Below are positions 1-64,000 of a DNA stretch of 64,000 nucleotides, piece by piece. Each line of letters opens with the position of its first letter. The first letter of the stretch is position 1. Both the position numbers and the translations under genes were made by a program. The DNA comes from Pseudomonadota bacterium. GTDB taxonomy: Bacteria > Pseudomonadota > Gammaproteobacteria > Burkholderiales > JABEVD01. A model generated the notes under the pieces. It was not told where the DNA came from, searched no databases, and worked only from the letters and a program-made list of their open reading frames with translations. The stretch covers positions 142,937 through 206,936 of the forward strand of contig JAJZQY010000001.1 of assembly GCA_021806605.1 (NCBI GenBank), written 5' to 3'.

Positions 1-478
1 CATTGTGGGGCGCTTTGTCATTGTCATGAATGACCGCGATCTTGTCGCGATCGGCCCGATCCTGGAAACCGCCCGCAAGGGAAACAGCCTGGCGTATGGT
101 CAATCCCGGCTGGTAGGGAAACCCGCCAGGACTCTTGACCATGCCGTTCACGAAGAACTGCCTGTATTCGTCGATGGTTACGGTTACCTTGGGGTCGACC
201 AGATAACGCCCCTTCAACTGGTTCGTGATCAGCTTCTCCAATTGAGACACCGTCAGTCCCATGATCCTGATTTCTCCCAACATCGGGTAGGAGATGGTGC
301 CCGCATCGCTCAGGCGGATCTTTTCCAGGCTGAGTTCCTTCTCGTCGAAAACGGTGATGCTGATCTTGTCTCCAGATCCCAGCCGGTAATTGGAAAGGCC
401 TTCATCGGAAGCCTGGACGCTCAATTGAAAACCGGCCAGGACAAGGATCCAAAGCAGCCTGCGGCAGCGATATAGCAT
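1..478 (-). CDS. Wza-type polysaccharide export protein (partial, C-terminus beyond left edge)
   Basis: The reading frame opens at an ATG at 478 and stays open to the left edge, giving 159 visible residues. Residues 1-23 form a signal peptide (basic start, hydrophobic core, VQAS cleavage region). A Poly_export domain follows (YRLGSGDKISITVFDEKELS, about 30-50), then the start of an SLBB fold (VNGMVKSPGGFPYQPGLTIR, about 110-130). Proteins of this family form the outer-membrane or periplasmic channel through which capsule or exopolysaccharide leaves the cell. There is no lipobox Cys in the visible N-terminus, unlike E. coli Wza. It lies 33 bases downstream of the EpsL-like barrel gene on the same strand and is probably co-transcribed with it. 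The rest of the export machinery is expected to the left of the window. Confidence 0.85.
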   Translation of the reverse strand, partial: MLYRCRRLLWILVLAGFQLSVQASDEGLSNYRLGSGDKISITVFDEKELSLEKIRLSDAGTISYPMLGEIRIMGLTVSQLEKLITNQLKGRYLVDPKVTVTIDEYRQFFVNGMVKSPGGFPYQPGLTIRQAVSLAGGFQDRADRDKIAVIHDNDKAPHN

Positions 479-511
479 TTCTTTTCTCTAAATTGGCCTG
501 ACCAGAAAAAC

Positions 512-1705
512 TCAGAGTGTCCCCGTGAGGGTCAGCATCACGACATTGCGGTTGTAATCGAAGAAGCTGCTGTAGGCTGCCTGATTCGCTGCCTTTGCCC
601 AACTGGTCCAGCTCAATGCACCTTTCAGCCAGCGGCGAATCCGGTAATCCGCCTCGAGGCCATAGCTGTTGTTCCTGGTGGAAAGCGCCAGCCCTCCGAA
701 ATTTTCCGTAATCCGGGCGAGGTTCACATGGGAAGTGAAGCGGCTGTTCCAGTCGTAAGCCCAGTCTGCGGAACTCGATGTCACGACATATGAACTCGAA
801 CCGGCAAGCGTTGTTTGTTCGGGCTGCTTGGTGAGATCAAGCTTCACTCTCGAATACTCCCTAGGGCGCCACTGGATGGTCCCGTTCCATCCGGTTCCAG
901 TGAAGTTGGGAACCGTTCCGTTGTCATATCTCTGCTGGATTTGACCAATCCTGACGTCGCCCGTGGTCTTTGCCGTGGCTTCCCATTTCGCACCGACCAT
1001 ATAATTCCTCACCGTGTTGTTCGGAACCAGGCTGCCGGCATTGTCGTAGGCATAGCGGGTGTTTGATGCCTGAAAAAGCAGAGAAGTTTTGGGCATCACG
1101 CGGTAAAAGAATGTGCCGCCGAAATCGGTAGTGTTCTTGTCGTAAGCATAGGTCAGGTAGCGGTTGTTCAGATATTTTGTACCCAGAAATCCCGCGGAAA
1201 TCTCTATCCTTCCCTTCGCTCCTTCCGATCCGTATCCATATACGCCGGAAGCTCCGGCATTGCGCCATCTGTTGGGAACGGGAGTGAATATGCCGTAGGT
1301 CGTCCCCCTCGGATCATGCCCCAGGGTATATTCCGGCCTGACCTTGAGCGACGCCCGGCTCGAAATGGCCGTATCCGCCTGCCCGACAAGGCTCTGGTCG
1401 TTATAGTCATCCGGAGAACTGTTGTTGTATCGACCCAGGTCGGCATGATAGGTCAGCGCATAAATATCGCCGCGGTGCTGCGCTTCGAACCTGGCTTGCG
1501 GACTCAGCACCTCGAATGAAGTAGATAGCCGGTTGGCGTTGCTCAGCAACAAATTGTCGTCGTTTCCCACGGTAAGACCGACGCTGGGGTAAACGGAAAC
1601 GGGCCCCCAGGGGATGCCAGCCCCACCGGCATCGTCTGCCCAGGATTGCCCGCCAAACATCGCAAGCGAACAGGCAATAACGGATTTCAGAAAAGGTTTC
1701 GGCAT
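512..1705 (-). CDS. EpsL-like outer-membrane beta-barrel protein of exopolysaccharide locus
   Basis: This 397-residue protein has a signal peptide (MPKPFLKSVIACSLAMFGG, cleavage near WADD) and a body of alternating amphipathic strands rich in Tyr, Asn and Thr, ending in LTLTGTL, which fits an outer-membrane barrel with a final strand at the C-terminus. The motif GNDDNLLLSN after the signal peptide and the overall pattern resemble the EpsL/putative beta-barrel porin 2 family found in methanolan-type and other betaproteobacterial EPS loci. Its likely role is secretion or anchoring of the polymer at the outer membrane, but no biochemical function is established from the sequence. It lies 14 bases downstream of the Ala-rich protein gene and upstream of the Wza-type gene. 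The ribosome-binding site is weak, which suggests translational coupling. Confidence 0.7.
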   Translation of the reverse strand: MPKPFLKSVIACSLAMFGGQSWADDAGGAGIPWGPVSVYPSVGLTVGNDDNLLLSNANRLSTSFEVLSPQARFEAQHRGDIYALTYHADLGRYNNSSPDDYNDQSLVGQADTAISSRASLKVRPEYTLGHDPRGTTYGIFTPVPNRWRNAGASGVYGYGSEGAKGRIEISAGFLGTKYLNNRYLTYAYDKNTTDFGGTFFYRVMPKTSLLFQASNTRYAYDNAGSLVPNNTVRNYMVGAKWEATAKTTGDVRIGQIQQRYDNGTVPNFTGTGWNGTIQWRPREYSRVKLDLTKQPEQTTLAGSSSYVVTSSSADWAYDWNSRFTSHVNLARITENFGGLALSTRNNSYGLEADYRIRRWLKGALSWTSWAKAANQAAYSSFFDYNRNVVMLTLTGTL

Positions 1706-1719
1706 CTGGAATGCTCAGA

Positions 1720-2289
1720 TCAGGCCGGGCTCGCCACACCACCGCCACCGCCGCCCCCTGCCCCTCCACCTGGAGCTGCAGCGGCTGCAGTCAGTGCGGC
1801 GATCGTGCCTGCAGCGGCGGGACCAGCCGCCGTTGCCGCCAGCACAGTCGCAGGATCCACTCCGGGAACGGCCAGTGCAGCCGTAGTGATGGCCTGGGTC
1901 TGTTCGGGCGCCAGGGCATTCGCCACCCTGATCACTTCCGAAACTGCGCTGGGGGCAGCTGCGATCGCTGCAGCAGCGATCGCAGGCGCATCCGCCTGGC
2001 TCCATGCCGCGATGGCTGCGGTCACCGCAACCGCAGGATTAGTCCCTGCGGCGATGACAGCAGAAGTGTACTTGCCGGCTTCGACTCCAGCCGTCTTTGC
2101 GGCATTGGCAACATCCACCAGGGAATAGGGTTTTCCGGTCTGCGGATTCGTTTGGGAAAGCATGGCGCTGATTTCGGCCTGAACCTGCGCCTGTGTCATG
2201 CCAGCATTGAATGCCGCCTGAACCGAGATCGAGAATATACCCAAAGCCAGCGCCAGCAGCGCCTCTTTCCAGGTGAACCTCTTAAACAT
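1720..2289 (-). CDS. Secreted Ala-rich protein with poly-Gly C-terminal tail
   Basis: The 189-residue product starts with a signal peptide (about residues 1-25, ending SVQAAF). A short region that could be ordered follows (MTQAQVQAEISAMLSQ, then NPQTGKPYSLVDVANAAKTA). Residues 55-165 are strongly Ala-rich and helical, and the C-terminus is GGGAGGGGGGGVASPA. The start is well supported: AAGGAGAG lies just upstream of the ATG, and a sigma-70-like promoter precedes it. It is the first gene of the EPS export operon, ahead of the EpsL-like barrel. There is no C-terminal membrane helix, so this is not a PEP-CTERM protein. I recognise no named family. It could be a matrix-associated or periplasmic structural protein, but that is a guess from location and composition. 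Confidence 0.65.
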   Translation of the reverse strand: MFKRFTWKEALLALALGIFSISVQAAFNAGMTQAQVQAEISAMLSQTNPQTGKPYSLVDVANAAKTAGVEAGKYTSAVIAAGTNPAVAVTAAIAAWSQADAPAIAAAAIAAAPSAVSEVIRVANALAPEQTQAITTAALAVPGVDPATVLAATAAGPAAAGTIAALTAAAAAPGGGAGGGGGGGVASPA

Positions 2290-2334
2290 GACTCTCTCCT
2301 TGTCGATCGATTTTCCGGAACCCGAAGCAATTTC

Positions 2335-2363
2335 GTTATAGTTTCGCGATAGCCATATTGCAA
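2335..2363 (-). promoter_or_regulatory. Sigma-70-type promoter of the EPS export operon
   Basis: On the minus strand TTGCAA (2363-2358) is followed after exactly 17 bases by TATAAC (2340-2335). The start codon of the Ala-rich protein gene is 46 bases further on, with AAGGAGAGAG as ribosome-binding site. This fits a housekeeping promoter, and the gap to the upstream lapD stop is 120 bases. Confidence 0.6.
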
Positions 2364-2409
2364 GAATATTTTTTATTCGATTCTCGACAGCTATTGAAAT
2401 GGACGAGGG

Positions 2410-4350
2410 TCAGTCCAGAGAGGAAGGTTTGCCGATCAGGTATCCCTGTAATCCATCGACATAGAGCTTCGGCAGGATATCGCGTTCGGCCTCGGTTTCG
2501 ACGGCCTCGGCAATCACGCGAATGTCCAGGCCATGCGCGATACTTGAAATGGCCTGAACCAGAAATTGATTGCCCCTGTCTCTGTCGATATTCCTGACAT
2601 AGCTCCCGTCGATCTTGAGATAGTCGATCTTCAGGAAGGCAAGGTAGCCGAAGGATGCGAAACCACGTCCGCAGTGATCCACGCCGAACCCGCAGCCGAA
2701 TCGGCTGATGCGGGCAAGCATCTCGCCGATCCCGGTTTCGTGCCTTGCCACGTCATATTCGGAAAACTCGAAACTCAGCCGGGCAGCGTCCCTTCCAATC
2801 CCCGCGAGCCTTTCTTCGAGCCAGCCGACAAAATCCGCCTCGCTAACCGAAATGGCGGAAAGGTTGATCGCGAATTTTTCATTCTTGTATCGCCTCAGGA
2901 TCTCCAGCGTCCTGGAGATGACCAGGCGATCAAGGCGACCGGCATACCCTAGACCCTCTGCCATAGGCATGAAAATCCCGGCATTCAGAAGCTCTCCCTC
3001 ATGCGACATCCTGAGCAGGACCTCATGATGGACCATTCCCTCTTGTCCGATCACCTTCTGAAACTGAAGCCTGATGTCTTCTGCCCCAACCGCTTTTTCC
3101 AGAAACTCCCGCCAGAAACCAGCGCCCCTCACCTCCTCGGCGGCAAGTCTCCCCTCGAACCTGTTCCAGCCCAGGGGACCTCTGCTCTGCGCGCTTCGCA
3201 AAGCCATGTCGGCCTCGGAAAGCAGGGAGGATGCGCTCATTCCCTTTTCGAACGAGGCTATGCCGACATGCAGGGCGCCTTCCTTCCACTGCTGATCCCG
3301 GGGGATCAGAGGACCGAGCTTTTCGATCAATTGGTCTGCGATGCTCTCAATTTCGCCCAGCCCGACATTGGGCACAAGGAGTACGAAAGTGGCGCCCCTA
3401 AAGCGCGCAAGAACCGCTCCCTTCATGTCCTCTGCAATCGCTCTCAAGCCGCCGGCGACATTGCACAACAGGACATCTCCGGCTTCGAATCCTGCCTTCC
3501 CGTTGTAATCGCCGAAGCCGGCGAGCGCGACCATGAAAATCGCTCCGCTGTGGAATTCCTCGTGTGAATGGATCAGGTTCGCCAACTGCACATCGAAATG
3601 GCGCCTGTTCCCGATTCCAGTCACGGGATCGAGATAGGATTCGGCACGAAGCATTTCGGCGAGCTTCTGCTGCTCTTCGAAACTCTGCCTGACCTTTGAG
3701 GACATCCTGTTCATGACTTCGACGACCTGCCTCAAATCCTTCGTCCAGGGCAACTTTTCCTGAATCAGGTAATCCCTGGCGCTGATCGCATCTGCCTGCT
3801 TCTCGACCGCATGCAGCGCGCGCAGCATGAAATGCATCGCGATTGAACCCAGAACCAGGGTGATCGAGGCGAGCGCCGAAAACCAGGCGAGTTCGTCCAT
3901 GCTGTTGCGCCACAACTGCCGGTAGGCATAGCCCGGGTGGCTCCTGACTTGAACGACAGCCGCCTGGCGCCATCCGGACATGACCAGCGCTTCTTCCTCG
4001 GGAGTCTCGATCGAAACCAGGTTAACGAACCAGGCAGGAACCCCCTCGACCTTGACCGGAAGATTCCTGCGGATCAGCATCTTGCCGTGGATGGAACGGA
4101 CCGTGATTTCTCTGTAATAGCCACGATCGAAAATTGCATCGACCATCGAAGTCATGGTCGGCAAATCGTTCCGCTTCATGGGCGGCGACAGCGAAAGTCC
4201 GAGGGAGGTGGCGGTATCCTGGGCATGCGAAGCCAGCTGCTCTGCGAGATAGCGACGCGCATTGTCGACGCTGATGACCGACATCCCGACAAACGTCAGC
4301 AGAAAAAGCAGCGCGACCGTCAATGTGAGTTGCATTCTCAGCGTCATCAA
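2410..4350 (-). CDS. lapD: LapD-type inner-membrane c-di-GMP receptor with degenerate GGDEF and EAL domains
   Basis: The 646-residue protein has a TM helix at about 7-27, a periplasmic domain to about 152, a second TM (about 153-176), a HAMP-like linker, a GGDEF domain (about 235-395) and an EAL domain (about 405-640). Both catalytic signatures are lost: the GGDEF site reads RGATF (318-322), the EAL site reads EVL (443-445), and the later DDFG element reads DHCG. That is the pattern of LapD, which binds c-di-GMP without making or degrading it and then sequesters the protease LapG through its periplasmic output domain. lapG lies directly upstream, 12 bases away, which makes the assignment firm. 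When c-di-GMP falls, LapG should be released and cut a surface adhesin. The adhesin gene itself is not in this window. Confidence 0.9.
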   Translation of the reverse strand: MMTLRMQLTLTVALLFLLTFVGMSVISVDNARRYLAEQLASHAQDTATSLGLSLSPPMKRNDLPTMTSMVDAIFDRGYYREITVRSIHGKMLIRRNLPVKVEGVPAWFVNLVSIETPEEEALVMSGWRQAAVVQVRSHPGYAYRQLWRNSMDELAWFSALASITLVLGSIAMHFMLRALHAVEKQADAISARDYLIQEKLPWTKDLRQVVEVMNRMSSKVRQSFEEQQKLAEMLRAESYLDPVTGIGNRRHFDVQLANLIHSHEEFHSGAIFMVALAGFGDYNGKAGFEAGDVLLCNVAGGLRAIAEDMKGAVLARFRGATFVLLVPNVGLGEIESIADQLIEKLGPLIPRDQQWKEGALHVGIASFEKGMSASSLLSEADMALRSAQSRGPLGWNRFEGRLAAEEVRGAGFWREFLEKAVGAEDIRLQFQKVIGQEGMVHHEVLLRMSHEGELLNAGIFMPMAEGLGYAGRLDRLVISRTLEILRRYKNEKFAINLSAISVSEADFVGWLEERLAGIGRDAARLSFEFSEYDVARHETGIGEMLARISRFGCGFGVDHCGRGFASFGYLAFLKIDYLKIDGSYVRNIDRDRGNQFLVQAISSIAHGLDIRVIAEAVETEAERDILPKLYVDGLQGYLIGKPSSLD

Positions 4351-4362
4351 TCCCTCCGGATT

Positions 4363-5019
4363 TCATTTCTTCGCTTCCGCATTCATGCGCGCGAGCAGGT
4401 CGTTCCAGAGACTTATCCTGTCGGCCTTGCCCACCTTGCGACCCTCTCCCCTTTCCTTGGCGAGCCACAGCCCGGCGCCGTTGAAGCTGTAGACTGGAAC
4501 CAGGTCGTCGCGCTCGGAAGCAGGCCAGATCGCCTTGTCCAGATTGTCGAGAATCAAGGGATCTGCGTCCGGTTCAGTATAGTAGGCGAGCACCATATGC
4601 GCCTGATCGACGGGATTGAATCGGAGTGCACGGACATAGGTGATCCGGAGCGATTCGACCGGGACTCCCATTGCCAGCAGGGTGAAATACTTGCCGATGG
4701 CGAAGTCCTCGCAGTCTCCCCCGTTCGTGGCGAGCATTTCGACAGGGGTCGCCCAGTAATCCGCCTTCCCCCAATGTCTGAGATCGGACACGAATTCGAC
4801 CCGATTGAAGAAATCGTTGGCCAGCTTCAGCTTCTCCTGAATCGGAACGCCCTTTCCCGTTGCGATGAGCCTCTGCCAGTCGAGAACCCGCAGCTTCGCG
4901 TTTTCGCCGTATTGCTTTCCCACATAGGCGATCAGCCTGCTGCTCAAGCCAAATTGCGTATCGGCGCACACTGCTCCGACAATAGGCAGCAGGAGCAGCA
5001 TCCAGGCGATCGGTTTCAT
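4363..5019 (-). CDS. lapG: LapG-type periplasmic cysteine protease (transglutaminase-like)
   Basis: The product has 218 residues, with a signal peptide at about 1-19 (cleavage near VCADT). The bacterial transglutaminase-like cysteine protease fold is marked by Cys103 in GGDCEDFA, His141 in DQAHMVLAYY and Asp158 in LILDNLDKAIWP. The spacing of the triad matches known LapG proteins. LapG cleaves the N-terminal di-Ala retention region of large LapA-type adhesins and so detaches cells from a surface. It is held in check by LapD when c-di-GMP is high. The gene starts 5 bases after the stop of the ABC transporter ATPase gene and 12 bases before lapD, so all are probably in one transcript. Confidence 0.92.
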   Translation of the reverse strand: MKPIAWMLLLLPIVGAVCADTQFGLSSRLIAYVGKQYGENAKLRVLDWQRLIATGKGVPIQEKLKLANDFFNRVEFVSDLRHWGKADYWATPVEMLATNGGDCEDFAIGKYFTLLAMGVPVESLRITYVRALRFNPVDQAHMVLAYYTEPDADPLILDNLDKAIWPASERDDLVPVYSFNGAGLWLAKERGEGRKVGKADRISLWNDLLARMNAEAKK

Positions 5020-5023
5020 CGCC

Positions 5024-7021
5024 TCAAGCGCCCCTTCCGGCGGGATCTTTACCGTAAAGATGGCAGCGCACTTGGTGCGATTCTCCGAGGGAAATTGACT
5101 CCGGATAGCGGGTTTCGCATTGCGGCATGCTGTTCGGGCAGCGCAAATGGTAATGGCAGCCGGCAGGCGGGTCGGACGGAGAAGGCAGATCGAAGCGGGC
5201 CATTACCTGAGGGGTCCGCCTTGCTATCGAGGGGACGGCGGCAAGCAGCGCTTGCGTGTAGGGGTGCGCGGGGGCAGCCAGAACATCCTCGACTTTCCCC
5301 TTCTCCACGATCCTGCCCAGATACATGACCGCAATATCATGGGCGAGATATTCGACCACGGAAATGTTGTGCGTGATGAACAGGAAGGAAAGGCCGTGAT
5401 CCGCCTGAAGCCGCTTCAGAAGGTTCAGTATCTGGGCCTGGACGGACACGTCGAGGGCGCTGGTCGGCTCATCGCAGACGATGAGCCTGGGATTCACCGC
5501 AAGTGCCCGTGCGATTGCTATCCGCTGCCTCTGGCCGCCCGAAAATTCGTGCGGATAACGGTATTGCGCATCATCGGAAAGGCCCACCTCTTCGAGCAAA
5601 CCGGGGATACGGGCATTCCTTTCCCTGCTTCCCATTCCCGGCATTCCTTCCTCCATGATTTCGCGAATACGCATCCTCGGATTGAGCGAAGCATAGGGGT
5701 CCTGGAAAATGATCTGCAATCCCTGCCTCGCCCTTTTCAAAGACTGCCTGTCGAGACCTGTAATCTCCCTCCCATCATAAATCACGCTGCCGGATGTGGG
5801 CGCGAGAAGCTGGAGTATCGCCTTGCCCAGAGTGGTCTTGCCACAGCCCGATTCCCCGACGAGCGCGAGCGTTTTCCCCTTCTCAATCGAGAAAGAGACG
5901 CCGTCGACTGCCGCGACATGGCCCGCAACACGCTTGAACAATCCCTTGTGGATGGGAAAATGCACGCGCAAGTCCTTTACCGAAAGCAGGATCTCGCCCG
6001 GCACATCAAGCCGGGACACAGGCTGCGCGACAACCTTCTTCTCTTCAATCGGACCGGGCTTACCATCGGCATAAAGATGGCAGCGCACCCGGCTGCCGCC
6101 CGAATCATGCCAGATGGGCGAGACTTCCCGGCAAAGATCGAAAGCGTGGTCGCAGCGCTCCGCGAAACGGCATCCCGAAAATTTCCGGCTCAATGACGGC
6201 ACCGCGCCCCGGATCATGTCGAGCATCTCCCCCCTTTTCTCCCTGCCAGGAAGGGAAGCGAACAGCTTTCTCGAATAGGGATGGGCGGGGCGGGCGAAGA
6301 AGTCATCGCGGGAAGCAGTCTCGACGATTTCCCCGGCATACATCACGGCGACACGGTTCGCCATTTCTGAAACGACGCCAAGATCGTGGGTGATGAGCAG
6401 TATCGCCATCCCCAGCTTCTTCTGCAGACTGCGCAAAAGATCGAGTATCTGCGCCTGGATCGTCACGTCCAGAGCGGTGGTGGGCTCGTCCGCGATCAGC
6501 ACATCGGGCTGCGCAGCCAGTGCCATCGCGATCAGCACGCGCTGCTTCATCCCGCCCGAGAACTGGAAAGGATAATCCTCGGCGCGAAGTTCCGGATCCG
6601 GAATGCCCACCTGATCGAGTAGTTCAACGATGCGCCTCCTTCGCGCCGCCCTGTCGAGATGGGCATGCCTGTCCAGCACTTCGCCGATCTGGTTCCCAAC
6701 CTTCAATACCGGGTTGAGGCTCAATCCCGGTTCCTGGAAAATGATGCCTATCTTTTTCCCCCTGATGTCGCGCATGCCCTTCTCAGGCAGGGAAAGCAGG
6801 CTGGCTCCCTGAAAAAAAACGTCGCCTTCGGCGATCTTGCCGGCGTCCGGCAGGAGGCGCAGTATGGAAAGCGACGTCATCGACTTGCCGCATCCCGATT
6901 CACCCAGAAGCGCGAAAGTCTCCCCCTTCTCGATGAAAAAGGATACGCCGTCCACAGCGCGAACGATGTTTCCGTTGTTCTCCAGTAAGGTGCGTAAATT
7001 TTCCAGTTCGAGCAGGCTCAT
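5024..7021 (-). CDS. Peptide-type ABC transporter, double ATP-binding protein (YejF/DppDF-like)
   Basis: This 665-residue protein contains two complete ABC domains. The first has GESGCGKS (about 37-44), FSGGMKQR and [11 protein letters not shown]. The second has [16 protein letters not shown] and [12 protein letters not shown]. Each is followed by the oligopeptide-transporter C-terminal extension ([13 protein letters not shown] and [13 protein letters not shown]) with Cys-containing tails, as in DppD/DppF and OppD/OppF. It energises uptake of a peptide or similar solute by the two permeases encoded just upstream. The start ATG overlaps the permease stop as ATGA. The fused arrangement corresponds to E. 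coli YejF (about 530 residues), though this protein is longer. Confidence 0.9.
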
Positions 7022-8439
7022 GCCTCATCCTTTTCCGGCAAGATGCGGCGCGATGCAACCCTGGTTCTGGGATCGAAGGCATCCCGCACTGCATCGGCGA
7101 AGAGATTGGCCGAGAGCACCATCGCGAACATGAACACGAAAGCTGCCGCCAGCGGCCACCACACCATCGGCTCTCGCGCCATTTCGAGCCGGGCTGAATT
7201 GATCATGGTGCCAAAGCTGATCATCGAAGGATCGACTCCCACTCCGACATAGGAAAGCACCGCCTCGGCAAGCACCAGGGACGAGAATTCCATCACTACG
7301 GAAATCAGCACGATATGCATGACGTTCGGCAGAATGTGGCGCGTTACGATCCGGAGCCGGGATACGCCGAATGCCTGCGCAGCCAGGATGTATTCCATTT
7401 CCCTGAGTTTCAACGCCTCCCCGCGCAGGAGTCGACAAAGCCCGGTCCAGCTCGTCATGCCGAGAATCATGCAGAGAAAGAGGAGCCTCAAATCCGCCCG
7501 CTCGGCCATGGTTTCGAAAAGGGCGGGGTGGGCATCGATGTAGACCTGCATCATGAGCACCGAAGCGGCAATCAGGAGGACTGCCGGAATCGAATTGAGC
7601 ATGGTATAGAGATACTGGATGACATCGTCCAGCCAGCCTCCCAGATAGCCCGCCATGATGCCGAGAAAGATCGCAAATGGCAGCATCACCAGCGTCGTCA
7701 GGGTGCCGATCACGAGCCCGGTCCTGATGCTCTTGAGCGCAAGGTAAAATACGTCCTGCCCGACCTTGTCGGTGCCGAAAACATGGTAATGTGAACTCAA
7801 CGCAAAGGCAGGAAAGGCGATCAGAAAAATGACCAGCAACGTGCCTAACATGGCATGCCAGGGAATTTCGGTTTTTCCTCTGAGGACAGTGGATGCGGCT
7901 CCGATGAAACCCTTCCCTCTGGACAGGGAAATGACGAGGATGCCGCCGAGCAGCGCCCAGGTACCAATTCCTTCCAGGGCTGCGACGAGAGAACGCTTGA
8001 GGATATCCGGAATGCGCTCCTTGTCAGGATCCGCCAGGTTCGCGCCGCCATATCTGAGCCTGGGGTAGACCCTGCTCTGCACCCCATCGCTGACCACCGT
8101 CTCCCTAGAAAACGCATAGGCCGAAAATGGGCTGGAATAAGTTCTTTCCGTGTGATCCCGCATGGTTTTAACCAGCGCATCGAATGCGCTCAGCACTTCC
8201 ACGGAGTAGATGGGCTTTCCCTTGTCGATTGCGATTTGCGTCCTGAAATGGCAAGAATCCAGCAGTCCTATCGAAATGAGGCAGAGCAAGATCACTGCGG
8301 AAATCATGCCGCTCTTGCTTCGTCCAACGCGCCGCCACGGCAGGGAAAGGTGGGGGCGGCGGGAAGCGAAAGCCGCGAAGGCGAGAATCAGCCCCAGCAG
8401 CAAAAAAACCAGTCCGTCTGTCCAGAGAATGACGACCAT
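7018..8439 (-). CDS. Peptide-type ABC transporter permease (YejE/DppC-like)
   Basis: The start chosen is the ATG at 8439, whose A is shared with the TGA of the preceding permease gene. The open frame extends a further 176 codons upstream, but that stretch has no protein-like character and lies inside the preceding gene. The resulting 473-residue protein has N-terminal TM segments (FLLLGLILAFAAFA and MISAVILLCLISIG), a soluble insert of about 90 residues, and the classical DppC region: GTDKVGQDVFYLALKS, several TMs and the permease loop EMEYILAAQAFGVS. It is longer than typical DppC (about 300) and YejE (about 340) because of the N-terminal part. It forms the inner-membrane channel with the neighbouring permease. 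Confidence 0.88.
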   Translation of the reverse strand: MVVILWTDGLVFLLLGLILAFAAFASRRPHLSLPWRRVGRSKSGMISAVILLCLISIGLLDSCHFRTQIAIDKGKPIYSVEVLSAFDALVKTMRDHTERTYSSPFSAYAFSRETVVSDGVQSRVYPRLRYGGANLADPDKERIPDILKRSLVAALEGIGTWALLGGILVISLSRGKGFIGAASTVLRGKTEIPWHAMLGTLLVIFLIAFPAFALSSHYHVFGTDKVGQDVFYLALKSIRTGLVIGTLTTLVMLPFAIFLGIMAGYLGGWLDDVIQYLYTMLNSIPAVLLIAASVLMMQVYIDAHPALFETMAERADLRLLFLCMILGMTSWTGLCRLLRGEALKLREMEYILAAQAFGVSRLRIVTRHILPNVMHIVLISVVMEFSSLVLAEAVLSYVGVGVDPSMISFGTMINSARLEMAREPMVWWPLAAAFVFMFAMVLSANLFADAVRDAFDPRTRVASRRILPEKDEA

Positions 8440-9416
8440 CACTGCAACCTGATCCTGGGATCGGCCAGGGTGTAGGAGATGTCGGTCAGCATCAAGCCGA
8501 TGATGTAGAGCACCGAACCGATGAACACCATGGAACGCACGATGGCGAAATCCTGGGAATTGATCGCATCCAGCGTATAGCTGCCGAGTCCCGGAATGCC
8601 GAAAAAGGATTCCATGATCAGGCTGCCCATGAAGAGCGAAGGGATGATCACGACAGCACCGGTCAGGATAGGAATCAACCCGTTCCTGAGCACATGATGA
8701 AAGAACACCCTGACCTCGGAAATTCCCTTGGCTTTGGCCGTTCTCACGTAATCCTTGCCGACTTCCTCCAGAAAAATGGTTCGATACCACCGCGCCCCGC
8801 TGCCGAGGCCGCTCGCAACCCCGATGACTACCGGAAGGATCACGAATTTCAGCGAGGAGGTCCCCGCCTCGAATCCCGAAATCGGCACCCAGTGCCATAG
8901 CTTCGCCACCAGAAACTGTCCACCTATGATATAAAAGAGGCTGGAAATCGACATCGCTGCAACGCACAATACCACGCCCCAGACGTCCACCAGGGTCGCC
9001 CTGAAAAAAGCCATCATCAGCGCAAAGCTGACATTCGCCATCATGCCGATGACAAATACCGGCAGGGCGATTTCGAGGCTGGGGCCGGCACGGCTTTCGA
9101 TTTCCTGCGCGATATCCCTTCCGTCGTCGGAGCGTCCGAATTCGAAGCGGAACATGGGCACGGATTTCTCGAAAAATATGGTATCGGTGAAGAATTGGGC
9201 GCCCGATTCTCCCGGATTGTAGAACAGCGGCTTGTCGTAGCCGTGCGCAACCTTCCAGTTGTGAATGGCGTCAGGCGTCACCCGCTTGATGCCCAGCTGG
9301 ATCCTCGCCATGTCGTCAGGCGTGTTGACCACGAAAAAAAGCGCGAAGGTGAGCAGATTCACGCCGACCAATATCGGCACGGCGTAAAGCAGCCTCCTGA
9401 TCAGGTAAGCGATCAT
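8439..9416 (-). CDS. Peptide-type ABC transporter permease (YejB/DppB-like)
   Basis: A 325-residue membrane protein that begins [18 protein letters not shown], the standard N-terminus of the DppB/OppB/YejB permeases. The permease coupling loop GKDYVRTAKAKGISEVRVFF lies at about 220-240 and the C-terminus carries TM segments and LADPRIRLQ. The ATG overlaps the stop of the binding-protein gene (ATGA), and this choice of start trims 36 non-homologous residues of the open frame. About six TM helices are visible. It pairs with the YejE-like subunit to form the channel of the importer. Confidence 0.9.
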   Translation of the reverse strand: MIAYLIRRLLYAVPILVGVNLLTFALFFVVNTPDDMARIQLGIKRVTPDAIHNWKVAHGYDKPLFYNPGESGAQFFTDTIFFEKSVPMFRFEFGRSDDGRDIAQEIESRAGPSLEIALPVFVIGMMANVSFALMMAFFRATLVDVWGVVLCVAAMSISSLFYIIGGQFLVAKLWHWVPISGFEAGTSSLKFVILPVVIGVASGLGSGARWYRTIFLEEVGKDYVRTAKAKGISEVRVFFHHVLRNGLIPILTGAVVIIPSLFMGSLIMESFFGIPGLGSYTLDAINSQDFAIVRSMVFIGSVLYIIGLMLTDISYTLADPRIRLQ

Positions 9417-11530
9417 TTCACGCGCCCCTCCTCGCGTCTGCGATAGTATTTCAGCGCAGGGACAACGATCAGTCCGATGCCCAGGACGCCGAATGCGAAG
9501 GGCCAAAGCACCGGGCCGTTCCATTCTCGGCGCATCCTGTCCCTCAGTTTTGCGTCAATGCGCAGATACTTGACGTTGTTCCTCGCCATCTGGTTGGGTT
9601 TGAGGTTGGAAAGCCAGACGTGGTTCAACTGGTAGTCCTTGGGATGGAAGCCCCACATCCAGGGGGAATCCTCCCTGAGAATGGCGACCATCCTGTCTAT
9701 GATGGCCATTCTCTGCGATGAATTTTCCATGTTCTTCATCTTCTCGAACAGCCTGTCGTATTCGGGATTGTCGTAATTGGCCGAATTCTCACCGCCATAT
9801 TTCACCTTCCCCTGAGGCCCGTACAGCAGAAAAAGGAAATTCTCGGGATCGGGATAATCCGCATTCCATCCCCAGGTGAATATTTGGGCAGAGCCCTTCC
9901 TGATTTTTTCCTGGAAACGATTGTAATCGGTCGCCCTGACTTCGAGCTGGATGTTGATCCTGGCAAATTCCTTCCTGTACCAGTCGAAGCGGGTCTTGTC
10001 GTCCGCCCCTCTTCCTGTCGAATCGAGGTAAAGCACCAGGGGCTTACCCGTGGCGGCATCGCGCCCATCAGGATAACCCGCATCGGCCAAAAGCTTTTTC
10101 GCCGCAACGATCGATTTTCGCTTCGCTTCGCCGTCAGCCCAGTCGTAAACAACCGGATTGATGCCCTCCCGTCCAGAATGGTAGCCGAAAATCCCGGGAG
10201 GCAGCGGCCCCTGCGCGGGGATTCCGCGCCCATTCGCAAAAATCGAGATATTTTCCTCGAAATCTAGCGCGATCGAAATGGCCTGCCGCAACAAGCGGGC
10301 CCGGCGGCCATACCCCCCTACCACGGGATCGAGCATGTTGAAAGCCATGTAGCGTATCGAAGGCGCAACCGAAGTTTTCAATTCTACGCCCTGCTTCGCC
10401 ATGTCTTTCGATACCTGAGCCTCTCCCTGCACCGACATCATGATCGCCTGGTCGAAATTGTCGGAAGTGATGCCGGAAACATCGTAATAACCCTGCAGGA
10501 ACTTGTTCCAGTAGGGAATGCTTTCCTTCTCCCGGGAAAACACCACCTCGTCGATGAAGGGCAGGGTTTTTCCCGCATCCTTCAATACCGATTCATCTCC
10601 CGGCATGCCGCTTGAAGGATAGGTTTCGCTGTGGAAATTCGGATTTCGCATCAACACCATCCTGCTGTTCGGATTGTTCTCGGTCAGCATGTAGGGGCCT
10701 GTTCCGACGGGGCGCCAGTCGAGCACCAGGTTTTTCCCGGCGAGACCCGGCTGGGAATAGAAGTGGTCGACTTCGGGCGGAACGGGAGCGAAGAACGACA
10801 TTGCCAGCCAGTAAGCGAACTGGGGATACTTGCCCCTGACCTTGATCGTGTAGATATAGCGATCCCTGACCTCGACCCCGGACATTTCGCATTTCGACAA
10901 ATCTGCAGCCGGGTCCTTTTGCAGCCTTTTCGAAAAGTCCCTGAACCCCAGGATGTATTCGTTCATCAGCCCGGCAATCGGCGACTGGATGCGGGGATCG
11001 GCAAGACGCTTGATCTCGTAGACGTAATCCGAGGCAACCAGTTCCCTGGTGCCGGTCTTCCTGAAATCGGCAAGATCGCCGATGGATTCGAGTTCTTTGC
11101 GGGTCAGATTCTGGTAAAGCGGCCTTCCATTTTCATCTCGGGCGAATGCCGGATGAGGCTGGTAATAGATGCCCGGTTTCAACCTGATTTCATAGAGGCT
11201 GTAGGCGATCGATTTGGCGTCGGCGTCCTGCGGTAAAAGGCGATTCTGCGCATCATAATACTGCGGATGAGGCACTGCTGTCGCAGTCAGCGGAACGAGG
11301 GTATAGGGACGCTTCAGGTAATGATACTGCAAGGGAGGCTCATAGATCTGGGCATTGATCGATGCCTCGTCCTCGCTGTAGGATCTCGCCGGATCGAGAT
11401 GCCTGGGCCGCTCGGTGAAGGCGAGATAGAGGATCGATTTTCCCCTATCGGATGCCGGATAGGGATCGTTCCAGGTGCTGCCGCAGCCCGCGATGCAGAG
11501 TATGGGAATAATGACGAGCCAGATTCGCAT
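9413..11530 (-). CDS. ABC transporter substrate-binding lipoprotein (family 5), with C-terminal TM anchor
   Basis: The start is set at the ATG at 11530, which gives a lipoprotein signal [16 protein letters not shown] with the lipidated Cys at 16; a GTG/ATG further upstream would bury the signal. The 705-residue protein is a solute-binding protein of the peptide/nickel family: [12 protein letters not shown] near the N-terminus, [29 protein letters not shown], and a [11 protein letters not shown] element typical of the C-terminal lobe. Unusually it ends with a hydrophobic helix ([19 protein letters not shown], about 675-695) and a basic tail, so it may be anchored at both ends. It is the first gene of the importer operon and is divergent from fabI. 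Confidence 0.88.
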
Positions 11531-11571
11531 AGCGCACAGTTTAGCCCATTCGATAGTCCCACCACCACCCA

Positions 11572-11580
11572 TGCTATAAT
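11572..11580 (+). promoter_or_regulatory. Extended -10 promoter of fabI
   Basis: TGC followed by a perfect TATAAT (11575-11580) forms an extended -10 element 28 bases ahead of the fabI start codon. No good -35 hexamer is visible at the proper distance, which is common for extended -10 promoters. The 78-base gap is shared with the divergent importer operon. Confidence 0.55.
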
Positions 11581-11608
11581 TCGCCGATCCATCAAACAGG
11601 GAGAAAAC

Positions 11609-12388
11609 ATGGGATTTCTAGAAGGCAAGCGCATCCTGATCACCGGACTCCTGAGCAATCGTTCGATCGCGTACGGCATCGCAAAATCCTGCAAGGAACA
11701 GGGCGCGGAGCTCGCATTCACCTATCAGAACGAAAGGGTCATGGAGCGCGTCCAGAAGCTTGCGAGTGAATTCGAGAGCCAGCTTGTCCTTCCCTGCGAC
11801 GTGTCGAGCGATGCGGAAATCGCCACCCTTTTTTCGGAACTGGGCAGACGCTGGCCAAAATTCGACGGCCTGGTCCATTCCGTCGCTTTTGCGCCCAAGG
11901 AAGCGCTTTCGGGGGACTTCCTGGAAGGGCTGTCCAAGGAAGCTTTCAGGATCGCGCATGATGTCAGTTCCTACAGCTTCGCCGCGCTTGCAAAAGCCGC
12001 GCTGCCCCTGCTCACGGAAAATGCCGCGCTGCTGACCCTTTCCTACCTTGGCGCAGAAAAATCGGTGCCCAATTACAACATGATGGGGCTGGCCAAGGCG
12101 AGCCTGGAAGCGAACGTGCGCTATCTCGCCCAAAGCCTGGGCGGGAAGGGAATCCGGGTCAATGCGGTTTCAGCAGGTCCGATCAGGACGCTGGCAGCCA
12201 GCGGGATCGAGGGATTCGGGAAGATTCTGGATTTCGTCGAGCAGAATGCGCCCTTGCGGCGCAACGTCACCATCGAGGATGTCGGAAACGCATCGGCTTT
12301 CCTGCTCAGCGATCTCGCCTCCGGGATCACTGGCGAAATCACCTACGTAGACGCCGGCTTCAACACCACAATCGGCGGAATGGGCTAA
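11609..12388 (+). CDS. fabI: Enoyl-[acyl-carrier-protein] reductase (NADH)
   Basis: This 259-residue short-chain dehydrogenase carries out the last reduction of fatty acid elongation, turning trans-2-enoyl-ACP into acyl-ACP with NADH. It begins [20 protein letters not shown], the FabI glycine-rich cofactor loop, and has catalytic Tyr146, Tyr156 and Lys163 at the same numbers as in E. coli. The start is supported by CAGGGAG eight bases before the ATG; the longer open frame upstream runs back into the opposite gene and is rejected. The stop codon TAA coincides with the left TA boundary of a MITE-like element, so the gene end may have been set by that insertion. Confidence 0.97.
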
Positions 12389-12665
12389 GGAAGCCCTGAA
12401 CAAGTCGCGCATGAGCCGTGTTGCCAGGAAATCGAAATGGTCGCGCGAAGCACGACGCAGGTTGTAGCAGTGTCTACAATGCCAAGGAGCGCGACAAAGC
12501 GAGCGCTCGATTTTCACGCAACCCTTGAGGGACGGGGTTTTGCGGGCGACCCTCCTTGTCGCTCGGCTTACGAAGGGAATGACCATTCGTTGCGCCTCGC
12601 TTCGTGAGTCTCATCCCGCAAAACCAACCGTCGCGGCCACGTGGGACTTGTTCAGGGCTTCCCTA
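12386..12665. mobile_element. MITE-like element with 18 bp terminal inverted repeats flanked by TA
   Basis: GGAAGCCCTGAACAAGTC at 12389-12406 is repeated as a perfect inverted copy at 12645-12662. Both ends are bounded by TA plus a purine (TAA on the left at 12386, TAG read inwards from the right at 12665), which suggests a TA target duplication as made by IS630/Tc1-type transposases. The 280 bp element contains no credible gene. Inside are further inverted repeats: TTGTAG/CTACAA (12462-12479), and GGTTTTGCGGG near 12533 with CCCGCAAAACC near 12615. It fills the space between fabI and ppiD, which converge, and its stem could also act as a transcription end. It could instead be a large imperfect palindromic REP-type element; other genomic copies would decide. 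Confidence 0.65.
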
Positions 12666-12670
12666 AAGTC

Positions 12671-14563
12671 CTATTCCGCCGGTTTCGCGGAAATGAGCTG
12701 GCGATTTACCGAGATCTTGGCGCGGGCCTTCAGCCCCATGTAATAATCGGACAGTTCTTCCTGGGACAGCGCCCGGTTCATCTGGCCTGCCACAGCCATG
12801 AGCTGTGGCTTGGCAGGCTCGGGCGCATCGACCAGCCTGGATATTCTCACTATGCTGTAGCCTTGGGCGTTTGCCACCCCGACATAGACCGGCAGTTTCA
12901 TAACATCGGCCTTGAAAACTGCGGCCATGACCTCCCCGCTCAAGCCTTGGGAATCACGCCGACTCACGTTTACTTCCGCCTGCCAGGCAATGCCTGCGTC
13001 CTTTCCGGACTGCAATTGCGCCAGCTTCGTCTTCCCCTGCTGCAAAGCCATGTCGCTTGCCTTCTGCTGGATCAGCTTGTTCCTGATGTCAGCGCTGACG
13101 TCGCCAAGCGGACGCGTAAAGGCAGGCTTCATGTCGACCACACGGGCTGAAACCAGAACATTCGGGGAAACCTCGATCGCCTCGGTGTTCCTCTTCTTCT
13201 TCATGGCATCATCCGAGAAAATCTCCTGGAGCAATTTCTTGTTCACAGGGAAAGTTGCATTTGCGCCCGACTCGTCCATCCATCCGCTCGTCTGAATGGG
13301 GAGCTTGAAGGCATCCGATGCTGCCTTGAGGCTAGCGCTCTGCTCGTAAACCATATTGCTGAAGTTGTCCGCGCTTTCGCTGAATTTCTTGCCGGCCTCA
13401 TGCTTCCTAACTTCCTGAATTATCTCGTCGCGAGCCTCTGAAAAAGACCGGGTCTTTCCAGGCTTCACCGCATCGAGCTTGATGATGTGGAAACCGAAAT
13501 CGGAGCGAACAAGATCGCTGATCTCGCCAGGTTTCATCGAAAATACTGCATCGTCGAAAGGCTTGACCATCATGCCGCGCTTGAAGAATCCGAGATCGCC
13601 CCCGTTCGAGGCGGAGCCCGGATCCTGGGAATACTGCTTGGCAAGCTCTGCAAACTTGCCTGGCGATTGCTTCAGCTCCGCCAGAATTTTTTCGGCTTTC
13701 GCCTTCGCTGCTTCTACCTGGGCTTCCGGCGCATCTTTGGCAACCGTGATCAGGATATGGCTGGCATCGCGCTCCTCGGGAACCGTGAATTCGGCTGAGT
13801 GCGCATCGTAATACTGCTTCGCCTCGGCCTCGCCCACCTGCATCTGGGGCTGCAGCGCATCCGGGGAGAACACCAGATAATCGACCTTGACCTGCTCGGG
13901 CACCTTGAATTCATCGAGGTGGCTCTGGTAATACTTTTCAATTTCGCCCGGCTCGACCTTCTGATTCGCCAGATATTGATTCGGCGTAAAAATCGCCTGA
14001 CTCACCACGCGCTGCTGGTTGATGATTTTCAGGAACTGCGTCGCCGAGACATTGGAGACGAAGCCGTTCTCGGCCACGACGCCGAGCAATTGCTGGCGCG
14101 CAAGATCCTGCCGGACTTCCGACTCGAAGCGCACCGGGGTCAAGCCCTGGCTGCGCAGGAGCGCTTCATATCTTTCATTGGAGAAAACGCCATCCTTCTG
14201 GAACGCGGGAACCGCCTGGATCGCAGCTACCAGCTGGACATCCGTGACAGCGATCCCGGCCCGATCCGCTTCGCTCAGAAACAGCTTTTGCTGGACCATG
14301 CGTTCGAGCACGGCAAGCTTGAAGCCGGGACTGTCGAACAGCGCCGGGTCCGCGTTCTTTCCGAGAGATTCCCTCAGTCTTTCCTGCTGCTGCTTGAGCG
14401 CATTGTCGAATTCTGTCGCGCCGATATTTTGCCCGTTCACGCTGGCTACATTGTTCGCCCCGCCGCTTCGATAGGACTGGATACCCCAGAACATGAATGT
14501 CAGAATAACGAGTCCCAGAACGATCTGGACAACTTTCTTGTTTCTATCGACGAAATCGAACAT
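12671..14563 (-). CDS. ppiD: Periplasmic chaperone / peptidyl-prolyl isomerase PpiD
   Basis: The 630-residue protein is anchored by an N-terminal TM (about residues 12-30, VQIVLGLVILTFMFWGI) after the typical start MFDFVDRNKK. A SurA-like N-terminal chaperone domain follows (about 35-230), then one parvulin domain at about 265-365 (DASHILITVAKDAP, GGDLGFFKRGMMVKPFDDAV, DFGFHIIKL), and a C-terminal second chaperone-like region. PpiD helps newly exported proteins fold as they leave the Sec translocon. In E. coli and many other proteobacteria the gene directly follows hupB; here about 23 kb of polysaccharide genes lie between. Confidence 0.95.
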   Translation of the reverse strand: MFDFVDRNKKVVQIVLGLVILTFMFWGIQSYRSGGANNVASVNGQNIGATEFDNALKQQQERLRESLGKNADPALFDSPGFKLAVLERMVQQKLFLSEADRAGIAVTDVQLVAAIQAVPAFQKDGVFSNERYEALLRSQGLTPVRFESEVRQDLARQQLLGVVAENGFVSNVSATQFLKIINQQRVVSQAIFTPNQYLANQKVEPGEIEKYYQSHLDEFKVPEQVKVDYLVFSPDALQPQMQVGEAEAKQYYDAHSAEFTVPEERDASHILITVAKDAPEAQVEAAKAKAEKILAELKQSPGKFAELAKQYSQDPGSASNGGDLGFFKRGMMVKPFDDAVFSMKPGEISDLVRSDFGFHIIKLDAVKPGKTRSFSEARDEIIQEVRKHEAGKKFSESADNFSNMVYEQSASLKAASDAFKLPIQTSGWMDESGANATFPVNKKLLQEIFSDDAMKKKRNTEAIEVSPNVLVSARVVDMKPAFTRPLGDVSADIRNKLIQQKASDMALQQGKTKLAQLQSGKDAGIAWQAEVNVSRRDSQGLSGEVMAAVFKADVMKLPVYVGVANAQGYSIVRISRLVDAPEPAKPQLMAVAGQMNRALSQEELSDYYMGLKARAKISVNRQLISAKPAE

Positions 14564-14615
14564 GAAGCTTCACTTTCAAGATGGGATTCCAAGAGACGAA
14601 CCGTATGGAGGCTGG

Positions 14616-14621
14616 ATTATA
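14616..14621 (-). promoter_or_regulatory. Candidate -10 element of ppiD
   Basis: A perfect TATAAT reads on the minus strand 52 bases upstream of the ppiD start codon. The hexamer at the proper -35 distance is poor, so this is only a candidate. The gap to the upstream wcaJ gene is 162 bases and contains the palindrome GGCCGACCGGCC but no clear T-run terminator. Confidence 0.4.
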
Positions 14622-14725
14622 CCGCAAAAACCTTCGACATGAGCCAACTGAGCATAAACACTGCGACCGCGAGTGACAAACAAGTGGGCCGACCGGCCTG
14701 ACAGCATCTGCAGCTAAACAGAGCT

Positions 14726-16129
14726 TCAATATGCCTGCTTGCCGACGAACCCCCTGAACAGGGTCAGGACTATGATCCTGATGTCCAGCCAGAGCGACCA
14801 GTTCTGGATGTAATAGAGGTCGTGATCGACCCGTGCCTTCATTTTCTCGACCGTATCGGTCTCGCCCCGCCAGCCGTTGATCTGGGCCCACCCGGTGATT
14901 CCGGGCTTCACCTTGTGCCGCAGCATGTAGCCGTGAATCAGTCTCCTGTACTGTTCGTTGTGGGAAACCGCATGAGGCCTCGGCCCTACCAGCGACATGT
15001 GCCCCTGAAGCACATTGATGAACTGAGGCAGCTCGTCGAGCGAGGTCCGCCTCAGGAAAGCGCCGAACCGGGTAACACGGGGATCGCCTTTTTTCGCCTG
15101 GGGAATGCCCTGACCGTCTTCGCACACCCGCATGCTCCTGAATTTCCAGACTTCAACCACACGGCCGTTGAGGCCGTAGCGGTGCTGCTTGAACAATACG
15201 CATCCCGGGGAGGAAAGCTTGACGCCTATCGCGATAAGAACCATCGGGATGGCAATCAGGATCAGTATCAGGGATCCAAGCACGATATCTTCCAGTCGCT
15301 TCAGCCAGCCGTCCACGCCATAGAAGGGACTCTCGAAGATGCTGACCATCGGGATGCCGCCCACATTGATCCAGCGTGCATTCATCAGATCGAAAATGAA
15401 CGAATCGGGCATGATATAAACGGAGGCGGTAGTGTCGGAAAGGGCGTCCACGATCCTGATTATCCTGTTTTCCGCTCTCATCGGCAGCGCACTGTAGACA
15501 TAATCGATTCTTCCTTCACCCGCCTCTCTCACCAGATCTTCTATCCGGCCCGAAATCTCGGCGCGACCTGCCCTGGATTCCTGTCTGTCGTCGTAGATGC
15601 CGATCAGCTTGAGCCCCATCCATTCCGATTCGTTAACCCATGCCGCCAATTTCTGCGCATTCTTGCCGGATCCCACGATCGCCAGGGTCCTCAGATTCCA
15701 TCCCCTGCTTCGCATTTCCCGCAAAAGAGACTGCACGACTATCCTCTGCAATATCAGCAGGGTCGGGGTCATGGTGAACCAGGCAACAACGACGAAACGG
15801 GAATAGCTGCCGGTGGCCTTGGCCAAAAAGGCCAAGGCCACGAGAAGGATTGCTACAACAACCCATGCCTGAAAAACGCGGGCCGAAATCTCTTTCAGTG
15901 GAGCTAGACGCCAGGAACCGTATATCGATCCGGTTTCGCCAAGAAAAAGGAAACAAGCCGCCGCGACGAGAGCAGCCAGTTGGTAGATTCGACCATAGTC
16001 CACCTCGAAGATCAGGCATGAAAGCCACATTGCGGCCCCTATGATGAGTCCGTCCAGTACCCTGTTCAGCACCGAAAGCTTGCTGGATTGGGAACGGATC
16101 ATCCCGCCAGAGAAATGGGCCTCCTGCAT
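14726..16129 (-). CDS. wcaJ: Undecaprenyl-phosphate glucose phosphotransferase (WcaJ family)
   Basis: This 467-residue membrane protein starts polymer assembly by moving a sugar-1-phosphate from UDP-sugar to undecaprenyl phosphate. Four TM helices (about 28-130) are followed by a Rossmann-like middle domain (LAIVGSGKNAQKLAAWV), a re-entrant helix (about 283-308) and the catalytic PGPT domain with KFRSMRV, RRTSLDELPQFINVL and SLVGPRP. The C-terminal half is fully conserved, so it should be active. An internal ATG at 16102 (MIRSQSSKL) is an alternative start that fits some relatives; the upstream ATG has AGGG only two bases away. It is the last gene of the cluster in transcription order, with a 116-base gap before it that holds a possible TATAAA (16210-16215). 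Confidence 0.93.
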   Translation of the reverse strand: MQEAHFSGGMIRSQSSKLSVLNRVLDGLIIGAAMWLSCLIFEVDYGRIYQLAALVAAACFLFLGETGSIYGSWRLAPLKEISARVFQAWVVVAILLVALAFLAKATGSYSRFVVVAWFTMTPTLLILQRIVVQSLLREMRSRGWNLRTLAIVGSGKNAQKLAAWVNESEWMGLKLIGIYDDRQESRAGRAEISGRIEDLVREAGEGRIDYVYSALPMRAENRIIRIVDALSDTTASVYIMPDSFIFDLMNARWINVGGIPMVSIFESPFYGVDGWLKRLEDIVLGSLILILIAIPMVLIAIGVKLSSPGCVLFKQHRYGLNGRVVEVWKFRSMRVCEDGQGIPQAKKGDPRVTRFGAFLRRTSLDELPQFINVLQGHMSLVGPRPHAVSHNEQYRRLIHGYMLRHKVKPGITGWAQINGWRGETDTVEKMKARVDHDLYYIQNWSLWLDIRIIVLTLFRGFVGKQAY

Positions 16130-16245
16130 TTCCCTAAGCCCCGCGGTCAGGTTGGCGGACGGATGGAATGAGTATCGGGATCATGTTTCCTCGCCTATGG
16201 GTTTCCTTCTTTATAGGGGACGCATGGCGATTCCGCCACTTCCCG

Positions 16246-17469
16246 TTACGTTCCGGCCACCATCGAACGAAGTTCGATATCGAGGCCGGACAGCACGGCA
16301 TCTCTGCTCAGATTGCCCAGAGCATAACGCCTCGCTTCTTCTCCGAGCGCGCCTCTCAATGGAGCATCGCCGGACAGTTCTAAAATAGCACCAGCCAGCC
16401 ACCTGGCATTTCCAGGCTCGACAAGCTTGCCGCTTTTCTCCAGAACCTGCGCGATTTCCGTGCCCACTCTTGCAGTGGCCACGACAGGCCTGCCACTCGC
16501 GAGCATACCGGTAAGTTTCGAGGGCATCACGAGATCCGCCGCATCGGCGCGCTGCGGCAGCAGATGAATGTCAGCGAGATTCAGCAGATCGTTGAGCTTA
16601 TCCGCAGGCAAAAGCGAAAGCCAGACGATATTCGTCAGATCATTTGCCGATTCGTAAAGACGTTCTCTTGCCGTGCCATTGCCGCAAAGCACGAATCTGA
16701 TCGATTGCTCCTCCTTCAACTGGCGTGCGGCTTCGATCAGAATTTCCAGCCCCTGCTTCTCCCCCATATTTCCCGAATAGAGGCAGACGATCTTGTCTTC
16801 CAGCAGACCTAGCTCCTGCCTCATGGCGCTCGCTTCGCGGGGAAAGATCGCTTCGGTATCGACCCAGTTTGGAAATCGGATCGTCTTGCTTCGATCGACC
16901 CCCTTTTCTTCGAGCTTTTCCATCATTTTCGTGGAGATCGTCGAAACCCTGTCGAAGCGCCTCATCATGATTCTTTCAAGGTTCCGGATGATATCCCGTA
17001 GTTTTCCTGCCGGAAGAATCTTCAAGTCGAAAGCGGCATCCACTTCGAAATCCTGGACATGTAGCCATGCTTTAGCACCGGATAGTCTTGCAACAAGCCA
17101 TGCGCCGGGTAGGCAAAAGAGCGAGGGCTCGACCACGAAAACCACGTCGGGTTTCCAGAATGCCTGCCCAAACATCACGGGAAGGCTCGATAATGCAAAG
17201 CTCAACAGATGAACTATTCTATTGAATCCATTTTGTTTTTTCGGAACCCAGAGCGGGCACCTGAATACTTTGACCCCGCGAATGACCTCGCGAGAGTATC
17301 TTGCCCCGGAATAACCCCGCCCGACTTTCCACTCGGGATAATAGGGAGGCGCCGTCACTACCCGAATCTCATGCCCTCGTGATGCGAGCCATTCCGCCAT
17401 TTCCCCGCTGTATTTCCCAATGCCGGTCAGTTCCGGGAAGTAGTTGATGACATGGATGAGGATCTTCAC
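16246..17469 (-). CDS. wcaI: WcaI-family glycosyltransferase (GT4)
   Basis: The predicted protein begins VKILIHVINYFPELTGIGKY (GTG start at 17469), which matches the N-terminus of colanic-acid WcaI proteins; a TTG at 17487 directly after the preceding stop would add six residues. The 407 residues show a GT-B fold: N-terminal acceptor domain with VVTAPPYYPEWK, and a C-terminal nucleotide-sugar domain with CLYSGNMGEKQGLEILIEA and LPQRADAADLVMPSKLTGML. It should add one sugar to the lipid-linked repeat unit in the cytoplasm. The gene lies 18 bases after the FkbM-type gene in the cluster operon. Confidence 0.8.
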   Translation of the reverse strand: MKILIHVINYFPELTGIGKYSGEMAEWLASRGHEIRVVTAPPYYPEWKVGRGYSGARYSREVIRGVKVFRCPLWVPKKQNGFNRIVHLLSFALSSLPVMFGQAFWKPDVVFVVEPSLFCLPGAWLVARLSGAKAWLHVQDFEVDAAFDLKILPAGKLRDIIRNLERIMMRRFDRVSTISTKMMEKLEEKGVDRSKTIRFPNWVDTEAIFPREASAMRQELGLLEDKIVCLYSGNMGEKQGLEILIEAARQLKEEQSIRFVLCGNGTARERLYESANDLTNIVWLSLLPADKLNDLLNLADIHLLPQRADAADLVMPSKLTGMLASGRPVVATARVGTEIAQVLEKSGKLVEPGNARWLAGAILELSGDAPLRGALGEEARRYALGNLSRDAVLSGLDIELRSMVAGT

Positions 17470-17487
17470 TGCAGCACTATCTTGCAA

Positions 17488-18219
17488 TCAAATCCGGGCC
17501 TTGCGGCGGAACAGAAAATCCGCCTGGATTGCTCGTCCATGACGATCATAGGCAGAATTGAATACCCCCATGAGGCAAAAATCCCTGGCTGAAAGCCAGT
17601 CGATGATCTCAAATGCCAGCTTCTGTCCTGAATAAAGCTCGATGAAAGAGCACTCGCAATACACGCTATCGAAATGCGGCAGTATCGATTCGCAGCCGAT
17701 CAGCGCCTCGTGCTCGAAGCCCTGAACGTCCAGCTTCAGCATGGCCGGAGAAGATATTTCTTCGGCCTTCAGGAAGGATTCCAGGGGAGCCACGCGAACC
17801 TCCGCCGTTCCCGTCTCATGAGTGCCGGGGAACAGATTTGCCTGCCGAGGAGAGATCGGGAATAGGGATGATGAATCATCGCAAGCAGATACATGCATCA
17901 TTCTTGTTTCTGCCACAGGGCCGATCGCAGACTCGTGCAATACTACTGCGCCATCCCCTGAGAACACCTCGCGAAACAGTTTTGCCGGGCCCGGCAAGGG
18001 TTCGAACGATATGATTTTCGCATCTGGGAAGCTGTGTCTTGAAACCAAGGCGAACTGCCCACGATTTGCTCCGATATCGATCACGGTCTTGCAAGAAATG
18101 CCCCGTAAAAGGCGCTCATGCTCAATCGCCGCCGCCACGCCGAAACGCAGCGCTTTCCGGTAGCCTGGAATTCTAACTAGTGCGCTTAATTTTTGAAGTC
18201 TTCTTGTCAGTTTCTTCAT
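17488..18219 (-). CDS. FkbM-family methyltransferase
   Basis: The 243-residue protein has the FkbM pattern: TVIDIGANRGQFALVSRHSF (SAM-binding motif I), IISFEPLPGPAKLFREVF, HESAIGPV, and MLKLDVQGFEHEALIG, the DVQGxE signature of the family. Members O-methylate sugars or polyketides. In this setting the substrate is probably a sugar hydroxyl of the polymer. The ATG at 18219 is chosen; a TTG four codons upstream has no better ribosome-binding site. The C-terminus ends in FLFRRKARI, just before the wcaI-like gene. Confidence 0.85.
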   Translation of the reverse strand: MKKLTRRLQKLSALVRIPGYRKALRFGVAAAIEHERLLRGISCKTVIDIGANRGQFALVSRHSFPDAKIISFEPLPGPAKLFREVFSGDGAVVLHESAIGPVAETRMMHVSACDDSSSLFPISPRQANLFPGTHETGTAEVRVAPLESFLKAEEISSPAMLKLDVQGFEHEALIGCESILPHFDSVYCECSFIELYSGQKLAFEIIDWLSARDFCLMGVFNSAYDRHGRAIQADFLFRRKARI

Positions 18220-18249
18220 CGAATTAAACAACCTAAAGCAGTAAGGGCA

Positions 18250-19194
18250 TCATCGGTTGCAAGCCAGCGACCACTTGTATGTTTCCAGCAAATTTTGCAT
18301 GAAATTCAAGGATGGCGAAAAGGCCAAGTCATTCGAGATTTTCCCTATATCGGCCAACGAGTTCTTAATATCGCCAATTCTGGAAGGCTGGTAATCCGGG
18401 GGAATCTTGACTTGCGCAATCGTTTCACAACACCTCCAAAGCTCCCTGATGCTAATCGCTGTCCCGGACCCGACGTTGTATACCTGAAAACCTGCCAGGG
18501 AAGACTGCATGGATAGGATTAGCGCGTTGGCCACATCCTTGACGAAAACAAAATCGCGAACCTGATCTCCTTGTCCATAAATGGTCGCTGGCTGCCTTAA
18601 AGAGATTTTTCTGGAAAATATCGATATCACTCCGGAATACGAGGAATCCGGAAGCTGCCTTGGGCCAAATACATTGAAAAACCTCAAACAGGTTACGTTC
18701 ATCCCATACAGAGAAGAATAGAGCGCCCCCAATCGCTCTCCATTCAGTTTGTCCAGGCCATATGGCGAAAGCGGGGCTGTTTCTTCAGATTCCTTCAAGG
18801 GCACATTTTGAGAATCCCCATATACCGCAGCCGAGCTTGACAGCACCACACGGCAAATTCCTAGTTTACGGGCCTCATTCAGCACGAGTTGCGTCCCTCT
18901 GCTATTGGTATCGAAGCTTTCATCCGGGCGCTCAATTGAACCAGGAACGGAAACCATTGCAGCCATGTGAAAGACACCATCGGTACCTGCCATCGCATTC
19001 GCAAGTCGCCTCGAATCGCGAATGTCCCCGTGGATCACATCAAGTTTCCCGTCGATCTGATATAACCCATCAAGATTCCCTTCCTGGCCCGTGCTGAAAT
19101 TATCATATACGCGTACCTTGCACCCCTGACTCAGCAATGCTTCCACCAGATGGGATCCTATGAAGCCAGCTCCGCCAGTGACCAAATAAAGCAT
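18250..19194 (-). CDS. NAD-dependent sugar epimerase/dehydratase (extended SDR)
   Basis: The 314-residue protein opens with LVTGGAGFIGSHLVEALLSQ, the NAD-binding GxxGxxG loop. It has the catalytic Ser region SSSAAVYGDS and the Tyr/Lys pair in SPYGLDKLNGE. Family resemblance is closest to UDP-glucose 4-epimerase-type enzymes, including NAD-dependent enzymes acting on UDP-GlcNAc or UDP-hexuronates, but the substrate cannot be read from sequence. It supplies one activated sugar for the cluster. AGGAAGAA precedes the ATG. The stop is 30 bases ahead of the FkbM gene start, and a 194-base gap of unremarkable sequence separates it from the upstream glycosyltransferase. Confidence 0.88.
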   Translation of the reverse strand: MLYLVTGGAGFIGSHLVEALLSQGCKVRVYDNFSTGQEGNLDGLYQIDGKLDVIHGDIRDSRRLANAMAGTDGVFHMAAMVSVPGSIERPDESFDTNSRGTQLVLNEARKLGICRVVLSSSAAVYGDSQNVPLKESEETAPLSPYGLDKLNGERLGALYSSLYGMNVTCLRFFNVFGPRQLPDSSYSGVISIFSRKISLRQPATIYGQGDQVRDFVFVKDVANALILSMQSSLAGFQVYNVGSGTAISIRELWRCCETIAQVKIPPDYQPSRIGDIKNSLADIGKISNDLAFSPSLNFMQNLLETYKWSLACNR

Positions 19195-19388
19195 ATTTCT
19201 TCCTGCTGCAATTTATCTCCGGCAAGGAATTATCTAGTGCGGCGTGAATAACCCCGGGAATTGTTCACCTCGGCCACAATCCCCGCCTTCTTATCAAAAC
19301 CGGATAGCCGTAGGCTCAATGTGCCGAGTTCGGCTTGGCATGATTTAAGGAAATTTGGATGTCGCCATCACAATATAGACTGCTTTAT

Positions 19389-20297
19389 TCAATCCAGCCT
19401 GATGCCATGCTTTTCTAACAATATTTGCTTGATTTTTTCAACAGAGCCACCGGACATTTTCTCTATTTCATTGACCTTCAGGTCGATCAGAAAGCGATAC
19501 CAAAATCCTTGCATGAAGTTGAATACAAAACCATTTTTCCCATCTAGAAACCCGAGTCGAAAAAAATAGCGGTAGAGGAAATACAGCAGTGCCCTAACGC
19601 CCAGAGGGCAAAATGAATAGAGGCCATCCTTCATGAATCGCTTCATCTTTGCCTGCCCCCCATCGAATGCCGCAAACGCATCATCATCTTGGAAGAATGA
19701 ATATTTCTTATTCAGAATATCGACAGCTTCTCTGGAAGCGTAGGCGTTATGTTTTCCGACCCAAAACGATATGCCCTTGCGATTGTCATCAACCATATTG
19801 TGCTGCATTGTTATCGTCTTTGATCCTGCATTTAGAACAATATGCTCATCCATCCAGCGCCGCTCGATTCGCCCATATCCGACCCGCCATATCCGCAACA
19901 AAATCAGCGGATAAAACCCGCCATGTCTGATCCAGCGACCATTAAAGAAAACCTTCATATTCAAGAAAACCCCTTTGACATCATCCGGCAGGGAAGGCAA
20001 TTTTGTTGCCAGTTCATTCTGCAAAGGTTGTTCCAGATATTCGTTGCCATCCAGTCGCATCACCCAGGTTGACGGAAATGGCAGATTGTCCAGTGCCCAT
20101 TGAAACTGATCGGAATAATTCTTCCATTTTCTGCGGCATACCTTTGCGCCCAGCGATTCTGCAATGGCAACTGTCGCATCAGTGGAAAACGAATCAACCA
20201 CGAAAATATTTTTGGTTAAGGGCAGAACGGATTCAATGCATCGAGCAATATCAAGCTCTTCATTGAGGGTGAGAATGACCACGGAGAGATCTAGCAT
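19389..20297 (-). CDS. Glycosyltransferase family 2 (WaaE/KdtX-like)
   Basis: The start ATG at 20297 gives LDLSVVILTLNEELDIARC, the typical GT2 N-terminus; a TTG eight codons upstream is the alternative. The 302-residue protein has VDSFSTDATVAIAESLGA and the WVMRLDGNEYLE metal-site region, where the usual DADE reads DGNE. The C-terminal half (FWVGKHNAYASREAVD and aromatic YFLYRYFFRLGFLDG) resembles the WaaE-type lipopolysaccharide core glucosyltransferases. It probably transfers a sugar in the cytoplasm. The acidic site keeps D and E but the change to DGNE is worth noting when assigning activity. Confidence 0.85.
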   Translation of the reverse strand: MLDLSVVILTLNEELDIARCIESVLPLTKNIFVVDSFSTDATVAIAESLGAKVCRRKWKNYSDQFQWALDNLPFPSTWVMRLDGNEYLEQPLQNELATKLPSLPDDVKGVFLNMKVFFNGRWIRHGGFYPLILLRIWRVGYGRIERRWMDEHIVLNAGSKTITMQHNMVDDNRKGISFWVGKHNAYASREAVDILNKKYSFFQDDDAFAAFDGGQAKMKRFMKDGLYSFCPLGVRALLYFLYRYFFRLGFLDGKNGFVFNFMQGFWYRFLIDLKVNEIEKMSGGSVEKIKQILLEKHGIRLD

Positions 20298-20333
20298 TGC
20301 TGTAACACCTTCTTGGCCCAAGAAACTTAGCGG

Positions 20334-21110
20334 TCACTCGAACAGCGATAACTCATTGTAGTTGATGATCTGGAAATGTGATTCCTTGAAAATTGACATC
20401 AGTCTATCGGGCTGAAGCAACGGCATGGCCTCATGATGACGCCACGCCTCTTCTTTCCCGGGATGAATGGCGATTTCAGTGATGCCACTTTTAACAACAT
20501 CATGCAGAAGATTTGGCCAATCCGTAACTCCCTTGTCTATTGCAAGGAAATGATCCGGGCACTTGAGTCCTTTGTATGAATTAATAAAAAAATCGTTGAT
20601 CGCCTTACGGCGAATGGAATGAGAAAAATAAGTATTTTGAGGACGACGGACGCTGCAGATATTCAATCTGGACAGCTCAGGTCTGATCGCATTGATGATG
20701 AACGGGAATTTGTGCAAATGCCCGTGGCTATCGACATGCGAAATTGTAACGCCATGATCCAGCAACTCTGCGACCTGGAGCCGGAATTCTCGCCTGATAT
20801 CTTCTGCATTCAATAGTTGTATCAATGCACGCAGCCTTTGCAGCCTGCTTGTATAAAACCTGTTGTTCTTGTTGCACAATGACCCGCATTCACTGGACAT
20901 TGCGACATGGCCGTCAACGATATTGAAATGTAGGCCGAAGGAAAACCTCGATTTATTGTCCTTGGCAAATTGATAGGCAGGTTCCGAATATGGCATCCCT
21001 GTCATTATTGTTGCGCTCGACAGCATCCCAGCTTCAAAACAGGCAACTGTAGTCTCATAAGTATCCTGATTGAATCCGAAATCATCGGCATTGAGAATAA
21101 GTTTACGCAT
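20334..21110 (-). CDS. ChbG/YdjC-family carbohydrate deacetylase
   Basis: The 258-residue protein begins MRKLILNADDFGFNQDTYET; the two Asp of NADDFG bind the metal. The other metal-site elements are visible: FGLHFNIVDG and THVDSHGHLHKF-like SHVDSHGHLHKFPF, plus the late IAIHPGKEE. YdjC/ChbG enzymes remove N-acetyl groups from small N-acetylated sugars or lipid-linked glycans. In a polysaccharide cluster it could deacetylate the repeat unit or its lipid-linked precursor. The start ATG at 21110 overlaps the end of the upstream glycosyltransferase by 8 bases; the 36 extra residues of the open frame upstream are not part of the family. Confidence 0.85.
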   Translation of the reverse strand: MRKLILNADDFGFNQDTYETTVACFEAGMLSSATIMTGMPYSEPAYQFAKDNKSRFSFGLHFNIVDGHVAMSSECGSLCNKNNRFYTSRLQRLRALIQLLNAEDIRREFRLQVAELLDHGVTISHVDSHGHLHKFPFIINAIRPELSRLNICSVRRPQNTYFSHSIRRKAINDFFINSYKGLKCPDHFLAIDKGVTDWPNLLHDVVKSGITEIAIHPGKEEAWRHHEAMPLLQPDRLMSIFKESHFQIINYNELSLFE

Positions 21111-22272
21111 GATTTCGAGGTGCCCCGCTAGAAATGGCTTGATATGCTGCCATCCAGCGATCACCAACCACATCCCAACTGTAACGCTCCTCAACAAACC
21201 GACGCGACAGATAACCACGTTGCATGCGCTCGCTCAACGTCCAAGAAGCGGCATATCGAAGCGCATCAGCAAGTTCCATGGCATTCGGATCGACCAGCAC
21301 ACCGCCGCTCTCTTCCCAGTCCAGTAAGCCAGTCTGTGTCGTAGTGATGGTCGGCGTATAGGCAGCCGCCGATTCCAGATTCACCAGTGCAATAACTTCA
21401 GAATAAGATGGCACCACAACAGCCCAGGCTCTGGAGAGCAATGATTCTTTCCTCTCCCTCTGGACAGGTCCGATAAAAAACACGCTCCGCTCCAGGCCAT
21501 GATCCTTAACCAACTGCTTGAGATATCGGGAATACTCGGCAGAATAGTCAGGCCCGGCAACCACCAGCTTGTAGCCTTCCCGTTCCAGCCTGGAGAAGGC
21601 GGCTATCAAAAGATCCAACCCCTTTATCGGATGTAGCCTTCCCAGAAACAGGAAATACCGATCTTCATCAGGGATGGCTGGGGAGCATTTCCACGACGTC
21701 TTCAAATCAATTGCATTCGGAATGCGTACCTGTGGAACGCCGGGAAATGCAAGAAACAGCGACTCAGATTCCCGCTGCGTGATTGCATGCAGACAATCCA
21801 CCTGTTGCAGAACCGGCCTAACCATAGTATTCCAGTAAAGCCGTTTACCTCTCCCCCATCTTGCACGAAACCATGGCTCAAGCATGCCATGTGCGCTAAG
21901 AACAATTGGAATTCCCTTCTTTCTGGCCGCCAGAATCACTTTCCTTTGAATCCAGCTAAAGACACCGTGGACATGTATGATATCGGGATTGAATTCTTGA
22001 ATATGGTTCTCGAGAAAAATTTTCTGGAGAGGATGCCAAAGCAAAGGCCGTATCGGAGCAAAGCTGGGGATGAGCGCCACGCTGCTCGAATCCGGATTCG
22101 GCACACCATCGACATGTGCGGCCACTATCTCGCAGCGAATTCCCCTTGAGCGACAATACGCCACAAGCCTAACCAGCACCTGAGAAACTCCAAAAAGCCC
22201 ATTTCCATATCCTTCTGACACAATGAGTATTCTTGAGATGGCTGGCGCCTTGCCCAAAGCATTCTCACTCAA
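21103..22272 (-). CDS. Glycosyltransferase family 4 (GT-B)
   Basis: A 389-residue GT-B enzyme. The N-terminal domain shows RILIVSEGYGNGLFGVSQVL and DIIHVHGVFSWIQRK; the C-terminal domain shows YFLFLGRLHPIKGLDLLIAA and a catalytic-site region VVPSYSEVIALVNLESAA in place of the more common EPFGLVxxEA. The only suitable start is a TTG at 22272 that overlaps the sulfotransferase stop by 8 bases, so translation may be coupled. The donor and acceptor sugars are not known. It is one of eight glycosyltransferases in this cluster. Confidence 0.85.
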   Translation of the reverse strand: MSENALGKAPAISRILIVSEGYGNGLFGVSQVLVRLVAYCRSRGIRCEIVAAHVDGVPNPDSSSVALIPSFAPIRPLLWHPLQKIFLENHIQEFNPDIIHVHGVFSWIQRKVILAARKKGIPIVLSAHGMLEPWFRARWGRGKRLYWNTMVRPVLQQVDCLHAITQRESESLFLAFPGVPQVRIPNAIDLKTSWKCSPAIPDEDRYFLFLGRLHPIKGLDLLIAAFSRLEREGYKLVVAGPDYSAEYSRYLKQLVKDHGLERSVFFIGPVQRERKESLLSRAWAVVVPSYSEVIALVNLESAAAYTPTITTTQTGLLDWEESGGVLVDPNAMELADALRYAASWTLSERMQRGYLSRRFVEERYSWDVVGDRWMAAYQAISSGAPRNHA

Positions 22273-23101
22273 AATATCCCAGCCTTTCCATCACGGGATG
22301 GTCGTGGAGCTGGTCATAAATGAGCGACTCAAGCCCGGGATCGATCACTCGCCTCCAGCTATCGACCTGGCCGTTCCTGAAAGTATGTGTTCCGCCATAT
22401 AGTTGGTTTACAACCCGTTCCATCAAGACACCATCATCCGGCACGCCGATATGCCGAAAAATATTTGCAATGGTATCTCGCTGCAGATTGTCATCTCCGC
22501 CCCCCTTCCCGCCGACGATATCCTCATACTTAACAATTAATACGCCCTCAGCATCAACCCATCCCTGCAGTTGATTCAGCACCGAACGAAAACTACGGTA
22601 ATAAAACGATGAGAAGGGATCCCCCCATCCATTCAGCAAATGGTCAATGCGTTGCTTGATGCTGAGTTTCGAGAGTCTGATATGAGGCTCCCTCCAGTAG
22701 TAGCCCGGTTCTGCTATATAACTTGCCCAGGATGCCAGAACGGCACATGGGTGCCGGATAACCTGAAGCGTTTTATATCCTTGCGAACGAAGGATTGCAT
22801 GGTAGTGTTCAGAATACGCAGCATGACCGGTGACGTACCCGTCCGCCCTCCTCAGATAGGACACCAACCAGCGCGGCGAGACACTGATGGGCACTTCCAG
22901 TCCAATCATGATGGGAGTCTCCGTAGCTTTCGGCATCCTCAGTACTTGCTTGATAGCAGCATAGCGGCCAAATGCCGAGGATGCCGCCACGCTCTTTCCT
23001 GAATATGGGACAAGCGCCAAATCAAGGCATTTCTGAACCATGTTGGTTCCGGACTTGGGTAATGAGTTGATAAGGACCTTGCTCATGTCATGTCCATTCA
23101 T
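22265..23101 (-). CDS. Sulfotransferase family protein
   Basis: The 278-residue protein has the PAPS 5'-phosphosulfate loop LINSLPKSGTNMVQKCLD near residue 10-27 and the 3'-phosphate-binding region LQVIRHPCAVLASWASY at about 120. VLIVKYEDIVGG matches the LxVRYEDL element of sulfotransferase family 1/3 folds. It should transfer sulfate from PAPS to a sugar hydroxyl. The start at 23101 (MNGHDMSKV) has AAGG at six bases; MSKV at 23086 is an alternative. No PAPS-synthesis genes are near. It is an unusual tailoring enzyme among methyltransferases and predicts a sulfated polymer. Confidence 0.8.
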   Translation of the reverse strand: MNGHDMSKVLINSLPKSGTNMVQKCLDLALVPYSGKSVAASSAFGRYAAIKQVLRMPKATETPIMIGLEVPISVSPRWLVSYLRRADGYVTGHAAYSEHYHAILRSQGYKTLQVIRHPCAVLASWASYIAEPGYYWREPHIRLSKLSIKQRIDHLLNGWGDPFSSFYYRSFRSVLNQLQGWVDAEGVLIVKYEDIVGGKGGGDDNLQRDTIANIFRHIGVPDDGVLMERVVNQLYGGTHTFRNGQVDSWRRVIDPGLESLIYDQLHDHPVMERLGYFE

Positions 23102-23141
23102 AATTCGCCTTGTCCCGCTCCAAAGCATGGCTTCGCATTCC

Positions 23142-23813
23142 TTATACAGCCCCCTTTAGCCCATGAACAATCATGGAGTTGGCCAGCAGGGAGATTCTTC
23201 CCGCAGTCTCAAACTGAATTTCCTCAAGCTGATATTCCTGGACCAACTGCACCAATGTTTGCTTTGAAAAGAACTTGACATGCCCGTAATCCCTCAAAGG
23301 ATGCCAGTGGGCATCAAAGCCGTTCGTGATTGCCAACGCAAGATTTTTCCAGTATCCATGATAAGGAGTGGACAAAATCAGCAAGCCGCCTGGTCTTAAA
23401 GCCCGCATGGCATTCTGCATCAGCATTCTGGGCAACAACAAATGCTCGATTACCTCGACAGAAACAACCGCATCAAATTGATCTATATGACCATCGCCGA
23501 TATGTTCGGACATCAAATCCAGTCTTGAAAACGGAATCCATGGATAGCGATCCCGTGCAATTCCAATTCCGGAGCAACTGCTGTCCACCCCTTCCATCTT
23601 GAAGCCTTCCTGGTAGAGGGAATTGGTAAAGGCACCGTTCCCGCATCCCAAATCAAGCACCCTGGACACAGAATTCTCTCTTAACAATTTGACTATTATA
23701 GGTTTCACCAATCGATGTACCGGCGATTCGCCCTCTTCCTCCCAGACAAACTCGCCCGCAGCCAAAGAAAGGCTTTTGTCTTGCCGCGCTTTAGTTCCAA
23801 TCTGCATAACCAT
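23142..23813 (-). CDS. Class I SAM-dependent methyltransferase
   Basis: The 223-residue protein has motif I in RVLDLGCGNGAFTNSLYQ, the acidic end of strand 2 in MEGVDSSCSG, and the post-II/III region FDAVVSVEVIEHLLLP and ALRPGGLLILSTPYHG. This is the UbiG/Coq3-like group of class I methyltransferases, often sugar O- or C-methyltransferases in polysaccharide loci. CGGGG is seven bases ahead of the ATG. It lies between another methyltransferase gene and the sulfotransferase gene in one operon. Confidence 0.85.
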   Translation of the reverse strand: MVMQIGTKARQDKSLSLAAGEFVWEEEGESPVHRLVKPIIVKLLRENSVSRVLDLGCGNGAFTNSLYQEGFKMEGVDSSCSGIGIARDRYPWIPFSRLDLMSEHIGDGHIDQFDAVVSVEVIEHLLLPRMLMQNAMRALRPGGLLILSTPYHGYWKNLALAITNGFDAHWHPLRDYGHVKFFSKQTLVQLVQEYQLEEIQFETAGRISLLANSMIVHGLKGAV

Positions 23814-23853
23814 TCAATACCCCGAATTTTTGCTGACTTCTGGTGCAGGGCAA

Positions 23854-24480
23854 CTACTTAAGGCACTCAACTCCCAGACAATCATCCCATCGATCCCTTT
23901 CCTCGACTTTCCCGAACATCGCATCAGAGGCATCGCCAAACTGAGCCCGCCTGATACTTCCGAATCCGACACTCTCCAGCTCAAGCTCAATCGATTTGAA
24001 GTCCCACATCCATAAGTGCCGTGAGTTCCCTGCCCATTCAAACAGGAGTCCTTTCATTCCTCTATCGCGCACCTGTTTGCCAAGTCCTGTATGCTTCATG
24101 AACTTGATTGCCGCCTCACGATTCTTATCATTGACATATTCTTCTACGATCTTCTCCAAATCGGGCAATACCAGGCGGAATATTCCTCCTTGACCGAGGA
24201 TCCGATGGGTGTTTCTTAATGCCGTCCTGAAATCACTCAGCGACAAATGCTCCAGCACATGGGAACAATACACCGCCCTGCATGAATCATCGGTTACCGG
24301 CAGGCCACGAACGATGTCGCCATATTCCACATTTCCCGGAAAGGGCAAGGGATTTTTCGTATAAAATCTCCCGAAGATCGGCAGTTTTTCGAAACGCAAC
24401 GTAGGTGATGCATCGAAATTCCGCCATTCTTCGGGAGCAGACCAGCCGCAGCCATACTGCACATACCGACTTGCATTCAT
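23854..24480 (-). CDS. Methyltransferase-domain protein
   Basis: The start at 24480 is preceded by GAGGTG at seven bases, and gives MNASRYVQYGCGWSAPEEWR. The 208-residue protein shows a shortened motif I (VQYGCGWSAPEEWRNFDASP), a typical post-I stretch AVYCSHVLEHLSLSDF, and RILGQGGIFRLVLPDLEKI. This is the class I SAM methyltransferase type in which the glycine-rich loop is degenerate, common in capsule and O-antigen clusters. Function is inferred from fold only; it may act on a sugar or assist another methyltransferase. It is directly upstream of the UbiG-like methyltransferase gene. Confidence 0.75.
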   Translation of the reverse strand: MNASRYVQYGCGWSAPEEWRNFDASPTLRFEKLPIFGRFYTKNPLPFPGNVEYGDIVRGLPVTDDSCRAVYCSHVLEHLSLSDFRTALRNTHRILGQGGIFRLVLPDLEKIVEEYVNDKNREAAIKFMKHTGLGKQVRDRGMKGLLFEWAGNSRHLWMWDFKSIELELESVGFGSIRRAQFGDASDAMFGKVEERDRWDDCLGVECLK

Positions 24481-24503
24481 CCCTTTCACCTCTGGTGATC
24501 GCA

Positions 24504-25682
24504 TCATAGATACCCAAGGCGCTCTTCGCTCTCGCAGCAACGCAGTCTCGGTCTGTCGCCCTCCCGATGGAAATAAAATTTCACCACATCATGCATATAT
24601 TTCGCCGCGACTTCTGGCTCAATGAGCGTCTTTACCTTGGACGCCTTGTCTCGCCAAACGCGCAGCACAGTCGGATCATCCGCGATCCGCTGAATGATTT
24701 TTTGGAGACCTGCTACATCCTCGTTGCGAAAGACCGCTCCGGCGCCACTTGCCTCCACCAGACAAGCAGCTCCGACATTTTCACTCGCCACAACAGGTAT
24801 GCCCTGCAATAGCGCCTCATTGACCACTACACCCCATCCATCATGCCTGCTCGGCAGGACAAGCACATCGTATTGCGCAATCGTCGCTTGCGCTTCTCCA
24901 AATGGAATTATGCCCTTGTAAATCACGCAATCCGATGACAACGGGACACGATCGGATTCGCCCGGGCCATAAACATCAACGATCACATTGGCCCCGCGAA
25001 GATGGCAATTGCTCACCGCCTCGATCAAAACATCCAGCCCCTTCCTCTGCAGCAATGAACCGAGGAATACCAGCCGAATCATGCCGACCCTGCGAGGCAG
25101 TTCCTCCCCGACATCCGCAACTGTGGGTATAAAGTAACCAAACGGAAAGACCTGATCATCCCTGAATCCCGCCTGCAAGAACTGCCTCACGGCGCGGTTG
25201 GACATGGCCATCACAGCCGGCCTGGAGCCGCGCGCAATGGCATTCAGCGTAAAAGCGGCAACCCGGTAAAGCAACGGGCGAAGCTTCACTTTAACCCATC
25301 CGACCAGCTTATGCTGGTCGGACATATACCCCACATTTTCTGTCGAATAGGATTCGTTCATTACCACTACCTCCATGCCATGCCACAAGGCATAAAGCAT
25401 CAAGGGAAAGTAACGTCGATCGGCCCAAAACCCGCCGAAAAAATGAACTGCATCATGGTGCTTTTTGAGTATGGCGGTGCCATGCGCCCACCAATTCTCT
25501 GAAGAGAGGCAGGTAACCTCCATGCCTTCCAGGTTCGCTTTTTTCCACCCTTGCCGCTTGCGAACTTCGCTCTCAGACTTGGCGATCAAATGCACGATGG
25601 GCTCTGATAAGAGATTCTGGAATGCCTGCCAGGTATATAGCTGGTGGTCTGTAAACAGGGTTTGCCAATTGACTATTTTCAT
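24504..25682 (-). CDS. Glycosyltransferase family 4 (GT-B)
   Basis: The 392-residue protein has a GT-B C-terminal domain with IRLVFLGSLLQRKGLDVLIE, a nucleotide-binding loop VDVYGPGE and the active-site motif DVLVLPSRHDGWGVVVNEAL, where Glu of the EX7E motif is present. The N-terminal domain contains HFFGGFWADRRYFPLML and VVVMNESYSTENVG. It should be a retaining transferase in the polymer assembly. The start ATG gives MKIVNWQTLFTDHQ. It is 66 bases after the Wzy-like polymerase gene. Confidence 0.88.
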   Translation of the reverse strand: MKIVNWQTLFTDHQLYTWQAFQNLLSEPIVHLIAKSESEVRKRQGWKKANLEGMEVTCLSSENWWAHGTAILKKHHDAVHFFGGFWADRRYFPLMLYALWHGMEVVVMNESYSTENVGYMSDQHKLVGWVKVKLRPLLYRVAAFTLNAIARGSRPAVMAMSNRAVRQFLQAGFRDDQVFPFGYFIPTVADVGEELPRRVGMIRLVFLGSLLQRKGLDVLIEAVSNCHLRGANVIVDVYGPGESDRVPLSSDCVIYKGIIPFGEAQATIAQYDVLVLPSRHDGWGVVVNEALLQGIPVVASENVGAACLVEASGAGAVFRNEDVAGLQKIIQRIADDPTVLRVWRDKASKVKTLIEPEVAAKYMHDVVKFYFHREGDRPRLRCCESEERLGYL

Positions 25683-25747
25683 CGGACCGCACTCGCAGCG
25701 AAAAACCTGAATTCATCATAGGTCACGTCAGCGCTTTTGCCCATTGT

Positions 25748-27007
25748 CTAGAATTTATTCGGGGCCGGATACAATGGTGCGATGAGCACTGAACTTTTTT
25801 TCTTGTCGCGACTGCGAAAACCGGATCCGCCCTGCGCATATCGGAGCAAATAAGTGGCCGCAAAAATCGAAATAAATGAACCCGTAGATATAAAGTTAAT
25901 TGGATACGATTCAAAAATGGAAGCGCACAACATCATCACGAACAATGCAAAAAAATAGCGAGGTATCGGGTCTTTTGATTTCTTAAGCTTCTCAAAAGAC
26001 CGCCACAGAATGGCAATGGCGCCTAAATAAAATGCCGCACAAAGCAGCAAGCCGACCATGCCGGCAGATTTCATGAATGCGAGCAAGGTGTTTTCCACAA
26101 AGACAGGACGACCCGATGTATAGGGAATCCCAAAAACGGGAAAGGAGGTAAATCCATCGATTGCATTCTCATATACATCGACCCGTGTGTTACCCCGTGC
26201 CGCCTCCTTCAGATAAAACTCGGCGATGTCATGGCTCATCAAAAAATACAAGGCAGCCAACGCAACCAATGCCAGCAAGTACAGCATGATATTCTTTTGC
26301 AGATTGCCGGTGCCAATCAAAAAAATCATGATCACACCTATAGCGCAACTCAGCATTGCCCCGCGCGAATCGGTCAAGAACAGGCAAAGCAGACATACCG
26401 GCAGCATAGCCATCTTCAGAATGAACTTTTTCGAGTTTCCATAGATCAGCAGAAAAATGGCCGTCACAGAACAAAAAGCCCAAAGCATGCCAGCCTGATT
26501 GGAATGGGCCGTAAAAAAGAAATACCTGGAACCGAACTGCATCGTACCAATACCGCCGATAAAATATTGAAGCGCTGCAAGCGCAATAAAGATCGATACC
26601 AACGTTATGCCAAATTTTTCAAGTTGGTCGACTTCACCTAGCTGGAGATTCGCCTTGGAACTGGCATAAACAGTCCCCAGTATGGAAAGTGACCCGAAGA
26701 AACTGATATACCACTCATCATTGCCATAAGCGACAAGTTTAGCGCTCAGAAAAAGGTGCAAAATGATCGGAGCCCAATAAAATCCGACAGGTGTTTTCCG
26801 GACAATGCGCCATCCTCCGCCGGCAAGCACCAGCATAACCAGCAAGATCCCGAAAATTTCCCTGTTAAAATCTATCAATATCTCCAGAAACCTGGGATAG
26901 GCGATCTCAACTGGCATAAAGTCATTCGTATAGCGGGCAATGGCCGACATCATGAACAGCAGCATGAACAGATACAACCGAAAACCAAGATTAACTGACT
27001 TTTTCAT
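25748..27007 (-). CDS. Wzy-like polysaccharide polymerase / O-antigen ligase family membrane protein
   Basis: The 419-residue protein is highly hydrophobic with about ten TM helices. A larger periplasmic loop near 265-300 (LKEAARGNTRVDVYENAIDG, FGIPYTSGRPVFVENTLLAF) carries the pattern of the Wzy_C/O-antigen ligase family, including an Arg-rich loop and a conserved His-Asn stretch (HSNQAGMLW) in TM 6. The best guess is polymerisation of lipid-linked repeat units in the periplasm rather than ligation to lipid A, since the rest of the cluster looks like an exopolysaccharide or capsule locus. Sequence alone does not separate the two. Confidence 0.78.
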   Translation of the reverse strand: MKKSVNLGFRLYLFMLLFMMSAIARYTNDFMPVEIAYPRFLEILIDFNREIFGILLVMLVLAGGGWRIVRKTPVGFYWAPIILHLFLSAKLVAYGNDEWYISFFGSLSILGTVYASSKANLQLGEVDQLEKFGITLVSIFIALAALQYFIGGIGTMQFGSRYFFFTAHSNQAGMLWAFCSVTAIFLLIYGNSKKFILKMAMLPVCLLCLFLTDSRGAMLSCAIGVIMIFLIGTGNLQKNIMLYLLALVALAALYFLMSHDIAEFYLKEAARGNTRVDVYENAIDGFTSFPVFGIPYTSGRPVFVENTLLAFMKSAGMVGLLLCAAFYLGAIAILWRSFEKLKKSKDPIPRYFFALFVMMLCASIFESYPINFISTGSFISIFAATYLLRYAQGGSGFRSRDKKKSSVLIAPLYPAPNKF

Positions 27008-27019
27008 AAATTCAATAAG

Positions 27020-28201
27020 TTAATTGACAGGCAACCCCAATATTCCGAGCATGTTTCTGACGTTGCTATCCCATGAAAAGCGTTCAGCGGTCAAGCGCGC
27101 ACGACGGCCCAATCGGGAACACGCATCGGGGTCGGATAGAAGTTGTCCCAATGCTTCTGACAGCGAGTCAACATCCTTCGGCTCAACCAACAACCCGTCG
27201 GATTCGTGGGTCACGATATCCTGTGCGCCGTTTCGCCAGCAACCCACGACCGGGCGTCCCCTGGCCATGGCTTCAATATAGACGATCCCGAAAGCTTCTC
27301 CCCAGCTGGGTAAACAAAAAACATCGCAGTTGGCCATTTCAGACATGGTCTCGGCATAGTCGAGGCGCCCAAGAAAATGCACCCGCTCTGCGATGCCCAG
27401 TTCTGTCTTGAGCGCCTCAAGCCTGGTGCGCTCGGCGCCATCGCCGACTATGCGATATTCCCATTCAAGGCCAGGTAATTTCTGGGTAATCCTTGAAAGC
27501 GCAAGCAGATTCAAATCAATTCCCTTGATCGAATCCAGGTTGCTCACGCTCAACAGAATGCGCGGCGCTGGTAATGCACGCTGGGAAAAATCGATGGTCG
27601 ACAACGGCGGTATGTCTGTGCCATTCGATACCAGCCTGACATCAGCAATACCCAGTCCTGCCGCATGCGAAAGCAGTGGAGTCCCCACTATCACCGTCGA
27701 ATCCAGGCTTGCGGCCGAATTGGCGACCCAGGCATCGAATTGTTTTCCCGCATGCCCATTGGACAGCCTTCGATCCACCCCATGTATAACCTGCACCACT
27801 TTCCCGTCAATCAGCTGTCGCCAATACGGCACGGAAAATCCGAGGTACCTCATGCCGTGAACCAGTACCGCATTCGGTCGCCATGACCTTTGAAGTTCCT
27901 TTAGGTATGCAGCAATTGCCCGGCCAGTCAGCGAAACATTGAATGCCATCGAGCCAGGAAGCCAGAACAATTGCTCGGGCAGATTATTCACACGCACTTC
28001 TTGCGGAATCAAGCTGCGGTCCTTGCCGTTCCTTCCGAGATCGCAGGAAAAAAAAGATGGGCGATGAAAAGTATTGCCGATGCACGCAACCCGGACATCG
28101 CAGCCAGCCCTGACAAAAGCGGCAACTTGCTGAGCCACGAATATCCCGCTGATTGGATTAGCCTGTGTCGGCCAGCATCCAGACAAAACAAGAAGTCGCA
28201 A
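27020..28201 (-). CDS. Glycosyltransferase family 4 (GT-B)
   Basis: A 393-residue GT-B protein. The N-terminal domain starts LLVLSGCWPTQANPISGIFV, typical of GT4 enzymes that act on lipid-linked acceptors; the C-terminal domain has ILLSVSNLDSIKGIDLNLLA and the acceptor/donor motif DVFCLPSWGEAFGIVYIEAM with both Glu of EX7E. Translation starts at a TTG that has a strong GGAGG at four bases, so the rare start codon is well supported. It lies 12 bases from the polymerase gene. Confidence 0.9.
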   Translation of the reverse strand: MRLLVLSGCWPTQANPISGIFVAQQVAAFVRAGCDVRVACIGNTFHRPSFFSCDLGRNGKDRSLIPQEVRVNNLPEQLFWLPGSMAFNVSLTGRAIAAYLKELQRSWRPNAVLVHGMRYLGFSVPYWRQLIDGKVVQVIHGVDRRLSNGHAGKQFDAWVANSAASLDSTVIVGTPLLSHAAGLGIADVRLVSNGTDIPPLSTIDFSQRALPAPRILLSVSNLDSIKGIDLNLLALSRITQKLPGLEWEYRIVGDGAERTRLEALKTELGIAERVHFLGRLDYAETMSEMANCDVFCLPSWGEAFGIVYIEAMARGRPVVGCWRNGAQDIVTHESDGLLVEPKDVDSLSEALGQLLSDPDACSRLGRRARLTAERFSWDSNVRNMLGILGLPVN

Positions 28202-28262
28202 AATTCCTCCAATTGGATAGGCCTGGTGAGCGTAGCCGATCTCACGCAGTCGGGATCCCGGG

Positions 28263-29294
28263 TCAGGACAAGCTAAATTTCCTTATGCGGTTAAGCCACC
28301 CATTAGGACGAATTCGCAAGGTGCCCAGCACCCAGAGTTTAAGTTTTATTTTTAATCCTGGCCCCGTTCCAAAATTTGAATTCAACCTGCTCCATCTTGC
28401 AACGATATCCTCGCAGTCTGCCGCCGCTCTCAGGTAAAGCCGCACGGCATGATTGAATATTAATTCTCGCGCCTCTCCCTGATGACGTCGCAGCAACTCT
28501 GTAAATGTCCAATCCACGCTATCCATGTCAGATTTGCAGGGCGATGGCTGATCTATTTTAGAAATCTCGTCAATCCCGTTTTTGTCCAGCCCCATCAGAT
28601 CGAAAACGTATTCCCAGTATCGGCGCCGAATTTGCTGCGTAAGAATGTACTGTTGTCCAGAAAAATGTTCTGAAATTTGTGAGCCATGCCGCCGATACAA
28701 CAGTAACACTTGGGGTATATTGGTCATTTCCCAGCCCGCATGCACGGCTCTTTCCCACAAATCGTAATCTTCAGCCTTTTCCCACGCACTGTCATAGCCC
28801 AGCTGCTTTATCAAGGCAGCTTTCATCATCACCGTCGGATTCGCGAATGAAGAACCAAACAACAATCCCATCTTGATCGCCTGATCGGTTTTGGGATATT
28901 TGACTATGCCCTTTTCCGCTGAACCCCAATACCTTATCCAGCCACCGCAAACATCCGCCCCTGTCAATGCCAGCCATTCCATTTGATATTCAAAACGGTA
29001 TGGCAACGCAATATCATCCGAATCCATGCGGGCAACCCATTCGCCGCGAGCTAGATCAATGCCCTGATTGACCGTCGCGACAATTCCTCTGTGTGGACAC
29101 GCAATCAGACGAATACGTTCATCGTGAGTTTGGTATGCCTGCAATATTGCAAGCGTATCGTCGGTCGACCCATCGTCCAGAATAATGAGTTCGAAATCGC
29201 GGAACGACTGTTTGAGGATGGATTCGACCGCCTCGCCGATATACGCCTCCCGGTTATAAACAGACATCACCACCGATATCTTTGGCTGACTCAT
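28263..29294 (-). CDS. Glycosyltransferase family 2 (GT-A)
   Basis: The 343-residue protein begins KISVVMSVYNREAYIGEAVE and contains LIILDDGSTDDTLAILQAYQ and the metal-binding DxD site WVARMDSDDIALPYRFEYQM. EKAEDYDLWERAVHAGW is the usual ED acceptor-base region. This is a canonical inverting GT2 enzyme. The ATG overlaps the preceding stop by four bases (ATGA). The C-terminal 100 residues are basic and of unknown role. Donor and acceptor are not determined. Confidence 0.93.
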   Translation of the reverse strand: MSQPKISVVMSVYNREAYIGEAVESILKQSFRDFELIILDDGSTDDTLAILQAYQTHDERIRLIACPHRGIVATVNQGIDLARGEWVARMDSDDIALPYRFEYQMEWLALTGADVCGGWIRYWGSAEKGIVKYPKTDQAIKMGLLFGSSFANPTVMMKAALIKQLGYDSAWEKAEDYDLWERAVHAGWEMTNIPQVLLLYRRHGSQISEHFSGQQYILTQQIRRRYWEYVFDLMGLDKNGIDEISKIDQPSPCKSDMDSVDWTFTELLRRHQGEARELIFNHAVRLYLRAAADCEDIVARWSRLNSNFGTGPGLKIKLKLWVLGTLRIRPNGWLNRIRKFSLS

Positions 29295-30403
29295 CTGCGC
29301 TCACTTCGCTCCACAAACGCCAACTCAATTTCCTGATGCGCCCCATTGTTATCGAATCCATATAACGCACCGTAATCTATCCGTAATCCGTTCTGCCACT
29401 TCTCAAGCAATACGTCCTGATGCAAGTCGCCATGCAGATTGGAATTGTCAGTCTGCACCTTGTTGCACGGAATATTGACCATACGGGACTTACGATAACA
29501 GACCCCCTTGCGATGCTTGAAAAAACTGATATATCCCTGCAAATTCCCTTCAAGCGTGTTGGGGGAATGGAATTCAGTATGCTTCGCAAGTGCGCGAATC
29601 TCAGCAGTTGAAAAAAGATGTCCATCCACAGAAAGGGGATATGCCCAATCATATCTGCCCTGCCGCCAATCCCAGTAGAGCAGGTCATCCCGATTCTCTT
29701 CGGTGATCGGCAAACCGCGTTCCGCTGTCAACTCGGCGGCATTGCGCAGACAAAAGAAGTCTGGGCAGGGCTGAGGTTGTTGCTGCGTGTAGCACTCGCT
29801 CAGGTTAGCACCCATGCGAAAACTTGGAATCACGGCGCGGGTGTCCAGTTGTACAAATTCATCGAGATCTAACCTTTCAACAAAGAGATCGTCGTCCACG
29901 AGAAAAAAGAGCTTTTCGGACTTGATTCCGTCCATAATGCCCAGCAATTGCGCCTTGAATGTTTCGCGCTTATCCTGCACAACTGCGTTTGCAATCACGA
30001 ATTGATACTCTTCTAGCACCTCGTCATAGGCCTTTCGATGCGGCAAGGTCGTTGCCCGATACAAGAGGTGAACTGGAGCGGGATTGCTCACATTCTTAAC
30101 ATATGAACCGAGTGCCGCATCCAACTGCAAGGCGCGATCCATTGAAAACATGACACACTCTGCTTTGCTGCTTTGCGCATTCGACACCGGCGTGCCAAGT
30201 GCGCGAATGACATCTTCAGCCACCTTCGCCTGTTGCGCCAGCAAATCCGCTTCCGGCAGTTTCATCAACTTAAGGTTGATGAAACTTAACAATGGGTTTG
30301 CCAATCCCATGAAGCAAGAAACAACTTTTTGTTTATGCGTAGACATAGCGGCTCTTAATTTTCTGGGGACACCATCCCAAATCATTATCCATTTTACTGG
30401 CAC
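29291..30403 (-). CDS. Putative GT-A-type glycosyltransferase of unknown family
   Basis: I do not recognise a named family with certainty. The 370-residue protein has a mixed alpha/beta character with KLFFLVDDDLFVERLDLDEF near its middle, which resembles the DxD metal site of GT-A transferases, and a late FHSPNTLEGNLQGYIS plus VNIPCNKVQ stretch. It lies between the GT2 gene and the DUF268-like gene with ATGA and TGA|GTG junctions, so it is certainly part of the operon. The GTG at 30403 directly follows the preceding stop and has AGGA at five bases; ATG codons at 30385 and 30346 are alternatives. It may transfer a sugar in polymer assembly. Confidence 0.6.
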   Translation of the reverse strand: MPVKWIMIWDGVPRKLRAAMSTHKQKVVSCFMGLANPLLSFINLKLMKLPEADLLAQQAKVAEDVIRALGTPVSNAQSSKAECVMFSMDRALQLDAALGSYVKNVSNPAPVHLLYRATTLPHRKAYDEVLEEYQFVIANAVVQDKRETFKAQLLGIMDGIKSEKLFFLVDDDLFVERLDLDEFVQLDTRAVIPSFRMGANLSECYTQQQPQPCPDFFCLRNAAELTAERGLPITEENRDDLLYWDWRQGRYDWAYPLSVDGHLFSTAEIRALAKHTEFHSPNTLEGNLQGYISFFKHRKGVCYRKSRMVNIPCNKVQTDNSNLHGDLHQDVLLEKWQNGLRIDYGALYGFDNNGAHQEIELAFVERSERR

Positions 30404-31192
30404 TCACTTCCTAAACCAGAAGCATCCGCACCCATAGCCTTGTTCATCGGCCAAATGCTGCGGTGCATTTCGGATCAGCCCGCCCTGATCCGGCGCTTCC
30501 GGAATCAGGGAAAACTCGACCAGATGCAGATCCGAGAAATAATCCATAATCTGGCTGTAGGAATAGATGCGGTGCGCATTGAACAGGGTGCGCGACGAAC
30601 CAACCGGAACAACGAACAGCAAATTCCCGCCATGAGCCAGTACGCGCTTCAATTCACCGATCGCCTTCAAATCCCCATCAGGGTCCAGTTGGTCTCCATA
30701 GCGACCCAACCCAATGTGTTCTATGACATGCATGCAGGAGAGCGAACTGATGCTTTCCCTTTCAAAAGGCAACGCGAGAAGGTTTGCAGTTCGAACCGAA
30801 AGCTGGCTCAGATTGAGTTCGGCGGGCCGGTAGTCATAAAAATCCATCGGGATAAAGGCAGAAACAATACTGCAGAAGTACAAACTCGACGAAATATCAA
30901 CATGACGACCCGGACTCGTCTGAACGAGAACACGCGCTGCCCAGGCCGTATGAAACACATAATGGCGATCAAACCCCGTTTTTTCTGTTCTATCCCATAA
31001 GCAGACATGTCGATCTTTCCAAAACACGGGGCGAGAAGTGCGGGCTGACAGCTTGCGAAATACCAAAAAATCGCCCAAGACTCCCAGATAAAGACGTAGC
31101 GAAAGAATGGCTCGGCAGCTCCCCGGAATCAAAGGAAGGCGCTTCAGAATGCGTACAGGGTCAAACTTCCTGTCCCTCATGATCTCATGCAT
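30404..31192 (-). CDS. DUF268-type protein, putative methyltransferase fold
   Basis: The 262-residue protein matches the DUF268 pattern: HVDISSSLYFCSIVSAFIP, DYRPAELNLSQLSVRTANL, SCMHVIEHIGLGRYGDQLDP, and ELKRVLAHGGNLLFVVPVG. The arrangement (glycine-poor motif I, then HVIEH and a GG before the LLFVVP strand) is that of class I SAM methyltransferases with a degenerate cofactor loop. Such proteins recur in capsule clusters. Substrate unknown. The start ATG overlaps the upstream gene by 8 bases; an ATG four codons later is possible. Confidence 0.7.
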   Translation of the reverse strand: MHEIMRDRKFDPVRILKRLPLIPGSCRAILSLRLYLGVLGDFLVFRKLSARTSRPVFWKDRHVCLWDRTEKTGFDRHYVFHTAWAARVLVQTSPGRHVDISSSLYFCSIVSAFIPMDFYDYRPAELNLSQLSVRTANLLALPFERESISSLSCMHVIEHIGLGRYGDQLDPDGDLKAIGELKRVLAHGGNLLFVVPVGSSRTLFNAHRIYSYSQIMDYFSDLHLVEFSLIPEAPDQGGLIRNAPQHLADEQGYGCGCFWFRK

Positions 31193-32006
31193 CCGGCAAT
31201 AGGTTCCTTGAATAGGATTCGATGAGATGGCGGTACTTGCTAATGAATTCTTTATTCAGGGTATTTCTGAATAACACAACATGATCCGAAAAATCCCGGG
31301 TCAAAAGCACGTCGGTCACGACATCTTCGAAAACCATCTTAAACAAGAGACTGATGTTGCGCTCGTCAAATACATGAAAATGCATATAGGGATAAGCGAC
31401 AGGATATATCTCGTGAAATTTTCGCTGCCATCCATGTTTCTCGATTGCCGACTGTATATAGTCTTGGTTGTGGCTCATATCCGATTCGTCGACCTTATTC
31501 TCGAAATCTGCAACCAGATGCTCAAGTGAGGTTGGCTCGCGGTGCACATCAAATGTGTACTTGTAATGCGGGATCGCGTGATACTGGTATCCGCCTTCGC
31601 GAACGACAAGATGGAAATTCAAGAGCAACAGGATCGGATTGGGTGAATGTTCGATCATGTTTGACGATATGGCAGCGTCGAATCGTCCAGCCAATGATGG
31701 AACCTCATATGCCCTGTGCATATCCAGCAGACGCGTTTTCCTGTCCCGGGGCTCTGCATATCCGCGAAGCAGGAATCTGCTCTCCTGGGCAAAATACCTC
31801 CGGGCAGCTTTGATCACTTCCATGGGCGTTCTCGCTCCATCCATGCTTCTGACGATGCCATAGCCCCCGTTTTCAAGATTGAAATCTTCGACAATGCAAC
31901 GCTTGTAATCTAATAGCTGATTGACGTTCCCGCCGACTCTCGCCACCTTCCCGACAATGTGGCGCTTTATTTTCTCCTCGATACCCGAATTCAATAACAA
32001 GCTCAT
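31185..32006 (-). CDS. Methyltransferase-like protein of a polysaccharide cluster
   Basis: The 273-residue protein lacks a clear glycine-rich SAM loop, but FDAAISSNMIEHSPNPILLL and FHLVVREGGYQYHAIPHYKY correspond to the post-I and post-III segments of class I methyltransferases, and HREPTSLEHLVADF is found in relatives of this group. I infer a methyltransferase or methyltransferase-derived protein. The ATG overlaps the preceding stop as ATGA. Many aromatic and His residues near the C-terminus (YPYMHFHVFDERNISLLFK) are conserved-looking but of unknown role. Confidence 0.6.
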   Translation of the reverse strand: MSLLLNSGIEEKIKRHIVGKVARVGGNVNQLLDYKRCIVEDFNLENGGYGIVRSMDGARTPMEVIKAARRYFAQESRFLLRGYAEPRDRKTRLLDMHRAYEVPSLAGRFDAAISSNMIEHSPNPILLLLNFHLVVREGGYQYHAIPHYKYTFDVHREPTSLEHLVADFENKVDESDMSHNQDYIQSAIEKHGWQRKFHEIYPVAYPYMHFHVFDERNISLLFKMVFEDVVTDVLLTRDFSDHVVLFRNTLNKEFISKYRHLIESYSRNLLPDA

Positions 32007-32698
32007 TTTTTCTCCGCTGCAACGCCAGAAGTCATCCTCGAAATTTGACCGGTTGCCCGAATGGCCGGGTCGCGCCCGCTTTTCGCCACGAAAATATCAT
32101 GCTCGACATGCCAATGCAGTTTGTTCTTTCTCGTCCAATCCACAAGGAAATTCAAATCCGGATAGTCGGCATATTCTGGAACCGAGGGATCAAAGCACCG
32201 AATGTCATCTATCAGAATAACAACCTCGTCGTAGCGGTCCAGATTGTCCTCGATACTTGCCAGTTCTTCGCGAATCGGACAGTCTGAGGGGCCTTGGTGA
32301 GTCGTCCCGCCAGAAAAGTGGCCGTCGAGCCAAAAATTCACCGTGCCGTTCAGAGTTGACAGCAGGCTCGGAAACACCTCCTCAGACAATCCACGTATAA
32401 CCTGAATGCGCGGATCGCCGAGAAAGCGCTTTTCTGCCTGCGCGAACAATGTGTTGTCCGGCTCGATGGTATAGACTTTCCTGGATTGGTTGGCCAAAAA
32501 CGCTGCAGTATCCCCCTTGAAAGTGCCAGTCTCCACCCAAACGGCATCCGGTATGCCAATGCGCAGCAGGACAGAACGTTTGACATGCACAGGGCTCGGG
32601 GCACCATATTGCCGTGCGACCCATTCGCGCTCCTCGTACTTGCGCCCCCTATAGGCCCTCATTCTGGCTCGCAGATTGGAAAATAGTCTATTGTCCAT
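32003..32698 (-). CDS. Class I SAM-dependent methyltransferase-type protein
   Basis: The start ATG at 32698 gives MDNRLFSNLRARMRAYRGRK; the open frame upstream of it lies inside the preceding gene and has no coding character. The 231-residue protein shows WVETGTFKGDTAAFLANQ (motif I-like), KVYTIEPDNTLFAQAEKRF (motif II), NFWLDGHFSGG and VVILIDDIRCFD. This order resembles TylF/FkbM-type enzymes where a DxD pair binds metal. It is probably another sugar methyltransferase, the sixth in the cluster in genome order. The gene begins six bases after the stop of the CgeB-like transferase gene. Confidence 0.7.
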   Translation of the reverse strand: MDNRLFSNLRARMRAYRGRKYEEREWVARQYGAPSPVHVKRSVLLRIGIPDAVWVETGTFKGDTAAFLANQSRKVYTIEPDNTLFAQAEKRFLGDPRIQVIRGLSEEVFPSLLSTLNGTVNFWLDGHFSGGTTHQGPSDCPIREELASIEDNLDRYDEVVILIDDIRCFDPSVPEYADYPDLNFLVDWTRKNKLHWHVEHDIFVAKSGRDPAIRATGQISRMTSGVAAEKK

Positions 32699-32703
32699 GT
32701 CGT

Positions 32704-33993
32704 TTATGAATCGAGTCCCATCAACTGCAGCATGAATGAATCTGCCCGGTGGAACGTGGTATGCCTGGAAAAAACTTCCATCTGGGCGTTTAGCGCTCTT
32801 TCTTGTCCTGCAGCCGGATCGTTGATGATCATTGCAAAATGTTCGGAGTATTGCTTCGGCGTGTCGGCGACAAACAACGCATCCGTACTGAACAACTGAT
32901 CCAGAAGCTTTGGATGATCCACGATCTGGGGAACTCCGCACGCAGCCAATTGATAGGTGCGTTCGTTGACTTCGCATGCCCAGTCGATTTGCTCTGGCAA
33001 GTGCACGTTCAATCCGACTTTGGCGCGGGCATAGATGTACCTGTCCCTGTCTCTGTTGAATTGAAACAGGGGGGCATGCCTCCAGCCAGGGCCATCGATG
33101 AAACCGAAACTCCTCCTGACCAGATCCTTCATGAACAGCTCATGCTCTTTCTTCCTGGATGCAAGCAATGCAAAATCGATATCGCGATCAATCCCCGCTA
33201 CCGGATAGTAATGCAGAATGTTTGCACCAAACGGAATATGCAATAGTTTGTAGCCTGAATCAAAAAACAACCTGTACTCTTCTCGTTTGGTGACGTACGA
33301 TTCATCGCGGAAGCTGAAAAAGAAATCCACACCATGTGTTCTAGCCCAACGCAATCGATAGTCAAGCAGCGTATTGCCGTACTCGGCAAGCGAAGCTGTC
33401 AGTCCGATCTTCATCTGATTCGCTGCTCTGTACATGCTTACCGCTCCCCAGTCGATTCGCTCCAGGTAGTCGGCATGATCGCTTGACAGCAAAACGGTCG
33501 GCCTGAATTGATTGATCGCCTCCCCGGCATTGTCATTCCAGCCCAGGATGTGCGTTGGCACGCCCAAGAATCCCAGGCTTTCCGCGAGATTCGTGAACAA
33601 GGAGTAACCCGCCGGCGAAAAGGCCGGATCAGGAACGTGAATCATGATCCGCCAGGATGCTATGCCCGCATACCTGTTCCTGAAATCCTGTTCCACCTGC
33701 CTCTTTAACCTATGGCCCTGCCGCACCAGCGGATCGAACGATGTCGCATAGGCATCATCAGCTTCGTGAACCGCCCTGTTTTCCAGGGCCCGCTCAGCTT
33801 CGAAAAGAATTCTTCCATGATTCTTTCTTGTCAGGCCGTGAATGGTGCTATCGAATAGAAACTTTTCCCAGGACCGTTTCAACCCTGACGGCAAGAGGCG
33901 GATGCGCGAGGCCGCCCTCTGGATGTACTTGTCGGGCCTGTCCAAACCAGAAACCGGATCTGCGTTACCCGACGACTTTGCTTGCCAGAACAT
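32704..33993 (-). CDS. Glycosyltransferase family 1, CgeB-like
   Basis: The 429-residue protein has a C-terminal domain of the CgeB/glycosyltransferase 1_2 type: DIDFALLASRKKEHELFMKD, ARAKVGLNVHLPEQIDWACE and VNERTYQLAACGVPQIVDHP, the last being the ExxExxxxG region of GT-B enzymes. The N-terminal part (WRIMIHVPDPAFSPAGYSLF, HILGWNDNAG) is a degenerate Rossmann domain. The ATG at 33993 is chosen; a TTG seven codons upstream is possible. Either start lies within the 3' end of the ABC exporter gene (overlap 29-50 bases), which suggests coupled translation. Confidence 0.75.
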   Translation of the reverse strand: MFWQAKSSGNADPVSGLDRPDKYIQRAASRIRLLPSGLKRSWEKFLFDSTIHGLTRKNHGRILFEAERALENRAVHEADDAYATSFDPLVRQGHRLKRQVEQDFRNRYAGIASWRIMIHVPDPAFSPAGYSLFTNLAESLGFLGVPTHILGWNDNAGEAINQFRPTVLLSSDHADYLERIDWGAVSMYRAANQMKIGLTASLAEYGNTLLDYRLRWARTHGVDFFFSFRDESYVTKREEYRLFFDSGYKLLHIPFGANILHYYPVAGIDRDIDFALLASRKKEHELFMKDLVRRSFGFIDGPGWRHAPLFQFNRDRDRYIYARAKVGLNVHLPEQIDWACEVNERTYQLAACGVPQIVDHPKLLDQLFSTDALFVADTPKQYSEHFAMIINDPAAGQERALNAQMEVFSRHTTFHRADSFMLQLMGLDS

Positions 33994-35725
33994 GATATGA
34001 AGCGCCGCTTTCAATCACCCTACCCTGTTCCAGCCGATAAATACGGTCGCAATGCGTCACGGTTGAGAGGCGATGGGCCACAATCAGGATGGTCTTGCTG
34101 CCATGCAGGGCGCGTACGGACTGCATGACTTGATGCTCTGTGACAGCATCCAGGGAACTGGTGGCTTCATCCAGCACCAGCACTGCCGGGTCATGGTAGA
34201 GGGCCCGGGCAATTCCGATTCGCTGACGCTGTCCCCCAGAGAGCCTGATTCCACGCTCGCCGACGATGGTATCCAGTCCATCCGGCAAACTGGCCACGAA
34301 ATCTTCCAGCTGCGCCGCCCTGATTGCGCGCTGGATGGCCATATCGTCAATCCGCTCATTCGCCATACCAAAGGCTACATTCCGCCGCAGCGTATCATCG
34401 GTAAGGAAAATCGCCTGCGGGACATAACCGATCTGGCCCTGCCAGTTTCGCAAATTGTTTCGGATGTCCCGGTCATCCACACGCACCTCGCCAGCATCAG
34501 GGCCAAGCAGACCCAGCAATATATCCACCAATGTGCTCTTGCCCGCGCCACTGGTGCCAATGAAGCCTATGGATTCGCCACACCGGATTGCAAGGGAAAT
34601 GTCTTTAAGTGCGGGCTTCGAGCCGCTCGGATAGGTATAGCTGACCCGGTCCAGGCGGAGCCACGCACTGAAGGGTGGGGCTGTATTGGATGTGACCGTC
34701 ACTTTCTCCGGATGCGGAAGATTGACCTCCTCGTTCAGGAGATCAATGACAGGCAGTCCATAGCGTAGCGACTGGACCGCTCCCAAGACTCGATTGAATG
34801 AGGGCATGAGCCGGAAGGTGGCGACTGCAAACAGGCCCAATGTGGGCAATATGTCTTCAAGTGCGCCGCCCCGCATCAGCATGCTGATCACCAGAATGGC
34901 GAGGCCGCTGATTGCCAGCAGTTCCAGCCAAAGCCGGGGCAGTCGCTGGAGCGTCGCTTGCAACTGACCTGCATGAATGCTTTGCGCATTGTGATGGTGA
35001 AACTGCTCCAGGAAATCCGATTCCTTTCCCAGAAGCTTCACGTCCTTCACCCCACACAGCCCCTCCTGCAGGCGCTGTATGCACAATCCGTCATGATGCT
35101 GACGCGCCTTGCCCCATCGCGCGACGCGGCTCCTTGTGACTCTGTTGAATCCCCAGGCGGCCAGAGCCAATATGCTTACGGCTACCATCGTGCCGACCGG
35201 CTGAATTAAGACAAGCAGGCCACACAGCCCGAACAGTACCAAGGATTCAGCGATCAATGTGATGCCAGGAATGATTCCCATGGATGTGAACAAATTCACC
35301 TCGTTGATGGCATTGCGGATGAGATGCGCAGAGTTGCGCTGCAAATGAAACGCATAAGGCAGCCGCAAATAGGCAGCGAATAACCGCTCAGAAAGCTGGC
35401 CCTGCAACCCATAGGCAAATTGCATCTGCTTCCAGGCAAGGAAAGCCAGAAATAGCGCCTTGATGAGATAGACGCCTACCAGCAGCAACATGCCGTCGAT
35501 GACCAGGCTTCTCTGATCGGGGTGGCCCAATGCCTGGATTACCGGTCGAAGCGCAGGATAGTGACGCGCCAAGTCACCCTGGGTCAGCAGCGCAAGCGCT
35601 GGAATCACCAAACTCACCCCCAGCATTTCCAGCAGCATCCCGAGAACCATCAGGCACAGCAAAATCCACGCGCTGCGCTTTTCGGCAGTTGTGAGAATGT
35701 TCCATATTTTACGGAAGGTTGCCAT
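33965..35725 (-). CDS. ABC transporter with fused membrane and ATPase domains (MsbA/PglK-like exporter)
   Basis: A 586-residue half-transporter. Six TM helices lie in about 1-320 (for example AWILLCLMVLGMLLEMLGVS and LVLFGLCGLLVLIQPVGTMV). The C-terminal ATPase has FIGTSGAGKST (Walker A), [15 protein letters not shown] and VLVLDEATSSLD (Walker B), with H-loop AHRLSTV. The family includes MsbA and the lipid-linked oligosaccharide flippase PglK. The cluster contains no recognisable Wzx, so this protein is the best candidate to flip the undecaprenyl-linked repeat unit. The ATG at 35725 is used; a TTG eight codons upstream is less well placed. Confidence 0.88.
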   Translation of the reverse strand: MATFRKIWNILTTAEKRSAWILLCLMVLGMLLEMLGVSLVIPALALLTQGDLARHYPALRPVIQALGHPDQRSLVIDGMLLLVGVYLIKALFLAFLAWKQMQFAYGLQGQLSERLFAAYLRLPYAFHLQRNSAHLIRNAINEVNLFTSMGIIPGITLIAESLVLFGLCGLLVLIQPVGTMVAVSILALAAWGFNRVTRSRVARWGKARQHHDGLCIQRLQEGLCGVKDVKLLGKESDFLEQFHHHNAQSIHAGQLQATLQRLPRLWLELLAISGLAILVISMLMRGGALEDILPTLGLFAVATFRLMPSFNRVLGAVQSLRYGLPVIDLLNEEVNLPHPEKVTVTSNTAPPFSAWLRLDRVSYTYPSGSKPALKDISLAIRCGESIGFIGTSGAGKSTLVDILLGLLGPDAGEVRVDDRDIRNNLRNWQGQIGYVPQAIFLTDDTLRRNVAFGMANERIDDMAIQRAIRAAQLEDFVASLPDGLDTIVGERGIRLSGGQRQRIGIARALYHDPAVLVLDEATSSLDAVTEHQVMQSVRALHGSKTILIVAHRLSTVTHCDRIYRLEQGRVIESGASYHVLASKVVG

Positions 35726-35829
35726 ATCCCTAGGTCGCCCGAGGCTCAATCACAGCACAGAAATCGAACTTTCTCCGTCCAGAGAACAGATGCGATGCAG
35801 CATCGAACCGGATGCCATCAATCCCACAT

Positions 35830-36783
35830 TCAGGATAACATCGGCGATTCACTTGGCTTCCCCAATATGAAGGTATACCTGAAGCTTATCAATTCGGATT
35901 CAGAATAGTCAGACAACTCTGCACGAATTTCTGGCGTAAGAAATTTACTTCCAAGATCCGGCGTCTCGTTGATCTCCTCAAGAATATCAAAATAGCCACT
36001 CAGAACTTGTCGATATTCCTTCAGCCTGAGCTTGTTCTGATAATAATCGGCCTCGAATCTTTTTTTCCTAAGGTGCTCCCAGGGATCGGATCTACGCTGA
36101 ATGTTTTCATTGAGCAAATGAGGGTACCATTCCGTCAGCAATCCACCGGAAATTCCTGTATGAATGCCGATTCTGATCAGCGCAATACCATCCGGACGAA
36201 GCCATTCGGTCATTTTCCGAACCAGTTGCCTCATCTTCTCCATCGGGATATGCATAAAAACAAGATTCGAAAATATCAGATCGAAGCTTTCCTTCTCAAA
36301 GACAAATTCAGCAGCATCGCCAACCTTAAAGGCCGATTCATCAATTTTCATGCCGAATCCTTTGCTTTCAAGCAGGCGCGCAAGGGCGTTGCGTTCATAT
36401 TTGTCAAACAAAACACTCCTGACAAAGGATTTAACCAGCCTTCCAACCCCGTTCTTTTTATAGATTGAATAGAAATACTTTGTTCTGAAATGCAGGACAG
36501 GCTGATCCAGGTCTATACCAATGACGTCGCACCCCATGCTTTGCAAGGCAATCATCAGATGGGGATTTGCACCGAATCCTATTTCCAGGATTTGACAATC
36601 GCGGATGCGCTTTCTCGAGTATTGGGCAGTGATTGCATCTAACGATTCAACACGTTCAAATACCGATTTGATGGATTCATCCATTGCCGAGAAACTTTTC
36701 ATGCGCATTTTAAAAAGCATGAAATTTTCATGGAGCCACTCGCCCAAAGAGAGATGACTGTTAACTGTATTGGTGACCTTCAT
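35830..36783 (-). CDS. Class I SAM-dependent methyltransferase
   Basis: The 317-residue protein has motif I in CQILEIGFGANPHLMIALQS, motif II in VIGIDLDQPVLHFRTKYF, and FDLIFSNLVFMHIPMEKM followed by WLRPDGIALIRIGIHTGISG. An inserted region (about 108-160, basic and helical) separates motif II from motif III. The ATG overlaps the stop of the chimeric manC/fcl remnant by four bases, so it depends on the same transcript. It is the first intact gene of the cluster. A 104-base gap leads to the ABC exporter gene. The substrate is not known. Confidence 0.8.
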   Translation of the reverse strand: MKVTNTVNSHLSLGEWLHENFMLFKMRMKSFSAMDESIKSVFERVESLDAITAQYSRKRIRDCQILEIGFGANPHLMIALQSMGCDVIGIDLDQPVLHFRTKYFYSIYKKNGVGRLVKSFVRSVLFDKYERNALARLLESKGFGMKIDESAFKVGDAAEFVFEKESFDLIFSNLVFMHIPMEKMRQLVRKMTEWLRPDGIALIRIGIHTGISGGLLTEWYPHLLNENIQRRSDPWEHLRKKRFEADYYQNKLRLKEYRQVLSGYFDILEEINETPDLGSKFLTPEIRAELSDYSESELISFRYTFILGKPSESPMLS

Positions 36784-37088
36784 ATTCCAGTTCCATCATT
36801 CCGATCGCCCGCCCTAGACGCATAACAGCAACCAGCATGACGGCACTTTCCCATGAAATCCGCATAGGCAATCGCAAGTCCTTCGCGCAATCCGGTTTTC
36901 GCCTGCCATCCGAGAACATTCATTCGTCCCGTATCGAGTACCCCATCGATCGCCGAGGCTCTCAAGAAAGTCTTGCGGAGCAAGCTCTCCCCATCCGGAA
37001 GCTTCATGAATGGCTTAGGATGGGACGCCCGGGATATCGGCCATAAACGCGCCCCTGTCCCGGCTGAAAGAATAATTGGGATGACCAT
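36780..37088 (-). pseudogene. Chimeric remnant: manC 5' end fused to GDP-fucose synthase 3' end
   Basis: The frame from the ATG at 37088 begins VIPIILSAGTGARLWPISR and continues HPKPFMKLPDGESLLRKTF, which is the N-terminus of mannose-1-phosphate guanylyltransferase (ManC), including the GxGxRLWP nucleotide loop. After about residue 46 it switches to VLDTGRMNVLGWQAKTGL and REGLAIAYADFM, the C-terminus of GDP-L-fucose synthase (Fcl/WcaG). The reading frame is kept across the join near 36,950. The last 20 residues (CRHAGCCYASRAGD) match neither family. The simplest reading is a deletion between manC and fcl in an ancestral operon that removed gmd and the rest. The 102-residue product lacks both active sites. 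Its stop overlaps the next gene by ATGA, so it may persist as a translated leader. Confidence 0.8.
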
Positions 37089-37143
37089 GCCTCCAGCATA
37101 GTCAATGATTTCAGATTCGCCTGAAAAAAATGGGAGAAGTTCT

Positions 37144-37190
37144 CGGCAAGGACCTCTTGCCGTGAGACAGGAAACAATCCGGGAACCCGG
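37144..37190. repeat. Two inverted repeats in the leader of the polysaccharide cluster
   Basis: CGGCAAG (37144-37150) and CTTGCCG (37156-37162) form a perfect 7-bp stem with a 5-base loop. CCGGGAACCCGG at 37179-37190 is a perfect palindrome 16 bases away. On the minus strand they lie upstream of the manC/fcl remnant, with a run of seven T's about 12 bases after the first stem. A regulatory or attenuator role is possible but not shown. No JUMPstart/ops motif was found here. Confidence 0.4.
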
Positions 37191-37212
37191 CAATGTCAGC
37201 AGGTTGTGCTTC

Positions 37213-37255
37213 CAAAAAAGAAAAAAGCCCTGCAATTAATAACTGCAAGGCTTTT
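37213..37255 (-). terminator. Rho-independent terminator of the tRNA transcript
   Basis: On the minus strand, seven bases after the tRNA-Asp CCA end, AAAAGCCTTGCA and TGCAGGGCTTTT form a stem with a 9-base AT loop, followed by TTCTTTTTT. It should end the hupB-tRNA-Val-tRNA-Asp transcript before the polysaccharide cluster. The stem also works in the other direction, with a shorter T-run. Confidence 0.8.
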
Positions 37256-37262
37256 CTTGTGT

Positions 37263-37339
37263 TGGCGGAGTGGACGGGACTCGAACCCGCGACCCCCGGC
37301 GTGACAGGCCGGTATTCTAACCGACTGAACTACCACTCC
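37263..37339 (-). tRNA. tRNA-Asp (anticodon GTC)
   Basis: The minus strand reads GGAGTGGTAGTTCAGTCGGT at the 5' end, an anticodon arm CCGGCCTGTCACGCCGG with anticodon GTC, the T-loop GGTTCGAGTCC and a 3' end ACTCCGCCA. The acceptor stem GGAGTGG pairs with CCACTCC, and CCA is encoded. It is 77 nt long. It is downstream of tRNA-Val and hupB on the same strand. Confidence 0.97.
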
Positions 37340-37512
37340 AAAATCTTTGAAACAGGGTCTAGCTACAACAGAAGCGAGATTCTACAAGAGAATAGGGTCT
37401 CCCGCAAGGGCGACCTCCAAAGATTGCGAAAAACGATCGACAGTTTCACCAAACTTTTCAGGGCTGACAGATATCGCTCCTGAATCGAGACGCATTGAAG
37501 GCTGGGTAAATG

Positions 37513-37538
37513 AAATGGCCTGCATCTGCAGGCCATTT
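37513..37538. repeat. Perfect 26-nt palindromic hairpin between the two tRNA genes
   Basis: AAATGGCCTGCA and its exact inverse TGCAGGCCATTT are separated by TC only. On the minus strand it lies 20 bases after the tRNA-Val 3' end and is followed by CATTTACCC, which is a poor T-run. It could serve as an RNA processing or weak terminator site for the tRNA transcript. Confidence 0.5.
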
Positions 37539-37558
37539 ATCTTGCGGAAATTCCTTGT

Positions 37559-37634
37559 TGGTGGGTGCTGAGGGGATCGAACCCCCGACATTCGCCTTGT
37601 AAGGGCGACGCTCTACCAGCTGAGCTAAGCACCC
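37559..37634 (-). tRNA. tRNA-Val (anticodon TAC)
   Basis: The minus strand reads GGGTGCTTAGCTCAGCTGGT, anticodon arm CGCCCTTACAAGGCG with TAC, T-arm GGGGGTTCGATCCCC and 3' end AGCACCCACCA. The acceptor stem GGGTGCT pairs with AGCACCC and CCA is encoded; total 76 nt. It follows hupB by 38 bases and is probably co-transcribed or processed from the same RNA. Confidence 0.97.
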
Positions 37635-37672
37635 TGCCGCGATTTTGCGAAGTCAGGCTCCGCAAAGCCGCA

Positions 37673-37945
37673 TCAGTTTACAGCATCCTTCAAGCCTTTT
37701 CCAGCACGGAACTTGGGCACTTTGGCAGCCTTGATCTTGATCGCCGCTCCGGTGCGGGGATTGCGACCGGTGCGTGCAGGACGCGCACCGACATAAAACG
37801 TCCCGAACCCAACCAGGGTTACCATGTCGCCTTTCTTCAAGGCACCTTTCACGGCATCTACTACTGCGTCAAGAGCGCGTCCAGCAGCCGCTTTGGAAAT
37901 ATCGGCGGAGTCAGCAATTGCATCAATAAGTTCAGATTTGTTCAT
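37673..37945 (-). CDS. hupB: DNA-binding protein HU-beta
   Basis: The start ATG at 37945 is preceded by AAAGGGG, giving a 90-residue protein [20 protein letters not shown]. It has the conserved HU signature [20 protein letters not shown] with the DNA-intercalating Pro and ends [14 protein letters not shown] bends and compacts DNA. The gene follows lon with a 153-base gap that holds a weak GCGC-stem followed by TTTT (possible lon terminator) but no convincing -35/-10 pair. Position next to lon is conserved across proteobacteria. Confidence 0.96.
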
Positions 37946-38098
37946 GTAATCCCCTTTACGTTCTCTACACAATTGACAAATATCCCGCGCCGCCAAGCAC
38001 AAACCTGGGAGGATTGTTCGTAGCATTGCAAGGCAATTCTAATACGTTTTTCACAGCCCCACAACAGAAAAGCGCCAGTTTCCGCGCCTCCCGGAGCA

Positions 38099-40525
38099 TC
38101 AGTGCTTGATCACGACCGGTTGCGCCGCCTCGTCCATCTTGGCCGGAATCGCCTCGACCCCGGTATCCTCGACAGTCCCAGGAAGCGCAACAGGCTTGCT
38201 TTCCAGTGCAAGATCAATAACTTGATCTATCCACTTGACCGCGTGAATGTCGAGCTTGTTCTTGATGTTGTCCGGAATTTCGGTAAGATCCTTGACGTTT
38301 TCCTCGGGGATCAACACATGCTTGATCCCCCCCCTGTGGGCAGCCAGCAGCTTCTCCTTCAACCCGCCTATGGGCAGAACCTCTCCCCTGAGCGTGATTT
38401 CACCGGTCATAGCCACATCCGCCCTGACCGGGATGCCGGTCAGAACCGACACGATCGCGGTACAGATCGCAATCCCTGCGCTCGGCCCATCCTTGGGCGT
38501 CGCCCCTTCGGGAAGATGGATATGGATGTCCGTATTCTGGTAGAAGTCCTCGGCAATGCCAAGCGTCTTGGAACGGTTCCTCACCACGGAAAGCGCTGCC
38601 TGGATCGACTCCTGCATGACTTCACCCAATGTTCCCGTCGTGATGGTCTTGCCTTTGCCAGGCAGCACAACGCTTTCGATCGTCAGGAGATCCCCCCCGA
38701 CTTCCGTCCACGCCAACCCAGTGACCTGCCCGATCTGGTTTTTCTTCTCGGCCATGCCGTAACTGTAGCGCCTGACCCCGAGAAATTTCTCCAGGTTGCG
38801 CGAGCTGACCGTGATGGTCCTTTCCGACTTCTTCAGAAGCAGCATTTTCACTACCTTGCGGCAGATCTTGGCGATCTCGCGCTCCAGGCTGCGCACACCG
38901 GCTTCGCGAGTATAGTAGCGCACGATGTCGCGCACCGCGCTTTCGGAAACGGAAAGCTCGGTCTCCTTGAGACCGTGGTACTTCATCTGCTTCTTGATGA
39001 GGTAGCGCATCGAAATATTGATCTTCTCGTCCTCGGTGTAGCCCGACAGCCTGATCACTTCCATCCTGTCCAGAAGGGGCGCAGGAATGTTGAGCGTGTT
39101 CGCAGTCGCGACGAACATCACATCGGAAAGATCGTATTCGACCTCTACGTAATGATCGACGAAAGTGCTGTTCTGCTCCGGATCGAGCACTTCCAGAAGC
39201 GCAGATGAAGGATCCCCCCTGAAATCGGCACCCATCTTGTCGACCTCGTCGAGCAGGAACAGGGGATTCCTGACCCCCACCTTGCCCATGTTCTGCAATA
39301 TCTTGCCCGGCATCGATCCGATATAGGTTCTCCTGTGGCCGCGAATTTCAGCCTCATCGCGAACGCCGCCCAGCGACATCCTGACAAACTTGCGGTTGGT
39401 CGCCCGGGCGATAGATTGCCCCAGGGACGTTTTGCCGACGCCGGGAGGCCCAACCAGGCAGAGAATCGGGGCCTTCAGCTTATCGACGCGCTGCTGAACC
39501 GCGAGATACTCGAGTATGCGTTCCTTGACCCGATCCAGCCCGTAGTGATCCTTTTCCAGAATGGCTTCGGCTGCCGCGAGGTCCCTGCTGATCTTGCTTT
39601 TCTTCTTCCAGGGAAGCGCGACCAGAGATTCTATGTAATTTCGGACCACGGTCGCTTCAGCCGACATGGGAGACATGAGCTTCAATTTCTTCAGTTCCGA
39701 GTCGGCTTTCGCACGCGCTTCCTTGGGCATTTGTGCAGCCTCGACCTTCTTGGTGAGCTCGTCGAGATCGGCGCCCTCTTCTCCTTCGCCCAGTTCCTTC
39801 TGAATCGCCTTCACCTGCTCGTTGAGATAGTATTCGCGCTGACTTTTTTCCATCTGGCGCTTGACCCTGCCCCTGATGCGTTTTTCCACCTGCAGGATGT
39901 CCAGTTCCGCCTCGAGCAGTCCGAGAAGATGCTCAAGGCGCTTCTGCACATCGAAAATCTCCAGCACATCCTGCTTCTGCTCCAGCTTGAGTGGAAGATG
40001 CGCGACAACGGTATCCGCCAGCCTTCCCGACTCGTCTATCGAGGCAAGAGAAGTCAGAATCTCGGCAGGAATCTTCTTGTTGAGCTTGACGTACTGGTCG
40101 AATTGGGCGAGCAGGGCGCGCCTCATCGCCTCGATTTCATGATTTTCCGTCTCGTCCGTCTCGATCAGCTTGGCGACGCCTTCGAAGTGATTCTTGCGGT
40201 CGAGTATCTCCAGAATCTCGGCGCGATGCGACCCCTCGACCAGCACTTTCACCGTCCCGTCCGGAAGTTTCAGCATTTGCAAAATATTGGCCACATTGCC
40301 GATGCGATACATGTCTTCGGCGGAAGGCTCGTCCTTGGCGGCAGATTTCTGCGCCACGAGAATGATGCTCTTGCCGGATTCCATTGCCGCATCGAGCGCC
40401 TGGATGGATTTTGCGCGCCCCACGAAAAGCGGAATCACCATGTGCGGAAACACCACCACGTCGCGCAAAGGCAGTAGCGGCATGAGAAGCTGGCTGGTTT
40501 GGTTCTCGGCTGGATCGGACATCAT
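38099..40525 (-). CDS. lon: ATP-dependent protease La
   Basis: The 808-residue protein has the LonA layout: N-terminal substrate domain (about 10-205, beginning LMPLLPLRDVVVFPHMVI), coiled-coil linker (about 205-300), AAA+ module with GPPGVGKTSLGQSIAR and LLDEVDKMGADF, and the protease domain with catalytic Ser in TPKDGPSAGIAI and Lys in GGLKEKLLAAHRGG. It degrades misfolded and specific regulatory proteins in the cytoplasm. GAGGTGAGCC precedes the ATG. A sigma-32-type promoter lies just upstream, so heat-shock control is expected. The extra 20-30 residues after the protease domain are Pro/Val-rich and variable. Confidence 0.98.
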   Translation of the reverse strand: MMSDPAENQTSQLLMPLLPLRDVVVFPHMVIPLFVGRAKSIQALDAAMESGKSIILVAQKSAAKDEPSAEDMYRIGNVANILQMLKLPDGTVKVLVEGSHRAEILEILDRKNHFEGVAKLIETDETENHEIEAMRRALLAQFDQYVKLNKKIPAEILTSLASIDESGRLADTVVAHLPLKLEQKQDVLEIFDVQKRLEHLLGLLEAELDILQVEKRIRGRVKRQMEKSQREYYLNEQVKAIQKELGEGEEGADLDELTKKVEAAQMPKEARAKADSELKKLKLMSPMSAEATVVRNYIESLVALPWKKKSKISRDLAAAEAILEKDHYGLDRVKERILEYLAVQQRVDKLKAPILCLVGPPGVGKTSLGQSIARATNRKFVRMSLGGVRDEAEIRGHRRTYIGSMPGKILQNMGKVGVRNPLFLLDEVDKMGADFRGDPSSALLEVLDPEQNSTFVDHYVEVEYDLSDVMFVATANTLNIPAPLLDRMEVIRLSGYTEDEKINISMRYLIKKQMKYHGLKETELSVSESAVRDIVRYYTREAGVRSLEREIAKICRKVVKMLLLKKSERTITVSSRNLEKFLGVRRYSYGMAEKKNQIGQVTGLAWTEVGGDLLTIESVVLPGKGKTITTGTLGEVMQESIQAALSVVRNRSKTLGIAEDFYQNTDIHIHLPEGATPKDGPSAGIAICTAIVSVLTGIPVRADVAMTGEITLRGEVLPIGGLKEKLLAAHRGGIKHVLIPEENVKDLTEIPDNIKNKLDIHAVKWIDQVIDLALESKPVALPGTVEDTGVEAIPAKMDEAAQPVVIKH

Positions 40526-40552
40526 GGCTCACCTCAAAGTTGGATGATGATG

Positions 40553-40581
40553 GAATGGGGGCGACATGGGCTGATTTCAAG
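40553..40581 (-). promoter_or_regulatory. Heat-shock (sigma-32) promoter of lon
   Basis: On the minus strand CTTGAAA (40581-40575) is followed after 13 bases by CCCCCATTC (40561-40553). This is a near-perfect match to the RpoH consensus CTTGAAA / CCCCAT-T with a permitted spacer. The lon start codon lies 28 bases beyond the -10. The -35 is embedded in a hairpin, ATGGGCT-TGAAATC-AGCCCAT, which may also end the clpX transcript. Confidence 0.85.
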
Positions 40582-40606
40582 CCCATACCCCATCATTTAG
40601 AATCGA

Positions 40607-41869
40607 TCAGGCCAGGTCGGCCAGTTTGGCCTGGTCGGAATAAATCAGTATGGGCTTGATCTCTCCGCCCGCGCCGACATCGAGCACCACCTTGGCTACA
40701 TTGTTGAGCGAGGGAAGATCGAACATGATATCCAGCAGAGAATTCTCGAGAATGGAGCGCAATCCGCGAGCGCCGGTCTTCCTGGCCAAAGCCTTCTTCG
40801 CCACCGCATGCAGCGCCTGCTCCCGGATTTCAAGTTCGACGCCTTCCATGCCGAACATCTTCTGGTATTGCTTGGTGAGCGCATTCTTGGGTTCGGTGAG
40901 AATTTGGATCAGGGCGGACTCGTCGAGCTCCTCCAGAGTAGCAACGACCGGGAGTCTTCCGACGAATTCGGGAATCAGCCCGTACTTGATCAGGTCTTCA
41001 GGCTCCACGTCGCGCAGCACAGCACCCACATCCTTGCGGTTGTCGCGGCTTTTGACTTCGGCGCCGAAGCCTATCCCGCCCTTCTCCGATCTCGCACGGA
41101 TCACTTTGTCCAGTCCGTCGAAGGCCCCCCCGCAGATGAACAGGATATTGGTGGTGTCGATCTGGACGAATTCCTGATTCGGGTGCTTTCTTCCCCCCTG
41201 TGGCGGAACGGAGGCGATCGTACCCTCGATCAGCTTCAGGAGCGCCTGCTGCACGCCTTCCCCGGAAACGTCGCGGGTGATGGAAGGATTGTCGGACTTC
41301 CTGGAAATCTTGTCGATTTCGTCGATATAGACAATGCCGTGCTGCGCCTTCTCGATTTCATAATCGCATTTCTGCAGCAGCTTCTGGATGATGTTCTCGA
41401 CGTCCTCGCCGACATAGCCGGCTTCGGTCAGCGTCGTCGCATCCGCCATGACGAAAGGCACGTTCAGGAGCCTCGCCAGTGTCTGGGCAAGCAGAGTCTT
41501 TCCCGATCCCGTCGGACCGATGAGCAGGATGTTGCTCTTGGCAAGCTCGATCCCGTCGTCCTTCTTGGAAAGGTTCTTGAGCCGCTTGTAATGGTTGTAC
41601 ACGGCAACGGAGAGGATTTTCTTGGCAGGCTCCTGCCCGATCACATACTGGTCCAGAATCTCCCTGATCTCGTGGGGAACAGGAAGGTCAGACTGCGCAA
41701 GCTTCTCCGACTGCTCCTGGGCTTCTTCCCGGATGATGTCGTTGCACAATTCGATGCACTCGTCGCAAACGAACACGGAAGGACCGGCAATCAGTTTGCG
41801 GACTTCCTGCTGGCTCTTGCCGCAGAAAGAACAATAAAGCATTTTTTCACCGCCGCTTTTATCCGACAT
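40607..41869 (-). CDS. clpX: ATP-dependent Clp protease ATP-binding subunit ClpX
   Basis: The 420-residue unfoldase has the N-terminal zinc-binding domain (Cys13, Cys16, Cys35, Cys38 in YCSFCGKS and [10 protein letters not shown]), AAA+ Walker [17 protein letters not shown], Walker [11 protein letters not shown], and the pore loop and sensor regions [15 protein letters not shown]. The IGF-type loop for docking to ClpP is represented by [11 protein letters not shown] and neighbouring residues. ClpX selects tagged substrates, unfolds them and feeds them to ClpP. It lies 28 bases after clpP in the conserved tig-clpP-clpX order. Confidence 0.98.
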
Positions 41870-41897
41870 TGCGAATCCCCTTCATAACTCCGGACAT

Positions 41898-42521
41898 TCA
41901 GGCAGCCGCCCTGCTCGTGAGGACGCTGTCTATCAGTCCGTAACTTACCGCTTCCTCGGCACTCATGAAATAATCCCTGTCGGTGTCGCGCTCGATCACG
42001 TCCAGAGTTTGCCCGGTATGCTCCGACATCATCTGATTGAGCCTGCTCTTCAAGTAGAGAATCTCCTTCGCATGGATCTCTATGTCCGTGGCCTGTCCCT
42101 GGAACCCGCCCATGGGCTGGTGGATCATCACCCGCGAATTGGGCAAGCAGTAACGCTTTCCCTTTTCGCCCGCACTCAGCAGGAAAGCGCCCATACTGGC
42201 CGCCTGTCCGATGCAAAGCGTGCTGACATCGGGCTTGATGAATCTCATCGTATCATAAATCGCAAGTCCTGCAGAAACCGAACCGCCCGGAGAATTGATG
42301 TAGAAATGAATGTCCTTGTCCGGATTCTCGGATTCGAGAAACAGGAGCTGCGCGACGATCAGGTTGGCAGTCACCTCGTTCACCGGCCCGACCAGAAAAA
42401 CAACGCGCTCCTTGAGCATGCGGGAATAGATATCGTAGGCGCGTTCCCCACGCCCGCTCGTCTCGATGACCATCGGCACCAAGCCAAGCCCCTGCGGCTC
42501 GAAGCGTTCAAATTGCGACAT
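41898..42521 (-). CDS. clpP: ATP-dependent Clp protease proteolytic subunit
   Basis: The 207-residue serine protease has the catalytic triad Ser109 ([15 protein letters not shown]), His134 ([12 protein letters not shown]) and Asp179 (ERDTDRDYF). N-terminal propeptide and axial-loop residues precede [20 protein letters not shown]. It forms the tetradecameric chamber used by ClpX and ClpA. One base separates it from the stop of the upstream tig gene, and clpX follows 28 bases later, so the three are one operon. Confidence 0.98.
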
Positions 42522-42522
42522 T

Positions 42523-43815
42523 TCAGTTCCCCATCAATTCTTCGAAAGTGACTGCCTTATCCTTGACCTTGGCCGACCCCAGCGCCCAGGCCACCACATT
42601 CTCTTCCAGCGCGAAGGACTCGGCATCGTTCAGACGCGAAGGCTCGGCATAGTGCCATCTTACCACCTCTTCCGGATGCTCGTAATTTTCGGCAAATTCC
42701 TCGATAACCGCCCTGATCTGCTCCGGCTTCGCGTGCAGCTCATGAGTCTTCACCAGTTCGGCCAGGATGAGGCCCAAATTGACCCTGCGCCTCGCCTGCT
42801 CGTCGAACATGTCCTGCGGAATCGGCATATCCTTCATCCCGCGCGCTTCCAGATCCTGCCTGGCTTGGTCGACCAGGCGGTATTTTTCCATTTCGACAAG
42901 CGAATTGGGCAGTTCGATTTGAGTCGAATCGAGCAGCGCCTGCATCACCTGATCCTTCAGTTTAGCTTGTATCCTTCTTTTGACTTCCCTTTTCAGGTTG
43001 GCCTCGATTTCAGCTCGAACTGCCTCCATGTCGCCATTCTCCACCCCCAGGCTTTTAGCGAATTCGGCGTCGAATTCGGGCAGCTTCGGTGCTTCGAGAC
43101 GGTTCAGCGTGATTTCGAAAACCGCTTTTTTCCCTGCGACTTCCTTTCCATGGTAATCCTTGGGGAAAGTGACTTTGGCGGATTTAGTCTCGCCCGGCTT
43201 CATGCCGATGATGGCCGACTCGAACCCGGCTATCATTTTTCCCTCTCCAAGCACCACCGGCACACCCTTGGCAGTGCCGCCCTCGAACGTCTCTCCGTCA
43301 ATTTTTCCGGCAAAATCGATATCGACCTTGTCGCCCGATTCCGCCGCACGATCGACAGGCTCGAAAACTGCACGCTGCTTGCGCAGGGTTTCCAGCGTCC
43401 TGTCCACATCTGCCGTCGTCACCTCGAAAACAGGCCGGGTTATCTTGGCCCCGGAAATGTCGCCCAGAGCCACTTCAGGATAGATTTCGAAAATCGCCCC
43501 GAAAACGAGGCTCTCTGACCCCTCTTCCCCTTTTTTCGCTTCGAATTTCGGGAAGCCTGCCACTTTCAGCGATTTATCCTTGATGGCATCGACGAAACGG
43601 CTTTCCAGCTCGCTCTCGAGCACTTCCTGGCGAACCTGTTGACCAAATTGCTGTGCCACCACCTTCAGCGGAACCTTGCCGGGACGAAACCCGTGCAGCT
43701 TGACCGTATGGGCCAGCTTCTGCAATCTTTTTTCCACTTCCTGATTGAACTTCGCAACAGGTACGGCCACATCGATACGCCGCTCCAAGGAGCTGGCATT
43801 TTCGCTCATCTGCAT
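42523..43815 (-). CDS. tig: Trigger factor (ribosome-associated chaperone and PPIase)
   Basis: The 430-residue protein has the ribosome-docking signature HGFRPGKVP (about 41-49), an FKBP-type PPIase domain (about 160-245: [37 protein letters not shown]), and an arm-like C-terminal domain. It binds near the exit tunnel and shields nascent chains. AAGGA lies eight bases before the ATG; an ATG two codons later is possible. A perfect TATAAT on the minus strand at 43934-43929, about 110 bases upstream, is a possible promoter but has no good -35. Confidence 0.97.
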
Positions 43816-43980
43816 TCAATAATCCTTAGATTTAAAAGCCCTATTCTTACCGAACAGCCAAAAATTCACAGAACAACGAGGCGTCAGCGCGAGGCTGCAA
43901 TCGTTTTCCGAAACATGGGGACAGGACGATTATACTTGATATGGGAAGCGCATGGCGAATATTGCGCGGCTGACCTGCTA

Positions 43981-44009
43981 TTGACCGATACTACCATTTA
44001 CCCTAGCAT
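43981..44009 (+). promoter_or_regulatory. Sigma-70-type promoter of tRNA-Leu
   Basis: TTGACC (43981-43986) and TAGCAT (44004-44009) are separated by 17 bases. The tRNA 5' end lies 10 bases beyond the -10, as expected for a tRNA promoter. The -10 deviates from consensus at two places. Confidence 0.6.
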
Positions 44010-44018
44010 GCTCCCAGC

Positions 44019-44104
44019 GCGAAAGTGGCGGAATTGGTAGACGCACTGGATTTAGGTTCCAGCGGGTAACCCCCGTGAGAGTTCGAGTCTCTCCTTTCGC
44101 ACCA
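44019..44104 (+). tRNA. tRNA-Leu (anticodon TAG)
   Basis: The 86-nt gene reads GCGAAAGTGGCGGAATTGGT, an anticodon arm CTGGATTTAGGTTCCAG with TAG, a long variable arm (CGGGTAACCCCCG), T-arm GAGTTCGAGTCTC and acceptor CTTTCGC followed by ACCA. The long variable arm confirms a class II tRNA and the anticodon gives Leu. The 3' end is part of a small palindrome, GCACCATTT-TC-AAATGGTGC (44099-44118), without a T-run. Confidence 0.97.
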
Positions 44105-44255
44105 TTTTCAAATGGTGCAGGCCTCGGGAGCTTGCTTGCAAATTCAGCAGCCCCAACGTGAACTAAATTTAATGCTTTTTTCAGCTCGACCGGCGAACTA
44201 CAGTCGACGCTCCCTGTCAGTACAGCATCAAGACCACGAACTCAGGGGGTGAATC

Positions 44256-44624
44256 ATGAGATTGCCTGAACCAACCGGACGAATGACGAACCATGCCGGA
44301 TCCCAGGATGATGTTGCAGCACTGATCCTGGACGAAAATGGCATGATCATCGAGTGCAACCAAGTTGCCGAAAAACTGCTCGGCTATCCTTCGGATGAGC
44401 TCATCCTGCACCATATTTCCATGCTGCTGCCACAACTCGAAGCGGGCCCTCTGATCAAGGGCGACAGAATCAATCCCAAACTCAAGTTTATGTGTCATTG
44501 CGGCCAGTTGTTTCGTGTTCTGGACCGGCAATGCCAATCCTTCTTCAGCGAACTCCATCTCGTTGAGCTGAGCAATCAGGGGGGGCCTGCCCTGAGGGCG
44601 ATTCTTTGCCCGGCAAGTCAATAG
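44256..44624 (+). CDS. Small single-domain PAS protein
   Basis: The 122-residue protein consists almost entirely of one PAS domain: AALILDENGMIIECNQVAEK, LLGYPSDELILHHISMLLPQ and a late beta hairpin FRVLDRQCQSFFSELHLVEL. A short N-terminal tail precedes it. There is no output domain, so it may be a partner of another sensor protein, or a remnant of a longer sensor. AGGGGG is six bases ahead of the ATG. It lies 82 bases upstream of glgP on the same strand. Confidence 0.78.
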   Translation: MRLPEPTGRMTNHAGSQDDVAALILDENGMIIECNQVAEKLLGYPSDELILHHISMLLPQLEAGPLIKGDRINPKLKFMCHCGQLFRVLDRQCQSFFSELHLVELSNQGGPALRAILCPASQ

Positions 44625-44706
44625 CGATGGGATGCTCCCATGGCTGCATAATTTAGTGGTTTAATGTCGGCATATCGATAACGTGACACTCCATAAGGGG
44701 CAAGCC

Positions 44707-47190
44707 ATGAACAAGCGCAAGCATTCCAGGCCGGATTTTTTCCATTACGAAAAACTCGGGCTGGATGCCCAGACTATCCGACATTCGCTCGCCAATCGGC
44801 TGACCTACACCATAGGCAAGGATCCCGTGACCGCCACCGATCGGGACTGGTTCCTTGCACTCGCCTATGCCGTAAGGGACAGACTCGCCGAGCGATGGAT
44901 GGAAACCATGCGCAGCTATTACCGGGAAGATGCCAAGCGGGTCTACTACTTTTCCTTGGAATTTCTCATCGGGCGCATGCTGGTGAACAGCATGAGCAAT
45001 GTCGGGTTTTACGATGAATGCCTGAAGGCCTTGGACGAACTGGGGCTGGACATCGAAGAGCTGCGCGAAGTCGAACCCGATGCGGCGCTGGGCAACGGCG
45101 GCCTGGGGCGCCTCGCAGCCTGCTTTCTCGACTCCATGGCGACGCTCGGGCTGCCAGGCTACGGCTGCGGAATACGTTACGAATACGGCATGTTCAACCA
45201 GCGCATCGAGAACGGCTGCCAGATCGAGCATCCCGACAACTGGCTGCGTTATGGCAATCCTTGGGAGTTCGCACGTCCCGAAGTACTCCACCCGGTCAAA
45301 TTCTTCGGGCGCGTCATGGAGTATGCCGAGGAAGATGGGCGCATCCATTATCATTGGATAGATGCAGAAGAAGTCATGGCGATGGCCTACGATACGCCGG
45401 TTCCCGGCTATGGCAACGATGTCGTGAACAACATGCGGCTTTGGTCGGCGAAAGCAACCCGCGATTTCGATCTCAGGTATTTCAATGAAGGCAATTACAT
45501 CAAAGCGGTGGAAGAAAAGGACGACTCCGAAAACCTTTCGAAAGTGCTTTACCCCGACGATCACACGCTTATGGGGCGCGAATTGCGCCTCAAGCAGCAA
45601 TACTTCTTCGTCAGCGCATCCCTGCAGGATATCCTGCATCGATATTGCAAATACCACAGCGGCTTCGCCGAATTCCCGAACAAGGTCGCAATCCAGCTCA
45701 ACGACACCCACCCTTCGATCGCAATTCCGGAACTGATGCGCCTTTTGATGGATGTTCATCAGATGGGATGGGAAGCTGCCTGGGAGATCACCGTCAGGAC
45801 ATTCTCTTACACCAATCACACGCTCATGCCTGAAGCGCTCGAAACCTGGCCGGTTGCCCTGCTCGAAAAGGTGCTCCCGCGCCACATGCAGATCATCTTC
45901 GAAATCAACCATCGCTTTCTGAAGGATGTCATGCATCATCATCCTGGGGATGTCGAGCTGACGAAGCGCATGTCGATCATTGCTGAGCAAGAAGAAAGGC
46001 ACATCCGCATGGCTCACCTTGCCATCGTCGGCAGCCACAAGGTGAACGGCGTGGCGCGCATTCACACAGAATTGATGAAAAGCACGATTTTTGCCGACTT
46101 CGACCGATTCTTCCCTGGCAAGATCGTCAACATGACCAACGGCGTCACTCCCAGGCTCTGGCTCAAGCAGGCGAACCCGCTCCTGGCTGAACTGATCTCC
46201 TCGCACATCGGCGATGGCTGGCCGGCAGACCTCGATCAGCTCGAAAAGCTGGTTCCGCTTGCCGACAACCCCAGGTTCCGCAAGGCATTCCGTGCAGTCA
46301 AGCTGGCCAACAAGAAGCGACTGGCGACGCTCATCAAAAAACACATGGAGATAGACGTCGACCCGAATTCGTTGTTCGACGTTCAGGTCAAGCGCATCCA
46401 CGAATACAAGCGGCAACTGCTCAGCGTGCTGCATATCGTCACGCGCTACAACCAGATTCGGCACAATCCGGGATCGGATATCGTGCCGCGCACCGTGATT
46501 TTCGGAGGCAAGGCCGCGCCCGGCTATGCCATGGCCAAGCTCGTCATCCGGCTGATCAACGACGTGGCCGACATCGTCAACAACGATCCTGCGGTAAACG
46601 GCCGGCTCAAGGTCGTGTTCATCCCCAATTACGATGTTTCCACGGCGCTCGACATCATTCCTGCCGCAGACCTATCCGAGCAGATATCGACTGCGGGAAC
46701 CGAGGCTTCCGGCACCGGCAACATGAAGCTGTCCATGAACGGGGCATTAACCATCGGCACGCTTGACGGCGCCAACGTCGAAATACGAGAAGAAGTCGGG
46801 GAGGACAACATCTTCATCTTCGGGCTGACCGCAGAAGAGGTCGCCGAAAGCTATCTGCGGGATCACCACCCCTGGAACGATTATTGGGAAAATCCGAAGC
46901 TCAAGGAAGTGCTGGACATGATCGGCTCGGGCTACTTTTCCCCCACCGAACCAGATTGCTACATGCCCATCATCAGCGCCCTCACCCAAAACGGCGACCG
47001 CTACCGACTGCTCGCGGATTACGACGCCTATATCGGCTGCCAGGCCAGGGTCGACGAGCTGTATCGCGACAGCGACGAATGGTCCCGCAAGGCCATACTG
47101 AATGTCGCCAGGATGGGCAAATTCTCGAGCGACCGCACCATAGGGGAGTATGCCGAGCAAATATGGGGAATCGAGCCGGTTTCGAGGTAG
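44707..47190 (+). CDS. glgP: Glycogen/alpha-glucan phosphorylase
   Basis: The 827-residue enzyme releases glucose-1-phosphate from glycogen or maltodextrin. It has the family landmarks YYFSLEFLIGRMLVNSM (about 90), LGNGGLGRLAACFLDSMATL, IQLNDTHPSIAIPELMR, RIHEYKRQLL and the PLP-lysine region EASGTGNMKLSMNGALTIGT near residue 670. The start at 44707 is supported by AAGGGG at six bases; another ATG eight codons upstream is not. Length is normal for bacterial GlgP. No other glycogen gene is within the window. Confidence 0.97.
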   Translation: MNKRKHSRPDFFHYEKLGLDAQTIRHSLANRLTYTIGKDPVTATDRDWFLALAYAVRDRLAERWMETMRSYYREDAKRVYYFSLEFLIGRMLVNSMSNVGFYDECLKALDELGLDIEELREVEPDAALGNGGLGRLAACFLDSMATLGLPGYGCGIRYEYGMFNQRIENGCQIEHPDNWLRYGNPWEFARPEVLHPVKFFGRVMEYAEEDGRIHYHWIDAEEVMAMAYDTPVPGYGNDVVNNMRLWSAKATRDFDLRYFNEGNYIKAVEEKDDSENLSKVLYPDDHTLMGRELRLKQQYFFVSASLQDILHRYCKYHSGFAEFPNKVAIQLNDTHPSIAIPELMRLLMDVHQMGWEAAWEITVRTFSYTNHTLMPEALETWPVALLEKVLPRHMQIIFEINHRFLKDVMHHHPGDVELTKRMSIIAEQEERHIRMAHLAIVGSHKVNGVARIHTELMKSTIFADFDRFFPGKIVNMTNGVTPRLWLKQANPLLAELISSHIGDGWPADLDQLEKLVPLADNPRFRKAFRAVKLANKKRLATLIKKHMEIDVDPNSLFDVQVKRIHEYKRQLLSVLHIVTRYNQIRHNPGSDIVPRTVIFGGKAAPGYAMAKLVIRLINDVADIVNNDPAVNGRLKVVFIPNYDVSTALDIIPAADLSEQISTAGTEASGTGNMKLSMNGALTIGTLDGANVEIREEVGEDNIFIFGLTAEEVAESYLRDHHPWNDYWENPKLKEVLDMIGSGYFSPTEPDCYMPIISALTQNGDRYRLLADYDAYIGCQARVDELYRDSDEWSRKAILNVARMGKFSSDRTIGEYAEQIWGIEPVSR

Positions 47191-47304
47191 GTCACACAAG
47201 TTTCTCCCCGACTCTCGCCGAAGAGAATTTCCCGATTTCAGAAAATCTCGACAGGGCGCACGAGAGCCTTGCTGTTGACGCTGCCCTCCGAAATTTCGCC
47301 TATC

Positions 47305-47352
47305 GCATGGCGCATGCAACTTCACGGGGTTGGGCCATGCTGCGGCCTTTTT
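47305..47352 (+). terminator. Possible terminator after glgP
   Basis: GCATGGC (47305-47311) pairs with GCCATGC (47334-47340), and a short GGCC stem (47333-47347) is followed by TTTTT. The stem is imperfect, so the call is tentative. The 175-base gap between the convergent glgP and ACP-ligase genes contains nothing else recognised. Confidence 0.35.
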
Positions 47353-47365
47353 AATGTGATTCCAG

Positions 47366-50119
47366 TCATGGCGCGGTCTGCATTGGCGCCAGATCGGGTT
47401 CGCCGCAATGCTCAAGGATCGCCGTTCTCGCCGCATCGCGCAGCATGATGGCGGATTGCCATCCCGCTCCTTCAGGAAGAATCGGATCCCCGATCCACAC
47501 TTCCGCTTTTCCCCTGCGGGGGAACCATCTGCCATCTCTCAGGATGGAGCGCGTTCCCTTCAACGCAATCGGGATCACGGCGGCGCCGGCATGGGAAGCC
47601 GCGAGGAACGCCCCCATGCGGAACCCGGCAAGCCCGGGCATTCTGGTAAAAGTCCCTTCGGGGAAAAAAATCATGGAGTGTCCGGATTCAACTGCTTTCC
47701 CCAGGCGATTCGCATCCTCCCCAAGCCCCCCGCGTTCGACGAAATCCGCGCCCAGGTGTCTGAGATAATGCCTGGAAACGAAGGATTCCAGCAGTTCCTT
47801 CTTGGCGACGAAATTGAAAAAGCCGCTTGGCGCGAGATTCCCGGGAAGCGCCGCGACCAGAACGATGCCGTCGATGTAGCTCGCATGGTTGGCGACGAGA
47901 ACCGACGGTTTGCATTCCACGTTCCCGACCCCGTCAATGCCGAGTGATATTCCGGACAGACTGACAAAAATTCGCGCGCAGGCCCGACTCACCTGCCAGC
48001 TCCATGCCGAGCTGGAAGAAGTCACCGCAAAAATCCACGCGACGGGCGCAATCGTCCAGAAAAGAAACCAGACATAAGCCGCGTAAGAAAATCCGATTGC
48101 AGCCCTCGACAGCCGCCTCAACTGCGGGAGGAATCCAGCCATGACAAGACGCAGATAATTCAGACGCCGCTTTTTAAAACCTTCTAGATAGCGTGCCCGG
48201 CTTGCGGATCTTCTGATTTTCCCGCTGGAAGTTTTCAGCACGGTATGCGGGGGAACCAGCAGGATTTCATCGGGAGGTTCTCCGAGCACATCAACCACGG
48301 CATTGCTGACGGCCTCCCTGAGGGCATCGAGCGCCTCTTTCTCCCGGGTCTCGGCCATCACCACGAGACGCTCGGTGCCGCCTCTCTGCACGCCAAATAC
48401 CGCGACGCAACCCCGCCTAACCCCGGGCAGGTTGCCCACCGCCTCCTCGGTCTCATAGGGATAGATATTCCTGCCGGCCCGGATGATGACATCTTTGGCG
48501 CGCCCGGTGAGGTATATCTCGCCTTGCGCAATATAGGCGTAATCCCCTGAATCCAGCCAACCATCGTGGAAAAGTCTGGCGGTTTCCTCGCAATTCCGCA
48601 AATATCCCCGCGTGGAGGAAGGCCCCTTGAATTCCAGCTTGCCTTCCTGGCGATCCCCTACCTCCCTTCCCGTCTCGTCCACGATCCTGACCTGATGAAG
48701 AGGCAGTGGCAAGCCACAGGAAACGAAAGCAAGTCCATCTACTTTGGAAGGAACGGCCTTCCCCGTTCGCATGAAACGCTCATGATCGATCCGGTCTATT
48801 TTAGGACCGCGCCCGACAGGAGAGAAAGCCAGTCCGACCGACGATTCGGCGAGTCCGTAAACAGGGCACATCGCATTTTCCTTAAAGCCGAATTTTCCGA
48901 ATTTTTTAGAAAAACCCAGGACCACCTCCACGCTGACGGGTTCCGCCCCGTTGAAAGCCATACGCAAACTGGAAAGATCGATTCCCTCCAACGCCTTCTC
49001 GTCGATTTTGGCAAGGCAAATCGCATAGCCGAAATTTGGGGAAGCGGTCAGGGTCGCGCGATGCCTTGCAATGCTGCTGAGCCAGCGCGAAGGGTTTGAA
49101 AGGAAAGTCATCGGCGACATGACGATGTAACGGCAGGCGTGATAAAGGCTGCCGAGCCAGGCCCCGATCAGCCCCATGTCGTGGTAGAGCGGAAGCCAAC
49201 TCACGAAAACATCCGAGTGCCCGACCTGGGCAGCGAGCCCCATGGCGCGAATATTCGCAAGCAAGTTGGCATGGCTCAGCATCACCCCCTTGGGGTTTCC
49301 CGTGCTTCCCGAAGTGTATTGCAGGAGCGCGATATCTTCCGCATCCAGAACCGGCAATGCATGGACTTTGGCAGAAGATAGCTCGTTCGGCGTGACGACT
49401 TCCCGCATCGACTCGACCTGAAGCCCGAGGAGTTTTGCAAGCCTGAGCGCATCGCCGAAAGTGACCAGCATGACAGCCTGCGCATTGGACAGTATGCCGA
49501 CATGACGCTTCAGATGATCCTCCATCTGGGAAAGGCGGAAAGGTGGGTAGATCGGTACCGGAATGCATCCCGCAAGAAGTATCCCAAAAAAACCGAAAAA
49601 ATAATCCGCTCCCGTGGGAAGCATGATGGCTATGGATTCTCCGGGTATCCTTCCCCGATCGATGAGGCCATTGGCGATCTTTTCTGCGCCAGATTTGAGT
49701 TCCGCATAACTGATGCGCACGTCCTCTTTCGCCCCTTCGAACAGGATGTGGGTGCGGTCCGGATGGCGTCCCGCATGCCAGTCGAGAACATCCGCGAGGG
49801 TCCGTGCATTGAGCGGAAACCCGATGCCATCCGTCTCGGACTCGAAGACTGCCCTCCTTTCGCCAGACAACTGAGGCATGCCGAGCGCATTCAGAAGATC
49901 CCTGGGCGTTTCCGCTCTTGCCAGCGATTCTTCAGGCAATTGCACCCCGAAGGCGCGCTCTATCCTGAGCAGAAGCTCGATCTTGGCGAGGCTGTCCAGA
50001 CCCAGATCGCGTTCCAGAGACATGTCGAGCGTCGGGGAGACAATCCTTGAAGCACGCGTTTCTTTCAAGAGTCCGGCGATGATATCGAGAAGCCTGCCAG
50101 AATCTGGCCCTGTTTCCAT
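47366..50119 (-). CDS. ACP - AMP-ligase - acyltransferase fusion protein
   Basis: The 917-residue protein joins three modules. Residues 5-80 are an acyl carrier domain with phosphopantetheine Ser43 in RDLGLDSLAKIELL. Residues about 105-640 are an AMP-forming acyl ligase of the fatty-acyl-AMP ligase type (LLQYTSGSTGNPKGVMLSHA, WLPLYHDMGLIGAWLG, YGLAESSVGLAFSP, DSGDYAYI). A hydrophobic segment (YAAYVWFLFWTIAPVAWIF) leads to a PlsC-type acyltransferase with NHASYID (HX4D) and FFPEGTFTR. The design suggests that a fatty acid is activated, loaded on the ACP arm and passed to an acceptor at the membrane, possibly a lysophospholipid or other lipid. The order is the reverse of Aas proteins. GGGAG is six bases from the ATG; cysM is 96 bases upstream. 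Confidence 0.88.
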   Translation of the reverse strand: METGPDSGRLLDIIAGLLKETRASRIVSPTLDMSLERDLGLDSLAKIELLLRIERAFGVQLPEESLARAETPRDLLNALGMPQLSGERRAVFESETDGIGFPLNARTLADVLDWHAGRHPDRTHILFEGAKEDVRISYAELKSGAEKIANGLIDRGRIPGESIAIMLPTGADYFFGFFGILLAGCIPVPIYPPFRLSQMEDHLKRHVGILSNAQAVMLVTFGDALRLAKLLGLQVESMREVVTPNELSSAKVHALPVLDAEDIALLQYTSGSTGNPKGVMLSHANLLANIRAMGLAAQVGHSDVFVSWLPLYHDMGLIGAWLGSLYHACRYIVMSPMTFLSNPSRWLSSIARHRATLTASPNFGYAICLAKIDEKALEGIDLSSLRMAFNGAEPVSVEVVLGFSKKFGKFGFKENAMCPVYGLAESSVGLAFSPVGRGPKIDRIDHERFMRTGKAVPSKVDGLAFVSCGLPLPLHQVRIVDETGREVGDRQEGKLEFKGPSSTRGYLRNCEETARLFHDGWLDSGDYAYIAQGEIYLTGRAKDVIIRAGRNIYPYETEEAVGNLPGVRRGCVAVFGVQRGGTERLVVMAETREKEALDALREAVSNAVVDVLGEPPDEILLVPPHTVLKTSSGKIRRSASRARYLEGFKKRRLNYLRLVMAGFLPQLRRLSRAAIGFSYAAYVWFLFWTIAPVAWIFAVTSSSSAWSWQVSRACARIFVSLSGISLGIDGVGNVECKPSVLVANHASYIDGIVLVAALPGNLAPSGFFNFVAKKELLESFVSRHYLRHLGADFVERGGLGEDANRLGKAVESGHSMIFFPEGTFTRMPGLAGFRMGAFLAASHAGAAVIPIALKGTRSILRDGRWFPRRGKAEVWIGDPILPEGAGWQSAIMLRDAARTAILEHCGEPDLAPMQTAP

Positions 50120-50215
50120 AAGCTGCTCCCATGGGCGGATTTACCTTTTTATAGACGCAGTTCGGCGCTCCGGCAAAGAACGTGATTTGCATCCAGGGAA
50201 CCGCCAAGGAGAAAT

Positions 50216-51103
50216 TCAGGCGGGGAAAACGCCTGTGGAAAGGTAGCGATCGCCCCTGTCGCAAACGATGGAAACGATGACGGCGTCATGCAATTTTTCG
50301 GAAAGCTTGAGCGCGGCGGCCATGGCCCCTCCCGAGGAAATGCCGCCAAAGATGCCTTCCTCTGCCGCCAGTCTTCTAGCAGTTTCTTCGGCTTCGTGCT
50401 GCGAAACCAGTATGACCTCGTCGACAAGGCTAGGATCGTAGATTTTGGGCAGATAGGCTTCAGGCCATTTCCTGATCCCGGGAATCTGCGCCCCTTCATC
50501 CGGCTGCACGCCGACGATGCGGATATCCGGATTCGCTTCCCTGAAAAACTTGGCGCAACCCATGATCGTTCCTGTCGTACCCATGCTGCTCACGAAATGG
50601 GTGAGTTTCCCTTCCGTCTCGCGCCATATTTCGGGAGCAGTTCCTTCGTAGTGCGCGACCGGATTATCCGGATTGGAGAACTGGTCAAGAATTTTCCCTC
50701 TGCCCTCAGCCTGCATCCGGTTGGCAAGATCGATCGCGGCCTCCATGCCGCCCGCTTTGGGCGTCAGGACGATTTCAGCCCCAAAAGCCCGCATCACCTG
50801 GCGCCGCTCGATGCTCATGTGCTCAGGCATCACCAAGACCATCCTGAACCCGCGCACAGCCGCGGCCATGGCTAGCGCGATGCCCGTATTCCCGCTCGTC
50901 GCCTCGATCAGCGTGTCCCCCGGGCGGATCTCAGCCCTGGCTTGCGCCCGGGCAATCATGGAAAACGCAGGGCGATCCTTCACCGATCCGGCGGGATTGT
51001 TTCCTTCGAGCTTGGCGAGAACGACATTCGAGGTCTTCCCCGGAAGCCTCCTCAGCTGAACCAGCGGCGTATTGCCGATGAAGTCTTCGATATTTTTGAA
51101 CAT
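50216..51103 (-). CDS. cysM: Cysteine synthase B (O-acetylserine sulfhydrylase)
   Basis: The 295-residue PLP enzyme has Lys42 in NNPAGSVKDRPAF, the phosphate loop EATSGNTGIALAMAAAVRGF, and MGTTGTIMGCAKFF. The RQVMRAFGAE and the Arg/Lys-rich loop RKWPEAYLPKIYDP fit CysM rather than CysK, so it probably also accepts thiosulfate or other sulfur donors. It makes cysteine from O-acetylserine in the cytoplasm. It lies 49 bases after the esterase gene on the same strand. Confidence 0.93.
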   Translation of the reverse strand: MFKNIEDFIGNTPLVQLRRLPGKTSNVVLAKLEGNNPAGSVKDRPAFSMIARAQARAEIRPGDTLIEATSGNTGIALAMAAAVRGFRMVLVMPEHMSIERRQVMRAFGAEIVLTPKAGGMEAAIDLANRMQAEGRGKILDQFSNPDNPVAHYEGTAPEIWRETEGKLTHFVSSMGTTGTIMGCAKFFREANPDIRIVGVQPDEGAQIPGIRKWPEAYLPKIYDPSLVDEVILVSQHEAEETARRLAAEEGIFGGISSGGAMAAALKLSEKLHDAVIVSIVCDRGDRYLSTGVFPA

Positions 51104-51152
51104 GCAGAATCCGTTAAAACGACCCGTTCACGGGATTATCGCACAAGTCGAT

Positions 51153-51815
51153 TTACAGCGCCCTGGCCACGATTTCGCCGATCCATGCGGCGATGTCCCC
51201 GATTTCATCCTGGCATACCGAATGAGCCATGGCGTAGTCGCACCATCTCACCTCATGCCCCAGGTTCGCCAGCGCGTCTCTGGAAGCCCTTCCTGCCGAA
51301 ATCGGGATGACGTCGTCCATTGTCCCGTGCGCCATGAAGAGGGGCGTTTCCGAATTGGCCGGATGGGCCTCTTGCCTCAGGGAGGTTGCCAGGGGAAGAT
51401 AGGCCGAAAGGGCCATTATCCCGGCAAGCCTTTCAGGACAACGCAAGCCTGCATACAGAACAGCTGCGCCCCCCTGGGAGAAGCCGGCAAGAAGAACATG
51501 ATCGGAAGCTATGCCCCTTTCCTTCTCCCTGGCGATGAATTCAGAAATGCGCTGCTGCGTATCCAGCATGCCTTCCCTGTCCTCGCCAGATTTCAGATCC
51601 AGCGAATAAATGTCATACCAGGCGCGCATCCTGTAGCCACCGTTCAAGGTGACGGGTCTGATCGGCGCATGGGGAAAAATGAAGCGCATGCCCGGCAGGG
51701 AAAGGGCCTCCGCAACCGGGACGAAGTCGTTTCCGTCCGCTCCCAGTCCGTGCAGCCAGATGACCGAAAAAGCGGGGTTTGAAGAGGTTTCGAATTCGAT
51801 GAAGGGGAGTGTCAT
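51153..51815 (-). CDS. Carboxylesterase / phospholipase family alpha-beta hydrolase
   Basis: The 220-residue protein matches the carboxylesterase 2 family: VIWLHGLGADGNDFVPVAE, GMRFIFPHAPIRPVTLNGG, nucleophile Ser in LLAGFSQGGAAVLYAGL, Asp in AHGTMDDVIPIS and His in YAMAHSVCQDEI. The start at 51815 (MTLPFIEFE) is chosen; the 33 extra residues of the open frame overlap the divergent promoter region. It hydrolyses small acyl esters or lysophospholipids. It is divergent from the Tat-exported protein gene, 55 bases away. Confidence 0.92.
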   Translation of the reverse strand: MTLPFIEFETSSNPAFSVIWLHGLGADGNDFVPVAEALSLPGMRFIFPHAPIRPVTLNGGYRMRAWYDIYSLDLKSGEDREGMLDTQQRISEFIAREKERGIASDHVLLAGFSQGGAAVLYAGLRCPERLAGIMALSAYLPLATSLRQEAHPANSETPLFMAHGTMDDVIPISAGRASRDALANLGHEVRWCDYAMAHSVCQDEIGDIAAWIGEIVARAL

Positions 51816-51832
51816 GGTAGTCCTGAAGGTAC

Positions 51833-51838
51833 TATAAT
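51833..51838 (+). promoter_or_regulatory. Candidate -10 of the Tat-exported protein gene
   Basis: A perfect TATAAT lies 32 bases ahead of the start ATG, which has AAGGAG at six bases. The -35 region is weak. On the opposite strand this stretch is the leader of the esterase gene. Confidence 0.4.
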
Positions 51839-51870
51839 GGCTTTGTTTCCGGAAGATCCAAGGAGCTGCA

Positions 51871-52914
51871 ATGAATCGCCGCGATTTTATCAAACTTGCC
51901 GCCTCCGGCGGCACTTTGTTCGCCTTGCCTGCATGGGGCTATTATGACGAAATCGCATCCTGGAAGACATACCGCCTGAATTATCACGTCTCCCTACCCG
52001 AAGGGGGAAAGAGCGCGAAGCTCTGGCTGCCGATTCCGGACAGCAATGACACCCTCTATCAGCGCAACATGGGAAGCGTCTGGAGCGAAGGTGCCGCCAC
52101 TGCAAGCCTTTACGATCCCCCGAAAAACCCTGCGGCCACCTTCTTCGGCGAATGGCATGGCAGCAGCCCGAGGAGAATCACGGTAGGCACGATGATCAAG
52201 ACCGCCGAGAGGCGTGTCGCTCTTTCCGGCATCCGTCCGCATTCAGAAAAAATTCCTCCCGCGATCCGGGCCTATCTTGCCGCTGACGGAGAGATCGTCC
52301 GGAAAACTGCGATTCAGGTGACGAAGCATGCAAACTCCCCCCTGGAAAAGGCGCATGCCGTTTACGACTGGGTGGTCGACAACACCCATTACGATCCAGC
52401 CGTCAAAGGTTGCGGAAAAGGCGATGCAGAAGCGATGCTGGCGAGCGGCAATCTGGGCGGCAAGAGCTTGGACATCGTCTCCCTTTTCGTCAATCTCTGC
52501 CGTGGCGCAGGCGTGCCTGCGAGAGGCGCATACGGCTTGCTGCTGAACGAGTCGACCGACGGAAAAATCGCTACATCTCACCATGCCAGGGCGGAATTCT
52601 ATCTTTCCGAAACAGGCTGGATTCCGGCTGACCCTGCTGAAATTCACCGCGCCATATTCGAAGAAAAGACAAGTTTTGCCGACTCGAAAATCGCCGAACT
52701 CAAAACGCAGCTTTTCGGCTATTGGAAACCCAACTGGATAGGGCTCAACCACGAGCGCAACATTTTTCTGCCCTTTCTGGATACCAGGGTGCCGCTTTTC
52801 ATCTACCCTTATGCGCAGGTCGGCAGCGAATTCCTCAATGGCTCGGACCCGTCACGCTTCTCTTACCGGATCGAGGTCAACGAAATGGTCGGAACCGGCA
52901 TTCATTTTTCCTGA
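51871..52914 (+). CDS. Tat-exported transglutaminase-fold protein, catalytic Cys replaced by Ser
   Basis: The 347-residue protein opens with a twin-arginine signal MNRRDFIKLAASGGTLFALP. The C-terminal half is a transglutaminase core: KAHAVYDWVVDNTHYDPAVK, GCGKGDAEAMLASGNLGGKS, SLFVNLCRGAGVPARGAYGL, HHARAEFYLSETGWIPADPA. In relatives the motif after GGK reads C (GGKCxD); here it is Ser199 (codon 52465-52467). His238 and Asp254 keep their places. It may therefore be a pseudoenzyme, or a serine version of the hydrolase. AAGGAG is six bases before the ATG. It runs convergent with comEC, overlapping by 13 bases. Confidence 0.85.
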   Translation: MNRRDFIKLAASGGTLFALPAWGYYDEIASWKTYRLNYHVSLPEGGKSAKLWLPIPDSNDTLYQRNMGSVWSEGAATASLYDPPKNPAATFFGEWHGSSPRRITVGTMIKTAERRVALSGIRPHSEKIPPAIRAYLAADGEIVRKTAIQVTKHANSPLEKAHAVYDWVVDNTHYDPAVKGCGKGDAEAMLASGNLGGKSLDIVSLFVNLCRGAGVPARGAYGLLLNESTDGKIATSHHARAEFYLSETGWIPADPAEIHRAIFEEKTSFADSKIAELKTQLFGYWKPNWIGLNHERNIFLPFLDTRVPLFIYPYAQVGSEFLNGSDPSRFSYRIEVNEMVGTGIHFS

Positions 52915-55196
52915 AACCAGTAGCGTCTGTGCGAATTCCGCCAGGATGTCTCGCTTATCCCTGCGGAGGTGAAATCGAAGATCAGCGCCCCGCCCGAATC
53001 GGTTCTGAGTATCCGGCTTCCGGCATTCTCGTAAAGCGCAACCACCTCTGGTCTCGGATGGTTGAAACGGTTCCTGTAGCCTGCCGAAAAAACCGCATAA
53101 CGCGGCGAAACCGCACGCGCGAAATCCCTGGAGCTTCTTCCGCCATGGTGCGGGGCGATCAGAACATCGGATTCGAGATTCTGTTTTTTCGCAAGACTTC
53201 CCTCTGCCCCTTTTTCGATATCTCCGGTTATCAGGATCGACCTTTCTCCTGAAGAGACTCTGAGAACGCAACTCCTCGCATTGCCCGCGATTTTCGGGTT
53301 CGAATAACTGGACGCAAGCGGCCACAGTATCTCGAAGCGCACCTCGTCCCATATCCAGGATTGCCCCGAACGGCAGTGCAGATGGCTTGCCACGTGGGAG
53401 AGCACGGGATTGTCTTTGGATAGCGAAGAAAGCACCCAGCCTACCGGAATCGAATCAAAAACCGAAATCGCGCCGCCGATATGATCCATGTCCTCATGGC
53501 TCAGGATAACGGCATCCAGCCTGTCGATACCCGATCCTCTCAGATACGGCGAGATGATCCGGCTGCCGCTGTCGGCCTGGGGGGAGAAGGCTGGGCCAGC
53601 ATCAAACAGAAGGGCATGGTGCTTCGTCCGCACAACGGCTGCAAGCCCCTGCCCGACATCGAGTACGGAAAGCCTCAACAATTCCGGATTTGGCGGAAAA
53701 AACAGAAACAATGGGGCAAGACCGGCAAACCCGAGCCAGCGTACAGGAAACCCCCTGGGCAGCAATATCCAGGCTATCCCGAATGCAGCCGTGAACAGCG
53801 CCCAGGCTGGCGGAGCATGCTGCATCCAGACTGCATCAGGAAGATCGCTCAACCTGACCAGAAACAGCATCATAAGGGAAAAAATCTTGTGGGCCAGAAT
53901 GAACGGAAAATCGAATGGCATTGCAGCTCCCATAAGCGTCAGGGGAACCACCATGAAGCTGACCACCGGTATGGCAATCGCGTTGGCAATCGGAGAGACC
54001 AGCGATACCTGCTGGAAAAATGCCAGAAGAACCGGAATCAGCCCGATGGTAACGGCCCACTGGATCGATATCCAGGCTCTCAGCCAGTTCGCCAGTCTTA
54101 TCCTGCCCGTTCCGACATACATGATGAGGGCAACTGCAATGAAAGAAAGCCAGAACCCGGGAGAAAGAACGGCCCACGGATCCATGGCCGTCACGACGAA
54201 AAGCGCCCAGTTCAGGATAATGGAAGGAACAGCCATCCTTCCCGACCAGAGCCCAGCCGCGACCACGGCAAGCATATAAACCGTACGCTGGGTCGGGACA
54301 GCATAGCCTGCCAGCAGCGCATAACCGAGCGCCGAAAGCACACCTGCGAATGCCGCGATCTTTCTTGCCGGAAGCTTCATAATCAGCGAGGGGCTGAGGC
54401 GCCATATCTTGTAGGCGAACCATGCAAAAAGCCCGGCGACCATTGTCACGTGCAACCCCGATATGCTCATCAGGTGAATGACTCCGGTGCGCCTGAACAC
54501 CTGCCAGTCGCGCTCAGGAATCGCCTTCTGCTCCCCCATCAAAAGCGCCGCGATCACGCCGGCGTAGGGGGAACCGGGAAGGGCCGCATATACCCTGTCG
54601 CGCAACCTCTCCCTGACGGATTCGACGAAACTGGAAGGTGCGGCAATTGAGCTTTCCATCAGCGCCCCTTCCCTCACATATCCGGTCGCCCTGATTCCCC
54701 GCTCGAGAAGCCAGGCTTCATAATCGAAGCCATAAGGATTGGCATTGCCGTGGGGACGCCTGAGTCTGACCTTGAAGCGCCAGCGCTCGCCCGGATGGAC
54801 ATTCGTCCGATCCGCCCCGAAAAACCGGCTCAGCATGATTTTCCGTGGCACGATGGCGCCGGGCGTTTCGACACTTTCGACATCGAATGAAAAAGACTGC
54901 CCTTTTTCACTGGATCTTGGAAGTTCGGCGACAAGCCCGACAATACCGATGTCGCGCCCCTCCCACGCCGCAGGCAATGCATCAGATAATCTGATCTGCG
55001 CAAAAATTGCAGCATAAAAGAATCCTGCCAGCAGAAAAAAAACTTTCAGCATTATTTCTTGGGGGAGTCGCCGCGAAATCAGCATTGCCGCGACAAAAAG
55101 AATCGGCAACACGATCCCCAATGCCATTGTAGGAAGACTTGCCTGATGCTGCAGAATTGCCGCACCTGCCACGAAAAACAGCAGGTTAAGCCGCAT
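52902..55196 (-). CDS. comEC: DNA internalization-related competence protein ComEC/Rec2
   Basis: The 764-residue membrane protein has an N-terminal soluble OB-like region (about 80-170), a ComEC/Rec2 core with RTGVIHLMSISGLHVTMVAG and about eight TM helices, and a C-terminal metallo-beta-lactamase-like domain with LSVLDVGQGLAAVVRT, ILSHEDMDHIGGAISVF and VLIAPHHGGRSS. It forms the channel that takes up one DNA strand during natural transformation. It starts 11 bases inside the end of the P-type ATPase gene, and its last 13 bases are shared with the Tat-exported protein gene on the other strand. Confidence 0.92.
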   Translation of the reverse strand: MRLNLLFFVAGAAILQHQASLPTMALGIVLPILFVAAMLISRRLPQEIMLKVFFLLAGFFYAAIFAQIRLSDALPAAWEGRDIGIVGLVAELPRSSEKGQSFSFDVESVETPGAIVPRKIMLSRFFGADRTNVHPGERWRFKVRLRRPHGNANPYGFDYEAWLLERGIRATGYVREGALMESSIAAPSSFVESVRERLRDRVYAALPGSPYAGVIAALLMGEQKAIPERDWQVFRRTGVIHLMSISGLHVTMVAGLFAWFAYKIWRLSPSLIMKLPARKIAAFAGVLSALGYALLAGYAVPTQRTVYMLAVVAAGLWSGRMAVPSIILNWALFVVTAMDPWAVLSPGFWLSFIAVALIMYVGTGRIRLANWLRAWISIQWAVTIGLIPVLLAFFQQVSLVSPIANAIAIPVVSFMVVPLTLMGAAMPFDFPFILAHKIFSLMMLFLVRLSDLPDAVWMQHAPPAWALFTAAFGIAWILLPRGFPVRWLGFAGLAPLFLFFPPNPELLRLSVLDVGQGLAAVVRTKHHALLFDAGPAFSPQADSGSRIISPYLRGSGIDRLDAVILSHEDMDHIGGAISVFDSIPVGWVLSSLSKDNPVLSHVASHLHCRSGQSWIWDEVRFEILWPLASSYSNPKIAGNARSCVLRVSSGERSILITGDIEKGAEGSLAKKQNLESDVLIAPHHGGRSSRDFARAVSPRYAVFSAGYRNRFNHPRPEVVALYENAGSRILRTDSGGALIFDFTSAGISETSWRNSHRRYWFQEK

Positions 55197-57687
55197 TGCG
55201 GGCCTTGATAATTTCGAACCAGATGACGCTCAGAGTGCCGACGACGATGCTCGAAAGAACATCGCCAAAACCCAGGCTCGAAAACCCGAAAAGGCCATGA
55301 AAGAAGGGCAGATAGATCACCAGCAAGAGCGCAACCGTAGCCCCCATCAGCACCAGCCACAACAGCGGATTCGGTTTTCTCAGGCCGGAAATGACGGACT
55401 CCGATCCGGAACGGCTCACCAGGATCAAACCCAGGTTGGAAAAAACCAGGGTGCTGAAAGCGACCGTCCTTGCATGAAATTCGCCTTGAGGGAGCGCTAC
55501 GGCATAAACGACGAGCATCGCTGCCAGGACAACACCCCCCTGAAGCAGGCTCCAAGCCACCGTTTTCAACTGGAGAATGGGGGCGTTGCTCTTTCTCGGC
55601 GGCATTTGCATGAGATGCGCATCGGCTGGCTCCGCTTCGAAAACGAGCGAACATACTGGATCGATGATGAGCTGGAGGAAGGCGATATGGACCGGATAAA
55701 ACAGCAGCGGCCAATCCATGAATACCGGGATGAGCGACATCCCAGCGATGGGGACATGCACTGCCAGGCTGAAGGAAAAAGCCCTGGTCAGATTCGCATA
55801 GATCCGCCTGCCAAGCTTCACGGCATGCACGATGGAGGAAAAGTCGTCGTCGAGAAGGACCAGGGACGCCGCTTCCCTAGCGACGTCCGTGCCGCGCATG
55901 CCCATCGCGATGCCGATATGGGCAGCTTTCAGGGCAGGGGCGTCGTTCACGCCATCCCCGGTCATCGCGACGACTTCGCCGCATCGGCGCAAAGCATTCA
56001 CGATCTTGAGCTTCTGCAAAGGGACGACCCTGGCGAAAATATCCGTTCTGGCAGCAAGGCGGCTGAGTTCTTCCTCATCCATTTCCTCGATATCATGTCC
56101 GGTGACCGTCTCCATGCCGAGCCCGATGCTGCGGCCGACGGCCTGCGCAGTCAGGGGGTTGTCGCCTGTCATCATCACGACGCGTATTCCTGCCTCCCGG
56201 CATTCCCGCACAGCTGAAGGTACCCCTTCCCGCACAGGATCGATCAGGCCAACCAGACCGGCAAGCTCGAATTCGAAATCGTGCTGGATTTGCGGCCAGG
56301 ATTTGCCTTCGTATCGCGCATGAGCAACGCCTAGGACGCGCAGGCCGTCTTTCGCCATCCTGGCGACTTCCTCGGAATGTACGGCAAGCGCTTTCTGATC
56401 CAGATGGCAAAGATTGAATATCGCTTCAGGCGAGCCTTTAGACGCCACGACATACGCCTCTCTGTCTTTAGATTGCCAGACATGCGACATCGCAAGCAGT
56501 TCGGGAGAAAGCGGATACTCATGAACGATTTCCCAATCCGCATGGAGATGTTCGGTCATGGCGGGAAAACGCTTCCCCAAGTCATGAAATGCCTTTTCCA
56601 TGGGATCGAAAGGATCGACTTCACTGGCAAGGATGCCGTATTCGAGAAGTTCGTGAAATGCTTCCGGCAGATCGTCCAGGGCGCCGATTTCCAGAAATCT
56701 TCCGTCCGCGCAAAGCGTTGCAACCGACATCCGGTTTTCAGTCAACGTTCCGGTCTTGTCGACGCAAAGTACGCTTGCCGCTCCCAGCGTCTCCACTGCG
56801 GGAAGCCGTCGCGTCAGGACGCTGTTGCGGGCAATGCGCCATGCGCCGAGAGCAAGGAAAACCGTGAGCACCACTGGAAACTCCTCGGGCAGAATGGCCA
56901 TCGCCATGGTTATCCCCGCAAGCAACCCCTCAAGCCATGCACCGTGCATCCAGCCATAGGATGCGATCAGCAGGATAAAGAGCGCAGCGGACAGCAGCGC
57001 AAGATTTCTGACCAGCCGCGCAATCTCTTTCTGCAGCGGCGTCTTTTCAGTTTCGAAAGACTGGATTGCCAGGCCTATCCTTCCCATCTCGCTTTTCATT
57101 CCTGTTGCGAGCACGCTTGCAATGCCTTTTCCCTGAGTCACCATCGTCCCGGCATAAACGAAAGGCAGGCCCTCCCCTCCTGGTTTTGCAGTCTCAAAAG
57201 CTTCCCCCTTGAAAGGCATTTTTCTGACAGGGACGGACTCCCCCGTAAGCAGCGATTCGTCAGCCGAGAAGTCGTTGCATTCAAGAAGCACCGCATCCGC
57301 CGGAATGCGGTCCCCTTCCGACAAAAGCAGGATATCCTCCCGCACCACCTCCCTTCCCGCAATTCTGAGCGCCTGGCCATTCCGGATCACGTTCGCCCGC
57401 GGGCTCGTCAAGTCGCGCAACGCCTCCAACACTCTTTCAGTCTTGTTTTCCTGGTAGATGGTGATTCCCATCACCACGAAAACGAAAAAAAGCAGCGCAA
57501 GGGCTTCGCCGATGTCCCCAAGAACGGAATAGATGACGCCAGCCGAAACCAACAGCAGGAACATGGGCTCCAGGGCGACATCGCGCGCAATCGCCAAGAA
57601 ATTCCGCTTCTTCCCGGGCGAAAATTCGTTGAACCCGTCCAGCCGGAGTCTCCTTTCTGCCTCGGCAAGGCTCAATCCCGCGTGCAT
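55186..57687 (-). CDS. P-type cation-translocating ATPase (P2 type)
   Basis: The 833-residue pump has the actuator motif SLLTGESVPV, phosphorylation motif VLCVDKTGTLTENRM, KGSPE in the nucleotide domain, MMTGDNPLTAQ and MTGDGVNDAPALKAAHIG. About ten TM helices are visible; the fourth carries ILPEEFP rather than PEGLP of Ca2+ pumps. The N-terminus (GLSLAEAERRLRLDGFNEF) is that of the cation ATPase N-domain. The ion transported cannot be told from sequence; Ca2+, Mn2+ or Na+ are all possible. GGAGGGAAA precedes the ATG. The gene is divergent from the marR gene, and comEC overlaps its end. Confidence 0.9.
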   Translation of the reverse strand: MHAGLSLAEAERRLRLDGFNEFSPGKKRNFLAIARDVALEPMFLLLVSAGVIYSVLGDIGEALALLFFVFVVMGITIYQENKTERVLEALRDLTSPRANVIRNGQALRIAGREVVREDILLLSEGDRIPADAVLLECNDFSADESLLTGESVPVRKMPFKGEAFETAKPGGEGLPFVYAGTMVTQGKGIASVLATGMKSEMGRIGLAIQSFETEKTPLQKEIARLVRNLALLSAALFILLIASYGWMHGAWLEGLLAGITMAMAILPEEFPVVLTVFLALGAWRIARNSVLTRRLPAVETLGAASVLCVDKTGTLTENRMSVATLCADGRFLEIGALDDLPEAFHELLEYGILASEVDPFDPMEKAFHDLGKRFPAMTEHLHADWEIVHEYPLSPELLAMSHVWQSKDREAYVVASKGSPEAIFNLCHLDQKALAVHSEEVARMAKDGLRVLGVAHARYEGKSWPQIQHDFEFELAGLVGLIDPVREGVPSAVRECREAGIRVVMMTGDNPLTAQAVGRSIGLGMETVTGHDIEEMDEEELSRLAARTDIFARVVPLQKLKIVNALRRCGEVVAMTGDGVNDAPALKAAHIGIAMGMRGTDVAREAASLVLLDDDFSSIVHAVKLGRRIYANLTRAFSFSLAVHVPIAGMSLIPVFMDWPLLFYPVHIAFLQLIIDPVCSLVFEAEPADAHLMQMPPRKSNAPILQLKTVAWSLLQGGVVLAAMLVVYAVALPQGEFHARTVAFSTLVFSNLGLILVSRSGSESVISGLRKPNPLLWLVLMGATVALLLVIYLPFFHGLFGFSSLGFGDVLSSIVVGTLSVIWFEIIKARNAA

Positions 57688-57732
57688 TTTCCCTCCGTTT
57701 CTGGCACTCTAAGAAAACTATAGCGCATCGCA

Positions 57733-57760
57733 TTGACAATGTAGTTTTGTGCGTTACAAT
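57733..57760 (+). promoter_or_regulatory. Sigma-70 promoter of the efflux operon with possible MarR operator
   Basis: TTGACA (57733-57738), a 16-base spacer and TACAAT (57755-57760) form a strong promoter ahead of the marR gene. A short inverted repeat TTGT-GCGTT-ACAA (57747-57759) overlaps the -10, which is a place where a MarR protein could bind and repress. The operator part is inference. Confidence 0.65.
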
Positions 57761-57787
57761 AAACCTGTGAACTAGATTTTTCCTGCC

Positions 57788-58306
57788 ATGACTTCATCCT
57801 TTCAGCCATTCGAAGACCGGATAAGCCATTTCGCCGCCCAGCATCCCGATGCGCCGAAGCGGGAACTTATCCTGAGTCGCCTGTATTTCCATGTCTTCAA
57901 GGAACTCAACGACAGACAAAACCTCTATCTGAGCCGGTTCGGGCTCAACAGTTCGAGCTGGTTCACGCTCGTCATGATCTATTCGACGCCCGGGAATGCC
58001 ATCAATCCGTGCAGTCTGAGTGATGCCATGGTTTCGTCCAGAACCAACATCACCCGGCTCTCAGACGAACTCGTCGACAAAGGCTGGGTCGAGCGCAGGC
58101 CAAGCCGCGAAGATCGAAGAAAGATTGTGCTTTCCCTGACACCAGGCGGACGGGAACTCGTCGAATCCGTCCTTCCCCATCAATGGAATTACTACAGAGA
58201 ATTGTGGTCCGGCTTTGATGCCGGGGAGATCGAACGATTCGAATTCCTGCTGCGCAAGCTGCTCGGGCGCATAGACGGGTCTATAGAGAAACCATGCGGG
58301 CAATAG
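57788..58306 (+). CDS. MarR-family transcriptional regulator (EmrR/MprA-like)
   Basis: The 172-residue protein has a central winged helix (about 70-125): NPCSLSDAMVSSRTNITRLS as the recognition helix region and DKGWVERRPSREDRRKIVLS as the wing, the MarR signature DxRxxxxxLT being DRRKIVLSLT. It is first in an operon with the channel, EmrA and EmrB genes, so it probably represses this operon and is released by a drug or phenolic ligand. The stop overlaps the next gene by 13 bases. Confidence 0.92.
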   Translation: MTSSFQPFEDRISHFAAQHPDAPKRELILSRLYFHVFKELNDRQNLYLSRFGLNSSSWFTLVMIYSTPGNAINPCSLSDAMVSSRTNITRLSDELVDKGWVERRPSREDRRKIVLSLTPGGRELVESVLPHQWNYYRELWSGFDAGEIERFEFLLRKLLGRIDGSIEKPCGQ

Positions 58307-59688
58307 CTGCGATACTCACTTGCGCGCTGCTTTTCGGTTGTGCGGATTTCTCCCGGTTTCACCCGGAATCCAAGCCGCTCGCCATCAAGAAACCTTCTCC
58401 GAAATTCGCTATCGATACGAAATGGTGGACGATATTCAAGGACGATCAGCTCGACTCCCTGATTGAGGAGGCGCTCGCGAATTCCCCAGACATAAAGATT
58501 GCGCAGGCTCGCATCAGGCTGGCCAGGAATGAGGCCGGCATAGCAGACGCACAGCGGTATCCCCAGCTGAATATCGATGGTTCCGCAGTCCGGGAAAGGA
58601 TGAGCGCCACAGGATACTTCCCTCCGCCTCTGGGCGGAAGCACCTTGAATTTCGGTCAATTGGCGCTGGATTTCGATTATGATTTCGACTGGTGGGGAAA
58701 GAACCGGGCCGCGCTGAATGCGGCATTGAGCGAAGCCAGTGCCAAGGAAGCTGAATCAATCGAAACCCGGCTCATCCTGGGTACCGCGATTGCGCAAAGC
58801 TATTTCATGCTTCAATCCAATCTGGCAAAACTCGACATATCCAAGCATATCCTGCAAGAACAGGAATCGCTGCTTCGCCTTGCCAAATTTCGCGCAAGCA
58901 ACGGCATCGAATCGGACTACCGAGTAAGCCAGGAAGAAAGCAATGTGGCGAAAAGCAGGCTCGATGTTTCAAGAATTGAGGAAGCCGTAAAACTGGGCAG
59001 AACCCAGATTGCCGCGCTCCTGGGCAAGGCGCAGGAAAGCGGGAACGCCATTGAGCCCAGGATCGATCCCCCTCCGCAGATTCCCGCTTCCATTCCCGCG
59101 GATCTGATCGGCATGCGCCCCGACATCATGGCGCAGCGCTATAGAATCGAAGCCGCAACAAACCAGGTCGTCGTAGCAAAGGCGGAATTCTATCCCAATA
59201 TCGACCTCCAGGCTTACGCTGGCGTGCAAAGCATCGGATTCGGCAATCTGCTTAAAAGCGGCAGCGAAATCACCTCCTTCGGGCCGGCCATTCATCTTCC
59301 CATATTCAACGCAGGCATGCTGAAGTCGAATCTGGGCGCAAAATATGCGGAATACGACATCGCCGTGGAAGGATACAACCGGATGGTCATCGATGCGATG
59401 CGCGACGTCTCGCAGGCCTCGACCTCGCTGCAATCGGTCATCACCCAGATTTCCGCACAGAACGAACTGATGAAAGGGCTTGAAAAGGCCCATAAAATAG
59501 CGTTCTCGCGCTACAGGGAAGGACTGGGAGATGCGCTTTCCGTGATCGAGACCGAAACGCCCCTGCTTTCCCAGCGAAACATCAAGACCGATCTTGACGA
59601 AATGCGGATGGAGACCATCCTTCAAATGATCAAATCTCTGGGAGGGGCCCCCATGCCGGGAGGTTCCACCAGATCGAATCCGGGGTGA
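58294..59688 (+). CDS. Outer-membrane efflux lipoprotein (NodT/TolC family)
   Basis: The 464-residue protein has a lipoprotein signal MRAIAAILTCALLFGC with Cys16 as lipid site, and two OEP repeats: PKFAIDTKWWTIFKDDQLDS, LIEEALANSPDIKIAQARIR, and LIGMRPDIMAQRYRIEAATN with VVVAKAEFYPNIDLQAYAG. This is the RND/MFS efflux outer-membrane channel of the NodT group. It completes the tripartite pump with EmrA and EmrB. It overlaps the marR end and ends three bases before emrA. Confidence 0.93.
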   Translation: MRAIAAILTCALLFGCADFSRFHPESKPLAIKKPSPKFAIDTKWWTIFKDDQLDSLIEEALANSPDIKIAQARIRLARNEAGIADAQRYPQLNIDGSAVRERMSATGYFPPPLGGSTLNFGQLALDFDYDFDWWGKNRAALNAALSEASAKEAESIETRLILGTAIAQSYFMLQSNLAKLDISKHILQEQESLLRLAKFRASNGIESDYRVSQEESNVAKSRLDVSRIEEAVKLGRTQIAALLGKAQESGNAIEPRIDPPPQIPASIPADLIGMRPDIMAQRYRIEAATNQVVVAKAEFYPNIDLQAYAGVQSIGFGNLLKSGSEITSFGPAIHLPIFNAGMLKSNLGAKYAEYDIAVEGYNRMVIDAMRDVSQASTSLQSVITQISAQNELMKGLEKAHKIAFSRYREGLGDALSVIETETPLLSQRNIKTDLDEMRMETILQMIKSLGGAPMPGGSTRSNPG

Positions 59689-59691
59689 CCA

Positions 59692-60825
59692 ATGGAAGAC
59701 AACGGTGTAAAGCGCAAACATATGCTGCTCGGTCTCGGTTCGCTTTTCCTCGTCGCAGGAATAGCCTACACAATCTACTGGTTCAGCTACGGGCAATACT
59801 ACCAGGACACTGACGATGCCTACGTTTCCGGAAATCTGGTGCAACTGATGCCGCAGATCACCGGCAATGTCGTTTCCGTCTATGCCGACGACACCGCACT
59901 GGTGAAAGCGGGGCAGCCCCTTGTGACGCTCGATGGCACGGATGCCCAGCTTGCGCTGCAAAATGCACAAACCGAACTTGCCGAAACAGTGCGCAGCGTC
60001 AAACAGCTCTATGCCTCAGCAGGGGAGTTGAGGTCAGTCGTCAACGAAAAGCAGACGGTGCTCGAAAAAGCAAAAACCGATCTTGATCGCCGCAGCAGAC
60101 TGATTCTCCAGCATGCCATATCGAAAGAAGAATTACAGCATGCGAAAGACAATGTCAGCATCGCGGAATCTTCCCTGGCTTCGGCCGAACACAAACTGGC
60201 AGCCGCGCTGTCCGCAGTCGAAAATACCACACTCGCCACCCATCCCGCGGTTCTGAAGGCGGAAACCCGGGTAAGGCAAGCTTGGCTCGATACCGTGCGC
60301 ACTTCGATCAAGGCGCCTGCAACAGGCTATATCGCAAAGCGCTCGGTTCAGATCGGGCAACGCGTAAGCCCCGGTTCCGCCCTGATGATCATCGTTCCGC
60401 TCGATGAAATCTGGGTCGATGCGAATTTCAAGGAAAACCAGCTGCGTCATATCAGGATCGGCCAACCTGTAACGCTCACTTCCGACCTCTACGGCAGAAC
60501 TGTCGTATTCCACGGCAAAGTCGCAGGCCTCGGCGCCGGAACCGGCAGCGTCTTCTCACTCCTCCCCGCGCAAAACGCCACGGGGAACTGGATCAAGGTG
60601 ATACAGCGGCTGCCCGTGAGAATCAGACTCGACCCCAATGAAGTCGCCCAGCATCCCTTGCGAATCGGCCTGTCCATGTTGGCGAAAATTGATACTCATG
60701 ACGAAAGCGGCGCCGTGCTCTCCAAAGTACAGCAGGATGAACCCGTCTATTCGACATCGGTGTTCGAAAACAGGAACGACGAGGTCGAACGCATGATCGC
60801 CCAAATACTGCAGGACAATGACTGA
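59692..60825 (+). CDS. emrA: Membrane fusion protein EmrA
   Basis: The 377-residue HlyD-family adaptor has one TM (about 11-33, GLGSLFLVAGIAYTIYWF), a biotinyl-lipoyl half motif VSGNLVQLMPQITGNVVSVY, an alpha-hairpin (about 90-190), the second lipoyl half IKAPATGYIAKRSVQIGQRV and a beta-barrel region (IVPLDEIWVDANFKENQLRH). The phrase DANFKENQL is typical of EmrA. It connects EmrB in the inner membrane to the outer-membrane channel. GGGGTG is four bases ahead of the ATG. Confidence 0.95.
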   Translation: MEDNGVKRKHMLLGLGSLFLVAGIAYTIYWFSYGQYYQDTDDAYVSGNLVQLMPQITGNVVSVYADDTALVKAGQPLVTLDGTDAQLALQNAQTELAETVRSVKQLYASAGELRSVVNEKQTVLEKAKTDLDRRSRLILQHAISKEELQHAKDNVSIAESSLASAEHKLAAALSAVENTTLATHPAVLKAETRVRQAWLDTVRTSIKAPATGYIAKRSVQIGQRVSPGSALMIIVPLDEIWVDANFKENQLRHIRIGQPVTLTSDLYGRTVVFHGKVAGLGAGTGSVFSLLPAQNATGNWIKVIQRLPVRIRLDPNEVAQHPLRIGLSMLAKIDTHDESGAVLSKVQQDEPVYSTSVFENRNDEVERMIAQILQDND

Positions 60826-62362
60826 AACGAGCCAACTGCCCCCAATTACGGGAGCTTCGCTCGCCCTTCTGACGCTCTCGCTTTCTCTTGCGACCTTCAT
60901 GCAGGTGCTCGACACCTCCATCGCCAATGTCTCGATACCCACCATTGCAGGTGATCTCGCGGTAAGTCCGAATCAGGGAACCTGGGTCATCACTTCCTTC
61001 GCTGTCAGCAATGCCATTGCCCTACCGCTCTCCGGCTGGCTCGCAAAACGCTTCGGTGAAGTGAGGCTGTTCTTATCCGCGACCCTGCTCTTCACCCTCG
61101 CCTCCATGCTCTGCGGCCTCTCGTCCAGCTTGCCCATGCTGGTCATCTTCCGCATTTTTCAGGGCGCTGTGGCAGGGCCGATGATCCCGCTCTCGCAAAG
61201 TTTGCTGCTCGCGAATTATCCCCATGAAAAAAAGGGACTCGCGCTAGCACTCTGGTCGATGACCGTCGTTCTCGCGCCCATATTCGGCCCCATACTGGGC
61301 GGCTACATCACCGACAATTTCAGCTGGCCCTGGATTTTTTATATCAACATCCCGGTCGGATTGATGGCAAGCTACATTACTTGGCAACTGCTGAAGCGCC
61401 GCGAGACATCGACACTCAAGCTCCCGATTGATGCAGTCGGCCTGGTCTTGCTCGTGATAGGAGTCGGCAGTCTGCAACTGCTTCTCGACAAGGGAAACGA
61501 ACTCGACTGGTTCAATTCCGATTTCATCTCCATTCTGGCCGTCATCGCGACAATCTGCCTTTCCTTCTTCGTCGTCTGGGAGATCACCGAACGTCACCCG
61601 GTAGTCGACCTCTCCCTCTTCAGGGTCAGAAATTTCTCGATCGGGACGATTTCGATAAGTCTGGGCTACATGACATTCTTCTCCGGCGTGGTGGTCTATC
61701 CGCTCTGGCTGCAGACCCAGATGGGCTATACCGCGACCTGGGCGGGGCTTTCCGCTGCGCCCATCGGGGTTCTCTCGGTCATTCTTTCCCCCATAGTCGG
61801 AAAAAACATGCACAGAATAGACCTGCGCATGCTGGCAAGCTTCAGTTTTCTGGTTTTTGCGGCGATCACTTTCTGGGCGTCATCCTTCAACACGAATGCG
61901 TCCTTCTGGCAACTCACCCTCCCCCGCTTGTTCCAGGGAATCGGCATGGCCACTTTCTTCATTCCCCTCATGTCAATTCTGCTCTCCGGACTGCCGCCCA
62001 ATCGGGTGGCAAGCGCCTCAGGACTGTCGAATTTCCTGCGTGTTCTAGGAGGAAGCTTCGGCACCTCCCTCAGCATCGCGCTATGGGACAGAAGGGAATC
62101 ACTCCACCATAGCCAGCTCACGGAAAACATATCGATTTCGGATCACATGACGAGCCATGCACTGGAGAGTCTTCATTCGCTGGGCCTTGGCCGCATGCCG
62201 TCGCTGGCACTCCTCGAAAATTCGGTCGACAGCCAGTCCTACATGCTCGCCGTCAACGACATATTCATCGCCTCTTCCTGGATATTCCTGGGGTTAATGC
62301 TCTTCGTCTGGCTTGCCCGTCCGCCTTTCTCTGCCGGGAAGGCGCCTGGCGGCGAACATTGA
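60818..62362 (+). CDS. emrB: MFS drug efflux transporter EmrB (DHA2 family, 14 TM)
   Basis: The 514-residue transporter has fourteen hydrophobic segments. Motif A-like GWLAKRFGEVRLFLSATL, motif D1-type LDTSIANVSIPTIAGDLAVS and motif C-type SMTVVLAPIFGPILGGYITD are all present, and SFGTSLSIALWDRRESLHHS matches the DHA2 C-terminal region. It exports hydrophobic drugs or uncouplers in exchange for protons, through EmrA and the outer-membrane channel. The ATG overlaps emrA by 8 bases. Confidence 0.95.
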   Translation: MTETSQLPPITGASLALLTLSLSLATFMQVLDTSIANVSIPTIAGDLAVSPNQGTWVITSFAVSNAIALPLSGWLAKRFGEVRLFLSATLLFTLASMLCGLSSSLPMLVIFRIFQGAVAGPMIPLSQSLLLANYPHEKKGLALALWSMTVVLAPIFGPILGGYITDNFSWPWIFYINIPVGLMASYITWQLLKRRETSTLKLPIDAVGLVLLVIGVGSLQLLLDKGNELDWFNSDFISILAVIATICLSFFVVWEITERHPVVDLSLFRVRNFSIGTISISLGYMTFFSGVVVYPLWLQTQMGYTATWAGLSAAPIGVLSVILSPIVGKNMHRIDLRMLASFSFLVFAAITFWASSFNTNASFWQLTLPRLFQGIGMATFFIPLMSILLSGLPPNRVASASGLSNFLRVLGGSFGTSLSIALWDRRESLHHSQLTENISISDHMTSHALESLHSLGLGRMPSLALLENSVDSQSYMLAVNDIFIASSWIFLGLMLFVWLARPPFSAGKAPGGEH

Positions 62363-62421
62363 ATTTGTATATCAGCGATTCTTGATGCACAATCCATGTA
62401 TTTGATGCGTTAGGAAAAACC

Positions 62422-62643
62422 ATGCCCTATTTCGTGTACAGAATTGAATCCCTCCCGATCAAACAACTCAAGAAGCTCAATGCATTCGAAGCATTCAGGG
62501 ATGCGAGCAGCTATGCCAAGGAAGCGCGCAGCGATCTTCCAGCCAATGCGCTGATCAAGGTCATCTTTGCTGAAAACGAATTGCAGGCTGAAGATCTGCT
62601 CTGCACCGTGAGAGAAGCGCAAATCACTGGCGACGACGACTGA
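62422..62643 (+). CDS. Small conserved protein of unknown function (73 aa)
   Basis: MPYFVYRIESLPIKQLKKLN is followed by a helical region AFRDASSYAKEARSDLPANA and a beta-alpha end LIKVIFAENELQAEDLLCTV. AGGA is six bases before the ATG. It lies two bases ahead of the Cys-rich protein gene, so the two are probably translated from one mRNA. I know of similar small proteins in Betaproteobacteria but of no function. No domain can be named. Confidence 0.75.
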   Translation: MPYFVYRIESLPIKQLKKLNAFEAFRDASSYAKEARSDLPANALIKVIFAENELQAEDLLCTVREAQITGDDD

Positions 62644-62645
62644 TC

Positions 62646-63098
62646 ATGCTGAACGAGGGGGCCTACGAAAATGTTCGCGGGGAAATGACCCGCTGCGACT
62701 GCCCATTCGAAAAGGCCATCCTCAGCACATGCTGCGCATGCTCCCTCGCGCGCAAACACCATGTGGCAGAGCGCGAAGCGGTGTCGTGCAGCGCGGCACC
62801 AGCTCGTGAGACTTGCCGCATACTGCACGATCTGCTGCGAGAAAAGGCGCTTTTCGCGCTGAAACTGCCTCACCTTCAGGAAAAGCTCCCGCATGCCAAG
62901 GAAATGAAAATTCAGTGCGGCGGCCTCATGGGCATGGCACTGATGGTTGGTCGGCCAGCCACTGAACGCCCTTTCGTGCGGGACGTGCACGCTCTGGTGG
63001 AACAGGCGCTTGCAAATTCGGGGGCTATCGAGACCCTGCCCTATTCCGAAATTGTCAAATCGATCGCCGCCTTCGAGGGACGGCACAGGCATCAATGA
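62646..63098 (+). CDS. Cys-rich conserved protein of unknown function
   Basis: The 150-residue protein has seven Cys in its first 60 residues (17, 19, 29, 30, 32, 48, 57) in the pattern CDCPFEKAILSTCCACSLAR, followed by KHHVAEREAVSCS and a helical C-terminus. The Cys/His arrangement suggests a bound metal or iron-sulfur cluster, though no known family is recognised. It follows the 73-aa gene by two bases. Its last 7 bases overlap the convergent lipoprotein gene. The opposite-strand open frame here looks like a shadow. Confidence 0.7.
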   Translation: MLNEGAYENVRGEMTRCDCPFEKAILSTCCACSLARKHHVAEREAVSCSAAPARETCRILHDLLREKALFALKLPHLQEKLPHAKEMKIQCGGLMGMALMVGRPATERPFVRDVHALVEQALANSGAIETLPYSEIVKSIAAFEGRHRHQ

Positions 63099-63670
63099 CG
63101 CGGCGATGCGGACGCGAAGAGCGAAGCGCAATAATCCGACAGCTCTTGCATCAGCGCTGAAACGGCCCGGTTGGCGGCGACCACCCCGCCGTAGGGATTA
63201 TTCTCGGAACAAGCCTCGAATATTTCGAACTCCCGTGTTGCCGTCATCTTTCCGTCCCGGTGAATCCTTGCACGCAGCACGAAATGTATCCTGCTCGAAT
63301 TTGCGTAAAATTCCTGCCTCAACAGGACGATCTCGGTATCGAGTCGCATGTCCCCGGGAGATGGCGCCTTCACCACATTTTGAAACCGCCTAGATAAGGC
63401 CTCGATCAGGATCGGATACAGCATCTTCGCGGGCGAATCGACCCACTGATTCCTTGAAAAGTAGTTGATCTGATGCGGCCTCGTCACATACGCCATCCTG
63501 GGGGTATCGTATCCCGGCAAAACGGATGGGCTGTCAATCACAAGCGTCACCGGCAGCATATCACGGGGCGGCTTGCTTGCAACCGGAACATCCAGGGTAA
63601 AAAGATCGACCCTGGTCTGGGAAGCACAGGAAGCCAGCAGGAGCACCAGAATAAAAAGTTTTGCAGCCAT
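63092..63670 (-). CDS. ABC-type transport auxiliary lipoprotein (PqiC/Mla type)
   Basis: The start at 63670 gives MAAKLFILVLLLASCASQ with the lipobox Cys15; the longer frame upstream lies inside the preceding gene. The 192-residue protein matches the ABC_trans_aux family: VTLVIDSPSVLPGYDTPRMA, NQWVDSPAKMLYPILIEALS and DTEIVLLRQEFYANSSRIHF. Such lipoproteins partner MCE proteins in moving phospholipids between membranes. The gene begins one base after the stop of the MCE gene. Confidence 0.88.
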   Translation of the reverse strand: MAAKLFILVLLLASCASQTRVDLFTLDVPVASKPPRDMLPVTLVIDSPSVLPGYDTPRMAYVTRPHQINYFSRNQWVDSPAKMLYPILIEALSRRFQNVVKAPSPGDMRLDTEIVLLRQEFYANSSRIHFVLRARIHRDGKMTATREFEIFEACSENNPYGGVVAANRAVSALMQELSDYCASLFASASPRH

Positions 63671-63671
63671 G

Positions 63672-64000
63672 TCATTCTCCTGGGCCTGGGCGGCCTGCCG
63701 GCCTGCCGTAAACGAGTATTGCGGGATTTCTTTCAATTTCGGCGCTCACCCGCTTGAGCGATGCGGAAAGATCGTTCAATTGCAGCATCAACGAACGGAA
63801 TTCCGGAATGGTATCATCGACATGTGCCATCGTGTTACGTGCGGCAGCACTCGATTGCGAAGCCTCTTTCGCCATTTTCTCGAATTCGTCTGCGGTTCTT
63901 CCGAGGCGTTGAATCAGTTGCGGCAATGACTGGCTGGCTTTTTCGCCGTTCGCCAGCATTTTCGAAGCGTCGGTCACGCCCGAATCGATCTCGTTCGAGC
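63672..64000 (-). CDS. MCE/MlaD-family lipid transport protein (partial, N-terminus beyond right edge)
   Basis: Only the C-terminal 108 residues are visible, and the frame stays open to the right edge. The segment is a long helix (SQSLPQLIQRLGRTADEFEK, MAKEASQSSAAARNTMAHVD, LMLQLNDLSASLKRVSAEIE) ending NPAILVYGRPAGRPGPGE. The phrase IERNPAILVYGR is characteristic of the C-terminus of MlaD/PqiB-type MCE proteins. The MCE domain itself should lie outside the window, followed by permease and ATPase genes. Confidence 0.85.
   Translation of the reverse strand, partial: SNEIDSGVTDASKMLANGEKASQSLPQLIQRLGRTADEFEKMAKEASQSSAAARNTMAHVDDTIPEFRSLMLQLNDLSASLKRVSAEIERNPAILVYGRPAGRPGPGE

Follow-up and report, generated by a model that had tools for sequence, protein, structure and literature searches.

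A protein joining an acyl carrier domain, a fatty acyl-AMP ligase and a PlsC-type acyltransferase: a candidate Aas-like lysolipid acyltransferase with a built-in carrier

What might a single polypeptide do that joins an acyl carrier domain (ACP), a fatty acyl-AMP ligase (FAAL) and a PlsC-type acyltransferase? The question is raised by a gene at 47366..50119 on the minus strand of the window, i.e., the whole analysed stretch of 64,000 nucleotides from a Burkholderiales metagenome-assembled genome (MAG). The earlier note, made from the letters alone, had seen these modules in one reading frame, in reverse order to Aas, and proposed a self-contained route that activates a free fatty acid, loads its own carrier arm and acylates an acceptor at the membrane, as part of a lipid remodelling or lipid synthesis pathway.

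Architecture, upkeep and spread of the tri-domain gene

The open reading frame encodes 917 amino acids, and a Pfam search, with all matches above the curated cut-offs, placed a PP-binding domain at residues 9-79 (PF00550, E 2e-10; 49883..50095), an AMP-binding domain at residues 113-507 (E 5e-72) and a PF01553 acyltransferase at residues 737-853 (E 2e-16; 47561..47911), all features given here and below lying on the minus strand. The ligase as a whole covers residues about 107-650 (48170..49801). The same composition recurs at full length in other genomes, hence the three modules of the earlier note are real parts of one protein. An AlphaFold model calculated from 75 aligned proteins, which share 41-92% identity with the 917-aa protein, reached a mean pLDDT of 88.3. 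The model contains a 38-residue helix (663-700; 48020..48133) before the acyltransferase domain that possibly has a membrane role.

Degenerate catalytic residues would have spoken against the proposed activity; instead, S43, K634, H745, D750 and E821 are invariant in 75/75 aligned proteins. Ser43 (codon 49991..49993) in the setting D42-S43-L44 is the predicted modified serine and the expected 4'-phosphopantetheine site, as the earlier note had suggested. K634 (48218..48220) belongs to the motif LKTSSGK, which we take to be the A10-type motif with its catalytic lysine, and the HX4D catalytic motif extends from H745 to D750 (47870..47887; 75/75 rows). Comparison with three orthologues from the same genus gave dN/dS values of 0.155-0.183 for the entire gene and 0.11-0.34 for single domains, which indicates that all three domains are maintained. 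The tri-domain gene is thus under purifying selection with its catalytic residues intact. An ACPS-family transferase, which the organism must need, was not detected in the 82% complete MAG. Among PHROGs, the protein matched an acyl carrier protein and, apart from that, only uncharacterised families.

Full-length ACP-FAAL-PlsC relatives occur in 11/60 genomes, the own genome counted, and one further genome of this set (G059) carries a relative as a fragment at a contig edge. The gene is patchy within the host genus, where five of nine genomes have it at full length. In a sample of the class, 65/369 genomes, again counting the own one, contain a match at E<=1e-200, two of them (G087 and G146) by partial matches. 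The full-length recurrence and the matches across the class make a chance origin of this architecture untenable. Furthermore, at least 590 stretches of a named collection encode some relative, the best 80 of which were analysed, several ending at contig ends. The titles of these 80 loci are mostly of Pseudomonadota and Desulfobacterota-type bacteria, and Mycobacterium, Rhodococcus, Glycomyces, Acidobacteria, Planctomycetes and a Nitrospira are also represented; many are MAGs, in which contamination is possible. Among 169 matching plasmid records, nine carry the gene over at least 80% of its length, with Methylobacterium, Cupriavidus, Sinorhizobium, Paraburkholderia and Photobacterium as hosts; three of the nine copies have a gene call, each labelled 'AMP-binding protein'. 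Collectively, the tri-domain enzyme is real, conserved and widespread.

The ligase domain and its relation to Aas

FAALs were the closest solved relatives of the ligase domain in the sequence search, and they took ranks 1-7 in the fold search, including FadD32 and with 3PBK first (E 6e-51); NRPS adenylation domains first appeared at rank 12 and CoA ligases at rank 41. The best NCBIfam model, the fatty acyl-AMP ligase PRK09192, scored 405 bits and so stayed under its cut-off of 600. Region 426-466, the putative site of the FAAL-specific insertion, differs by a three-residue gap from 3PBK, the one FAAL to which it was compared. According to the accessible part of PMC8460268, FAALs reject CoA by bulky pocket residues (W224, M231 and F279 in EcFAAL) and by a FAAL-specific helix. 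In the alignment to 3PBK, the chain index of which is one lower than the residue numbers in that paper, these pocket residues correspond to W308, M315 and F363, conserved in 75/75, 72/75 and 75/75 rows, respectively. The helix, as defined in the same source, corresponds to residues 336-342 (49094..49114), which align without gaps with T252-R258 of 3PBK and are helical from 336 to 341 in the AlphaFold model. In both features the tri-domain ligase conforms to the FAALs, of which 3PBK, FadD32 and the olefin synthase FAAL are examples; from these it differs by being fused to a lysolipid acyltransferase and not to PKS/NRPS modules.

In a 33-row ligase tree, 19 members of the tri-domain family grouped with four stand-alone FAAL-type ligases, whose best NCBIfam models are FAAL-like but all below cut-offs, whereas nine Aas-type ligases formed one long branch with a support of 100/100 away from this family. 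The outgroups of the tree are thin: it lacks one of the two CoA-ligase references, two of the six FAAL references and the L140 Aas, and the CoA ligase that remains sits on a very long branch. Judged by sequence and fold, the tri-domain ligase is a FAAL, and E. coli Aas has a ligase from another branch. Hence, the FAAL domain would adenylate a free fatty acid with ATP, as expected by homology, and the acyl group would then be loaded onto the phosphopantetheine arm that Ser43 of the same chain carries, since the CoA pocket of FAALs is blocked; the fusion itself points in the same direction.

FAALs usually serve PKS or NRPS systems (PMC8460268 and PMC11837247, as far as these sources were accessible), and this usual role brings up the reading that the protein provides the starter unit or a tailoring step for one particular lipid or natural product, its acyltransferase handing the chain to a specialised acceptor. 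One plasmid copy (L168) is indeed part of a gene series that also contains a further AMP-binding gene, acsA, PDH genes and an ACP, and a second locus (L169) likewise has an AMP-binding gene upstream. However, no PKS/NRPS cluster was noticed by eye among the neighbours common to at least four of the best 80 loci, and the contexts of the gene vary widely among the named loci. We regard such a specialised role as quite improbable.

The nearest known counterpart in activity is Aas of E. coli (PRK08043; acyl-ACP synthetase/2-acyl-GPE acyltransferase), for which the same pair of activities in one chain with an acyl-ACP donor is described in the part of PMC11416262 at hand. The Aas/LplT system of E. 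coli shares the PF01553 acyltransferase with the tri-domain protein, and LplT is present in the own genome. The comparison with E. coli Aas bore out the reversed domain order; moreover, the tri-domain protein differs from Aas by its built-in ACP, its ligase branch and by FPEGTF in place of the FPEGR found in 9/9 Aas-type proteins. Whole-protein Aas models gave 161 bits for PRK08633 (cut-off 1221), and PRK08043 and PRK06814 were absent among the best 25 of 119 matches. The LplT-Aas fusions PRK08633 and PRK06814, whose models match the acyltransferase domain weakly, follow a similar logic of single-chain lysolipid salvage, but their fused extra part is a transporter instead of an ACP and their ligase differs. 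In Chlamydia trachomatis, both activities exist in one organism as separate proteins, AasC and the lysophospholipid acyltransferase CT775 (PMC5693948, seen in extract). In its working, our protein is probably comparable to an Aas that has its own carrier, but its sequence places it outside the Aas family; it seems to be a counterpart of this phospholipid-repair enzyme that was put together independently. If true, the same pair of activities has arisen by convergent assembly with another ligase and a covalently attached carrier.

A known role for an identical architecture would have weakened the claim of novelty. We found no characterisation of an ACP-FAAL-PlsC protein in the searchable literature, which mostly excludes subscription journals, so that prior work may exist. 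The only mention is one sentence in the Conclusions of a 2021 paper (PMC8460268, accessible sections), which speaks of FAAL 'fusion with lysophospholipid acyltransferases'. PMC11631085 names FAAL and lysophospholipid acyltransferase, and its available portion contains no such fusion. The terms 'fatty acyl-AMP ligase' and 'lysophospholipid acyltransferase' both occur in PMC5245797 as well.

The acyl acceptor and the lipid enzymes of the host

The PF01553 part (ACYLTRANSFERASE) carries HX4D in 71/71 long proteins from the best 80 named loci. The EGTR sequence in motif III would mark the PlsC group of lysophosphatidic acid (LPA) acyltransferases, its Arg probably holding the phosphate of LPA. Motif III of the tri-domain protein (residues 819-824; 47648..47665) reads FPEGTF, as in 43 of the 71 proteins; the others have FAEGTF, FPEGTL and similar sequences, with FPEGRR in one row, and an exact PEGT is found in 52/71 beside near variants such as FAEGTF. 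EGTR occurs in none of the 71. For comparison, motif III is FPEGTRS in E. coli PlsC, FPEGTRI in the PlsC-like protein of the own genome and FPEGTTS in its OlsA-like protein. Taken alone, the acyltransferase domain reached its highest score, 61 bits, with the general AGP_acyltrn model (cut-off 103); it gave 30-47 bits with Aas-type models and 37 and 33 bits with OlsA models, below cut-off. PlsC, Aas and OlsA models thus all score and all stay below their cut-offs, and the sequence singles out no acceptor.

The own genome contains three PF01553 proteins, namely the tri-domain, an OlsA-like and a PlsC-like protein; the gene of the OlsA-like one adjoins an OlsB-like gene, and all these '-like' calls are below curated cut-offs. 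A search with the whole tri-domain protein revealed no other acyltransferase-ligase protein in this genome. Aas was not found at E<=1e-150, an absence that is provisional in an 82% complete MAG. LplT is present (522 bits, cut-off 297), elsewhere on the contig than the tri-domain gene, and two partial matches to the PLA1 family (PldA-type) lie on different contigs (best E 6e-64). By elimination, with LplT and PldA-type matches present, no Aas seen and the other acyltransferases being PlsC- and OlsA-like, the tri-domain protein becomes a candidate to re-acylate the cargo of LplT. LplT is reported to be essential in Burkholderia for reasons unknown (PMC5729917, accessible part).

These observations bear on two further acceptors. 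It might be possible that the protein is a second LPA acyltransferase producing phosphatidic acid directly from exogenous fatty acid, because AGP_acyltrn is its best NCBIfam domain model and the PlsC of Thermotoga maritima (PDB 5KYM, E 1e-12) is the closest, and the only, solved relative found for the domain; the lack of the EGTR shared by E. coli PlsC and the own PlsC-like protein, together with the separate PlsC-like gene, makes this unlikely in our view. We likewise give little credit to the same cis chemistry directed at a lyso-aminolipid, lyso-ornithine or similar, i.e., aminolipid completion instead of phospholipid repair. The scores with OlsA models and the OlsA-like protein being also devoid of EGTR are in line with it, whereas the genome already has a separate OlsB-like/OlsA-like pair, and no N-acyltransferase was named by eye among the neighbour clusters found in at least four of the best 80 loci.

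On balance, we lean, with some reserve, towards a lysolipid acyltransferase that is associated with the membrane and produces its acyl donor within the same chain, an Aas-like enzyme with a built-in ACP and lyso-PE or lyso-PG as the likeliest acceptor. The acyl-ACP would swing to the PlsC-type domain, where the HX4D histidine would esterify the lysolipid on the cytoplasmic side of the inner membrane. PldA-type phospholipases could release the lysophospholipid, and its inward flipping would fall to a transporter, namely LplT in the own genome and perhaps an ATG22-type MFS protein in some relatives. The route of activation, loading and acylation proposed in the earlier note is accordingly well supported by sequence and structure, and of its two pathway options remodelling is the best reading, a new synthesis pathway being less likely than salvage.

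The class sample was used to view the relation to Aas and LplT more generally. A strict replacement of Aas is not supported: Aas occurs in 17/65 tri-domain genomes compared with 70/304 others (p 0.63), i.e., independently of the tri-domain gene. Tri-domain genomes lacking an Aas match at E<=1e-150 number 48/65; if our reading is correct, many bacteria without a recognised Aas carry a re-acylation enzyme. LplT is present in 8/65 tri-domain genomes, and the tri-domain gene occurs in 47/275 genomes that have neither Aas nor LplT. An orphan LplT does not predict the gene: only one of seven LplT-positive, Aas-negative genomes, our own, has it, hence the own genome does not represent a general pattern. 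Of the 33 genomes with both classical LplT and Aas, 26 have them side by side, and no comparable tie between LplT and the tri-domain gene was seen in the sample.

Genomic neighbours and the PF11700 transporter

The earlier note had regarded the esterase at 51153 and cysM as possible pathway partners, an idea that did not hold: in tblastn searches against ten relatives (L005-L014, all with short flanks) and the 80 named loci, the only loci with either of them next to the tri-domain gene were L005 and L006, which belong to the same genus as the own genome, while L007 and L008 from this genus lack both in the available flank. Moreover, by its score cysM is an ordinary CysM (517 bits, cut-off 413). 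Neighbour clusters were defined as those in at least four of the best 80 named loci, and all except the MFS one were named by eye. An ABC-ATPase-like cluster (9/80 loci, within 1 kb of the tri-domain gene in four) and an alcohol-dehydrogenase-like cluster (6/80, within 1 kb in two) both represent large families, and one cluster of six proved to be an ORF antisense to the tri-domain gene itself. The glycogen gene glgP adjoins the tri-domain gene in the window and in L005 and lies upstream in L032, and glgA is found in L030, L033 and L014; by rough estimate, this link is about at chance level within 10 kb. Stress-gene neighbours had suggested the low-oxygen (lxa) locus of Burkholderia, a reading that was dropped, no such enzyme having been found in passages of three papers on this locus.

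The one recurrent immediate neighbour among the best 80 of at least 590 named loci is an MFS transporter of the PF11700 (ATG22-type) family. It is directly adjacent in 9/80 loci, with gaps of 25-264 bp and in all four orientations, and Pfam confirmed the assignment in 9/9. Six of the nine come from the 71 loci whose flank extends for at least 1.5 kb on one side, and three (L031, L069 and L099) are on shorter contigs. The neighbour was not seen in 71/80 loci, some of which have little flank, and PF11700 is absent from the own genome. Adjacency was also found in three genomes of the class sample (G416, G159 and G367). With PF11700 genes in 167/369 class genomes (about 45%), we estimate chance adjacency to be of the order of 1 in several thousand per locus, a value uncorrected for shared ancestry. 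Any PF11700 gene occurs in 42/65 tri-domain genomes against 125/304 others (p 0.0009), and matches to the clade-2 profile at E<=1e-90 in 14/65 against 28/304 (p 0.009), both tests ignoring phylogeny; the co-occurrence is modest.

PF11700 genes also lie within 3 kb of at least 7 of 93 Aas-type genes: they touch or overlap the Aas-type gene in L138 and L139, and in L142 the two are separated by another gene. For the Aas-type proteins of L138 and L140, PRK06814 was the best match, below a cut-off that is set for longer fused proteins. In a 37-row transporter tree, 16 of the 20 unlinked rows of which were picked from tri-domain genomes so that it says nothing on frequency, the 12 tri-domain-linked proteins fell as seven and four into two clades, and the one of L069 joined the Aas-linked group.

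In E. coli, lplT and aas occur together; the E. coli LplT has no significant similarity to the transporter of L107 (E 0.38), and a fold search with the MFS model returned general MFS matches including FLVCR2, LtaA and MFSD2A, which is uninformative on the substrate. We tentatively suggest, as a possibility we hold to be rather doubtful, that the ACP-FAAL-PlsC protein and the PF11700 transporter form a second, independently evolved lysolipid-salvage machine, PF11700 members then being new lysophospholipid flippases that serve it and, elsewhere, Aas-type enzymes. We take the bacterial PF11700 members to be the UMF1 family of TCDB, and they would gain a function, one that can be tested for the transporter family. 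The UMF1 entry is listed with substrate unknown in the accessible part of PMC3924187. In G124 the PF11700 gene is about 1.9 kb away from the tri-domain gene, separated from it by a cyclopropane-synthase gene and a further ORF, and in L143 a CFA-synthase gene follows the tri-domain gene.

LplT and ATG22-type transporters

A stand-alone gene for the lysophospholipid transporter LplT lies outside the window in the same genome (G000:C82:73358-74515, locus L171), and Aas was not detectable in this genome. LplT is also present in the class genomes G056, G093, G139, G195, G237 and G282, in which both Aas (no match at E<=1e-150) and the tri-domain gene are absent, hence another LplT partner may exist in these six genomes. 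An ATG22-type MFS transporter is encoded near the Aas-type genes of loci L138, L139, L140, L142 and L144, with touching or overlapping coding regions at L138 and L139 and one intervening gene at L142; it is possible that it substitutes for LplT there.

Distribution and surroundings of the tri-domain gene

The occurrence of the tri-domain gene at 45-49% identity in records from Mycobacterium innocens (L051), Rhodococcus aetherivorans (L071) and Glycomyces buryatensis (L089) suggests its transfer between phyla.

Some copies (L167, L168, L169, L088, L052) have a stress-island-like setting, with universal stress protein, DUF302, phosphoribosyltransferase, P-type ATPase and acsA/PDH/ACP genes across these loci, as identified from annotation in L167-L169 and by eye in L088 and L052. 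At L143, a cyclopropane-fatty-acid synthase family gene (PF02353, 4095-5231) follows the tri-domain gene at a distance of 28 bp on the downstream side. Glycogen phosphorylase or synthase genes are found nearby in several lineages (window, 44683-47190; L005, L014, L030, L032, L033), which may be coincidental.

Other genes in the window

A transglutaminase-core protein (PF01841, 51871-52914) is encoded divergently from the esterase gene, their predicted ORFs overlapping by 44 bases. A short, stand-alone PAS-domain protein of 122 aa (44256-44624) is encoded after tRNA-Leu.
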